Assembly (NCBI GenBank): GCA_016841675.1
Contig: JAENYQ010000024.1
Span: forward strand, 1 to 41,919
Direction: 5' to 3'
Origin: Desulfotomaculum sp.
Lineage (GTDB): Bacteria > Bacillota > Desulfotomaculia > Desulfotomaculales > Desulfallaceae
DNA: 41,919 bases
Made by a program: the position numbers and the translations under genes. Numbering within the stretch: the first letter of the stretch is position 1; each line of letters begins with the position of its first letter. The notes under the pieces were generated by a model. That model saw only the letters and a list, made by a program, of their open reading frames with translations. It was not told the origin of the DNA and made no database searches. This document shows positions 1 through 41,919 of this stretch, in pieces.

Positions 1-182
1 AGCCACCCCTAGTTAAATGCGCCCATACAGTGGTTGGATTCATAGCAATGACATGGGAATGTTTTGAAATAGATTTTCAACTGCTGATGGTGCCTCGCAG
101 TAGCATGGGCGACTACTCGAATTTCTTTAAAAGTGCGCCCTAGGTGAATATCTGGTGCGCGCTTTAATTTAAAGCTTAAAGC
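1..182. other. Non-coding stretch downstream of rpmB
   Basis: No gene could be supported here. A long minus-strand frame crosses the region but has no ribosome binding site and no recognisable family. Positions 38-52 are the reverse complement of the first 15 bases of the lead-in element found next to the hairpin repeats at 18383 and 38426, so this looks like repeat-derived intergenic DNA. Confidence 0.5.
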
Positions 183-206
183 AAAAAACGGCTTACGCCG
201 CTTTTG
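183..206 (-). terminator. Intrinsic terminator of rpmB
   Basis: Read on the minus strand, AAAAGCGGC-GTAA-GCCGTTTTTT forms a 9-bp stem, allowing one G-U pair, with a four-base loop running into a T tract. It lies about 20 bases past the rpmB stop codon. Confidence 0.7.
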
Positions 207-225
207 TTGATAATGCTTTTTAAAA

Positions 226-417
226 TTAGATGGCTCTTTGAACCTTACCGCTACGGAGGCACCTGGTGCAGACAACGATTCTGCGGGGCGTACCGTCAAC
301 GTTGGCCTTGACCCTTTGCAAGTTGGGTGCCCAGTTTTTCTTGGTGCGGATGTGGGAGTGACTGACTTTCATGCCTACGGTAATGCCTTTACCGCATACT
401 GAACATTTCCTGGCCAT
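226..417 (-). CDS. rpmB: 50S ribosomal protein L28
   Basis: This 63-residue basic protein is a structural component of the large ribosomal subunit. The N-terminus MARKCSVCGKG with a CxxC pair, and a second CxxC (VCTRCLRSG) near the C-terminus, match the zinc-ribbon form of L28, and the length is normal. The ATG at 417 is preceded by GGAGG at 8-base spacing. An upstream in-frame ATG at 435 would add six residues before the family's usual start and is rejected. The gene is divergent from recG and has its own promoter and terminator, so it is probably monocistronic. rpmB next to recG is common in clostridial genomes. Confidence 0.96.
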   Translation of the reverse strand: MARKCSVCGKGITVGMKVSHSHIRTKKNWAPNLQRVKANVDGTPRRIVVCTRCLRSGKVQRAI

Positions 418-449
418 GGTAAACACCTCCTTCAATACAAGACTTTAAT

Positions 450-478
450 ATTTTATCAGATTCATTGGTTCTATGCAA
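450..478 (-). promoter_or_regulatory. Sigma-A type promoter for rpmB
   Basis: On the minus strand TTGCAT (473-478) and TAAAAT (450-455) are separated by exactly 17 bases. The -10 box lies about 33 bases upstream of the rpmB start codon. Spacing and position fit a housekeeping promoter; the -35 and -10 boxes each differ from consensus by one or two bases. Confidence 0.55.
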
Positions 479-522
479 CTGGCGATGTCGTTTTAAAAGC
501 TTTTTATACAGGAGAAAAAAAT

Positions 523-2610
523 ATGGACGCTGGTAAAAGTGGCGACCGGTTTGAAACGCCGGCAAAATACCTAAAGATGGTTGGACCGCGCCGGGCCGAA
601 CAATTGGCCCGGTTAAAAATATTTACGGTACACGATTTACTTTACCATTTTCCACGCGAATACCTGGACCGCAGCCGGACGGTTTCGCCCTTCGGCCAAG
701 AAAACGGGGCTAATGTTACAGTGCGCGGTGCGGTAATCAGTGCTCAGGAAACAAAGCCGCGCAGGAATCTTACCATTACCAGAGCGGCCCTGGAGTCTGA
801 ACGCGGTATGTTTTACGCCGTATGGTTCAATCAGTCTCACGTTAAAAAGGTTCTCCGTCCGGGAACAGAACTATTGGTGAGTGGTAAACTGGACCTTGGG
901 TTTGGTTCAGTGCAGGTTCAGGTGCACGATTTTGAAGTGCTTAACCAAAGCGGCGACTTGCTGCACGCAGGGCGGATGGTACCTGTATACCATGCCACAA
1001 CCGGGCTAAGTCAACGCATGATGCGATCCTTTACATACGCGGCCCTGGAACAGTGGGAAAAGAATTATACCGAATTTTTACCCCGGTGGATTATGGAACG
1101 TGAAAATCTGACGCCACTCCCCGTTGCCTTGAGACAGATTCATTTTCCGGATCACCGGGAAAATGCAACGGAGGCACGCCGCAGGTTTGTATTCGAGGAA
1201 TTCTTTATCATTCAGGTGCAGCTTTTAAAACTTCGTCAAAATCTTACCCGGGTACAAAAAACACATACATATGCCAAGGACAACGGGCTGCAGCGGGCAT
1301 ACATATCCGGCCTGAAATTTGATTTAACCGAAGCTCAGCAAAGAGTGACGGGTGAAATAATGGCCGACCTGGACAAACCCTATCCTATGAACAGACTGCT
1401 GCAGGGCGACGTGGGGTCGGGCAAGACCGTGGTGGCGGTTCTGACGCTGCTGCGGGCTGTGGAAGGCGGGATACAGGGCGCATTCATGGCTCCCACCGAG
1501 GTGCTGGCCGAACAGCATTATCTCTCGCTCACTGCGTCCCTGGAGCCCCTTGGGGTTAACATTGCCCTGCTTAGCGGTGGAATGCCGGCCAAAGAGCGCC
1601 GTGCCTTGATTGAACGTATCGCCATAGGTGATATATCGGTGATTGTGGGCACCCAGGCGTTGCTGCAGCACGATGTATCTTTTAAGAACCTGGCCGTGGC
1701 GGTAATTGACGAACAGCACCGTTTCGGAGTTCGCCAGCGCGCCATTTTACAGGGGAAAGGTGTTCAGCCCGACGTCCTGATTATGACTGCAACACCCATT
1801 CCAAGGACATTGTCCATGACGGTTTACGGCGACCTGGACATGTCCGTTATCGACAGTATGCCTCCTGGGCGGCAGCCTGTACGCACATACTATGTATCCC
1901 CGGGAGAACTACCCCGGGTCTTTCAGTTTGTAAACGATCAAGTTAAAACCGGACGCCAGGCCTTTGTAATTTGTCCGCTGGTGGAAGAATCGGAAAAAAT
2001 GGATCTGCAGGCAGCCGAAGAACTTTACACACGCCTTATTGAAAATGAACTGCGCCATTGCAGGGTGGGCCTGCTGCACGGGCGCATGCCGAGCAATGAA
2101 AAGGAAGAAGTAATGCACAAGTTTCGGGCCGGAAAGACGCAGGTTTTGGTGAGCACGACAGTAATTGAAGTAGGCGTAGATGTGCCCAATGCCAGTGTAA
2201 TGGTGATTATAGACGCCGACCGGTTCGGGCTGGCCCAACTGCACCAGTTAAGGGGTCGGGTAGGCCGCGGCGGCGGAGAAGCGCACTGCATACTGGCCGC
2301 CCGGGTGCGCACCAAGGAGGCAGCCGAGCGCATCAGGGCTATGAAAGCCAGCAGCGACGGATTTTACCTAGCGGAAAAAGATCTGCAGATTAGGGGACCG
2401 GGGGACGTCACCGGTGTCCGGCAGTCCGGACTGCCGGAGTTTAAAATAGCCGACTTAGTGCGGGACCAGGATATATTACTGGCCGCCCGCCATCGGGCGG
2501 AAGAACTGCTGCGTGCTGACCCTGATTTGGAGTCGGAAGAGAACCGGCTCCTGAAAGATCATCTGCAGCGTCTCCAGCAGCAGCGGGAGAATTTTTATCA
2601 CATCAGCTGA
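523..2610 (+). CDS. recG: ATP-dependent DNA helicase RecG
   Basis: RecG is a superfamily 2 helicase that remodels stalled replication forks and branched recombination intermediates in the cytoplasm. At 695 residues it has the normal family length (E. coli about 693). The N-terminal wedge/OB region (about 1-250) opens with a helix-hairpin-like segment (VGPRRAEQLARL). Walker A is GDVGSGKT at residues 295-302, the Walker B/DEAH-type box is DEQH at 396-399, and motif VI is QLRGRVGRG in the C-terminal helicase domain. The ATG follows ACAGGAG at about 8 bases. The gene is divergent from rpmB. No genes follow in the same operon, because the downstream DNA is decayed. Confidence 0.97.
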   Translation: MDAGKSGDRFETPAKYLKMVGPRRAEQLARLKIFTVHDLLYHFPREYLDRSRTVSPFGQENGANVTVRGAVISAQETKPRRNLTITRAALESERGMFYAVWFNQSHVKKVLRPGTELLVSGKLDLGFGSVQVQVHDFEVLNQSGDLLHAGRMVPVYHATTGLSQRMMRSFTYAALEQWEKNYTEFLPRWIMERENLTPLPVALRQIHFPDHRENATEARRRFVFEEFFIIQVQLLKLRQNLTRVQKTHTYAKDNGLQRAYISGLKFDLTEAQQRVTGEIMADLDKPYPMNRLLQGDVGSGKTVVAVLTLLRAVEGGIQGAFMAPTEVLAEQHYLSLTASLEPLGVNIALLSGGMPAKERRALIERIAIGDISVIVGTQALLQHDVSFKNLAVAVIDEQHRFGVRQRAILQGKGVQPDVLIMTATPIPRTLSMTVYGDLDMSVIDSMPPGRQPVRTYYVSPGELPRVFQFVNDQVKTGRQAFVICPLVEESEKMDLQAAEELYTRLIENELRHCRVGLLHGRMPSNEKEEVMHKFRAGKTQVLVSTTVIEVGVDVPNASVMVIIDADRFGLAQLHQLRGRVGRGGGEAHCILAARVRTKEAAERIRAMKASSDGFYLAEKDLQIRGPGDVTGVRQSGLPEFKIADLVRDQDILLAARHRAEELLRADPDLESEENRLLKDHLQRLQQQRENFYHIS

Positions 2611-2657
2611 TCAACTTTGTACTTAAAACAGCTATTTTCATTCAAAAATTCCTCTTA

Positions 2658-2696
2658 ATTGGCTGGTATAAAGGTTGTAATAAAAGCCCCCGGCCT
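2658..2696 (-). pseudogene. Inverted scrap of ABC exporter C-terminus
   Basis: This 39-base stretch matches the 3' coding end of the ABC exporter gene at 9890-9928 at 37 of 39 positions by eye. Read on the minus strand it would encode the tail that contains GFYYDLYTS. It faces opposite to the adjacent ABC remnant at 2721-3047, so the two pieces form a head-to-head scar and not one simple truncated gene. Confidence 0.65.
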
Positions 2697-2720
2697 CTGA
2701 AAGGTTTTCTGAGGGATGTC

Positions 2721-3047
2721 ATGGTGCGCAACCGTCGTAGCGAAACAGGGTCCATTTTAACCCACCGCCACGCCGACACTATTGAAGTGGAATTAACACC
2801 GCTCACCATCGCCAGAGCTCTGCTTAAAAAACCCACTATCCTCATTTTAGATGACAGCACCAGTGCCGTAGATATGCAAACCGAGGCCTTTATAAAAAGG
2901 GCCTTGAAAACCCTCCTGGCATATTGCACCACCTTTGTGGTGATCCAGCGCATCAATACCGTGCTGGGGGCGGATCAAATTTTATTTATTAAGGATGGTG
3001 AAATTGTAGAGCAGGGCACCCACCAGGGATTATTGGAAACCGGTTAA
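2721..3047 (+). pseudogene. Chimeric ABC transporter NBD remnant
   Basis: This 108-codon open frame encodes only the end of an ABC ATPase domain: LTIARALLKKPTILILDD (Walker B region), the D-loop, the H-loop region and the C-terminal helix. There is no Walker A, signature motif or membrane domain, so it cannot work as a transporter. Residues up to about GADQIL follow the exporter subunit encoded at 11733-13538 (shared DDSTSAVDMQTEA). After that it switches to the partner subunit encoded at 9870-11732 (shared GEIVEQGTHQ). The switch falls in a block, GGGGCGGATCAAATTTT, that both parent genes contain. The H-loop histidine is replaced (VVIQRI), as in its parent (VVAQRI). Confidence 0.8.
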
Positions 3048-3225
3048 CCAGTTGCCAGCCCTGGGTTCTACGATTTTTCAAGTGGTGAACTTCATCCACA
3101 ATGACCATATCGTATTCTTCCTGGTAAACCTGTTCCGCCGTCTCTTTACGTTTGGCCTTATCCACTGACGCTATCAGTCGGTCGTATCGCTGCCAGCCCT
3201 GGCGGATTTTCGCTATACACTTCAT
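3040..3225 (-). pseudogene. SNF2-family helicase fragment
   Basis: About 60 codons on the minus strand resemble the Walker B region of SNF2/RapA-like helicases: YDRLIASVDKAKR, then YDMVIVDEVHHLKNRRT and GWQLVNR. The DEVHH box is the DExH motif. A stop lies a few codons upstream of the first ATG, and the frame runs into the ABC remnant at its 3' end, so both ends of the helicase are lost. Family membership is inferred from motifs only. The intact parent may have been part of a defence or restriction locus, but nothing here shows that. Confidence 0.55.
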
Positions 3226-3356
3226 AGAGCCTTTGAAGGCAGGCCTGTATCATGAACACATCAATAAATATATTGACAAATTTATAGATACCGCATAGAA
3301 TAATAGTAAGAATAAGCCATATACTAATCTTGAGAATTATGAAAAGGGTTGATAGT

Positions 3357-3686
3357 ATGCATAATCATATATCCATCAGCGGTGTGATGAATTCTCTTGT
3401 ACCGATTTCCCGTTTCAATAAGGGTGAAGCCAATAAGATTTTTGAGGAAGTCCGTGAAACGGGCTTCAAAATTGTGCTTAAAAACAACTCTCCTGCTTGT
3501 GTGCTGCTCACCCCCGAAACCTATGAGCAGATGCTTGAAATCATTGAAAACCACCGTTTGTTTGTAGAGGCTGAAAAACGCATGGAAAATGCAACAGCGG
3601 AGGATTTTATTCCAGCGGAAAAAGCCATGCAGGAGTTGGGCATCAGCGAGACGGATTTAAAAGGTACAGAAGTAGAGCTGGAATAG
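3357..3686 (+). CDS. Type II antitoxin, Phd/YefM family
   Basis: The predicted antitoxin neutralises the RelE-type toxin encoded immediately downstream and probably represses its own promoter. The N-terminal half shows the Phd/YefM fold pattern: a short start, SLVPISRFNKGEANKIFEEV, then FKIVLKNNSPACVLLTPETYEQM. The C-terminal half is charged and probably helical, as expected for the toxin-binding tail. The start at 3357 (MHNHIS) is chosen because AAAGGG lies 8 bases upstream; an in-frame ATG at 3330 has no such site. The length is about 109 residues. One base separates its stop from the toxin ATG, so the two are co-transcribed and probably translationally coupled. Confidence 0.85.
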   Translation: MHNHISISGVMNSLVPISRFNKGEANKIFEEVRETGFKIVLKNNSPACVLLTPETYEQMLEIIENHRLFVEAEKRMENATAEDFIPAEKAMQELGISETDLKGTEVELE

Positions 3687-3687
3687 C

Positions 3688-4005
3688 ATGTGGAAGGTGG
3701 AATATTTAAGGGAAGCGCTGGAAGATATAAAGCGGCTTGATCAATCACAACGCGTACAGGTGGTCAAAGCCGTCAACAAGGTGGCGGTCAATCCTCTGCC
3801 ACAGGCAGAAGGTGGCTATAGTAAACCACTGGGCAACAAAGGCGGCACGAGCCTGGCAGGCTACTGCAAAATTAAGCTATTAAAGCTGGGATTACGGGTG
3901 GTGTACAAGGTCGTGCGGAAAAACGGCATCATGAAGATTATTGTCATTTCCGCAAGAGCCGATGATGAGGTATATATCATGGCGCAAAAACGTATAGAGG
4001 AATAA
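3688..4005 (+). CDS. Type II toxin, RelE/ParE family
   Basis: This 105-residue basic protein has the RelE/ParE-superfamily pattern: WKVEYLREALEDIKRLD at the N-terminus, a central PLGNKGGTSLAGYCKIKL that fits the usual L-G/YR(I/V)R-like core, then GLRVVYKVV and a C-terminal KIIVISARADDEVY strand-helix. RelE homologues cut mRNA on the ribosome, whereas ParE homologues poison gyrase. The motif set favours RelE-like ribonuclease activity, but the target cannot be settled from sequence alone. It directly follows its antitoxin, the standard order. Both genes look intact within otherwise decayed DNA. Confidence 0.85.
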   Translation: MWKVEYLREALEDIKRLDQSQRVQVVKAVNKVAVNPLPQAEGGYSKPLGNKGGTSLAGYCKIKLLKLGLRVVYKVVRKNGIMKIIVISARADDEVYIMAQKRIEE

Positions 4006-4534
4006 AACTCCTTCGTGCTTTAAATACATATTCCCTGGCCGTTTCTGAAATTTTAAGTTGTTGGTACCGGCCCTACCGCGTGACCGTAGCCCGAGGCATA
4101 GCTTTTAGCAATAGAAAAGGTATTCTCACGATTTAAGGTGAGAATACCTTTAATGTTGTATCAGGGGCAACCGGGCCCAGTGGTTATTAATCTTATCATA
4201 GTATGAACCGTATGAACCCGGTATCGGGTATCACTGTGCATCCACCACCTTGCGCCATTTAATGATCCAATGCACCAGGAACCAGAAGATGGTATTTCTC
4301 TTAGCCCGTCTTAATCCTTTTAAATTTAGTTAAACTCACAAAAACCCGTTTATTGAGGTACATATGTTAACTTGGCAAGGAAAATTACTAGGCTATTGCC
4401 TGGTGCGTCTTATATTCTAACGTATAAATCCGGGGTTTTGCGGTTTTTTTTACTGTTACGGTGCGTTTCGTTAAACATCTTTCTATGGTAAAATAAAACA
4501 AATTTTACTGGTAACCTTCAAGGAGTTGAACGGT
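4006..4534. other. Intergenic region, no supported gene
   Basis: About 530 bases without a convincing gene. It contains the inverted repeat at 4116-4151. A minus-strand run of about 25 codons near 4240-4320 ends in KWRKVVDAQ followed by a stop and could be the tail of a lost protein, but it matches nothing I recognise. Confidence 0.4.
4116..4151. terminator. 14-bp inverted repeat, likely terminator
   Basis: AAAGGTATTCTCAC and GTGAGAATACCTTT pair perfectly over 14 bp around an 8-base loop, about 110 bases after the toxin stop. The flanking T run is short, so it may terminate weakly, in both directions, or be a repeat element. Confidence 0.5.
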
Positions 4535-4765
4535 ATGTCTAATTTAGTAGTTAATGCGGAGAAAACGTTTACTTACGAAGATTACTTGAAACTGGAAGAT
4601 AATTGGGATTATGAAATAATTGGAGGAAAACTAATTTTGGTTCCTAAACCCATGCCTTATCACCAGGAAATCGTTGGGCGATTGATAACCGAACTTAATA
4701 TTTTTTTTGAAAAGACGTACGGAGTCCAAAAATATTTCCTTGTTCGTCCAACCTTAAATTGGTAA
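4535..4765 (+). pseudogene. Truncated Uma2-family nuclease
   Basis: This 76-residue frame matches the N-terminal part of the next gene (Uma2/DUF820, PD-(D/E)XK fold): FTYEDYLKLEDN, YEIIGGKL, HQEIVGRLITEL. It stops before the catalytic strand region seen in the full-length neighbour, so it lacks the PD and ExS elements and is probably inactive. The ATG at 4535 is preceded by AAGGAG at 9 bases; the TTG at 4526 abuts that site and is rejected. The next Uma2 gene begins 28 bases later, consistent with a tandem pair in which the first copy lost its 3' half. Confidence 0.75.
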
Positions 4766-4793
4766 TATTAAATAGGAAGGGCGGGTGAAATAA

Positions 4794-5381
4794 ATGTCTC
4801 AAGCAGTAAAAAATGCAAAGCAACAGTTTTCTTATCAAAATTATCTTAATTTTTCCGATGACCAAAAATACGAAATCATTGAAGGAAGCCTTTTTGCCAT
4901 GACTCCTGCTCCTTCAATACAGCACCAAAGGGTTTTGAGAAGAATATTTTTATCTCTTGCAAATTATCTGGAAGGTGATGAATGCGAAGTTTTCACTTCT
5001 CCTGTTGATGTTCTACTGCAAAACGGAGAGGGTCTAATTGAGGATGTTAACAATATTGTGCAACCTGATATTTTCGTAGTTTGTGAGCAATCAAAATTAA
5101 AAGAAAAACATTGTCTTGGTGCACCTGATTTTATTGTCGAAATTGCTTCACCCGCAAACGCTTCGTTGGATTACGTGAAAAAATTAAATCTATATGAGAA
5201 ATATAAAGTAAGAGAATACTGGATTGTTAATTATGTTAAAAAAAATGTACTGGTTTACAGGTTGAGGGAAAATGGGGAATACGACACCCCGGAAACATAT
5301 GATGATATTGAAAAAGATAGAATAAACGTTGGTATATTTAAAGGCTTAACTATTAATTTAAGAGATTTTTTTCAAAATTGA
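4794..5381 (+). CDS. Uma2 family endonuclease (DUF820)
   Basis: This 195-residue protein has the normal length for the Uma2 family, a PD-(D/E)XK nuclease-fold group that is abundant in cyanobacteria and scattered in Firmicutes and often found in mobile or decaying loci. Visible elements are YEIIEGSLFAMTPAPS near the N-terminus, HQRVLRRIFLSLANYL, VQPDIFVV with Asp92, FIVEIASP with Glu116, and YVKKLNLYEKYKVREYWIVN, which supplies the lysine after the core. The biological target of the family is not established. An AGGAAGGG site precedes the ATG. The gene follows a truncated paralogue and has no partner that suggests a defined system. Confidence 0.85.
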   Translation: MSQAVKNAKQQFSYQNYLNFSDDQKYEIIEGSLFAMTPAPSIQHQRVLRRIFLSLANYLEGDECEVFTSPVDVLLQNGEGLIEDVNNIVQPDIFVVCEQSKLKEKHCLGAPDFIVEIASPANASLDYVKKLNLYEKYKVREYWIVNYVKKNVLVYRLRENGEYDTPETYDDIEKDRINVGIFKGLTINLRDFFQN

Positions 5382-5453
5382 GTTTAACGATAATGTCTCT
5401 TTAACTCGGAGGAATATTGGGTGCCCAAACGATGATAATTTTGATCGAGCCAA

Positions 5454-5777
5454 TCACTCAGGCGTTTTCGGCCTGTTGGAAGAGTTATTATTCAACAGTT
5501 TAACCATCTCTACCATCGCTTTTAGTTGGCTGGGACCAAGGGCCCGGGCAGCTTCCACCACGTTATCCAATAACCGATAAAACTCTTGCAGCGATTTAAA
5601 TCGCTCCATTACCGCATTCTTTTCCGTGGATGGTTCCGCCTGCTCGGCCAGGTTGGCGCTTTCCTCCACCAGCACAAAGGATTGATCGAACTTAGGCTTG
5701 TGCCGCAAACTTTGTACGGATTTGATAAAAGTATTGAAACTTGGCACTATCAGGCACACGGCAAGTATAAAGACCAA
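5454..5777 (-). CDS. Hypothetical protein, possibly a gene remnant
   Basis: I do not recognise this 107-residue frame. Its second half (about residues 50-95) has a credible amphipathic-helix composition (MERFKSLQEFYRLLDNVV, ARALGPSQLKAMVEMVKLL). The first 20 residues are hydrophobic and start at a TTG with no Shine-Dalgarno sequence. It could be the 3' end of a degraded gene, since nothing upstream initiates it convincingly. No function is proposed. Confidence 0.3.
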   Translation of the reverse strand: MVFILAVCLIVPSFNTFIKSVQSLRHKPKFDQSFVLVEESANLAEQAEPSTEKNAVMERFKSLQEFYRLLDNVVEAARALGPSQLKAMVEMVKLLNNNSSNRPKTPE

Positions 5778-5933
5778 AAAAATAGGGGACAGGATAATTT
5801 TTCAAAAAGCTAAATTAGTAGCCTGACCCTTTTTTTTGCTGGTTTTTATCATAATTTTCAAGTATATTAGTGACTAAGGTATTTTTAGGCAAATTAGCAC
5901 TAGTTTGATTTGCTTTTTCAAGGAGAGTAAAAA

Positions 5934-6662
5934 ATGAACTGGAAGTTTTGGGATGTAAAAAAGCGGGGTGAGCGCTCATCCCCTGCTGTTATTAGTGAAC
6001 AATTAATTAGTATCGCCGGCAGACTGGATAATTTGGAAGCATTCTTAAATAGCAATCAGCAGCAGGTTTACCATATGGACGGTCAATTGGCCCAAAATGC
6101 CGGCCAATTGACGGAAACTGCCGCCCAGGTGCAAAAACTGGGCCGCCTACACTACAAAACGAGCCAGGAAACTCAGAGCAAGCTGGACAGGCTAATGACC
6201 GGTATGGAAAAAGTACAGCAGTGGCAAGAGCAATATTTACAGGAAACGGTCCAACTGCAATTAAAGGAAAAGCAGATTACAGCGTTGGCGGAAGCTGTTA
6301 TAAAGCAGCTGGATGATATTGATAATATCCGCCGGGCACTAAAAGACGAACTAAAAGATGCCGCCAGGGATAACTGGCGGCAAATGTTGGAGCAATGGGC
6401 CGTTCGGATGGTACAAGCTCTGGCTGAAGCAGGCATTCTGGAGATAGCTATGCAAGGTCAAAGTTTTGACCCCCGGCGGGCCGAAGCCATCGCCACCGTG
6501 ACCAGGACGGAAGCGCTAAAAATGTGCGTTGATACAGATGCGGATGCATTAATACCGTATCAGGTGGTGGCGGTAACCAGACGGGGTTTTGTCACCCCGG
6601 AGGGGCGTATACTGCGCAAAGCACAAGTGATCACTGTTCGGGAGGAGGGTAACTATGTCTAA
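5934..6662 (+). CDS. Divergent GrpE-like nucleotide exchange factor
   Basis: This 242-residue protein probably drives ADP release from the Hsp70 encoded next. About residues 15-150 are heptad-rich coiled coil ([44 protein letters not shown]), and the C-terminal 80 residues follow the GrpE beta-domain pattern: [36 protein letters not shown]. It is longer than housekeeping GrpE (about 180-200) and the match is confined to the tail, so it would be missed by a strict search. The ATG has AAGGAG at about 8 bases. Its last 8 bases overlap the start of the Hsp70 gene, which indicates translational coupling. The assignment rests on the C-terminal motif plus gene order. Confidence 0.75.
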
Positions 6663-8550
6663 AATCAACAACCATGATGTCCGACCGATAGTGGGCATTG
6701 ATCTGGGCACCACCAATTCTGCCGTGGCTTATATCAACCGGGGGAAACCGGAAATTATTCCTTCCCCCGGCGGAGATAGAATTATTCCCTCAGTGGTGCT
6801 GATTGATTTAAAAAACAACATCATGGTGGGAGAAGATGCCCGCTCGGCTTTAATAGCCATGCCGGACCGGACGGTGGCTGCCGTTAAAAGAAAAATGGGT
6901 TCCCCGAACCCAATTCCCATTGCCGGTCAGCAACTGCTGCCCCAGGAAATATCCGCTTTAATATTAAAAGAGCTAAAAACTTATGTAGATGCAAAATTTG
7001 GCGCAGGTGAAAAAGAAGCCGTTATCACCGTGCCCGCCTATTTTACCGATGAACAGCGCCGGGCCACCAAACAGGCCGGGGAATTGGCCGGTTTTGTGGT
7101 GGAACGAATTATTAATGAACCAACTGCTGCAGCGATGGCTTTCGGATTAAATCATTTAAAAGAGGACCAGCATGTTCTGGTTTACGATTTAGGCGGGGGC
7201 ACCTTTGACGTTTCTGCGGTGGAAATGATGAGCGGCATAATAGAGGTCAAAGCCACCAGCGGTAATAACAACCTTGGCGGGGAGGATTTTGACTGGCGCA
7301 TCGTGGACTGGCTGGCAGATAAAATTAAGCTGGAGCAACAGATTGCCCCGCGCCTGGATATTAGGGCCAGGGCTTTATTGAAAGAAGAAGCTGAAAAAAT
7401 AAAAATAAAACTTTCCACCACGGAGCGGGTGGATATTTCTCTACCCCTGGTGACCGTAAAAGATGGCCAACCGGTTGGCCTTTTTACTACATTTACCAGA
7501 GCACAATTTATTGCTCTGATTGAACATTATCTCATGGAAACAATGGATTGTGTGCGCAGGGTAATGGCTGATGCCGGATTAAAGCCTGAAGATATCCACC
7601 AGATCCTTTTGGTGGGAGGGTCCACCCGTATACCCAGGGTAAGGGAACTGATCAGAGATTATTTCAACCAAGAGCCCCGTGCCGACGTGCACCCGGATGA
7701 GGCAGTGGCGCTGGGAGCGGCAGTCCAGGCCGGGATAAAATCCGGCACCCTGGCTAAAAAAGGGCTCATCTTAACGGATGTGGCCCCATTTTCCATGGGT
7801 ATTGCAGTTTTAAAGGAATGGAAGAACTCTACCATCCGTCCCGGTGGCTACCACGTTATTATACCCCGCAATACAACCATACCGGTTAACAGAACGGAAA
7901 ATTTTTACACTGCGGCAGATGGCCAGACAACTGCAGCCATTGAAATTTATCAGGGAGAAAACCAGTGGGTCAAACAAAATCACCGGCTGGGTGAATTTTT
8001 ACTTGAGGGCATCCCTTTAAACAGGGCTGGAGCAGAGACCATAGAGGTCACCTATAAGTATGACATTAACGGCATCCTGGAGGTAACCGCCAGATGCGCG
8101 TCCAACGGCAAAGAAATGTCTGTTAGTGTGCATGACAGTTTAAATCGGGATTCCCGGGAGGCCTTTGATGAAAGCGTAGCCAGGTTGGATGAACTGTACA
8201 TAGAAGCCGGCGTGGAAGAAGCGGATAGGGATGAAAATGAGGATTGGGAAACGGCATATGACCTGAACATTGATGACGAAGACATGGCTGACTGGATGGA
8301 TGAATACGGACTAGGGGATGAGCCCGGGGAAGAATTAAACACCTGGGAGGAGTTACTGGCCGAAGGGCGAAATTTGTTGAACAAAGCCCGGCAATTACAA
8401 GATCAGGGCACATTAAAAAGGCGAAAAAAACTGCCCCGTGTTATCCACGATCTACAGAAAGCCATCATGGCCGGCGATGAAAACAACCTGCGGTCAGCCA
8501 TTGATGAGGCGCTGGATTTATTTATCGATTTGGAAATGGAGTTGAGCTAA
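6655..8550 (+). CDS. DnaK-like Hsp70 molecular chaperone
   Basis: This 631-residue ATP-dependent chaperone has an intact Hsp70 ATPase domain: GIDLGTTNS at 14-22, the catalytic-lysine region AAVKRK near 78, [11 protein letters not shown] near 154-164, [10 protein letters not shown] at 178-187, and [11 protein letters not shown] near 319-329. The interdomain segment is TDVAPFSMG in place of the usual DVTPLSLG. The substrate domain is recognisable to about residue 500. The C-terminus then departs from DnaK: an acidic Asp/Glu/Trp-rich stretch (about 515-570) and a helical tail ending in LEMELS, without the usual glycine-rich disordered end. It is flanked by GrpE-like and J-like genes and is probably a second, specialised Hsp70 and not the main DnaK. 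Confidence 0.92.
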
Positions 8551-9810
8551 TTGGCCTTTCCTTTCTTTAAAAAAACTACCAAACGCAAGAAAAAACAGTC
8601 GGTGGAAAATTACTATAAAATACTAAACACCAGAGCTAACGCGTCCCAACTGACCATTAAACAAAAATATATTGAAATGGTTAAGATGTATCCACCGGAG
8701 ACTCACCCGGATGAGTTTCAGAGAATTCGCCAGGCTTACGAGACTCTCCGGGACCCGGTAAAACGCAAGGAATACGACTTTTTGCGCAAATTTGGCAGTA
8801 AAATTGAAAAGTTAATGGATCAAGCCTACTATTATTTTATGATTGGGAATTATGACGCAGCAGAGAGCAATTTGCAAAAAGCCCTGGCCATAGCCCCGGA
8901 AATGCCGCCGATTTATATTATTATGGCTAATGTAGCCTTAGCAAAAGATAATGTGCAAAAATTTAACGAGCATTTTGATCTAGCTTTGCAATTTACGTCG
9001 GAGGAAGACCATCTATCTGTGATATTAATCCAGGCCGCTATGCTAATTGATTCCGAGCGGTGCGAAGAAGCACTTAAAATTTTGGATGCCGCCAAGGGAA
9101 AATATCCGGACCAGGCCCATAACTTAAACAGCACCTACCTAAATGCCTATATGTTCCTGGAACGTTATGAGGAGGCTTGGCAGCTTATCCCCAACATGCT
9201 GCCGGAACCACAAGACCAGACAGCCGATGATATGCACCTGTATATAACTTGGATTAATTTAATGATCGAAGCGGAAAAATGGGATCAATGGTCTCTGATC
9301 CAGAACAAGGTACGCAAATTAATCAAATCCGTTACCGATATTGAGGATAGAGAAATGATGGCCTTGGCTTTCATAGAGGAACATGATGAATATTATCAAG
9401 TTGCCCGTTTTAGAGAGGCGGAAATCTTTATTGACCTGGCCTGCCGTACCATGCCGAAAGACAAAAACTACACTGAAAAATGCCGCCAAACCAGGGAAAT
9501 GGCGCGTTTTGAAAAAGCGTTTATCCGTTTGCAGCAAGATGAAGATGTCATCCCTTTATTAAGTCTCTATGCTTTTCAATGGTTTTTCAAGGACTTTTTT
9601 GAACTGGAAATGATGCAGACTTACCGGGAGCATCTTAGTGAAGATTTTATCCGCCAGATGGAGCAATTAGATGAACTAATTGTAGAGGGAATAATAACCT
9701 TAAAGAAAAAGTACCCGGTGATTTACACCCGTTTTAAAGCACAATGGGATGATATGGTTACCAGCCGTTATAGCATGTTAAACCGGGAGGCCAGACGGAG
9801 GTTAATGTAA
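8551..9810 (+). CDS. J-like domain/TPR protein lacking HPD
   Basis: This 419-residue protein has an N-terminal J-like domain (about residues 19-80: YYKILNTRANAS, IKQKYIEMVKMYPPE, FQRIRQAYETLRDPVKRKEYD), followed by TPR-like helical repeats (YFMIGNYDAAESNLQKALAI near 95, further repeats to about 220) and a helical C-terminal half. At the HPD position of canonical J domains the residues are PPE (48-50); an HPD triplet occurs a few residues later (52-54), outside its normal place. It starts at a TTG directly after the Hsp70 stop, with GGAG about 9 bases upstream. It is presumed to bring clients to, or tune, the Hsp70 of this operon; whether it stimulates ATPase activity is uncertain. Confidence 0.85.
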   Translation: MAFPFFKKTTKRKKKQSVENYYKILNTRANASQLTIKQKYIEMVKMYPPETHPDEFQRIRQAYETLRDPVKRKEYDFLRKFGSKIEKLMDQAYYYFMIGNYDAAESNLQKALAIAPEMPPIYIIMANVALAKDNVQKFNEHFDLALQFTSEEDHLSVILIQAAMLIDSERCEEALKILDAAKGKYPDQAHNLNSTYLNAYMFLERYEEAWQLIPNMLPEPQDQTADDMHLYITWINLMIEAEKWDQWSLIQNKVRKLIKSVTDIEDREMMALAFIEEHDEYYQVARFREAEIFIDLACRTMPKDKNYTEKCRQTREMARFEKAFIRLQQDEDVIPLLSLYAFQWFFKDFFELEMMQTYREHLSEDFIRQMEQLDELIVEGIITLKKKYPVIYTRFKAQWDDMVTSRYSMLNREARRRLM

Positions 9811-9824
9811 AATGTTATGTGTGT

Positions 9825-9866
9825 GGGACAGACAAGGAGACAGGTCCCTGTCTCCTTGTCTGTCCC
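9825..9866. terminator. Perfect 19-bp hairpin terminator
   Basis: GGGACAGACAAGGAGACAG pairs with its exact complement around a GTCC loop, 15 bases after the chaperone operon stop and 4 bases from the stop of the convergent ABC gene. It is a likely shared terminator. Its GGGACAG/CTGTCCC ends are a common low-complexity repeat type. Confidence 0.75.
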
Positions 9867-9869
9867 TTG

Positions 9870-11732
9870 TTAATTTTTAATGCCTCTGGATTGGCTGGTA
9901 TAAAGGTCGTAATAAAAGCCCCTGGCCTCCAATAACTCCTGATGGGTGCCCTGCTCTACAATTTCACCCTCCTTTATGAATAAAATTTGATCCGCCCCCC
10001 GGATGGTGCTGAGGCGGTGGGCTATTACAATGCTGGTGCGCCCCTGCATTAGGGAAAAGATGGCCTGCTGAATATGCATTTCGGTCCTGGTGTCCACGCT
10101 GCTGGTGGCTTCGTCCAGAATCAAAATGGCCGGGTCGGCCAGTATGGCCCTGGCAATGGCCAGCAACTGGCATTGCCCCTGGCTTAAATTGCCGCCGTCC
10201 TCTGATAACACCGTATCATATCCCTGAGGAAGGCGTTGGATAAAGGGTGCGGCGTTAGCCATCCCGGCCGCGGCTTCCACCTGGGCATCGGTGGCGGTCA
10301 GCCTGCCATACCTAATGTTTTCCCGCACCGTGCCCGAAAAAAGATAAGTGTCCTGTAGTACAATCCCCAGGGCCGAACGTAAACCGGCCCTGGGGATTGT
10401 GCCTATGTCCCGGCCATCAATTAGTATGGTACCATTGTCTGGATCGTAAAAGCGCATTAAAAGGTTGACCACGGTGGTTTTACCCGAGCCCGTCGGTCCC
10501 ACCAGGGCAATGGTTTGTCCGGGCAGTGCCTTCAGGTTGATGTTCTTTAGCACCGGCTGTCCGGGTTCATAGCCAAAGGAAACATTCCGAAACTCAACCT
10601 CCCCCGTCACCTGGTTCAAAGATGCCGGGGAGTGCACAGAATCCGGTGGTTCCACGGAGCCTGTTGTTTCCGGGGACTCATCCAGCACTTCAAATATCCG
10701 CTCGGCCCCGGCCAGGGCGGATTGCAATAGGTTAAACTGGTTGGCCAAATCATTAATGGGCCGGGCCAGTTGTTTGGAATAATTTAAAAAGGCGGCAATC
10801 ATACCCACCGAGATAGTCCCCTTTACCGCCATGTAGCCCCCCACACCGGCCACCAGGGCAAAGCTTAGGTTATTGATTAGGTTCATCAGGGGGAATATTA
10901 GCCCGGAAAAAATTTGGGCTAGAGTGCCGACATTTTTTAGCCGGGTATTTTTTTCGTTAAAGTCCTGGATTACTTTTTGTTCCCGGGCATAGGCTTTAAT
11001 TACCCGCTGTCCGGAAATCATTTCCTCAATGTACCCGTTTAACACGCCCAGCTCCCTTTGTTGTTCTAAAAAATAGCGGCGGGTACGTGTGGCCACCCTT
11101 TGGGTGAGCACAATGCCCGGGGGCACTACTAATAGACTGATCAGGGTAAGCACCGGACTCAATATTACCATCATGGTTAATGCCCCCAGTACCGTAATGA
11201 TACTGGAAAAGATATTGGTGACACCATTGTTTAAAGTGCTGCTGATATTATCCATGTCGTTGGTGAGCCGGCTCATGATGTCCCCTCGGGGACGTTGGTC
11301 AAAAAAACGCAACGGCAGGGTTTGCAATTGGCCAAACAGGTCTCTGCGCATGTCCTGTATGGTAACATGGGCCAGTGCCGCCATAATATAGTTTTGCAGC
11401 CAGGCCATCAGGGGACCCAAGGTATAAACCACCAGCAGGCCGACTAAAATTTTAGCCAGCAGGGGAAAGTCAACCACCCCGGCACCAATGCCCATACTGT
11501 CAATAGCCATCCCAATCAAATAGGGTCCGATTAGACTAAAAACGGTACTTAATACAACCAATAAAAATACCAGCACCAGTTCCAGGGCATGGCCCTTGAG
11601 GTAAATCCAAATTCTTTGCAGGGCGCCCCGGGTATCTCTGGCTTTTTCCTGGGAGCTTAGCATGCCCTGGCGACGGTGGAAACCCTGTCCCAGGCCTGGT
11701 GTTCCCTGGCCTGGTCGGGAGTGCCTATTCAA
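9870..11732 (-). CDS. ABC exporter subunit, consensus catalytic site
   Basis: This 620-residue half-transporter has an N-terminal six-helix membrane domain (about 45-345) and an ATPase domain (about 378-610). Walker A is GPTGSGKTT (412-420), the signature is LSQGQ (516-520), and Walker B is ILILDE with catalytic Glu541. The TTG start immediately follows the stop of the upstream subunit and has AAGGAGG at 8 bases, so the pair is co-translated. Together the two genes resemble heterodimeric multidrug/lipid exporters of the BmrCD or TM287/288 type: this subunit keeps the catalytic glutamate while its own signature motif deviates. The exported substrate is unknown. The 3' end is copied, in damaged form, at 2658-2696 and 2967-3047. 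Confidence 0.93.
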   Translation of the reverse strand: MNRHSRPGQGTPGLGQGFHRRQGMLSSQEKARDTRGALQRIWIYLKGHALELVLVFLLVVLSTVFSLIGPYLIGMAIDSMGIGAGVVDFPLLAKILVGLLVVYTLGPLMAWLQNYIMAALAHVTIQDMRRDLFGQLQTLPLRFFDQRPRGDIMSRLTNDMDNISSTLNNGVTNIFSSIITVLGALTMMVILSPVLTLISLLVVPPGIVLTQRVATRTRRYFLEQQRELGVLNGYIEEMISGQRVIKAYAREQKVIQDFNEKNTRLKNVGTLAQIFSGLIFPLMNLINNLSFALVAGVGGYMAVKGTISVGMIAAFLNYSKQLARPINDLANQFNLLQSALAGAERIFEVLDESPETTGSVEPPDSVHSPASLNQVTGEVEFRNVSFGYEPGQPVLKNINLKALPGQTIALVGPTGSGKTTVVNLLMRFYDPDNGTILIDGRDIGTIPRAGLRSALGIVLQDTYLFSGTVRENIRYGRLTATDAQVEAAAGMANAAPFIQRLPQGYDTVLSEDGGNLSQGQCQLLAIARAILADPAILILDEATSSVDTRTEMHIQQAIFSLMQGRTSIVIAHRLSTIRGADQILFIKEGEIVEQGTHQELLEARGFYYDLYTSQSRGIKN

Positions 11733-13538
11733 TTACACCGCCTCCTTGCCCAGTTGGGAACGGTAAATATCCTGGTAAACCGGACAAGTTTTGATTAACT
11801 CGGCATGGGTACCCAGAGCCACCATATGTCCATCCTCCAGCACCAAAATTTGATCCGCCCCCAGCACGGTACTTATGCGCTGGGCCACTACAAAGGTTGT
11901 GCAATGTGCCAGGTGGTTTTTCAGAGCTCTTTGTATCAGGGCCTCAGTTTGCATATCCACGGCACTGGTGCTGTCATCTAAGATGAGGATGGTGGGTTTT
12001 TTAAGTAACGCCCTGGCTATGGTGAGTCGCTGTTTTTGCCCCCCGGACAGATTAACGGCCCGCTGACCCAAGACTGTATCGTACCCCTTGGGCAATTTAC
12101 TAATGAACCCGTGAGCCTGGGCCGCACGGGCTGCCTCAATTATTTCCTCATCCGGAGCATCCACCCGACCCCAGTGGATATTTTCCCGGATGGAGCCGGA
12201 AAACAAAATGGATTCCTGAGGCACCAGGCCAATTTTACCTCGCAGCAGTTTAAGTGGTATTTGCCTTATATCTACACCATCGATTAGAATGCGCCCCTGG
12301 CTAACGTCATAAAAACGGGGGATCAGGTTAATCAAAGTGGATTTGCCCGCTCCCGTGGCCCCCAGTATAGCCACGGTTTCGCCAGGCCGGGCGCTAAAGG
12401 TGATGCTCTGCAGCACCGGAGTGCCCGCCGCCCCTTGGTAGTAAAAGGATACATTTTCAAATTCCACTCGACCTTCTTGGATGAGGCTTTCCGAATTCCG
12501 GGGCGCATACGTAAGGGTATCCAAAATAGCATCTCGAACTACATCCTGTATATCCGCCTCGGTTTTTAATACTTCCAGTAAGCGATCCCATGATACCTTG
12601 GCTCGGGATACCATCATCAGCATAAAACCTGCTATCGTTAAGGAAAATAAAATTAGAGTCATGTAATTGGTAAAGGCAATTACCTGGCCTACCATCATTT
12701 GCCCCGTATTCACCTGCACACCGCCAAACCAAAGCACTGCTAGTATGCTTATATTCATGATCAGCATCATCAGGGGCATAATTAATATCATGGTGCGGGA
12801 AGCTTTAATGGTTATCGCGGTAAGCTGATGGTTTTTTTGCCCAAAACGTTCCTTTTCATAATCGGCCCGGGCAAAGGCTTTAACCACCCGCACACCGGCC
12901 AGGTTTTCCCGGGATACAGTATTAATCTGATCCAACCCCTGCTGTACCTTTTTAAAGAGGGGAAAACCCTTCCCAATCACATAGCGCAGGGCCAAGGCCA
13001 ATAGGGGTACCGTAACCAGTAACACTAGGGCTAGTCGGGCATTGATAAAAAAGGCCATCACCAAACTGCCCACTAAAAGGATGGGGGAACGGATTAAAAT
13101 ACGCAGCATCATCATAACAATGTTTTGCATCTGGGCCACATCGTTAGTGAGCCGGGTAATCAGCGAGGCGGTTTTAAACTGATCCAGGTTATCGAAGGAA
13201 AAGGTTTGCACCCTTTGAAACAAATCAGTTCTAACGTCGGTACTAAACTTTACGGCGGCAACGCTGGCAAAATAGGTACTTCCAATGCCGCCGACAACAC
13301 CAACGAAGGCCACCCCCACCATAAGCAGCCCGGTTTTGATAATCAGGTCCAAATTGCTTTTGGCAATGCCCTGATCCACGATTTTTGCCATTAGAGTGGG
13401 CAAGAGCAGGTCGACCATAACCACAATAAGCATTGATATAATGGCCGCCAGGGCGGCTTTCCAATGGGGTTTAATATAAGCAATTAATTGCAGCACGGTG
13501 GTGCACTTCCTTTGGTTGATATAGGAAATAAAGCCCAT
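11733..13538 (-). CDS. ABC exporter subunit, degenerate catalytic site
   Basis: This 601-residue half-transporter is the upstream partner of the preceding gene. It has a six-helix membrane domain (about 25-315), Walker A GATGAGKST (393-401), a canonical LSGGQ (497-501), and Walker B ILILDD, where Asp522 replaces the catalytic glutamate. The H-loop reads VVAQRI in place of VIAHRL, so the histidine is also missing. These losses mark the degenerate ATP site of an asymmetric heterodimer. Two starts are possible: ATG 13538 with a weak AGGG site at 5 bases, or GTG 13496 with AAAGGAAG at about 9 bases; the latter may be the real one. Its NBD end donated the first part of the remnant at 2721-3047. 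Confidence 0.93.
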   Translation of the reverse strand: MGFISYINQRKCTTVLQLIAYIKPHWKAALAAIISMLIVVMVDLLLPTLMAKIVDQGIAKSNLDLIIKTGLLMVGVAFVGVVGGIGSTYFASVAAVKFSTDVRTDLFQRVQTFSFDNLDQFKTASLITRLTNDVAQMQNIVMMMLRILIRSPILLVGSLVMAFFINARLALVLLVTVPLLALALRYVIGKGFPLFKKVQQGLDQINTVSRENLAGVRVVKAFARADYEKERFGQKNHQLTAITIKASRTMILIMPLMMLIMNISILAVLWFGGVQVNTGQMMVGQVIAFTNYMTLILFSLTIAGFMLMMVSRAKVSWDRLLEVLKTEADIQDVVRDAILDTLTYAPRNSESLIQEGRVEFENVSFYYQGAAGTPVLQSITFSARPGETVAILGATGAGKSTLINLIPRFYDVSQGRILIDGVDIRQIPLKLLRGKIGLVPQESILFSGSIRENIHWGRVDAPDEEIIEAARAAQAHGFISKLPKGYDTVLGQRAVNLSGGQKQRLTIARALLKKPTILILDDSTSAVDMQTEALIQRALKNHLAHCTTFVVAQRISTVLGADQILVLEDGHMVALGTHAELIKTCPVYQDIYRSQLGKEAV

Positions 13539-13690
13539 TTCATCCCTGATATTGTGGATAAAATGGGCAAAATTCAGGCCTTGCCATTGTCGCCAGTCTC
13601 ACTACTAGACGAATTCCTATCATTAACGTTGAGCATTATTTCTTTAGCTCGCTCCGAGTAAAACGAAGGGCGGGAATGAAAGGCGGGTTT

Positions 13691-14599
13691 TTAGGGCGAA
13701 CATTTGGCGCAAATGGATCTGAACAGGGTGGTGCTGAGATACCTGTCGCCGCGATCCGGTAAGATAGCTACGATATTGCCGGACTCCATGCTCCTAGCCA
13801 CTCGCAGCGCCCCTGCCACAGCCGCCCCGCTGGACATGCCCACAAAAATACCCTCCCTGGTGGCCAGCACCCTTGCTGTCTCGAAGGCTTCCTCGTCTTC
13901 CACGGTGATTATCTCGTCCAGGATTTCCGGGTGGTATATTTCCGGAACTATGGCCTCCTCCATATTCTTTAGACCTTGTATAGCGTGGCCCTTGATCGGC
14001 TCAACACCGACTATCCTAATCTCGGGTTTTTTCTCTTTAAGGTACCTGCCTGTTCCCATAAGGGTTCCTGTTGTTCCCATACCGGCAATAAATACATCCA
14101 CCATTCCGTTTGTCTGGGTGAAAATTTCTGGCCCAGTGCTCTCATAGTGGGACAATATATTGTTTTCATTGCTAAACTGATTAGGCATATAATATCTATC
14201 CGGATCGATGTTCACAATTTGATGTGCCTTCCTGATGGATCCATCGGTGCCCTCCTCTGCGGGGGTCAGTATTACCTCAGCGCCGTAAGCTTCAAGAATG
14301 CGGCTTCTCTCCATACTGACACAACCAGGTATAATAAGCATGATCCGGTATCCCTTGGCTGCACCAATCATGGCCAGAGCTATCCCGGTGTTGCCCGAGG
14401 TCGGCTCAATAATAATCTTGTCCTTGGTGAGTTCACCTGATTCCTCAGCCTTTTTAATCATGTAATAAGCTGGCCGGTCCTTGATGGAGCCGCCCGGGTT
14501 GCTGCCTTCCAACTTTCCAAAAATTTTAACTCTGGGATTGGGGCCCAGCGTTCTTAATTCCACCAGCGGTGTGTTTCCTATAGCGGAAAATAAGTCCAT
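13691..14599 (-). CDS. cysK: Cysteine synthase (O-acetylserine sulfhydrylase)
   Basis: This 302-residue PLP enzyme of fold type II makes cysteine from O-acetylserine and sulfide. The N-terminus IGNTPLVEL is followed by the PLP lysine Lys40 in GGSIKDRPA, the substrate-binding loop TSGNTG at 67-72, and the phosphate-cradle serine in GMSSGAAVAG near the C-terminus. The length fits CysK/CysM, and some segments (VEPIKGHAIQGL) are like clostridial CysK. The ATG has GGAGG at 8 bases. It stands alone on the minus strand; no T-box or SAM riboswitch was visible upstream. It ends CAKCSP, a small Cys pair not typical of the family and of unknown meaning. Confidence 0.93.
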   Translation of the reverse strand: MDLFSAIGNTPLVELRTLGPNPRVKIFGKLEGSNPGGSIKDRPAYYMIKKAEESGELTKDKIIIEPTSGNTGIALAMIGAAKGYRIMLIIPGCVSMERSRILEAYGAEVILTPAEEGTDGSIRKAHQIVNIDPDRYYMPNQFSNENNILSHYESTGPEIFTQTNGMVDVFIAGMGTTGTLMGTGRYLKEKKPEIRIVGVEPIKGHAIQGLKNMEEAIVPEIYHPEILDEIITVEDEEAFETARVLATREGIFVGMSSGAAVAGALRVARSMESGNIVAILPDRGDRYLSTTLFRSICAKCSP

Positions 14600-15048
14600 T
14601 TTGTCGCCTCCACTATTTCGTTTAAATCAAAACAATATTCGTTGTCCCGACGTCAACTTCCTGCCCGGACGGAAGGTTGCGACATGGGAATTGAAAGCCG
14701 CGCGCCAAATTGATTGGGAGCGCTTACAATGGCCTTTATTCATAGCACCTCACCTAAAATAAGGGCGTTATTTATAAATTTGCTAATTGAGGAAATGAAA
14801 CTCTATGATAAATTTATAGAATACGGCAAATTAAAAGAATACGTAATCAGACCACCTGTTTATAAGGTATAATTCCTGATTCAAAATATGAGTATAAATA
14901 AAGAAATGACTAAGCGCGCAATACTAGACTTACGGTCTGCGCGCTTGATTTTATTTAACTTGATTTTATTTTAGAGGATATACACAGACAACAAAGAACT
15001 GATTTTGGTGCCTCTTTTCTTTCAATCCAAGTTGTGAAAAATGTACCT
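14600..15048. other. Intergenic region between cysK and SASP gene
   Basis: About 450 bases, AT-rich on the right. A plus-strand run of about 25 codons near 14795-14871 (starting MKLYDKFIEYGKL) ends in a stop and may be the tail of a lost gene, but no family is recognised. A hairpin lies at 14912-14946. Confidence 0.4.
14912..14946 (+). terminator. Putative terminator hairpin
   Basis: AAGCGCGCA pairs with TGCGCGCTT over 9 bp around a 17-base loop, followed by GATTTTATTT. No intact plus-strand gene precedes it, so it may be a relic of the lost gene at about 14760-14871. Confidence 0.5.
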
Positions 15049-15078
15049 ACATAATCGCTGTCCAAAAATCTAATACTA
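15049..15078 (+). promoter_or_regulatory. Putative sigma-G promoter of SASP gene
   Basis: ACATA (15049-15053) and AATACTA (15072-15078) are 18 bases apart. They resemble the forespore sigma-G -35 and -10 elements (CATnnTA-type -10), about 33 bases before the SASP start codon. Expected from function, but the match is imperfect. Confidence 0.35.
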
Positions 15079-15110
15079 TTTTCAACTTCACGGCGAGGAG
15101 GTGAAAAACA

Positions 15111-15362
15111 ATGGCATCAGGACAAAAGACCAATCGTAAGTTGTTCCCCTCTCAAGGGTTGGATCAGTTCAAGTGGGAAACCGCACAGGAACTGGGTATC
15201 TCAGCGCCTCAGGGTGGTTACATGGGTGACCTGCCGTCCCGGGTAAACGGGGCTATTGGCGGCAATATGGTTAAGAAAATGGTAGCCGCCTATGAACAAA
15301 GCCTGGCTCAGGGCCAACAGCCTGCTACCCCGCAGGTAACCAACCAAAAAACGACTCCTTAA
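15111..15362 (+). CDS. Alpha/beta-type small acid-soluble spore protein
   Basis: This 83-residue SASP coats and protects spore DNA in the forespore and is degraded at germination. The family pattern is clear: FKWETAQELGI corresponds to the KYEIAxEfG block that contains the germination-protease cut site, and LPSRVNGAIGGNMVKKMVAAYEQSL corresponds to the RANGxVGGxMVKKMV DNA-binding block. A Pro/Gln/Thr-rich tail of about 15 residues follows. In the cleavage block Thr takes the place of the usual Ile or Phe. GGAGGTG precedes the ATG. The gene is convergent with gpr, its likely protease. Confidence 0.93.
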   Translation: MASGQKTNRKLFPSQGLDQFKWETAQELGISAPQGGYMGDLPSRVNGAIGGNMVKKMVAAYEQSLAQGQQPATPQVTNQKTTP

Positions 15363-15427
15363 TTCCTTACTGTCGGGCAAACGGTCAAAGTGGGTGTTGT
15401 ACCAAGGTTGCCCGGCAGGCGGGAGCC

Positions 15428-15457
15428 AACAAGCGGTCTACGGGCCGCTTGTTTTGC
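15428..15457 (+). terminator. Terminator of the SASP gene
   Basis: AACAAGCGG pairs with CCGCTTGTT (9 bp, 8-base loop), running into TTTGCTTT. A second, weaker stem (CGGGCAA with TTGCCCG, 15374-15414) precedes it. Confidence 0.7.
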
Positions 15458-15484
15458 TTTCTTAAATTTTTAGCCCCGGGGTAC

Positions 15485-16435
15485 CTAATGAAGGTAATAG
15501 CCATAATCATCTGGGCTGACACCAGGGTGCAGTGCAATGGACAATCCGCCGGAAATAATATGGGCTGTGTCTTCTATTAAGGTATCTATTTCCTTGGGCG
15601 TCACAGTTAAATTGCCGCCAAATGGCTGTAGAATGTTGTTAATCACCGCACTGGTATCGCCGGGGCGTCCGCCAATACTTTGAATATATTTTTCAATAGC
15701 ATCCTGGGCAATCACAGCGGCATGGGATACCGTTGGTATCCCGATCGCTATCACCTTAACACCCATGGTTTCCTCGTTGATACCGATTCGTTTGTTGCCA
15801 ATTCCCGAACCGGGGTTGATGCCGGTATCAGCCAGCTGGATGGTAGTGGCGATACGGTCAACACTGCGGGCAGCTAGTGAATCAATGGCTATAATTACTT
15901 CGGGATGAATCTTTTCGACCACGCCCTTGATAACTTCGGCGGTTTCAATACCGGTAATACCTAAAACACCGGGGGCCAAAGCGCTCACCGGACGCATACC
16001 CCCCTGAAGTTCCTGGGGCGCGTATTTAAACAGATGCCTGGTGACCAGACACTTGCTGACCACCTTTGGTCCCAATGCGTCTGGAGTGGCATTCCAATTA
16101 CCCAATCCCACAATTAGGGTGTTTGATTCCATGGATAGCTGAATTAGTTTGTTTAGTTGAGCCGCTAAAACCTGGGCGACTTCACGGTGTGCTTCAGGGT
16201 TGTTTTCCCTAATTACCGGTGCCTCAATAGTTATGTACTTGCCCACCGGTTTGCCCATTACTGCCTGGGCAGCCTCATCTTCAACATGTACAGTAGTGAC
16301 TACGGCGTGGTTGTAGGTCTCCTTATCCACCCGTACACCGGGTATTTCACGGCCGGTTTCCCCTCTGATAATCTCCCTGGCTTCAAGGGCCAAGTCCATT
16401 GAGATGCCCATATTTTTTAGAAATACGCTGTCCAA
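15485..16435 (-). CDS. gpr: Germination protease GPR (SASP endopeptidase)
   Basis: GPR starts SASP breakdown during spore germination; it is made as a zymogen in the forespore and self-processes. The 316-residue frame shows family blocks: MDLALEAREII near the N-terminus (around the propeptide processing region), VGLGNWNATPDALGPKVV, ALAPGVLGITGIETAEVI, IIAIDSLAARS, and DTGINPGSGIGNKR near the aspartate-containing catalytic area. The TTG at 16435 is chosen because AGGAG lies exactly 8 bases upstream; a GTG at 16444 overlaps that site. The gene is convergent with a SASP gene, so enzyme and substrate are neighbours. Confidence 0.95.
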   Translation of the reverse strand: MDSVFLKNMGISMDLALEAREIIRGETGREIPGVRVDKETYNHAVVTTVHVEDEAAQAVMGKPVGKYITIEAPVIRENNPEAHREVAQVLAAQLNKLIQLSMESNTLIVGLGNWNATPDALGPKVVSKCLVTRHLFKYAPQELQGGMRPVSALAPGVLGITGIETAEVIKGVVEKIHPEVIIAIDSLAARSVDRIATTIQLADTGINPGSGIGNKRIGINEETMGVKVIAIGIPTVSHAAVIAQDAIEKYIQSIGGRPGDTSAVINNILQPFGGNLTVTPKEIDTLIEDTAHIISGGLSIALHPGVSPDDYGYYLH

Positions 16436-16645
16436 TGAAACCACTCCTGTTATATTTACGATTATTTACGAAGTTTAGCAGCAAGGCCTAATAGTAGGTT
16501 GCTCTCTATATATTTACCCGTCAAAGCATTTATATGCAAAAAAAAGTAAGTTCCTATTTGGCATGGTACAAAAGCTCGATCTGCTATAAACTTTGTGCAG
16601 ATACAAAGAACAAATAATGGTTATTTCGATTTTCTGTTGCAATTA

Positions 16646-16654
16646 TGTTATAAT
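16646..16654 (+). promoter_or_regulatory. Extended -10 promoter for rsmD operon
   Basis: TGTTATAAT is a perfect extended -10 element (TGnTATAAT) 109 bases before the rsmD start; the -35 region is poor, as is common for this promoter class. The rest of the 16436-16763 gap shows no gene. Confidence 0.5.
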
Positions 16655-16763
16655 AATTGCTAATTTTAATGTATTAAGCAACTAAGAGAACACCTCATAA
16701 TTAGGATACGGATAATGTCTCCAACGTAAGAGATCCCTAATTTGTAGAAAGGAAATGATTAAT

Positions 16764-17315
16764 TTGCGGGTGATTGCAGGCACGGCCAAAAAAAGGCGCC
16801 TTAAGTCCCCGGGCAATTTACCGGTCAGGCCGACAGCCGATCGGATCAAAGAAGCATTGTTTAATATATTAAGTGTGCGAATACCCGGTTGTAGCTTTGC
16901 CGATTTGTATGCCGGCACAGGAGGAGTAGGTATCGAAGCGCTTAGTCGGGGTGCCGGCAGGGTCTTGTTTGCCGAAAAAGACTCTCGCGTGGCTCGGTTA
17001 TTGACAGAAAATATTAACATGACCGGCCTTAACGATGGAGCAGAAATAATGCACTGTGACGTTGACATGGCTTTGCGTCGGGTGGCCCAGAGGGGTGAAA
17101 ATTTTGACATTATTTTTGCAGATCCGCCATACCGGCAGGGACTGGCGGCAAGGATGTTGAATACTTTAGCCAGGTATAAGGTATGGCAGGTGAATGCAAT
17201 GATAGTTATGGAAACAAGCTCAGATGAGGAACTGCCCGAAAATACAGGCGTTTTTGTGTTATGGCGGCGGGAAAAATACGGTGACACCGCGTTATCCTTT
17301 TATCGGCCGGTGTGA
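16764..17315 (+). CDS. rsmD: 16S rRNA (guanine966-N2)-methyltransferase
   Basis: RsmD methylates G966 of 16S rRNA during 30S assembly using SAM. The protein (183 residues from this start) has MRVIAGTAKKRRL at the N-terminus, RPTADRIKEALFNIL, the SAM-binding motif LYAGTGGVGIEALSRGA, and the catalytic DPPY tetrad. The TTG at 16764 is preferred over the ATG at 16755: it gives the family-typical MRVIAG start, and AAAGG lies 11 bases upstream of it but only 2 bases from the ATG. The coaD gene follows after 12 bases, the usual rsmD-coaD pairing. Confidence 0.93.
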   Translation: MRVIAGTAKKRRLKSPGNLPVRPTADRIKEALFNILSVRIPGCSFADLYAGTGGVGIEALSRGAGRVLFAEKDSRVARLLTENINMTGLNDGAEIMHCDVDMALRRVAQRGENFDIIFADPPYRQGLAARMLNTLARYKVWQVNAMIVMETSSDEELPENTGVFVLWRREKYGDTALSFYRPV

Positions 17316-17327
17316 AGGAGGATTAAT

Positions 17328-17813
17328 TTGCGCTTAGCCATTTATCCGGGTAGCTTTGACCCGATAACTTACGGTCATCTTGATATAATTGAACGGGCCG
17401 CTACCCTTTTTGATAGACTAATTGTTGCTGTATCAATGAATCCGGGTAAAAAACCCCTATTTACAGTAGAAGAAAGAATGCAAATGCTATCGGAGGCTAC
17501 CAGACCTTTTAATAATGTAACTACCGATTCTTTTAAAGGTTTAACGGTTAATTTTGCCTGCGAAAAAAAAGCTAAAGCCATCATCAGAGGTCTCAGAGCT
17601 ATATCAGACTTCGAAAACGAATTTATGATGGCCTTGACCAATAAAAAACTACAGCCCGCTGTGGAAACTATTTTCCTGATGACCAGGGCAGAGTACTCTT
17701 TTATAAGTTCCAGCTCGGTCAAAGAAGTAGCCTCATTCGGAGGTTGCGTCAGCGACTTGGTGCCGCCGCTGGTGCAAAAGCGATTGCGTAATAAGTTTAT
17801 TATTGAGAATTAA
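17328..17813 (+). CDS. coaD: Phosphopantetheine adenylyltransferase
   Basis: CoaD transfers AMP to 4'-phosphopantetheine, the fourth step of coenzyme A synthesis. The 161-residue protein has the nucleotidyltransferase motif TYGH (14-17) after YPGSFDP, the family block IRGLRAISDFENEFMMA, and ISSSSVKEVASFGG, which corresponds to the ISSTxxR region (Lys in place of the Arg). TTG start with GGAGG upstream. Second gene of the rsmD-coaD set; it also feeds the 4'-phosphopantetheine arm needed by the acpP product. Confidence 0.96.
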   Translation: MRLAIYPGSFDPITYGHLDIIERAATLFDRLIVAVSMNPGKKPLFTVEERMQMLSEATRPFNNVTTDSFKGLTVNFACEKKAKAIIRGLRAISDFENEFMMALTNKKLQPAVETIFLMTRAEYSFISSSSVKEVASFGGCVSDLVPPLVQKRLRNKFIIEN

Positions 17814-17827
17814 AGGGAGGGAACGCT

Positions 17828-18283
17828 TTGGAATTGTTTAATATTATAAATGAAATGGAAGAATTGATTGAAAGCAGTCCCAAGGTTCCATTGACTAGGC
17901 GGGTTTTGGTTGACGAGGACAGGCTGTTGGATTTTTTGGACCGGATCAGGACCTCCCTGCCTGACGAATTACGCCAGGCCAAATGGGTGATCCAGGAACG
18001 GGAAAAAGTAATTACTGATTCCAAACGTGAAGCTCTGCGCATCATGGAAGACGCCGAAATACAGCTAGAGAAAAAAGCTGACGAATCTGAAGTAACCCGC
18101 AAGGCCTACGATCTAGCTGCCCAAATTGAAGCCCAAGCAGAAGAAGTGGCGTTGCAGATTAAGCAAGGTGCTAGAGATTATGCTGACGAAATATTAGCCG
18201 AACTGGAGATTAAACTGGATCGTATTACTCAACAATTACATGAAGGAAGAAATGAATTACAGGGGATGAAGAACAGCAAGTAA
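17828..18283 (+). CDS. Coiled-coil protein, F0 subunit b-like
   Basis: This 151-residue, highly charged helical protein is rich in Glu, Ala and Lys. The long central helix (about 45-145) resembles the soluble stator part of ATP synthase subunit b or DivIVA-like coiled coils, but there is no N-terminal membrane helix, so it is not a true subunit b. Proteins of this kind are often found downstream of coaD in Desulfotomaculum relatives; the function is unknown. TTG start behind GGGAGG, 14 bases after coaD, so probably in the same transcript. Confidence 0.8.
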   Translation: MELFNIINEMEELIESSPKVPLTRRVLVDEDRLLDFLDRIRTSLPDELRQAKWVIQEREKVITDSKREALRIMEDAEIQLEKKADESEVTRKAYDLAAQIEAQAEEVALQIKQGARDYADEILAELEIKLDRITQQLHEGRNELQGMKNSK

Positions 18284-18598
18284 TTAGTTACATATAAACT
18301 TATACAATTGTTATATGTTTAATGTAAGATGAAATAATTTAACATGGTTATACCGTTAACTCAGTAAGTGGTACAGCGTCGTGTCATTGCTATGAATACA
18401 ACGAAGTGAAAAACCTTGTCATTAAGCTGTCATTCTGAGCGCAGCGAAGAATCTTAAAGCCCAGATCCTTCGTTGCGCTCAGGATGACAACTCTCCCCCC
18501 CGCGTTGCACAATTGTTTACTAAAAATGCTCATCTCTCAATTTAATTAAAAGGTCGTTCGATAATTGATTTAAGGCGCTTTTTTTGATTAATATTTAG
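18284..18598. other. Intergenic, convergent gene ends
   Basis: No gene seen. The stretch holds the lead-in element at 18383-18405 and hairpin repeat copy 1 at 18429-18488 between convergent genes. Confidence 0.6.
18383..18488. repeat. Hairpin repeat family A, copy 1
   Basis: A lead-in, GTCATTGCTATGAATACAAC (from 18383), is followed at 18429-18488 by an imperfect palindrome beginning GTCATTCTGAGCGCAGCGAA and ending GCGCTCAGGATGAC. Copies occur at 19959-20019 and 38458-38517; the lead-in recurs at 38426 and, inverted, at 38-52. Confidence 0.85.
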
Positions 18599-19831
18599 TT
18601 AAAAATGATAAAAATAACGCTTTGATGCTGCAAAAAAAATATAGACCAGGTGAAGCAGCAAGGGAACGATAATCAAAGCCAGCATTATAAGACACGAAAC
18701 CTGCAGGTAATCAGCATAGCCTGGGTTAAAAGCTATATTACCCAAAGGAAAGTCAAAGGCAGCGCTGGTTGGCTTGCTCTCTAAATCAAACATTGGATAG
18801 AGCAGCATCGTGTACATTGTAGCTAGCCCGGCGTGGCAAATGCGGCCTATCAAAAATGGCCAAAGCCTTATATCGGTACCGGAAACCATACTTACCACTT
18901 GGGCGTGAATGGATAAACCGCTCCAGGCCAAGATTACGGCCACTGCCATCAGCTGTTGCAGCAGAGTTGCTTGTGACTCTACAGCGGCCCTAGTACCAAG
19001 GGTCATTTCGAAAAGGCCGGTAACCAGAGCGGGCATGGTTTCAGGAGCATAACCAAGTGGAACCAGCAGCACTGAAAATAATCCCACTAGCAAATGGATT
19101 GAACCGGTCTGCTCCAATAAACGGATAATTACCGCAAAAAGGATGATAAATCCACCAATATTCAAAAGATTGTTGATAGAATACCTTACTGCATCGCTTA
19201 TAATACGCCCCGGGGGGCGTTGCTCGGTCTGGATGACTTGCATCATTTCTTTGAATGCTCCGCGAATCCAGTTCCCCTGCCAGGGTGTCGCAGGTGTTCG
19301 GTTTATGTCATGACGCTTATAGAAGCGAAGCGCCAATCCCAGGGTTAGGTTGCCCAGGTAGTGACTACCGGCAATTAAATAACCAAGGGCAGGCATGTTA
19401 AACATCCCAACAGCCACGGCCACTAACATAAATAACGGGCTGGAATTGTTGGTGAATGATACCAAGCGTTCGGCTTCCACCCTGGATATAGTTCCTTCCG
19501 TACGCAGTTTAGCTGTAAGCATAGCTCCTATCGGGTATCCGCTGGTGAAACCTACTGCCACAACAAATGATCCGGTACCGGGAACGTTAAACAGCGGACG
19601 CATCACAGGTTCTAAAAGTACACCCATGAACCTAACTACGCCAAAGCTCATTAATAATTCCGAGGCAATAAAGAAAGGCAAGAGCGCAGGAAAAACGATA
19701 TTCCACCAAGTTTGCACACCCGACGATGCGCCTTCAAATACTGTTTTAGGGTGGGTAACCATCAGGGCGACAAAAACAACGGCCAATACGGCCCACAGCA
19801 CTTTAAAATGCCCGCGGGTCTCGGGACGCAA
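18599..19831 (-). CDS. ylbJ: Sporulation integral membrane protein YlbJ
   Basis: YlbJ is a polytopic membrane protein needed for spore cortex formation in Bacillus. This copy (410 residues, family about 408) has many hydrophobic segments and the gate-domain signature NIVFPALLPFFIASELLM together with GTGSFVVAVGFTSGYPIGA and FTNNSSPLFMLVAVA. It lies next to rsmD-coaD as in Bacillus (ylbH-ylbI-ylbJ), but here on the opposite strand. The start at TTG 19831 is chosen because GGAGG lies 8 bases upstream; the TTG at 19837 is only 2 bases from it. Confidence 0.92.
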   Translation of the reverse strand: MRPETRGHFKVLWAVLAVVFVALMVTHPKTVFEGASSGVQTWWNIVFPALLPFFIASELLMSFGVVRFMGVLLEPVMRPLFNVPGTGSFVVAVGFTSGYPIGAMLTAKLRTEGTISRVEAERLVSFTNNSSPLFMLVAVAVGMFNMPALGYLIAGSHYLGNLTLGLALRFYKRHDINRTPATPWQGNWIRGAFKEMMQVIQTEQRPPGRIISDAVRYSINNLLNIGGFIILFAVIIRLLEQTGSIHLLVGLFSVLLVPLGYAPETMPALVTGLFEMTLGTRAAVESQATLLQQLMAVAVILAWSGLSIHAQVVSMVSGTDIRLWPFLIGRICHAGLATMYTMLLYPMFDLESKPTSAAFDFPLGNIAFNPGYADYLQVSCLIMLALIIVPLLLHLVYIFFAASKRYFYHF

Positions 19832-20153
19832 ACTCAAGACCTCCGTTTCTTTCTTTCAATAAAATTAAATTACGATGGTGTTTATATCGAACATTATTAT
19901 GTGGTAGACACCATGCTGCTGTCGCAGCACCATCAGAAGGATGAAAATCTGTTGGATTGTCATTCCGAACGAAGTGAGGAATCTAGAACCTTAAGATCCT
20001 TCGCTGCGCACAGGATGACAAAACTCAAAGTTTATTTTCAGGGTAGTCAGTTAAATATATTGAACAAGCCTGCTTAACATTCCGGCCCCATCGAATTTGC
20101 AACCAGATAGTACCATTTAGTAACGGAAATAATGAAATAAAGTTGTACTCTTC
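19832..20153. other. Intergenic between ylbJ and yceD
   Basis: Divergent intergenic space with hairpin repeat copy 2 and, at its right edge, the yceD promoter. No coding signal. Confidence 0.6.
19959..20019. repeat. Hairpin repeat family A, copy 2
   Basis: GTCATTCCGAACGAAGTGAG at the left arm and CTGCGCACAGGATGAC at the right. This is a more diverged copy of the family at 18429 and 38458, and it lacks the lead-in element. Confidence 0.8.
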
Positions 20154-20182
20154 TTGACAATATAACCACATATTTATATAAT
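20154..20182 (+). promoter_or_regulatory. Consensus sigma-A promoter for yceD-rpmF
   Basis: TTGACA (20154-20159) and TATAAT (20177-20182) are both perfect, with 17-base spacing. The yceD start is about 30 bases downstream. This is the strongest promoter seen in the window. Confidence 0.9.
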
Positions 20183-20212
20183 TTTAGCTGTTGATATGCT
20201 GGGGGGTTGATT

Positions 20213-20719
20213 ATGCCCTTATTAGAAGTAGGTAAGCTTAAAATGAGCAGGGGGGAGCGTGTTGATTTTTACTGCCTTGAAAAGTTACCCCCGTTATCAG
20301 TTGAAGGTGAAGACATAAAGTTTGCGCAAGAAGTTGAATACAGGCTTTCCTTAACTAACGCCGACGATGCTATTGTCATTGACGGAATGATTAATGTGGA
20401 CCTGCTGGTTCAATGCAACCGCTGTCTGGACAGCTTTGTCTACCCCATGGAAGCACATTTCCAGGAAACTTATTGCGATAGTAATTTTTCGCAGCCGGGC
20501 GGCAAACAACCTGATTGGGTCCCCTTTTCAGGCGATCAGATAGACATAGCGCCGGAAGTAACTCAAACCATACTGGTTAACTTGCCCATGCGTTTTATAT
20601 GCCGGGCAGACTGCCGTGGTTTATGTTCAGTGTGCGGCGCGGATTTAAATAATAACCAGTGTCAATGCACGCGCGATGAATTAGACCCACGGTTGGCCAA
20701 ATTAAAAGATTTACTATAG
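20213..20719 (+). CDS. yceD: YceD/DUF177 family protein
   Basis: This 168-residue member of the YceD family almost always sits before rpmF and is linked to 23S rRNA/large-subunit biogenesis in bacteria and plastids; the exact activity is not settled. It shows the N-terminal YceD pattern and two cysteine groups, CNRCLDSF and CRADCRGLCSVCG, followed by CQC, which suggests a metal-bound knuckle. The ATG at 20213 is preferred (GGGGGG six bases upstream) over the TTG at 20207. Transcribed from the consensus promoter at 20154, with rpmF 36 bases downstream. Confidence 0.9.
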   Translation: MPLLEVGKLKMSRGERVDFYCLEKLPPLSVEGEDIKFAQEVEYRLSLTNADDAIVIDGMINVDLLVQCNRCLDSFVYPMEAHFQETYCDSNFSQPGGKQPDWVPFSGDQIDIAPEVTQTILVNLPMRFICRADCRGLCSVCGADLNNNQCQCTRDELDPRLAKLKDLL

Positions 20720-20755
20720 TAATGTAGTAATGTGATTACAAGGGGGTGTTAAACG

Positions 20756-20932
20756 ATGGGAGTTCCCAAAAGAAGAACGTCCAAACAGAAGAAACGGCAG
20801 CGTAGGGCGCATTGGAAAATTGAAGCCCCCAAGCTGGTTAAGTGCCCGCAATGTCAAGCATTGACAGCAACCCACCGGGCCTGCCCCGGCTGCGGATACT
20901 ATAAGGGCAGAGAAGCAGTAGCAGTAAAATAG
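20756..20932 (+). CDS. rpmF: 50S ribosomal protein L32
   Basis: This 58-residue ribosomal protein begins MGVPKRRTSKQKKRQRRAHW, the family hallmark, and has a zinc ribbon of CPQC and CPGC with the usual spacing. AGGGGGTG precedes the ATG. It is co-transcribed with yceD and closed by the terminator at 20942-20972. Confidence 0.96.
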   Translation: MGVPKRRTSKQKKRQRRAHWKIEAPKLVKCPQCQALTATHRACPGCGYYKGREAVAVK

Positions 20933-20941
20933 TCGGCCTAC

Positions 20942-20972
20942 AAAAATAAGCTCGAAAAGGGGCTTATTTTTT
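20942..20972 (+). terminator. Terminator after rpmF
   Basis: AAAAATAAGC pairs with GCTTATTTTT around a short loop and ends in a T tract, separating rpmF from the FapR-controlled operon. Confidence 0.75.
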
Positions 20973-20985
20973 ATGTTCATAAATG

Positions 20986-21014
20986 TTGCTTTTTTTTACC
21001 ACCTGCGATATACT
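20986..21014 (+). promoter_or_regulatory. Promoter of fapR-plsX-fab operon
   Basis: TTGCTT (20986-20991) and TATACT (21009-21014) are spaced by 17 bases. Transcription would begin near 21020, inside the FapR operator that follows, so bound repressor would block initiation or escape. Confidence 0.7.
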
Positions 21015-21019
21015 CAGGT

Positions 21020-21036
21020 TTGGTACCTGGTACTAA
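21020..21036 (+). promoter_or_regulatory. FapR operator
   Basis: TTGGTACCTGGTACTAA matches the FapR consensus TTAGTACCTRRTACTAA at all but one position. Its place just after the -10 box fits autoregulation by the first gene of the operon. Confidence 0.85.
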
Positions 21037-21137
21037 TCTCCCAGGTTCACCAGCAAGGGGACACACCTCACACATTAGAAGTTAGAGGTTGGAAGTTGCA
21101 ACATCCAATATGGAATGTCCCCAACGTATGAGAAGAG

Positions 21138-21716
21138 ATGATTTATGTGAGCCAGACAAAATCAGATAGACAGGGAAGTCTGGTAAGGCACCTTGAAGAC
21201 AATCCTTTTTTAACCGATGACGACTTGGCGCAGGTACTGGGCGTGAGCATTCAAACCGTGCGGCTGGACAGGGCTGAGCTGGACATCCCTGAAATGAGGT
21301 CGCGAATTACTAAAATGGCTCGGGAATCATATCAAGAATTAAGGGCTATCGCCGGCAGTGAAATAGTTGGTGAATTGGTGGACCTGGTTGTTGGACAAAG
21401 AGGGATGTCCATGCTTGAGGTTACCGAAGATATGACTTTGCAGAAAACCCGTGTTTTAAACGGTCAATACCTATTTGCCCAGGCCAATACTTTGGCCGTA
21501 GGGTTAATAGACAGCAACGTAACCCTTACAGGCACGGCCCGGGTCAGTTATAAAAGACCGGTTTTAGAAGGTGAAAAAGTGGTGGCCCGGGCGATTATCA
21601 CCGCTAAAAAAGGCAATAAATATATGGTAAGAGTCTCGTCCCAGGTAAAGGATGAGCTGGTTTTTACGGGTAAATTCCTGGTATTTGATTTGTCCGAGGA
21701 GGTCAAACAGCTTTGA
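21138..21716 (+). CDS. fapR: Transcription factor FapR (lipid synthesis repressor)
   Basis: FapR represses fatty-acid and phospholipid genes and is released by malonyl-CoA. The 192-residue protein has an N-terminal helix-turn-helix (FLTDDDLAQVLGVSIQTVRLD) and a linker helix (ELDIPEMRSRITKMA). A C-terminal hotdog effector domain of the acyl-thioesterase type (about 75-190: ANTLAVGLID, VSYKRPVLEGEKVVARA) follows. The start is either ATG 21138 or GTG 21147; the upstream GAAGAG is weak for both, but slightly better spaced for GTG. First gene of the operon whose promoter carries a FapR operator; plsX begins within its stop codon. Confidence 0.94.
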   Translation: MIYVSQTKSDRQGSLVRHLEDNPFLTDDDLAQVLGVSIQTVRLDRAELDIPEMRSRITKMARESYQELRAIAGSEIVGELVDLVVGQRGMSMLEVTEDMTLQKTRVLNGQYLFAQANTLAVGLIDSNVTLTGTARVSYKRPVLEGEKVVARAIITAKKGNKYMVRVSSQVKDELVFTGKFLVFDLSEEVKQL

Positions 21717-22729
21717 AAATAGCCCTTGACGCAATGGGCGGTGACCACGCGCCGGGAGAAATAGTGCGCGGCGCGTGGGAAACCTGTCGGTATAACGGGC
21801 TGAAAGTGATAATGGTGGGCGATCGGGACATATTACAGCGGGAGATAGATTTATTGGGACCCTGCAGCGGGCTGGAGATTGTGCATGCGCCGGAAGTGAT
21901 CAGCATGCATGAGGCACCTGCTGCGGCGGTGCGGCGCAAAAAAAATTCTTCAATGGTGATGGCTGCCGACTTGGTGCGCTGTGGGGAAGCAGCAGCCATG
22001 GTTTCAGCAGGAAGCACCGGTGCCTTTATGGCTGCAGCGTTACTGCGACTGGGTCGGATTAAGGGCATCGATCGACCGGCCATTGCCAGCGTGCTACCCA
22101 CGGAGAAGGGGGTCACTATTCTGCTTGATGTGGGGGCCAACGTGGATTGCAAGGCAAAAAATCTATTGCAGTTTGCTGTTATGGGCTCACTATACGCGAA
22201 AAATGTTTTGGGTATTGAAAACCCCAAGGTTGGCCTGCTTAATGTGGGTGAGGAAAGCACCAAGGGCAACGAGTTGACTCAGGAAGCATACCCGCTTTTT
22301 ATGAACAACGAATTCAATTTTTGTGGTAATATTGAAGGCCGAGATATTTTTACCGGTACCATGGACGTGGTGGTATGCGATGGTTTTGTAGGTAATGTGG
22401 TTTTAAAAACCAGCGAAGGTTTGGCCAAGGTGCTGATGAATATGGTTAAGAGTGAAATGCAGCACAGCAATTTAGCCAAGATAGGCGCTATCCTAGCCCT
22501 GCCCTCGTTAAAAAACTTAAGAAAAAGGATCGATTATTCAGAGTATGGCGGAGCACCGCTTTTGGGAATTAACGGTGTGGCTATTGTTTGCCATGGTAGT
22601 TCCCAGGCCGTAGCCATTAGAAATGCACTTACCCGGGCCAAAGAATCGGTAGATACAGGGTTGATTAAATCGATCGGTGCCTGTCTGTACGACCCGGCAA
22701 GGGAGGTAACTTGCGCCAATGAAATGTGA
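21713..22729 (+). CDS. plsX: Phosphate acyltransferase PlsX
   Basis: PlsX converts acyl-ACP and phosphate to acyl-phosphate for phospholipid synthesis, as a peripheral membrane enzyme. The 338-residue protein starts MKIALDAMGGDHAPGE, the family signature, with AGSTGAFMAAALLRLGRIKG, LLNVGEESTKGNELT and VCDGFVGNVVLKTSEG further on. The TTG start overlaps the fapR stop (TTGA) and has GAGGAGG upstream; it overlaps fabH by 11 bases at its end. This tight packing shows one co-translated operon. Confidence 0.96.
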   Translation: MKIALDAMGGDHAPGEIVRGAWETCRYNGLKVIMVGDRDILQREIDLLGPCSGLEIVHAPEVISMHEAPAAAVRRKKNSSMVMAADLVRCGEAAAMVSAGSTGAFMAAALLRLGRIKGIDRPAIASVLPTEKGVTILLDVGANVDCKAKNLLQFAVMGSLYAKNVLGIENPKVGLLNVGEESTKGNELTQEAYPLFMNNEFNFCGNIEGRDIFTGTMDVVVCDGFVGNVVLKTSEGLAKVLMNMVKSEMQHSNLAKIGAILALPSLKNLRKRIDYSEYGGAPLLGINGVAIVCHGSSQAVAIRNALTRAKESVDTGLIKSIGACLYDPAREVTCANEM

Positions 22730-23720
22730 AGTAAAACGAGCCGGTATTGTGGGTGTAGGAGCATACGTGCCGGAGCGGGTAATGACTAATTTTGAACTCC
22801 AGGACATTGTAGATACTAGCGATGAATGGATCCGCAGCCGTTCCGGGATTCGGGAACGACGGGTGGTCGCTCGGGATGAGGCCACTTCTGATATGGCCCT
22901 TAAGGCATCCAGGAAAGCACTGGACGATGCCGGGGTAAGCCCGGAAGAATTGGACCTGATTATTATCGCCACTAATACCCCGGATATGCTATTCCCGGCT
23001 TCGGCCTGCCTGCTGCAGGACGGTTTGGGCGCTAAAAATGCCGGTGCATTTGACTTGCTGGCGGGCTGTACCGGGTTTATATACGGAATGTCGGTAGCGG
23101 CCCAGTTTATTGCTGCAGGGACGGCGCGAACTGTGCTGGTGACAGGTGCGGAAACAATGACCAGCATTCTTAATTGGCAGGATCGGAACACCTGCGTGCT
23201 GTTCGGCGATGGCGCCGGAGCCGTGGTAATGAAACCGGTGCCCGAAGACAGGGGCATCCTGTCGGTGGTATTGGGTTCGGACGGCAGCGGCGGCAAATTT
23301 CTTAAAATACCCGCCGGTGGTTCAAGGCTGCCGGCTAGTGCGGACACTGTGGCCGGGGCATTGCATAGTTTACAAATGAATGGCCGTGAGGTATATAAGT
23401 TTGCCGTTCGGGCCATGGAAGAAGGATCCAGCGCGGTACTGCGCCGGGCCGGGCTTACTGTTGATGACGTGGATTTTATGGTGCCCCACCAGGCTAATAT
23501 TCGGATCATCGAACATGCCGCCAAAAAACTAAATCTGCCTATGGAGCGGGTGGCGGTGAACGTAGACCGCTATGGTAACACATCAACAGCGTCGGTACCC
23601 CTGGCTCTGGAAGAATCACTGCGGGCAGGGAAGATTAAAGACGGGGATAATGTGATTATGGTTGGTTTTGGAGCAGGCCTAACTTGGGCTGGTTTATTAA
23701 TCAAATGGTATAGTGAGTGA
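22719..23720 (+). CDS. fabH: 3-oxoacyl-ACP synthase III
   Basis: FabH starts fatty-acid chains by condensing a short acyl-CoA with malonyl-ACP. The 333-residue protein has the Cys-His-Asn triad at Cys117 (LLAGCTGF), His257 (VPHQAN) and Asn287 (RYGNTS). The N-terminal GVGAYVPERVMTN and the DTSDEWIRSRSGIRERR block are standard. The ATG has GGGAGG upstream. The acyl-CoA preference (straight or branched) cannot be read reliably. Overlaps plsX and fabK. Confidence 0.96.
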   Translation: MKCEVKRAGIVGVGAYVPERVMTNFELQDIVDTSDEWIRSRSGIRERRVVARDEATSDMALKASRKALDDAGVSPEELDLIIIATNTPDMLFPASACLLQDGLGAKNAGAFDLLAGCTGFIYGMSVAAQFIAAGTARTVLVTGAETMTSILNWQDRNTCVLFGDGAGAVVMKPVPEDRGILSVVLGSDGSGGKFLKIPAGGSRLPASADTVAGALHSLQMNGREVYKFAVRAMEEGSSAVLRRAGLTVDDVDFMVPHQANIRIIEHAAKKLNLPMERVAVNVDRYGNTSTASVPLALEESLRAGKIKDGDNVIMVGFGAGLTWAGLLIKWYSE

Positions 23721-24700
23721 AGCGAAGCGGAAAGGGGGGAAAGGGTATCAAAACGCGGATCAGCGCATTGTTGAATATAGATTACCCGATATTACAAGGC
23801 GGTATGGCTTGGGTATCCACCGCGGAATTGGTTGCAGCGGTCAGTGAGGGTGGCGGACTGGGCATTATCGGTTCAGGACAGGCACCGCCGGAATGGTTGA
23901 TGGAGCAGGTTTATAAAGCCAAAGAACTCACTGATAAACCTTTTGGTGTAAATGTAATGCTGCTTTCACCCCACGCTGAAAACATTTTGCGTTTTCTGGC
24001 CGAGGAAAAAGTTTCAGTGGTTACCACCGGGGCCGGAAACCCAGGCAAGTACGTTAATATGCTGCACGATGCCGGTATCAAGGTGATACCGGTGGTATCA
24101 TCCGTGGCATTGGCCAGGCGCCTTGAACGGACGGGTGTTGATGCCCTGATTGCCGAAGGCATGGAATCCGGAGGGCATGTGGGCGAATTAACCACCATGG
24201 CTTTGGTTCCGCAAATAGTGAACGCTGTAAATATACCGGTTATTGCTGCCGGTGGCGTATACGACGGGCGCAGTATGGCTGCGGCGCTGATGCTGGGCGC
24301 AGAAGGCGTCCAGATGGGTACTAGATTTATGTGCGCTGCTGAATGTACTATACACAACCGGGTAAAAGAAATGGTCATTAAATCCAAGGATCGCGATACG
24401 GTTGTTACAGGTCGAAATACAGGTCATCCGGTACGAATTTTGAAAAACAAACTGGCCAGAAAATTTATAGAACTGGAAGAACGTTGTGTGCCGGGAGAAG
24501 AATTGGACAAACTCGGTGTAGGCAGCCTCAGGTTGGCCATGGTGGAAGGAGATGTGGAAATGGGCTCGGTAATGGCCGGGCAGGTGTCCGCCATGGTAAA
24601 GAGCATTCAGCCAGCCGGATTAATTATCCACGATGTGATTAGCGGAGCGGAAAAAGTCATCACGGACATATATAATGGGAAGGTGAATTTGCAGCAATGA
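23717..24700 (+). CDS. fabK: Enoyl-ACP reductase II (FMN-dependent)
   Basis: FabK carries out the last reduction of the elongation cycle using FMN and NAD(P)H; it replaces FabI and is typically triclosan-insensitive. The 327-residue TIM-barrel protein has YPILQGGMAWVSTAELVAAVSEGGGLGIIG, the family block EGMESGGHVGE, IAAGGVYDGRS and GAEGVQMGTRF. The marked start is GTG 23717, which overlaps the fabH stop but lacks a Shine-Dalgarno site. Family proteins usually begin near the IKTRISALLNI of this protein, where an ATC codon at 23747 follows a strong GGGGGG site by 7 bases; the true initiation codon is therefore unclear. Confidence 0.94.
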   Translation: MKRSGKGGKGIKTRISALLNIDYPILQGGMAWVSTAELVAAVSEGGGLGIIGSGQAPPEWLMEQVYKAKELTDKPFGVNVMLLSPHAENILRFLAEEKVSVVTTGAGNPGKYVNMLHDAGIKVIPVVSSVALARRLERTGVDALIAEGMESGGHVGELTTMALVPQIVNAVNIPVIAAGGVYDGRSMAAALMLGAEGVQMGTRFMCAAECTIHNRVKEMVIKSKDRDTVVTGRNTGHPVRILKNKLARKFIELEERCVPGEELDKLGVGSLRLAMVEGDVEMGSVMAGQVSAMVKSIQPAGLIIHDVISGAEKVITDIYNGKVNLQQ

Positions 24701-25632
24701 TAGCATTCGTTTTTCCGGGACAGGGTTCCCAGCAAGTGGGCATGGGTAAACCATTATATGACCGGTTTGATTTCGTGCGGGAAATCTTTAATGAAGCTGA
24801 TAAAGTACTGGGTTTTTCGCTTACTAATTTAATTTTTGGCGGTCCTGAAGATGAACTTCAAAAAACCGCCAATGCCCAGCCAGCGATACTGACTATTAGT
24901 GTGGCCATGCATGAACTGCTAAAGCGAAGCGGTATCAAACCTGATGCCGTGGCCGGCCACAGCCTTGGTGAATACTCAGCTCTGGTGGCGGCGGGTGCGT
25001 TACATTTTCGGGACGCAGTACGCCTGGTACGTTTGCGTGGTCAGTATATGCAAGAGGCTGTGCCCTTGGGTCAGGGCGGCATGGTGGCAGTGCTTGGTCT
25101 GTCCGGGGATGAGGCTCAAGCAGGCTGCCTGCGTGTATCCGATGTAGGCATTGTGGAAACCGCCAATTTTAACTGCCCCGGTCAAGTGGTGGTAGCCGGC
25201 GAGACAGCCGCCCTAAAGCGGGCTATGGAAGTTTTTAAGGAAATGGGTGCCCGGCGCTGTATACCGCTTCAGGTTAGTGCGCCATTCCACAGCAGCTTGA
25301 TGCTGTCCGCAGCTCGCAAACTGCAGCCCCAGCTTGAGCAGGTGGAAATTAAAGATCCGCAAATTCCGGTGGTAGCAAATATAAACGCCGACTATGTCAG
25401 GACAGCGAGTGAGGTACGGGACGCCCTGCTAAGGCAGGTTTCCGGAGCCGTAATGTGGCAGCAGTCAATAAAACGGTTGATCGCTGACGGACATAAAGTA
25501 TTCCTGGAAGTAGGCCCCGGACAGGTGTTGACCGGTTTAATCAAGAAAATTAATCAGGAAGTCAGTCTGGTCAACCTGAAAGGAGAAATAGAGCCGGAAA
25601 AAATTAGTGCCCGGTTCAAGGAGGTTATTTGA
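24697..25632 (+). CDS. fabD: Malonyl-CoA:ACP transacylase
   Basis: FabD loads malonyl groups onto ACP. The 311-residue protein has FVFPGQGSQ at the start, the nucleophile Ser89 in GHSLGEYSAL, an RLRGQYMQEA segment with the carboxylate-binding arginine, and His198 in APFHSSL. The ATG overlaps the fabK stop (ATGA), indicating coupled translation. Confidence 0.97.
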   Translation: MIAFVFPGQGSQQVGMGKPLYDRFDFVREIFNEADKVLGFSLTNLIFGGPEDELQKTANAQPAILTISVAMHELLKRSGIKPDAVAGHSLGEYSALVAAGALHFRDAVRLVRLRGQYMQEAVPLGQGGMVAVLGLSGDEAQAGCLRVSDVGIVETANFNCPGQVVVAGETAALKRAMEVFKEMGARRCIPLQVSAPFHSSLMLSAARKLQPQLEQVEIKDPQIPVVANINADYVRTASEVRDALLRQVSGAVMWQQSIKRLIADGHKVFLEVGPGQVLTGLIKKINQEVSLVNLKGEIEPEKISARFKEVI

Positions 25633-26375
25633 TGAACCTTAGCGGCAAGGTAGCGCTGGTGACCGGTTCTTCCCGGGGCATTGGGCGAGCGGTGGCACTG
25701 GAACTGGCCAGGCGGGGTGCCGCGGTGGCTGTGAACTACGCCGGTAACGCCGCAGCGGCTGAGGAAACAGCCACTGCGGTGCGAGATACAGGAGCGCGGG
25801 CAATGGTTGTCAGGGCAGATGTGGCGGTTCAGGAACAAGTGGATAGTATGGTCAGGTCCGTCATGGATGAATATGGCCGGTTGGACATCCTGGTAAATAA
25901 TGCCGGGGTGACCCGCGATAACCTGCTACCCCGACTGCGTGAAGAAGACTGGGATACCGTGCTTAACATCAATCTTAAAGGGGCTTATAACTGTTCACGG
26001 GCTGTGATGCGGCCAATGTTGAAAGCAAAGTGGGGACGTATTATAAACATCAGCTCGGTAGTTGGGCTAACCGGTAACCCGGGACAGGCAAACTATGCTG
26101 CGTCCAAGGCGGGACTGCTGGGGCTTACCAAATCGGTGGCCCAGGAAATGGGTTCCCGCAATATTACAGTGAACGCTGTGGCACCGGGTTATATAGAAAC
26201 TGAAATGACGGCTCTGTTACCGAATGAAAACAAAGACGCTCTTCTTAGCCGTGTAGCCCTGCGCAGATTGGGCAAACCGGATGAAGTGGCCTCGGCGGTG
26301 GCTTTTTTAGCCAGCGAGGAAGCAGGTTATATTACCGGTCAGGTAATAGTAGTGGATGGCGGAATGGTGATGTAG
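25632..26375 (+). CDS. fabG: 3-oxoacyl-ACP reductase
   Basis: FabG reduces 3-oxoacyl-ACP with NADPH. The 247-residue short-chain dehydrogenase has the nucleotide motif TGSSRGIG (11-18), NNAG (89-92), and the catalytic Ser142, Tyr155 and Lys159 (YAASK). It ends in the usual [12 protein letters not shown]. The ATG at 25632, which shares one base with the fabD stop, is chosen because AAGGAGG lies 7 bases upstream; the TTG at 25629 is less well placed. Confidence 0.97.
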
Positions 26376-26400
26376 AAAAACTAAAAAGGAGGTGAACGAT

Positions 26401-26634
26401 GTGTCTTCAATTTATGATCAGGTAAAAGCAATTATCGTTGAACAGTTAGGCGTTGACGCCGACGATGTAAAAACCGAGGCCTCATTTGTCGACGACCTGG
26501 GCGCAGACTCGCTTGACATTGTTGAACTGGTTATGGCCTTGGAAGAAAAGTTTGATTTGCAGATACCCGATGAGGATGCAGAAAAAATTCGCAAGGTGGG
26601 AGAAGCTGTCAAATATATTCAGGACCATCAATAA
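26401..26634 (+). CDS. acpP: Acyl carrier protein
   Basis: ACP carries acyl chains on a 4'-phosphopantetheine arm attached to Ser37 in the [12 protein letters not shown] motif. The 77-residue acidic protein is of normal length. The GTG at 26401 is chosen because AGGAGG lies 8 bases upstream; an in-frame GTG at 26392 is inside that site. It is followed at once by a strong terminator, which would permit high ACP expression relative to fabF. Confidence 0.96.
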
Positions 26635-26642
26635 CAATAAAA

Positions 26643-26675
26643 AATCCCGCCGGCTAGTCACCGGTGGGGTTTTTT
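26643..26675 (+). terminator. Terminator between acpP and fabF
   Basis: CCCGCCGG pairs with CCGGTGGGG across a short loop (one mismatch or wobble) and runs into TTTTTT. It lies inside the fab gene cluster and should reduce read-through into fabF. Confidence 0.8.
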
Positions 26676-26692
26676 GGAATATGTAACTAAAG

Positions 26693-26757
26693 GAGTCAGA
26701 AGTCAGAATAAAAATAAGCAAACGGCTATAATCTAATTCTGACTACTGACTACTGAT
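26693..26757. repeat. GTCAGAAT-type inverted repeat, copy 1
   Basis: Left arm GAGTCAGAAGTCAGAAT and right arm ATTCTGACTACTGACTACTG flank about 30 AT-rich bases. A related, longer copy lies at 40641-40764. It sits between the acpP terminator and fabF, suggesting an inserted miniature repeat element. Confidence 0.75.
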
Positions 26758-26789
26758 TACTTAAAATAAGGCGCCTGGGAGGTGCAAGT

Positions 26790-28031
26790 TTGTTAAAGAG
26801 AGCAGTGGTAACGGGCATTGGTGTGCTTACTCCAGTGGGAAACAATTTGGAGGAGTTCTGGACCAATCTGACCGATGGCAAAAGCGGCGTGGGCCCGATT
26901 ACCCGTTTTGATACGGAAGGCTATACCAGTAAAATAGCGGCGGAGGTAAAGAACTTTGATCCGGCGGATTATATTGACCGTAAAGAAGCGCGCCGTATGG
27001 ATCGGTTTACCCAGTTCGCCGTGGCCTCTACCGGCATGGCGGTTGAAAACGCCGGGCTGAACATTGAGAAACTTAATCGCGCCCGCTGTGGGGTAATTCT
27101 GGGTTCAGGTGTGGGCGGTATTGAAACTATGGAACAGCAGCACCGAATCTTATTAGAACGCGGCCCGGGACGGATTAGCCCTTTTTTTATTCCGATGATG
27201 ATATCCAACATGGGGTCGGGGCAGATCTCTATCCACTACGGGTTGCGTGGTTTTAATGTTACCACCACCAGTGCCTGTGCTTCCAGCACTAACGCCATCG
27301 GGGACGCATTCAAACTAATCCAGCGTGGACAGGCTGATTTAATGATCTCCGGCGGCACCGAGGCACCCGTCACCTCACTGGCCGTGGCGGGTTTTTGTTC
27401 CATGAAGGCTCTCTCTACCCGTAACGATGATCCTGCCGGGGCCAGCAGACCATTCGAAGCAGGCCGGGACGGTTTCGTCATTGGTGAGGGTGCCGTGATC
27501 CTGGTGCTGGAAGAAATGCAGCATGCCCTGGATCGGGGTGCCAATATATTGGCTGAAATAATCGGTTACGGGGCATCATGTGACGCCTACCATATCACGG
27601 CGCCGGATCCAGAGGGAACCGGGGCAGCATCGGCGATGCGCATGGCCCTGGATGATGCCGGCCTGGCGCCTGATAAAGTTGATTATATCAACGCTCACGG
27701 CACTTCCACACCTTTAGGTGATAAATTGGAGACATTGGCGATTAAGGAAGTGTTCGGAGAGCATGCCGCTAAACTGGCTATAAGTTCTACCAAGTCAATG
27801 ACCGGTCACCTATTAGGCTCTGCGGGCGGCCTGGAAGCGGCGGTATGCGCGTTATCCATTACCAGGGGGGTAATTCCTCCCACCATAAACATGGATCATC
27901 CGGACCCGGAATGCGATTTGGACTACGTGCCCAACAATGCACGTCAAAAAGTGGTCGATGCTGCGCTGACTAATTCTTTCGGTTTCGGAGGTCACAATGC
28001 CACATTGATTTTTCAAAGGTTTAGTTTCTAA
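26790..28031 (+). CDS. fabF: 3-oxoacyl-ACP synthase II
   Basis: FabF extends acyl-ACP with malonyl-ACP. The 413-residue protein has the Cys-His-His triad at Cys163 ([14 protein letters not shown]), His303 ([11 protein letters not shown]) and His340 ([12 protein letters not shown]). TTG start with GGAGG at about 7 bases. Unlike the upstream genes it is separated by a terminator and a repeat, so it may depend on read-through or its own promoter; a TATAAT at 26727 has no good -35. rnc follows after 18 bases. Confidence 0.97.
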
Positions 28032-28049
28032 AGGAAAGGCTGAAAATTT

Positions 28050-28790
28050 ATGGGTAAGCCGGTAACGGATATGCAAAAATTGCAGCAGCTGTTACAATAT
28101 AGATGGCGTGACCAATCCCTCTTGCACCGGGCGCTGGTGCACAGTTCATTCACCTACGAAAGCCGGGACAGGGAAGAATCTAATAACGAACGTCTCGAAT
28201 TTTTAGGTGACGCCGTACTACAAATAATCGTTAGCGAGCACTATTACAAACTATTTCAGGACAAAACCGAGGGTGAGCTGTCCAAGATGCGTGCCCTGAC
28301 GGTTTGTGAAACGTCCCTGGCCAGGGTGGCCAGGAGTCTGGAGTTGGGCAGATTCATTCTATTGGGTCGTGGTGAAGAACGGACCGGCGGACGTGAACGT
28401 ACTTCTTTGCTGGCGGACGCCGTTGAGGCACTGCTTGGTTCTATTTACCTGGACGCCGGTCTTGAAGAATCCCGTCGCGTCACACTGCGCCTGCTGGACG
28501 ATGTTATGGAAGACGTTATTACAGGCCAGGCACTCCGTGATTACAAGTCCGAATTACAGGAACTGCTGCAGCGTGACTCCACTGAACCCGTGACTTATCG
28601 GATTGTGGACGAATCAGGTCCCGATCATGACAAGATGTTCACCACCATAGTAATGCACCTGGGAATCCGATTGGGTGAGGGCAGAGGTCGATCGAAAAAA
28701 GAAGCCGAGCAGCACGCGGCCAGAATGGCTTTAGAAAGAATATCCAAAGAAGAACGCGCCGGGGAGGTAAAAAATGGGTCTGTTTGGTAA
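28050..28790 (+). CDS. rnc: Ribonuclease III
   Basis: RNase III cuts double-stranded RNA, including the 16S-23S precursor. The 246-residue protein has the signature NERLEFLGD at 46-54 with Glu50 and Asp54, the second metal-ligand pair Asp123 and Glu126 (LADAVEALLGS), and a C-terminal double-stranded RNA binding domain (about 165-235). The ATG is preceded by AAAGGAAAGG. It overlaps ftsY by 17 bases; the smc gene that often separates them in Firmicutes is absent. Confidence 0.96.
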   Translation: MGKPVTDMQKLQQLLQYRWRDQSLLHRALVHSSFTYESRDREESNNERLEFLGDAVLQIIVSEHYYKLFQDKTEGELSKMRALTVCETSLARVARSLELGRFILLGRGEERTGGRERTSLLADAVEALLGSIYLDAGLEESRRVTLRLLDDVMEDVITGQALRDYKSELQELLQRDSTEPVTYRIVDESGPDHDKMFTTIVMHLGIRLGEGRGRSKKEAEQHAARMALERISKEERAGEVKNGSVW

Positions 28791-29712
28791 ACTTAAAGAA
28801 AGCCTAAGCAAAACCCGCAAAAATTTTGTCGAGAAAATTGATACCATTGTCACCGGGCGCCGGCATATAGACGAGGAATTGTATGAAGAACTAGAGGAAG
28901 CACTTATTCAGGCTGACGTTGGCATCGAAGGCGCCTTAGACCTGGTGGAAAAGATGCGCACAGAAGTAAAGAAACGGCGCATCGGTGAACCGGAAGAATT
29001 AAAGAAATTATTAAAGGAACAGATGCTGGAGATACTGGGTGCGGAAACTTCCTCATTAAATCTGAATGGCGGTAAGCCTACCGTGATTATGGTGGTAGGG
29101 GTTAACGGTGTTGGAAAGACCACCACCATTGGTAAACTGGCCCATAATCTAAAGGCAGATGGCCAAAGTGTACTGCTTGGTGCGGCCGACACTTTCCGAG
29201 CGGCGGCAATCGACCAGTTGGAGATATGGGGCCAGCGGGCAGGTATCAACGTCATCAAACACAATGAGGGTTCCGATCCGGCCGCGGTGGCATACGACTC
29301 GCTGCAGGCCGCCAAAGCAAGGAATATAGATGTTTTGATTGTTGACACCGCCGGTCGGCTGCACACCAGGAGCAACCTGATGGATGAACTAAAGAAAATA
29401 CATCGGGTACTGGGGCGGGAAATGCCCGGTGCTCCACAGGAAGTGCTGCTGGTGTTAGATGCCACCACCGGCCAAAATGCCATCAACCAGGCCCGACTGT
29501 TTAAAGAAGCAGTGGGCGTCACCGGTGTAGCTTTAACCAAACTGGACGGCACAGCCCGGGGGGGCGTGGTTGTAGCTATAAAGCAAGTTCTGGATGTGCC
29601 GGTAAAACTGATTGGTATCGGAGAGGGTATTGGGGACCTGCGTCCCTTTAACGCCCGTGAATTCGTGGACGCACTTTTTGAAACAGAGAATAACCAGCAA
29701 CAAGCCGGATAA
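28774..29712 (+). CDS. ftsY: Signal recognition particle receptor FtsY
   Basis: FtsY is the SRP receptor GTPase that delivers ribosome-nascent chain complexes to the membrane. The 312-residue protein has only a short N-terminal region, then the helical N domain. Its G domain has G1 GVNGVGKT (109-116), DTFRAAA, G3 DTAGR (191-195) and G4 TKLD (255-258). The ATG lies inside the end of rnc behind GGGGAGG. Last gene of the cluster; a hairpin follows at 29757. Confidence 0.97.
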   Translation: MGLFGKLKESLSKTRKNFVEKIDTIVTGRRHIDEELYEELEEALIQADVGIEGALDLVEKMRTEVKKRRIGEPEELKKLLKEQMLEILGAETSSLNLNGGKPTVIMVVGVNGVGKTTTIGKLAHNLKADGQSVLLGAADTFRAAAIDQLEIWGQRAGINVIKHNEGSDPAAVAYDSLQAAKARNIDVLIVDTAGRLHTRSNLMDELKKIHRVLGREMPGAPQEVLLVLDATTGQNAINQARLFKEAVGVTGVALTKLDGTARGGVVVAIKQVLDVPVKLIGIGEGIGDLRPFNAREFVDALFETENNQQQAG

Positions 29713-30308
29713 AAGAATTAAAGTCAGTCCCCTAAATGTGATGTTCTTCCCTAAAAGCCCCCTGCTCCATAAAGGGGGCAAAATAAACTTTTGTCTGACA
29801 AGTTATTTAAAAAAAATAAAAATTTGAAAAGGATCTTTAATTCTGACGAAGAATACTATTGAATATACTAGTTGATTAAGGAAAGAGATAAAAACGAAAG
29901 GAGGATAAGTGTACAAGCTTTAGGTAATTGAAAGTGTTTTTACGGTTCAGAGATTTTAAAATATTTAAAAGACTATCTGAATTCATCGGTTCGCACAGTT
30001 GCATTAAAAGAAAATAACTGAAGATTTCAACTTAAGCTTAAAAATGGACAGACCACAAGAAGCCTAACGCTCTTAATCTTTCAAAAATGAGTTCAGGTTT
30101 AAATCAAGTAGTCAATCTATTGGAAATCAATCAGTATGTTTATTAACACTCTAAAAGTTTTAGTATGAAAAAATAATTCACTTCATGCTTATTTTTGGTA
30201 AACAAGTTAATTTTTATTAAAAATATTAAAAAGAATTTTCAGTTGGTAGCCTTTAGCAAAGTGAATGCCGAGAGTCTATTAACACAATCAAATAGGGAGG
30301 TAATAATT
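29713..30308. other. AT-rich intergenic region upstream of dctP
   Basis: About 600 bases with no supported gene, except for the hairpin at 29757-29779. The open frame that continues upstream of dctP to 30195 has no ribosome binding site and is not considered coding. No clear sigma-54 (GG-N10-GC) or other promoter could be assigned. Confidence 0.5.
29757..29779 (+). terminator. Putative terminator after ftsY
   Basis: GCCCCCT pairs with AGGGGGC around a 9-base loop, 45 bases past ftsY, but is followed by A-rich sequence and not a T tract. It may be a weak terminator or a repeat fragment. Confidence 0.45.
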
Positions 30309-31400
30309 TTGAAATTCAAAAAAAGTTTATTATTTTCAATTGCCTTAATTGCTATGTTAGTTCTTCTTGCGGGGTGCGGAGGAGGTACGACAGAGGGACC
30401 TGCTGCAGATGAGAATACTGCAGTTGAGGAAACGATGAAACCGATAACATTAAAGTATGCCGATTTCTTCCCCAATACTCACCCGACATCGATAGCGATG
30501 ATGCAGCACTGGGGTAAAAGAGTTGAAGAAGTCACTGACGGCTTGGTAAAAGTGGATTATTATCCAGCGGGAACCTTATTAAAAAATGGTGATATTTATG
30601 AAGGAGTTGTGTCCGGTGTTGCGGATGTCGGTCACGATGTCTCCGGTTATAATATTGGCAGGTTGCCTGTATTAAATGCCATGTATGTGGGAGGAATTGA
30701 GTACAAAAGCGCTAAAGTAGCCAGCTATGTTGCCCGTGATCTGGTTAATGAACTTAAACCCAAAGAACTTGAGGATACCCAGCTTATGTTCATATACGGC
30801 ATTTCCCCCGGGGTTCTAATGACGACAAAGCCGGTAAGAACTATGGAAGATTTGAAAGGCATGCAAATTCGAGCCAGCGGTGCAAATGTTGATACGCTGG
30901 AATTATTGGGTGCAGTTCCAGTTGGTATAACCATAGCCGAGTCTTATGATTCGATGTCTAAAGGAGTAGTAGATGGAGCCATATTGCCTGCTGAACCACT
31001 TAAAGCTTTTAAATTAGGAGAAGTTACCAAATATGTCACCCAATCTAGTGTAATTTATAATACTGTTCACTGGTGCACAATGAATAAAGACGTATGGAAT
31101 TCCTTCCCCAAAGATATCCAAGATGCCATTAATGAAGTTAACGAGGAAGTATTTATGGTTGCTACTGAATTGTGGGATAAAGAAGGTGGATTAAGTCAAC
31201 AGGGTCTTGATTTTGCCGTTGAGAATGGCAATGAAATAATAACGCTCTCTGATGAAGAAAATGCAAGATGGAAGGAAAAGCTTAAGCCGTTACAGGGCGA
31301 ATATGCTAAATCATTGGATGAAAAAGGTATAGATGGGCAAGCAGTCATGGCTAAAGTTGTAGAGCTGACCGATAAATATAATAACGAATTCCATAAATAA
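30309..31400 (+). CDS. dctP: TRAP transporter substrate-binding lipoprotein
   Basis: This DctP-family extracytoplasmic protein binds a small organic acid and hands it to the DctQM membrane unit. The 363-residue protein has a lysine-rich start, a hydrophobic signal segment and a lipobox LAGC with Cys23, so it is predicted to be a lipoprotein. The block MEDLKGMQIRASG carries the arginine that usually pairs with the substrate carboxylate. TTG 30309 is chosen because GGGAGG lies 8 bases upstream. Its ligand is unknown. dctQ begins 343 bases downstream, an unusually long gap for this operon type. Confidence 0.93.
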   Translation: MKFKKSLLFSIALIAMLVLLAGCGGGTTEGPAADENTAVEETMKPITLKYADFFPNTHPTSIAMMQHWGKRVEEVTDGLVKVDYYPAGTLLKNGDIYEGVVSGVADVGHDVSGYNIGRLPVLNAMYVGGIEYKSAKVASYVARDLVNELKPKELEDTQLMFIYGISPGVLMTTKPVRTMEDLKGMQIRASGANVDTLELLGAVPVGITIAESYDSMSKGVVDGAILPAEPLKAFKLGEVTKYVTQSSVIYNTVHWCTMNKDVWNSFPKDIQDAINEVNEEVFMVATELWDKEGGLSQQGLDFAVENGNEIITLSDEENARWKEKLKPLQGEYAKSLDEKGIDGQAVMAKVVELTDKYNNEFHK

Positions 31401-31743
31401 GTAACGACTTTGTCAGCACCTGACCCTACATAGTGGGTCATTCTTAAGCACACTGGAACGGAATTAATCTGCGGTAAGGTTTAAAACCAGGGTGGATATA
31501 TTGCAAACTCCGCCCTGGCTTTATGTCCACGCAATAACTATGTTACTGAACGCTGCACGACTCTTAATAAGAGTTCCAGGTCCAAGCTAGCGGTCCAGCC
31601 TCAGACTTTGCGGAAACACGGGCCTGGGTGCTCCCGTTAAGGCGGCAGAAGCTCGGAAATAAAGAGTAAACCCGCCGTTGGTGTGCTTGTTTTTATCGGG
31701 GCAAGCCCAGCTCTATTATTATATTACAAGGGATGTTGAAAAG
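31401..31743 (+). other. Long structured dctP-dctQ gap
   Basis: No gene. A hairpin at 31487-31518 is followed by a GC-rich stretch (about 31550-31690) with several possible stems: ACTCTT/AAGAGT, CGCT/AGCG, ACGGG/CCCGT. The composition contrasts with the flanking AT-rich DNA and resembles a folded RNA. I could not match it to a known riboswitch or RNA family. Confidence 0.4.
31487..31518 (+). terminator. Attenuator/terminator hairpin after dctP
   Basis: CCAGGGTGGA pairs with TCCGCCCTGG (10 bp with one G-T wobble, 12-base loop), followed by CTTTAT. Such a hairpin would make the binding protein more abundant than the membrane subunits. Confidence 0.6.
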
Positions 31744-32235
31744 GTGATAAAACTTTATAACAAGGTGATTAATCAAATTAACGACTGGGTTAAAGATTTA
31801 GCTGCCATAGTTCTTGTCTTAATTACGATTCTTGTAGTAGCTAATGTTATTGTGAGGGTTGTTTTCGGTTCGGCCATTAAGGGCTCCTATGATATGGTAA
31901 TCATAGCGACGTCGGTTGTCATTTCTTTATCAATTGCCTATTGTGCGGTTAAGGATGGGCATGTTGCAGTAAGTTTATTCGTACAACGTCTTCCTTTTAA
32001 AGTACAAAAAATTATAGATTTCATTATCAGCTCCATCGTTATTGTTATTCTTTTATTAGTTACCTGGTATTTGGTACAGCATGCCAATACGATGCGCATG
32101 AATCATGAGGTCACTACTACGATTGGGATTCCATTTGCCCCATTTATCATTATAATTGCCGTGGGGACCGGTATGCTTGCCCTGGTGGTTTTTGGCAGGG
32201 TATTGAATTTATTCGTTAAAGAAGGTGATCAATAA
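31744..32235 (+). CDS. dctQ: TRAP transporter small permease subunit
   Basis: This 163-residue protein has four predicted membrane helices (starting near AAIVLVLITILVVANVIVRV) and the DctQ-family pattern, including SYDMVIIATSVVISLSIAYC and GHVAVSLFVQRLP. DctQ forms a complex with DctM. GTG 31744 is chosen because it gives the usual length and has AAGGGA about 10 bases upstream; the frame is open to 31678 but without a plausible start signal. dctM follows directly. Confidence 0.9.
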   Translation: MIKLYNKVINQINDWVKDLAAIVLVLITILVVANVIVRVVFGSAIKGSYDMVIIATSVVISLSIAYCAVKDGHVAVSLFVQRLPFKVQKIIDFIISSIVIVILLLVTWYLVQHANTMRMNHEVTTTIGIPFAPFIIIIAVGTGMLALVVFGRVLNLFVKEGDQ

Positions 32236-33549
32236 ATGGATCCTATGCTGACAGGGCTCATCGGCGTTATATTGTTTTTTGTTTTTATGGCCTTGCGCAT
32301 GCCTGTTGCCTATGCCATGTTGATCACCGGCATTTTTGGCATCTGTATTATTAATGCGCCTGTGGTTGCCTTTAAAATGGTTGCTACAGAGTTGTTTTCT
32401 ACTTTTTCTTCCTATTCGTTAAGTGTTATTCCGTTGTTTGTTTGGATGGGCTTTTTAGCTTATTATTCAGGTTTAGGCGCCAGACTGTTCGATTTTGTAT
32501 ATAAGTTAATGGGACATCTTCCCGGTGGGTTGGCAATTGCTGCTGAGGGAACAGCAGCGCTTTTTGGAGCAATTTCCGGATCTAATATGGCTACCTCTGC
32601 TACCATTGGCTCTATAGCCATACCTGAAATGAGAAAACGTGGCTATAATGTCTCACTGGCCACAGCAAGTATCGCAGCAGGTGGCATTCTTGGGGTGTTA
32701 ATCCCACCCAGCACTCTCTTTATCATCTACGGTGTGATTACAGAAAATTCGATTGGGGATCTGTTTCTATCGGGGATAATACCCGGCATTCTGCTCATGC
32801 TTATGTTTATGGCAGTAGTTTATATCTTAACACTAAGGGATCCTAAACTTGCTCCTTGCGGCGAGAAGGCAACTTGGAAAGAGAGATGGGTAGCGTTAAG
32901 ACGTGGTGGACTTTTGGAAGTTGGCATTGTTTTCGCCCTTTCTCTGGGGGGACTATTTGTGGGTTGGTTTACACCGACTGAGGCAGGTGCTGTTGGAGCC
33001 GCAGGTGTTTTTTTAATTACTGTACTTACTAGACAATTAAAGTGGGCCGGCCTAAAAAGTTCGCTGTATGACACGTTGCAAACCACAGCAATGATTATGT
33101 TTTTGATAGCATGCGCTAATGTGTTTGGTCGCTTTATAGCCATCACCCGACTGCCTTTTGAATTAGGCGGGTGGATAGAAGCTTTACCGTTACCGTCATT
33201 TGTTGTGATGGGCATTATATTGCTGATTTATTTAGTACTGGGTTTCTTTATGGATGCTTTAGCGTTAATTTTATTAACCGTGCCCATTTTTTACCCTACG
33301 GTCGTGAACACGTTAGGATATGACCCTATTTGGTTTGGGGTTATGATACTATTAGTAGCGGCGGCTGGAGTTATTACTCCGCCAGTGGGGGTTAACGTAT
33401 ATGTTATTAAGGGAGTTGCACCAGACGTTCCGCTGGAGACAATTTTCCGTGGCATATGGCCGTTTTTATATGCTATTACGGCACTCATTGTCTTACTCAT
33501 GTTAGTGCCAGAAATTGCTACGTTTTTACCGAGTTTATTGCACAAGTAG
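32236..33549 (+). CDS. dctM: TRAP transporter large permease subunit
   Basis: This 437-residue integral membrane protein of the DctM family is the ion-coupled (usually sodium) transport subunit, with about a dozen hydrophobic segments. Typical blocks are RMPVAYAMLITGI, GAISGSNMATSATIGSIAIPEM, GILGVLIPPSTLFIIYG and FTPTEAGAVGA. The ATG comes directly after the dctQ stop. A strong bidirectional terminator follows at 33560. Confidence 0.95.
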   Translation: MDPMLTGLIGVILFFVFMALRMPVAYAMLITGIFGICIINAPVVAFKMVATELFSTFSSYSLSVIPLFVWMGFLAYYSGLGARLFDFVYKLMGHLPGGLAIAAEGTAALFGAISGSNMATSATIGSIAIPEMRKRGYNVSLATASIAAGGILGVLIPPSTLFIIYGVITENSIGDLFLSGIIPGILLMLMFMAVVYILTLRDPKLAPCGEKATWKERWVALRRGGLLEVGIVFALSLGGLFVGWFTPTEAGAVGAAGVFLITVLTRQLKWAGLKSSLYDTLQTTAMIMFLIACANVFGRFIAITRLPFELGGWIEALPLPSFVVMGIILLIYLVLGFFMDALALILLTVPIFYPTVVNTLGYDPIWFGVMILLVAAAGVITPPVGVNVYVIKGVAPDVPLETIFRGIWPFLYAITALIVLLMLVPEIATFLPSLLHK

Positions 33550-33559
33550 AAACACTAGC

Positions 33560-33585
33560 AAAAGCCGGCTTAGAAGCCGGCTTTT
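33560..33585. terminator. Bidirectional terminator, dctM and copA
   Basis: AAAAGCCGGCT pairs perfectly with AGCCGGCTTTT around a TAGA loop. It lies between convergent operons. Confidence 0.85.
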
Positions 33586-33682
33586 GGCTATTTTACAAGA
33601 GCATATTGCAAAGTAAACCTTGTTGAATTTAACTGATCAATAACCCTTCCCAGGCATTGTTAATATTTATCTAATGAAAACT

Positions 33683-36145
33683 CTAAACATTATCAGGCTT
33701 AAATTTTTTAAGTCTTAAAGCGTTAGTAACCACCGATACCGAGCTAAATGCCATGGCTGCACCAGCAACCACCGGGTTTAACAAGCCCATGGCGGCCACA
33801 GGGAGACCCACGGTATTATAGATCAAGGCCCAGAAAAGGTTTTGCCTAATATTCCGGATAGTGGCGCGGCTGAGTTTGATAGCGGTGACCACACCTGACA
33901 AATCACCCCGCATCAGGGTAATATCGGCTGCTTCTATGGCCACGTCAGTACCGGTTCCGATGGCAAAGCCCACGTCTGCCGTAACCAGCGCCGGGGCGTC
34001 ATTAATACCGTCACCGACCATGCCCACCACTTTGCCCTGGCTGCGCAGCCTCTCCACCTGTTTAGCTTTATCCTCCGGCAGCACTTCGGCCAGCACCTTG
34101 GTAATACCCACCTGGTTGGCAATGGCTTCGGCAGTGCGCTGATTATCCCCGGTAAGCATCCATACCTCCAAGCCCATGTTTTGCAATTGTTGGATGGCTG
34201 CCTTGGAACTGTCCTTGATCGTGTCGGCAACGCCAATAACTGCTGCGGGGCTCTCGTTTAATGTCAGTATCATGGCCGTTTTGCCCTCTGACTCCAACCT
34301 TTCTACAATCGGCAGCAGTTCAGTGATTTTAACTTGATGTTGATGCATCAGTTTTCTGGTGCCAAGTAAAACCCGGCTGTCGCCAACCGCAGCTTTAACC
34401 CCATGCCCGGGGATGGCATCGAACTCTCGGGGGTCATCCGGGGTGATCCCTTTTTCATGCGCGTGATGCACTATCGCTTGGGCCAACGGATGCTCAGAGT
34501 TTTTCTCCGCTGCCGCAGCCAAGCTGATTAACAATTCTTCTTTAGAGGCGTATGCCGATGCCGGAACCAAGTCGGTCAGGGCCGGCTCACCCTTGGTTAT
34601 CGTCCCAGTCTTATCCAGGACCAAGGTAGTGAGCTTATGAGCCTTTTCCAAGTATTCACCGCTTTTGATTAATATACCGTTTTCCGCTCCCTTACCTGTA
34701 CCCACCATAATGGATGTTGGCGTAGCCAGACCCAGCGCGCAGGGACAGGCAATTACCAATACCGCGGTGAAGTTCATCATTGCACGGGTAATATTGCCCG
34801 GTGCACCAAAAAAGTACCAGGCGATGAAGGTGATCACTGCCACCACCACTACGGCGGGCACAAAGTAGGCCGAGATTACGTCGGCCATGCGCTGGATGGG
34901 GGCCTTGGAGCCTTGCGCCTCTTCAACAATTTTAATGATTTGTGCCAGGGCGGTGTCTTTGCCCACCTTTTGGGCTTCAAATTTAAATGTGCCCAGTTTA
35001 TTGATGGTGGCGCCTATGATATTGTCGCCCGCTTTTTTGTCCACTGGTACGCTCTCACCGGTAAGCATTGATTCATCCACAGTGGAATAACCTTCTCTGA
35101 TTATGCCGTCCACGGGAATTTTTTCACCCGGGCGCACCACCACCAGGTCGCCTACCTCCACTTCATCAATTGGTATTTCGGTTTCCTGGCCGTTTCTAAT
35201 TACTCGGGCGGTTTTGGCGCGCAGTCCGATCAACTTCTTAAGGGCCTCGGATGTTCTGCCTTTGGCTATGGTTTCCAAGGTTTTGCCCAGTAAAACAAGA
35301 GTAATTATAATAGCGCTGGTTTCGAAATATACTTCATGTGTTCCCATGTGCCGGCCCCAAAAAGTAACGGCTACGCTGTAGAAATACGCTGCGGATGTTC
35401 CCATGGCCACCAGTACGGACATATTGGCACCGCCGCCGCGCAGTGCGATAAAGGCCTCCCTGTAAAAATTGCCCCCGGCAATGAACTGGATGGGCGTAGC
35501 CAAAGCGAACTGGAAGTATGGGTTAAAGAAAAACGGCAGTGCAGTTTCATGCAGGTTAAAAACCATAGCCAGCATATAAACCATCAGGGGGGCGGAAAGA
35601 ATGCCTGAAAAAATTACCAGTTGTTTTTGTCTGCGAATCTCTCTGGCTCTTTCCTCACTTTCCAGGTCGGCAGTGTTGCGGTCGCCCACTTCGGCGGCTT
35701 TATATCCGGCATCGGCAACTGCTTTTTTAATTTGCTGTACATCCACCTCGGCCGGGTTATACTGTACCACCGTTTTTTCCGTGGCGAAGTTGACAGCGGC
35801 GTGGGAAACGCCCGGTACCTTGTTCAGCACCTTCTCTATTCTGGACGCGCAGGCAGCGCAGCTCATGCCGGATAGTGCCAGTTCGGTTCGGGAAGTTACC
35901 GGTTGATAACCTATTTCCTTTATAGTTGCATAAATTTTTTCTGCATCCAGCGATTCTGGATGGTATTCTACGGTGGCAGTCTCGGTGGCCAGGTTTACCC
36001 GGGCATTTTCCACGCCGGACATGCCGGAAAGTACTCGTTCAACGCGGCTGGAGCAGGCGGCGCAGCTCATGCCTGAAATCTTAACCGCTATTTTTTTTGC
36101 CGCATTTTTTTTAGATGGAACGTTTATTTTTTCAATGTTTGCCAA
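33683..36145 (-). CDS. copA: Copper-exporting P1B-type ATPase
   Basis: This P1B ATPase pumps monovalent copper (possibly silver) out of the cell. Counted from the GTG at 36154 it has two N-terminal metal-binding domains, GMSCAAC at Cys31/Cys34 and at Cys99/Cys102, eight membrane helices, the ion-pathway motif CPC (470-472), the phosphorylation site DKTGT (Asp514), TGES, and GDGINDAP near the end. The start is placed at TTG 36145, with GGGGGG about 8 bases upstream; the GTG at 36154 overlaps that site. No copper sensor or chaperone gene is adjacent, so regulation is not evident here. Confidence 0.95.
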
Positions 36146-36510
36146 AAAACGCACCCCCCGTGACTAATGTAATTCTATATTAACCCGGCTGGATAGTATT
36201 AATTAGCCTCCGGGTTATAAATAAGCGTTCTTAAAATATATCAGAAATAAGTTACAAAAGCTTTAACGTATTCTTTCATTTTTAATTCCTTTCTTTTTTT
36301 TAGCTGGAGAGATGCGGGGTGTATGGGTAAACCGGGCACCCGCAAGGGGTGCCCCTACGATTTGAACCGATGGTTAACCAGAAAACTCTTTAAGGTGTCC
36401 CCTCCAGCGATATACTGCCCATTTAAAGGAATCATTGGGCTAAAGGCGAATATTAGGTAACGAGGAAAGTTAAGCTAATATAAACAATTAGACGGAGGTA
36501 AGATGTAATT
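36146..36510. other. Divergent intergenic between copA and mtnP
   Basis: About 360 bases, no gene. It contains the palindrome at 36334-36354; otherwise AT-rich and without a recognisable riboswitch. Confidence 0.5.
36334..36354. repeat. GGGCACCC palindrome repeat
   Basis: GGGCACCC and GGGTGCCC flank the loop GCAAG, followed by CCTACG. This is a compact hairpin of a type often scattered between genes in bacteria. No second copy was seen in the window. Confidence 0.6.
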
Positions 36511-37296
36511 ATGACCGTTAAAATTGCAATTATCGGCGGCACCGGGGTGTACGACCCCAATATACTCTCAGATATCGGTGAGGAAACGGTGGAAACACCA
36601 TTTGGCCGCGTGAAGGTGAAAGTAGGCTCATACAAGGGCAAAAAAGTAGCTTTCATGGCCAGGCACGGCGAAGATCACTCGGTACCGCCGCACCTGGTGA
36701 ATTACCGGGCCAACATTTACGGATTGCGTTTGTTGGGCGTGAAAAATGTCTTTGCCACTGCCGCGGTGGGTTCCCTGAACATGGGGATGGAACCAGGTAA
36801 TTTTGTGTTTATGGATCAGTTCCTGGATTTTACCAAGTCCAGGCACCAGACTTTTGTGGAGCAGGGCGTGGTGCACCTGGATATGACCGACCCGTACTGT
36901 CCCCGCTTGCGGGGTGTACTGCGGGAGGCAGCGGAAAAAAACGGTCTGCGTTACCATAGCGCCGGTACATATGTGTGCGCCGAAGGCCCGCGTTTTGAAA
37001 CTCCGGCGGAAATCCGCATGTTCCGTCAACTGGGGGGGGATCTGGTGGGGATGACCAGCGTGCCCGAAGTTGTTCTGGCCAGGGAAGCCAAAATTTGCTA
37101 TGCTACTATTGCCATGGTTACAAACTTTGCTGCCGGTATCTCGAAAACCAAGCTCTCCCATCAGGAAGTGGTGGATATCATGAATGAAAACGTGCATAAC
37201 CTGAGGAAACTGGTGATGGGGTCCATCGACGACTTGGATGAAGACGCTCCCTGCGAATGTCGCGAACCACTTGAGGATCCTTCGGCGGTGGAATAG
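36511..37296 (+). CDS. mtnP: MTA/MTI phosphorylase family protein
   Basis: This 261-residue purine nucleoside phosphorylase-type protein splits a 5'-methylthio (or 5'-deoxy) nucleoside with phosphate to base plus sugar 1-phosphate. MTAP-family blocks are IIGGTGVYD, MARHGEDHSVPPHLVNYRANI, GPRFETPAEIRMF and GMTSVPEVVLAREA. At the purine-contacting site, where MTA-specific enzymes have two aspartates (TDYD in human), this protein has Asn205 and Ala207 (TNFA). Asn there is typical of enzymes that prefer 6-oxopurines, which suggests methylthioinosine phosphorylase activity. The ATG has ACGGAGG upstream. mtnA follows after 25 bases. Confidence 0.88.
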   Translation: MTVKIAIIGGTGVYDPNILSDIGEETVETPFGRVKVKVGSYKGKKVAFMARHGEDHSVPPHLVNYRANIYGLRLLGVKNVFATAAVGSLNMGMEPGNFVFMDQFLDFTKSRHQTFVEQGVVHLDMTDPYCPRLRGVLREAAEKNGLRYHSAGTYVCAEGPRFETPAEIRMFRQLGGDLVGMTSVPEVVLAREAKICYATIAMVTNFAAGISKTKLSHQEVVDIMNENVHNLRKLVMGSIDDLDEDAPCECREPLEDPSAVE

Positions 37297-37321
37297 ACAA
37301 TTGCAAAAGGCGGTGAAGTAA

Positions 37322-38353
37322 TTGGATACTATGCGCTGGAATAACGGCTGTTTGGAAATACTTGATCAAACACTGCTGCCTGAAAAAACCGAGTATATTA
37401 ACTGCCGGGAAGTCCCTACTGTATGCGACGCTATCTACAGGCTTAGCGTGCGTGGCGCTCCGGCCATTGGTGCCGCTGCCGCTTATGGCCTGGCCCTGGG
37501 AGCGCGTGGAACTGAGGCCCCCAATAAAGGTCAGTTTATTGCCGCGGTGGAGAAAATCGCCTCTCAACTAAACGCCACCCGGCCCACGGCGGTAAATTTA
37601 AAATGGGCGCTGGACCGAATGCTGGGCCTGCTGCGCCAAAACGATACTGATGACGTTGCAGCGCTAAAGGAATTATTATTGAGTGAAGCCCACACTATAT
37701 ACCGGGAAGATTTAGAAAGCAACCGCCGTATGGGTGAATACGGTCAGACGCTGGTGCCGCAAAAAGCGGCGGTTCTAACCCATTGCAACGCCGGAGCCCT
37801 GGCTACGGCAGGTCTTGGTACCGCCCTTGGTGTCATCAGGGCGGCTCGCGATGCGGGTAAGGATGTCAGCGTGTTTGCAGATGAAACCAGGCCCCTGCTG
37901 CAGGGAGCCCGGTTGACCACCTGGGAGATGTTGCAGGAAGAAATTCCGGTAACCTTACTGACCGATAACATGGCCGGGTACCTAATGGCCCTGGGCATGG
38001 TAGACCTGGTTATCGTGGGTGCGGACCGCATCGCCGGCAACGGTGACGTGGCCAATAAAATAGGCACATACGGTGTGGCGGTGCTGGCCAGTGCGCACGG
38101 GATACCATTTTACGTGGCCGCACCCATGTCAACTATTGATTTTAATATTTCATCTGGTTTGGACATCCCCATTGAGGAAAGGGACGAGCGGGAAGTCACG
38201 CACTTTGCCGGGCGCAGGGTGGCACCAGAAGGGGTTAAAGTCTGGAACCCGGCCTTTGATGTTACCCCCGCCCGGTTGGTAAACGCCATTATTACCGACC
38301 GCGGTGTGGCTTACCCTCCATATAGTGAAACTTTGGCGGCACTAAACAAATGA
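37322..38353 (+). CDS. mtnA: Methylthioribose-1-phosphate isomerase
   Basis: MtnA converts methylthioribose 1-phosphate (and, promiscuously, 5-deoxyribose 1-phosphate) to the ribulose 1-phosphate form. The 343-residue protein of the eIF2B-like fold has RGAPAIGAAAAYGLALGA, the catalytic Cys155 in LTHCNAGALAT and Asp235 in VGADRIAGNGDVANKIGTY. It may start at TTG 37322 or ATG 37331. It forms an apparent operon with the phosphorylase gene and supplies the substrate of the aldolase encoded at 39959. Confidence 0.95.
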   Translation: MDTMRWNNGCLEILDQTLLPEKTEYINCREVPTVCDAIYRLSVRGAPAIGAAAAYGLALGARGTEAPNKGQFIAAVEKIASQLNATRPTAVNLKWALDRMLGLLRQNDTDDVAALKELLLSEAHTIYREDLESNRRMGEYGQTLVPQKAAVLTHCNAGALATAGLGTALGVIRAARDAGKDVSVFADETRPLLQGARLTTWEMLQEEIPVTLLTDNMAGYLMALGMVDLVIVGADRIAGNGDVANKIGTYGVAVLASAHGIPFYVAAPMSTIDFNISSGLDIPIEERDEREVTHFAGRRVAPEGVKVWNPAFDVTPARLVNAIITDRGVAYPPYSETLAALNK

Positions 38354-38690
38354 TTAAGATTATCAAGTAATTCTAAAAGAGCAGGGAACTGATAAAGTCA
38401 ATTAATATGCTCAATAGCCAAGATTGTCATTGCTATGAATACAACGAATCTGTCATTGTCATTCTGAGCGCAGCGAAGAATCTTAAAGACTAGATCCTTC
38501 GCTACGCTCAGGATGACAAGCTTAATCTTGACGAAGGTAGATTGTATTCATTTATCGTGATGCGGGTACGCATGGTAATTCTGAGCGTCTAAGCATTTAA
38601 AACCATAAGAGTTTCTTTATTGCAGTTAGCTTAAATCAGAATGACCCGAACCTAGACCTTTTCAGTGGTCTTCTAAAAGGGAGTGATTGT
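38354..38690. other. Intergenic between mtnA and ahcY-like gene
   Basis: About 340 bases with hairpin repeat family A copy 3 (38426-38517); nothing else identified. The repeat may split the SAM-recycling genes into two transcripts. Confidence 0.55.
38426..38517. repeat. Hairpin repeat family A, copy 3
   Basis: The lead-in GTCATTGCTATGAATACAAC starts at 38426 and the palindrome (GTCATTCTGAGCGCAGCGAA to CGCTCAGGATGAC) spans 38458-38517. Nearly identical to copy 1 at 18383-18488, 20 kb away, which suggests recent or maintained mobility. Confidence 0.85.
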
Positions 38691-39944
38691 TTGTCCAACT
38701 ATACTGTCCGGGACATCAACCTGCACCAGCAGGGACGGTTAAAAATTGACTGGGTGCGGGTGCACATGCCGGTGCTTAACGCAATCCGGGAAGAGTTTGA
38801 ACGGGAAAAACCGTTTCAGGGTTTGCGCATTGCCTTAAGTATACACCTGGAAGCAAAAACTGCCTACCTGGCTGAAGTACTTAGAGCAGGCGGGGCAGAT
38901 GTATCCGTCACCGGTTCCAACCCGCTGTCCACCCAGGACGATGTGGCGGCGGCACTGGCATATGCGGGCATGCAAGTTTACGCCTGGTATAACGCTTCAC
39001 CACAGGAATATAATGACCACCTGCACCTGACCCTGGGCAACCGGCCGCAAATCGTTATTGATGACGGTGGTGACTTGGTCCATCTTTTGCACACCGAACT
39101 GCAGCACCAAGCCGGCGAGGTCATCGGCGGGGCGGAGGAAACCACCACCGGGGTACTTCGTTTACGGGCTCTGGAAAAGGCGGGTAAACTGCTTTTCCCG
39201 ATGATTGCCGTAAATGATGCCCGCTGTAAGTACCTTTTTGATAACCGTTACGGCACCGGTGAGTCCGCATGGTCCGGCATCCTGCGCACCACCAACCTGG
39301 TAGTGGCGGGTAAGGTCGCCGTAGTTATGGGCTACGGTTGGTGTGGCAAAGGTGTGGCCATGCGGGCTAGGGGCTTGGGAGCCAATGTAATTGTCTGTGA
39401 AGTGGATCCGGTTAAAGCCGTCGAAGCCTACATGGACGGTTACCGGGTTATGCACAGCGTGGAGGCCGCCGCGCTGGGAGATATCTTTGTTACCGTTACC
39501 GGCTGTCGCGACCTGCTGAGAGAAAAACATTTCCGGCGCATGAAAGACGGGGCTATTATGGCTAACGCCGGCCACTTTGACGTAGAAATCAATATTCCGG
39601 AATTGGAAAAGGTCTCTGTATCACGCCGCACAGTGCGCAATAATATCGAAGAGTTTCTCCTCCCGGATGGCCGGCGTCTGTACCTGCTGGCCGAGGGGCG
39701 CTTGGTTAACCTGGCTGCGGGGGACGGACATCCGGCCGAAATTATGGATATGTCCTTTGCTCTACAAGCCCTAGCCGCGTTGCATATCGCGCGATACGAT
39801 GGGAAAATGGATCGAAAAGTATACTATGTGGCCCATGACATTGACCAACGGGTGGCCGAGTTGAAATTGAAATCACTAGGCATTGATATAGACCGCCTGT
39901 CTAATGAACAGTTTAGCTACATCAACGATTGGCAGTGTGAATAA
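38691..39944 (+). CDS. ahcY: SAH hydrolase family (SAH or SIH hydrolase)
   Basis: This 417-residue NAD-dependent hydrolase cleaves S-adenosylhomocysteine, or its deaminated form S-inosylhomocysteine, to homocysteine and nucleoside. Family blocks are [32 protein letters not shown] and the NAD motif GYGWCGKG. Where human SAHH has HMTVET, with Glu59 contacting the adenine amine, this protein has HLEAKT (His52, Glu54, Lys56); a lysine would fit a 6-oxo group better. It ends at NDWQCE without the C-terminal Lys/Tyr NAD-contacting tail of the eukaryotic type, as in the short Thermotoga/archaeal form. TTG start with GGGAG at 8 bases. Confidence 0.92.
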
Positions 39945-39958
39945 GGGAGAGTAAAGGT

Positions 39959-40618
39959 ATGTCTCTGGCAGTGGAAATAATGAGAGAACAAATCCAGCAA
40001 ACAGGCAGCATGATGGCTGCCGGCGGTCTGGTAACGGGCACCTGTGGTAATATTTCCGCCCGGGTGCCGGGTGAGCCTTATTACGTGGTTACACCCAGCG
40101 GTATTCCATATGACAGGATTAAGAAAAAAGACTTGGTGGTAGTGGACGGCAGCGGCCACGTTATTAACAGTGAGCGCCGGCCATCCACCGAACTAAAAAT
40201 GCATCTATCCATATACAATGCCCGTGAAGAAGTCGGTGCCATTGTGCATACCCACAGCATATATGCCTGTGCCCTGGCGGTGGCCGGCAAGTCTTTGCCG
40301 CCCATTCTGGAGGAAATGGCACAACTGGTGGGCGGCGCGGTACCGGTGGCCCGTTACGCCAGGGCCGGCACCTTCAACCTGGCGGCGGCTGCCGTTGAGG
40401 CCTTGGGTGAAAGCAATGCCGTGCTGCTGGCCAACCACGGTCTGGTGGGTATGGGCCGGGATGTAGCCGAGGCTTACCAGGTATGCCTGGTGGTGGAAAA
40501 GGCCGCCCAGGTCTATGCATGGGCCACCACGATGGGCCGGGTGGAAATTATAGCTCAGGATGATGTCCAGACTTTAAGACACCAGTTCCTATACGAATAC
40601 GGGCAGCCCAAAGAATAA
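39959..40618 (+). CDS. Class II aldolase, FucA/Ald2-like
   Basis: This 219-residue zinc aldolase of the fuculose-1-phosphate type has Glu78 (STELKMH) as the likely catalytic acid/base, zinc ligands His97 and His99 (VHTHS) and His160 (ANHGLVG), and the phosphate-binding GTCGNISAR and TPSGIPYD loops. All match FucA positions with a constant offset. In this setting the expected substrates are methylthioribulose 1-phosphate or 5-deoxyribulose 1-phosphate, giving DHAP plus (methylthio)acetaldehyde or acetaldehyde (the DHAP shunt). The alternatives MtnB dehydratase and fuculose aldolase share the fold, but no mtnC, mtnD or fucose genes are nearby. The ATG is 14 bases after the hydrolase gene. Confidence 0.85.
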   Translation: MSLAVEIMREQIQQTGSMMAAGGLVTGTCGNISARVPGEPYYVVTPSGIPYDRIKKKDLVVVDGSGHVINSERRPSTELKMHLSIYNAREEVGAIVHTHSIYACALAVAGKSLPPILEEMAQLVGGAVPVARYARAGTFNLAAAAVEALGESNAVLLANHGLVGMGRDVAEAYQVCLVVEKAAQVYAWATTMGRVEIIAQDDVQTLRHQFLYEYGQPKE

Positions 40619-40640
40619 CTATTAATCAAAAATGAATTAC

Positions 40641-40764
40641 GGAGTCAGGAGTCAGAATGAAAGAACTAGCGAAAACACTTTAAACATCGCCCACGGTATA
40701 TAAATTACTGAAGCATATTCTTGGTAAATTCTGAATTCTGACTCCTGGATTCTGACTACTGAAT
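40641..40764. repeat. GTCAGAAT-type inverted repeat, copy 2
   Basis: GGAGTCAGGAGTCAGAAT at the left and ATTCTGACTCCTGGATTCTG with ACTACTGAAT at the right. Arms related to the copy at 26693-26757 enclose about 70 unrelated AT-rich bases. It lies between the aldolase and deaminase genes. Confidence 0.75.
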
Positions 40765-40805
40765 TAAGTCTAACCCCAAGGGAACTGAGGAGGTTGATTG
40801 GACAA

Positions 40806-41919
40806 GTGTCAAACCTGTTGATCAAGTGCATGGCCGTCTTGACCATGGACGGGGAAGCAGATATTATCCGAGATGGCGAGATTGCCATTAAAAACAATCA
40901 GATCTATCACGTGGGAACTGCGGGCTCGACTCCGGTGGATTTCAAACCAGATCAAATAATGGACCGTCCACGAATGGTAGCCATGCCGGGATTTGTAAAC
41001 TGCCATACCCACGCAGCCATGACCCTGTTTAGGGGGTATGCCGATGACCTGCCTCTAATGCAATGGCTAAATGAAAAAATATGGCCTTTGGAGGAACACC
41101 TAACCCCGGACCATATATACAAGGGCACTATGCTTAGCTGCGCTGAAATGATTAAAGGCGGGACAACTACCTTTACGGACATGTACTTTGCCATGGACCG
41201 AGTGGCTCAGGCCGTTGATGAATCCGGCCTGCGGGCAGTGCTGAGCCGCGGCATGGTAGGGCTTGGCCCTAACGCTGAAATAGCCATGGAAGAAAGCACT
41301 GCCTTTATTGAACAATGGCACGGTGGTGCCGGCGGACGTGTAACGGCTATGTTCGGACCCCACGCACCCTACACCTGCCCACCGGAATATCTGAAAAAGG
41401 TTATTGAACAAGCCGGCAAAATGAACGTGGGCATTCACATTCACCTGGCCGAAACTGAAGATGAAACAAGTGAAATATTAGAGAAGTACGGCCGTTCACC
41501 GGTTATTTTAATGGAAGAAACGGGGCTGTTTGAAATTCCGACGCTGGCTGCCCACTGTGTGCACCTGGATGACCGGGATATAGAAATATTGGCCCGCAAC
41601 CGGGTCGGCATTGCCCACAACCCGCAAAGCAACATGAAACTGGCCAGCGGCGTTGCCCCGATAACCAGGTTGAAAGAAGCCGGAGTACTAGTTGGGCTGG
41701 GAACCGACGGCGCTGCCAGCAATAATAATTTGGACATGATGGAGGAAATGCGGACCGCCGCCCTGCTGCAGAAAGTCAGTACCGGCCAAGCCACTGCGCT
41801 ACCAGCCCGGGAAGCGCTGCGTATGGCCACCGCCGACGGTGCATTGGCAGTGGGCCAGGGCGACCGGGTGGGTAAAATAAAGCCGGGCTGTTTGGCCGTT
41901 TTCATTTTACTGGACATGC
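40806..41919 (+). CDS. mtaD: MTA/SAH (5'-deoxyadenosine) deaminase, partial
   Basis: This amidohydrolase of the MtaD/DadD group deaminates 5'-methylthioadenosine, SAH or 5'-deoxyadenosine to the inosine forms. At least 371 codons are present; the 3' end lies beyond the window. Visible motifs are the first metal site GFVNCHTHAAMTLFRG, the helix DDLPLMQWLNEKIWPLE, GPHAPYTC, HIHLAETEDE, AAHCVHLD and the final aspartate in GLGTDGAASNNNLDMM. The start is taken as GTG 40806 (MSNLLIKC), 12 bases after AGGAGG; a TTG at 40794 abuts that site. It complements the phosphorylase and hydrolase genes upstream. Confidence 0.92.
   Translation, partial: MSNLLIKCMAVLTMDGEADIIRDGEIAIKNNQIYHVGTAGSTPVDFKPDQIMDRPRMVAMPGFVNCHTHAAMTLFRGYADDLPLMQWLNEKIWPLEEHLTPDHIYKGTMLSCAEMIKGGTTTFTDMYFAMDRVAQAVDESGLRAVLSRGMVGLGPNAEIAMEESTAFIEQWHGGAGGRVTAMFGPHAPYTCPPEYLKKVIEQAGKMNVGIHIHLAETEDETSEILEKYGRSPVILMEETGLFEIPTLAAHCVHLDDRDIEILARNRVGIAHNPQSNMKLASGVAPITRLKEAGVLVGLGTDGAASNNNLDMMEEMRTAALLQKVSTGQATALPAREALRMATADGALAVGQGDRVGKIKPGCLAVFILLDM

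Follow-up and report, generated by a model that had tools for sequence, protein, structure and literature searches.

Of the published pathways, the DHAP shunt with MtnP comes closest; it releases adenine (PMC10986504). The separate steps of the scheme considered here have been described in Methanocaldococcus and Pseudomonas (PMC6302742, PMC10978960). In M. jannaschii, MtiP, MtnA, DadD and the S-inosylhomocysteine hydrolase SIHH form a salvage set; MtiP has been called promiscuous (PMC6302742), and SIHH and DadD are treated in PMC10978960. Among the hydrolases assayed, the fingerprint HxExK goes with a preference for S-inosylhomocysteine and HxTxE with one for S-adenosylhomocysteine (SAH); it is the Lys that binds O6 of inosine (PMC10978960). 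The numbering of human PNP and the roles of its Glu201, Asn243 and His257 follow PMC2799393, PMC6128611 and PMC4308819; the mutation N243D raises the efficiency with adenosine about 4000-fold (PMC6128611), the double mutant E201Q:N243D takes adenosine analogues (PMC2799393), and therefore the Glu/Asn pair sets the choice between 6-oxo- and 6-aminopurines. The structure 3OZB, titled as the P. aeruginosa MTI phosphorylase (MTIP, PA3004) with hypoxanthine, reads QGPRLET...VVNPAAGKSAGIITMAEI.

The window, i.e., the whole stretch of 41,919 nucleotides of Desulfotomaculum sp. that was analysed, contains an operon with the following features.

36511..37296, + strand: predicted 6-oxopurine-type nucleoside phosphorylase on an MTAP-family body (261 aa; TIGR01694 and NF006599 above cut-off), with MTI, 5'-deoxyinosine and probably inosine as candidate substrates
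36997..36999, + strand: Glu163 codon, counterpart of human PNP Glu201 and of Ser178 in human MTAP
37120..37137, + strand: TNFAAG motif, residues 204-209, with the Asn205 codon (AAC) at 37123-37125
37159..37161, + strand: His217 codon, aligned to human MTAP Val233, PNP His257 and the Met of P. aeruginosa MTIP
37322..38353, + strand: mtnA, (methylthio/deoxy)ribose-1-phosphate isomerase (TIGR00512, 454.6 bits, cut-off 279)
38691..39944, + strand: predicted S-inosyl/S-adenosyl-homocysteine hydrolase of the HxExK (SIH-preferring) type (TIGR00936, 607 bits)
38844..38858, + strand: HLEAK fingerprint, hydrolase residues 52-56 (meaning from PMC10978960)
39959..40618, + strand: class II aldolase (PF00596, 188.5 bits), candidate for 5-deoxy- or methylthio-ribulose-1-phosphate
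40794..41919, + strand: predicted DadD/MtaD-type deaminase of MTA, 5'-deoxyadenosine and SAH (PF01979, 263.5 bits), ending at the contig edge

The phosphorylase, MtnA and the class II aldolase, clustered in the window, are common to this operon and the R. rubrum-type DHAP shunt with MtnP, but the operon adds the deaminase and the SIH-type hydrolase, and the base would leave as hypoxanthine. In the DHAP shunt, a nucleosidase together with a kinase can stand in for the phosphorylase. The enzymes are those of the M. jannaschii set, with presumably again a single promiscuous phosphorylase, a likeness drawn from the enzyme sets in the papers; in contrast to that set, the present one is bacterial and forms one operon conserved across the class. 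PA3004 (3OZB, NF006599) has, like the window protein, an MTAP-family body, Glu in [LF]ET and Asn with an AAG base loop, and it works after a deaminase, as we propose for the window enzyme. The latter differs in having His217 instead of Met and in belonging to a separate clade, and its operon additionally includes the SIH-type hydrolase and the aldolase.

It had been predicted originally that the phosphorylase carries TNFA, with Asn205 and Ala207, at the place of the TDYD of MTAP. HMMER alignments confirm this: T204-A207 lie within 37111-37140, and Asn205 falls where the first TDYD Asp is in human MTAP (1CB0), S. solfataricus MTAPII (2A8Y) and the enzymes of S. tokodaii (1V4N) and A. pernix (1WTA), being the counterpart of human MTAP Asp220 and of human PNP Asn243. 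The description was correct as to Asn205 and incomplete otherwise; the switches at E163 and H217 had been missed. The window protein has FET (E163) where the same MTAP structures have FST or FSS, so the Asp/Ser site for 6-aminopurines (TDYD with FST) is absent and the Glu/Asn pair for 6-oxopurines is present. Altogether, Ser178/Asp220/Val233 of human MTAP are replaced by Glu163/Asn205/His217, the counterparts of PNP Glu201, Asn243 and His257, and residues 146-220 align with the T. maritima PNP 1VMK without a gap over TN.AAGI...LSH.EV. In 3OZB, aligned through the gamma-proteobacterial relative L117, the residue opposite Asn205 is the Asn of VVNPAAG, and most of the 25 gamma-proteobacterial relatives resemble 3OZB, with Glu/Asn and Met at the 5' site. 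The place of the hydrophobic residue facing the 5'-methylthio group (Met in 3OZB) is taken by His217 in the window protein, although the Met-versus-His rule is not absolute: the gamma-proteobacterial member L128 also aligns His.

The idea of a base pocket of the 6-oxopurine type is thus supported, the E163/N205 pair being common to MTIP and PNPs. The doubt cast on an "MTA phosphorylase" label is justified as well: MTIP and PNPs have Asn, and every proven MTAP aligned has Asp, so Asn is not common among proven MTA-specific enzymes. The suggestion of an MTIP or a PNP stood as far as the 6-oxopurine type is concerned; a dedicated MTI phosphorylase is not secured, as H217 is the residue of PNP and not the Met of P. 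aeruginosa MTIP. Judging by the aligned residues, the base pocket is consistent with both MTIP and PNP; the 5' pocket bears more resemblance to that of PNP.

The body is a different matter. The phosphorylase scores 305.7 bits against TIGR01694 (MTAP; cut-off 274.85) and 244.3 bits against NF006599 (MTIP; cut-off 223), and is below the cut-offs of the PNP models NF006054 (147.7 versus 218) and TIGR01697 (130.6 versus 197.1). It is 36-44% identical to MTAPs and shares the fold and most of the sequence with the human and archaeal ones (1CB0, 2A8Y, 1WTA; 42-44%); human and other trimeric PNPs, which share the counterparts of Glu201, Asn243 and His257, are only 20-31% identical. The AlphaFold model (mean pLDDT 90.4) gives Z of 33-37 to MTAPs and about 25 to PNPs; the pocket geometry is taken from the alignment. 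As read from the sequence, the protein joins a base pocket of the PNP type to a body of the MTAP type.

The neighbouring hydrolase appears to show the same switch from the adenine to the hypoxanthine form. It combines the HxExK fingerprint with a deaminase in the same operon. Among solved chains, the nearest to it are P. furiosus SAHH and 7R3A, the latter bearing the deposited name "S-inosyl-L-homocysteine hydrolase". The deaminase reading frame, incomplete at the contig end, matches amidohydrolase relatives in NCBIfam, none above cut-off, and is the sole copy in the window's genome at E<=1e-70. No specific NCBIfam equivalog above its cut-off was found for the aldolase.

From these residues and the gene content we infer the following catalytic steps, the use of inosine included. 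The deaminase would convert MTA, 5'-deoxyadenosine and SAH into the corresponding inosine forms, and the operon supports the original view that it supplies the substrate, as a prediction. The HxExK hydrolase would cleave S-inosylhomocysteine into homocysteine and inosine, and the phosphorylase would convert MTI, 5'-deoxyinosine and probably inosine into hypoxanthine and the 1-phosphosugar. MtnA would isomerise the deoxy and methylthio sugar phosphates, which the class II aldolase would split into DHAP and an aldehyde, i.e., a deaminated version of the DHAP shunt; Hpt would convert hypoxanthine to IMP.

The window's genome (99.98% complete) encodes Hpt and Xpt, a spermidine synthase, which is a source of MTA, one SAHH, and one PF01048 protein, which is the phosphorylase; searches of this genome for apt, a nucleoside hydrolase or another PNP-superfamily protein found none. 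Since there is no other PNP-superfamily enzyme, the simplest expectation is that the same phosphorylase cleaves the inosine released by the hydrolase. The main alternative handler of inosine is a YlmD-type PF02578 protein of this genome, which could handle MTA too.

The relatives show the same picture. In public genomes, 80 relatives split cleanly into FET...TN and F[SG][TS]...[TS]D types. The former comprises 28 of them in addition to the window; mtnA adjoins in all, and every readable hydrolase has HLE[AG]K. None of the remaining relatives, with F[SG][TS] and [TS]D, has a hydrolase or a deaminase nearby. Within the bacterial class of the window, the locus was fetched for 103 genomes; an N-type copy is present in 102 of these operon loci and mtnA is adjacent in 100. 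The hydrolase is readable in 97 class operons; 92 of them have only the N-type phosphorylase together with an HxExK hydrolase, and the deaminase is in the locus in 89 of these 92. DadD is found in 102 of 113 class genomes. Asn205 is invariant in 14/14 diverse close relatives and Glu163 in set A1; the class-wide conservation rules out Asn205 as a product of chance or a sequencing slip. As a separate observation, the loci of family f16 (e.g., L204, L206, L208, L222 and L243) keep mtnA but have no class II aldolase in the operon.

The other five of the 97 operons (genomes G071 and G074-G077, loci L171 and L172-L175, respectively) provide a natural control. The hydrolase in them has HxTxE, as SAH-type enzymes do, and the operon includes an additional phosphorylase with FST/TDYD (in G074 this copy ends at the contig edge before the TDYD site). 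In all five genomes and in the fragment G084 (locus L290) apt lies directly beside the TDYD gene, and the DadD match is missing in five of the six (G074-G077 and G084), G071 having one. Thus, the adenine-type hydrolase, the adenine-type phosphorylase and adenine salvage occur together, and the deaminase is usually lost. The genomes represent few lineages (one genus and G071, G084 being a fragment) and possibly a single acquisition, so that Fisher p-values overstate their independence. In general, apt is but a partial marker for the release of adenine; it is found away from the operon in 18 of 98 N-only genomes. Both D-type paralogues scanned (L171 and L172) are recognised as MTAP by their scores and do not reach the cut-off for MTIP. 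In the tree the TDYD paralogues form one long-branched clade, which suggests that they were acquired from outside. These acquired paralogues also have His at position 217, which weakens this residue as proof of the use of inosine or a 5'-OH.

We believe that the most probable function is that of a nucleoside phosphorylase for 6-oxopurines, built on an MTAP-family scaffold, to which the deaminase supplies MTI, 5'-deoxyinosine and probably inosine. A generalist acting on all three is more likely than a dedicated MTI phosphorylase because H217 is PNP-like, the hydrolase should release inosine, and the genome has no other PNP-superfamily enzyme.

It is unlikely, in our opinion, that the protein is a PNP for inosine and guanosine built on an MTAP body; in that case MTA would be removed by some other route, and the link to the operon would be secondary. 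P. furiosus PNP is reportedly an enzyme of this kind, all three discriminating positions are PNP-like, and the N-type gene is kept beside the D-type MTAP in the DadD-less G074-G077, where MTI should not form. However, the adjacent mtnA of nearly all class loci needs MTR-1-P or 5-deoxyribose-1-phosphate, and many class genomes already own a separate PNP-family protein besides the operon phosphorylase.

We regard as still more doubtful a dedicated methylthioinosine phosphorylase similar to P. aeruginosa PA3004, with low activity on inosine. The score above the NF006599 cut-off, the Glu/Asn pair as in 3OZB, the adjacent mtnA and the spermidine synthase in the genome agree with it; on the other hand, the 5'-site residue is the His of PNPs and not Met, the expected inosine would find neither another PNP-superfamily enzyme nor a nucleoside hydrolase, and the window clade and the gamma-proteobacterial MTIP clade do not group in the tree.

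An ordinary MTA phosphorylase with a neutral Asp/Asn difference, although it is the TIGR01694 label and MTAPs are the solved proteins closest in sequence and in fold, is highly improbable and was rejected, considering that the model also passes the gamma-proteobacterial MTIP and does not discriminate, that both base-contact residues changed together, and that the adenine-form genomes have a further MTAP, with TDYD, next to apt.

The tree was built with PNPs as the outgroup and with the specificity columns removed. The change from Glu/Asn to Ser/Asp is a single one on it; the S/D clade has support of 99/95, the gamma-proteobacterial MTIPs are its sister (93/88), and the window clade is outside both. 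The 6-oxopurine type may be the older state of the MTAP family, the rooting being tentative in view of the long outgroup branch.

Returning to the generalist 6-oxopurine phosphorylase, we presume that this bacterial class probably recycles the by-products of S-adenosylmethionine only after deamination of the adenine. A broader proposal, for which our belief and our doubt are about equal, is that the class sends all of these by-products (SAH, MTA and 5'-deoxyadenosine) through inosine forms by means of one operon and one generalist phosphorylase, adenine never being released; that a subset switched the operon as a whole to the adenine form by co-acquiring the SAH-type hydrolase, the TDYD MTAP and apt; and that the 6-oxopurine type is older, the true MTAPs originating from a single later switch. 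In the searchable literature, which leaves out most subscription journals, neither the class-wide bacterial operon nor its adenine-form variant seems to have been described.

The observation has a bearing on annotation. TIGR01694 passes the N-type enzymes, the gamma-proteobacterial MTIP (L117, 282.5 versus 274.85) and the D-type MTAPs (L171 and L172) alike and cannot separate 6-oxo from 6-amino enzymes. Its cut-off is passed in 104 of 113 class genomes; it would name the gene MTA phosphorylase in nearly all of them, and adenine would enter metabolic models where hypoxanthine is expected. The hypoxanthine-form and adenine-form operons are a clean natural pair: as the hydrolase changes its specificity residues, the complement of phosphorylases changes with it; the pair allows side-by-side tests of the specificity rules for MTAP/MTIP and SAHH/SIHH.

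Three minor observations can be added. In the small archaeal genomes with loci L158 and L167, a second PF01048-like gene with the motifs YET/LET and DNYANGI adjoins the TDYD gene on the same strand. A riboswitch of the operon was sought, with no Rfam match at the gathering score in the window. Finally, a dispersed imperfect palindrome (CATTCTGAGCGCAGCGAAGAATCT...) occurs in the window as two full copies and one half copy (38460-38515, 18431-18486 and 19994-20017), with 0 expected, and one of the copies lies within the 337 nt that separate mtnA from the hydrolase gene.
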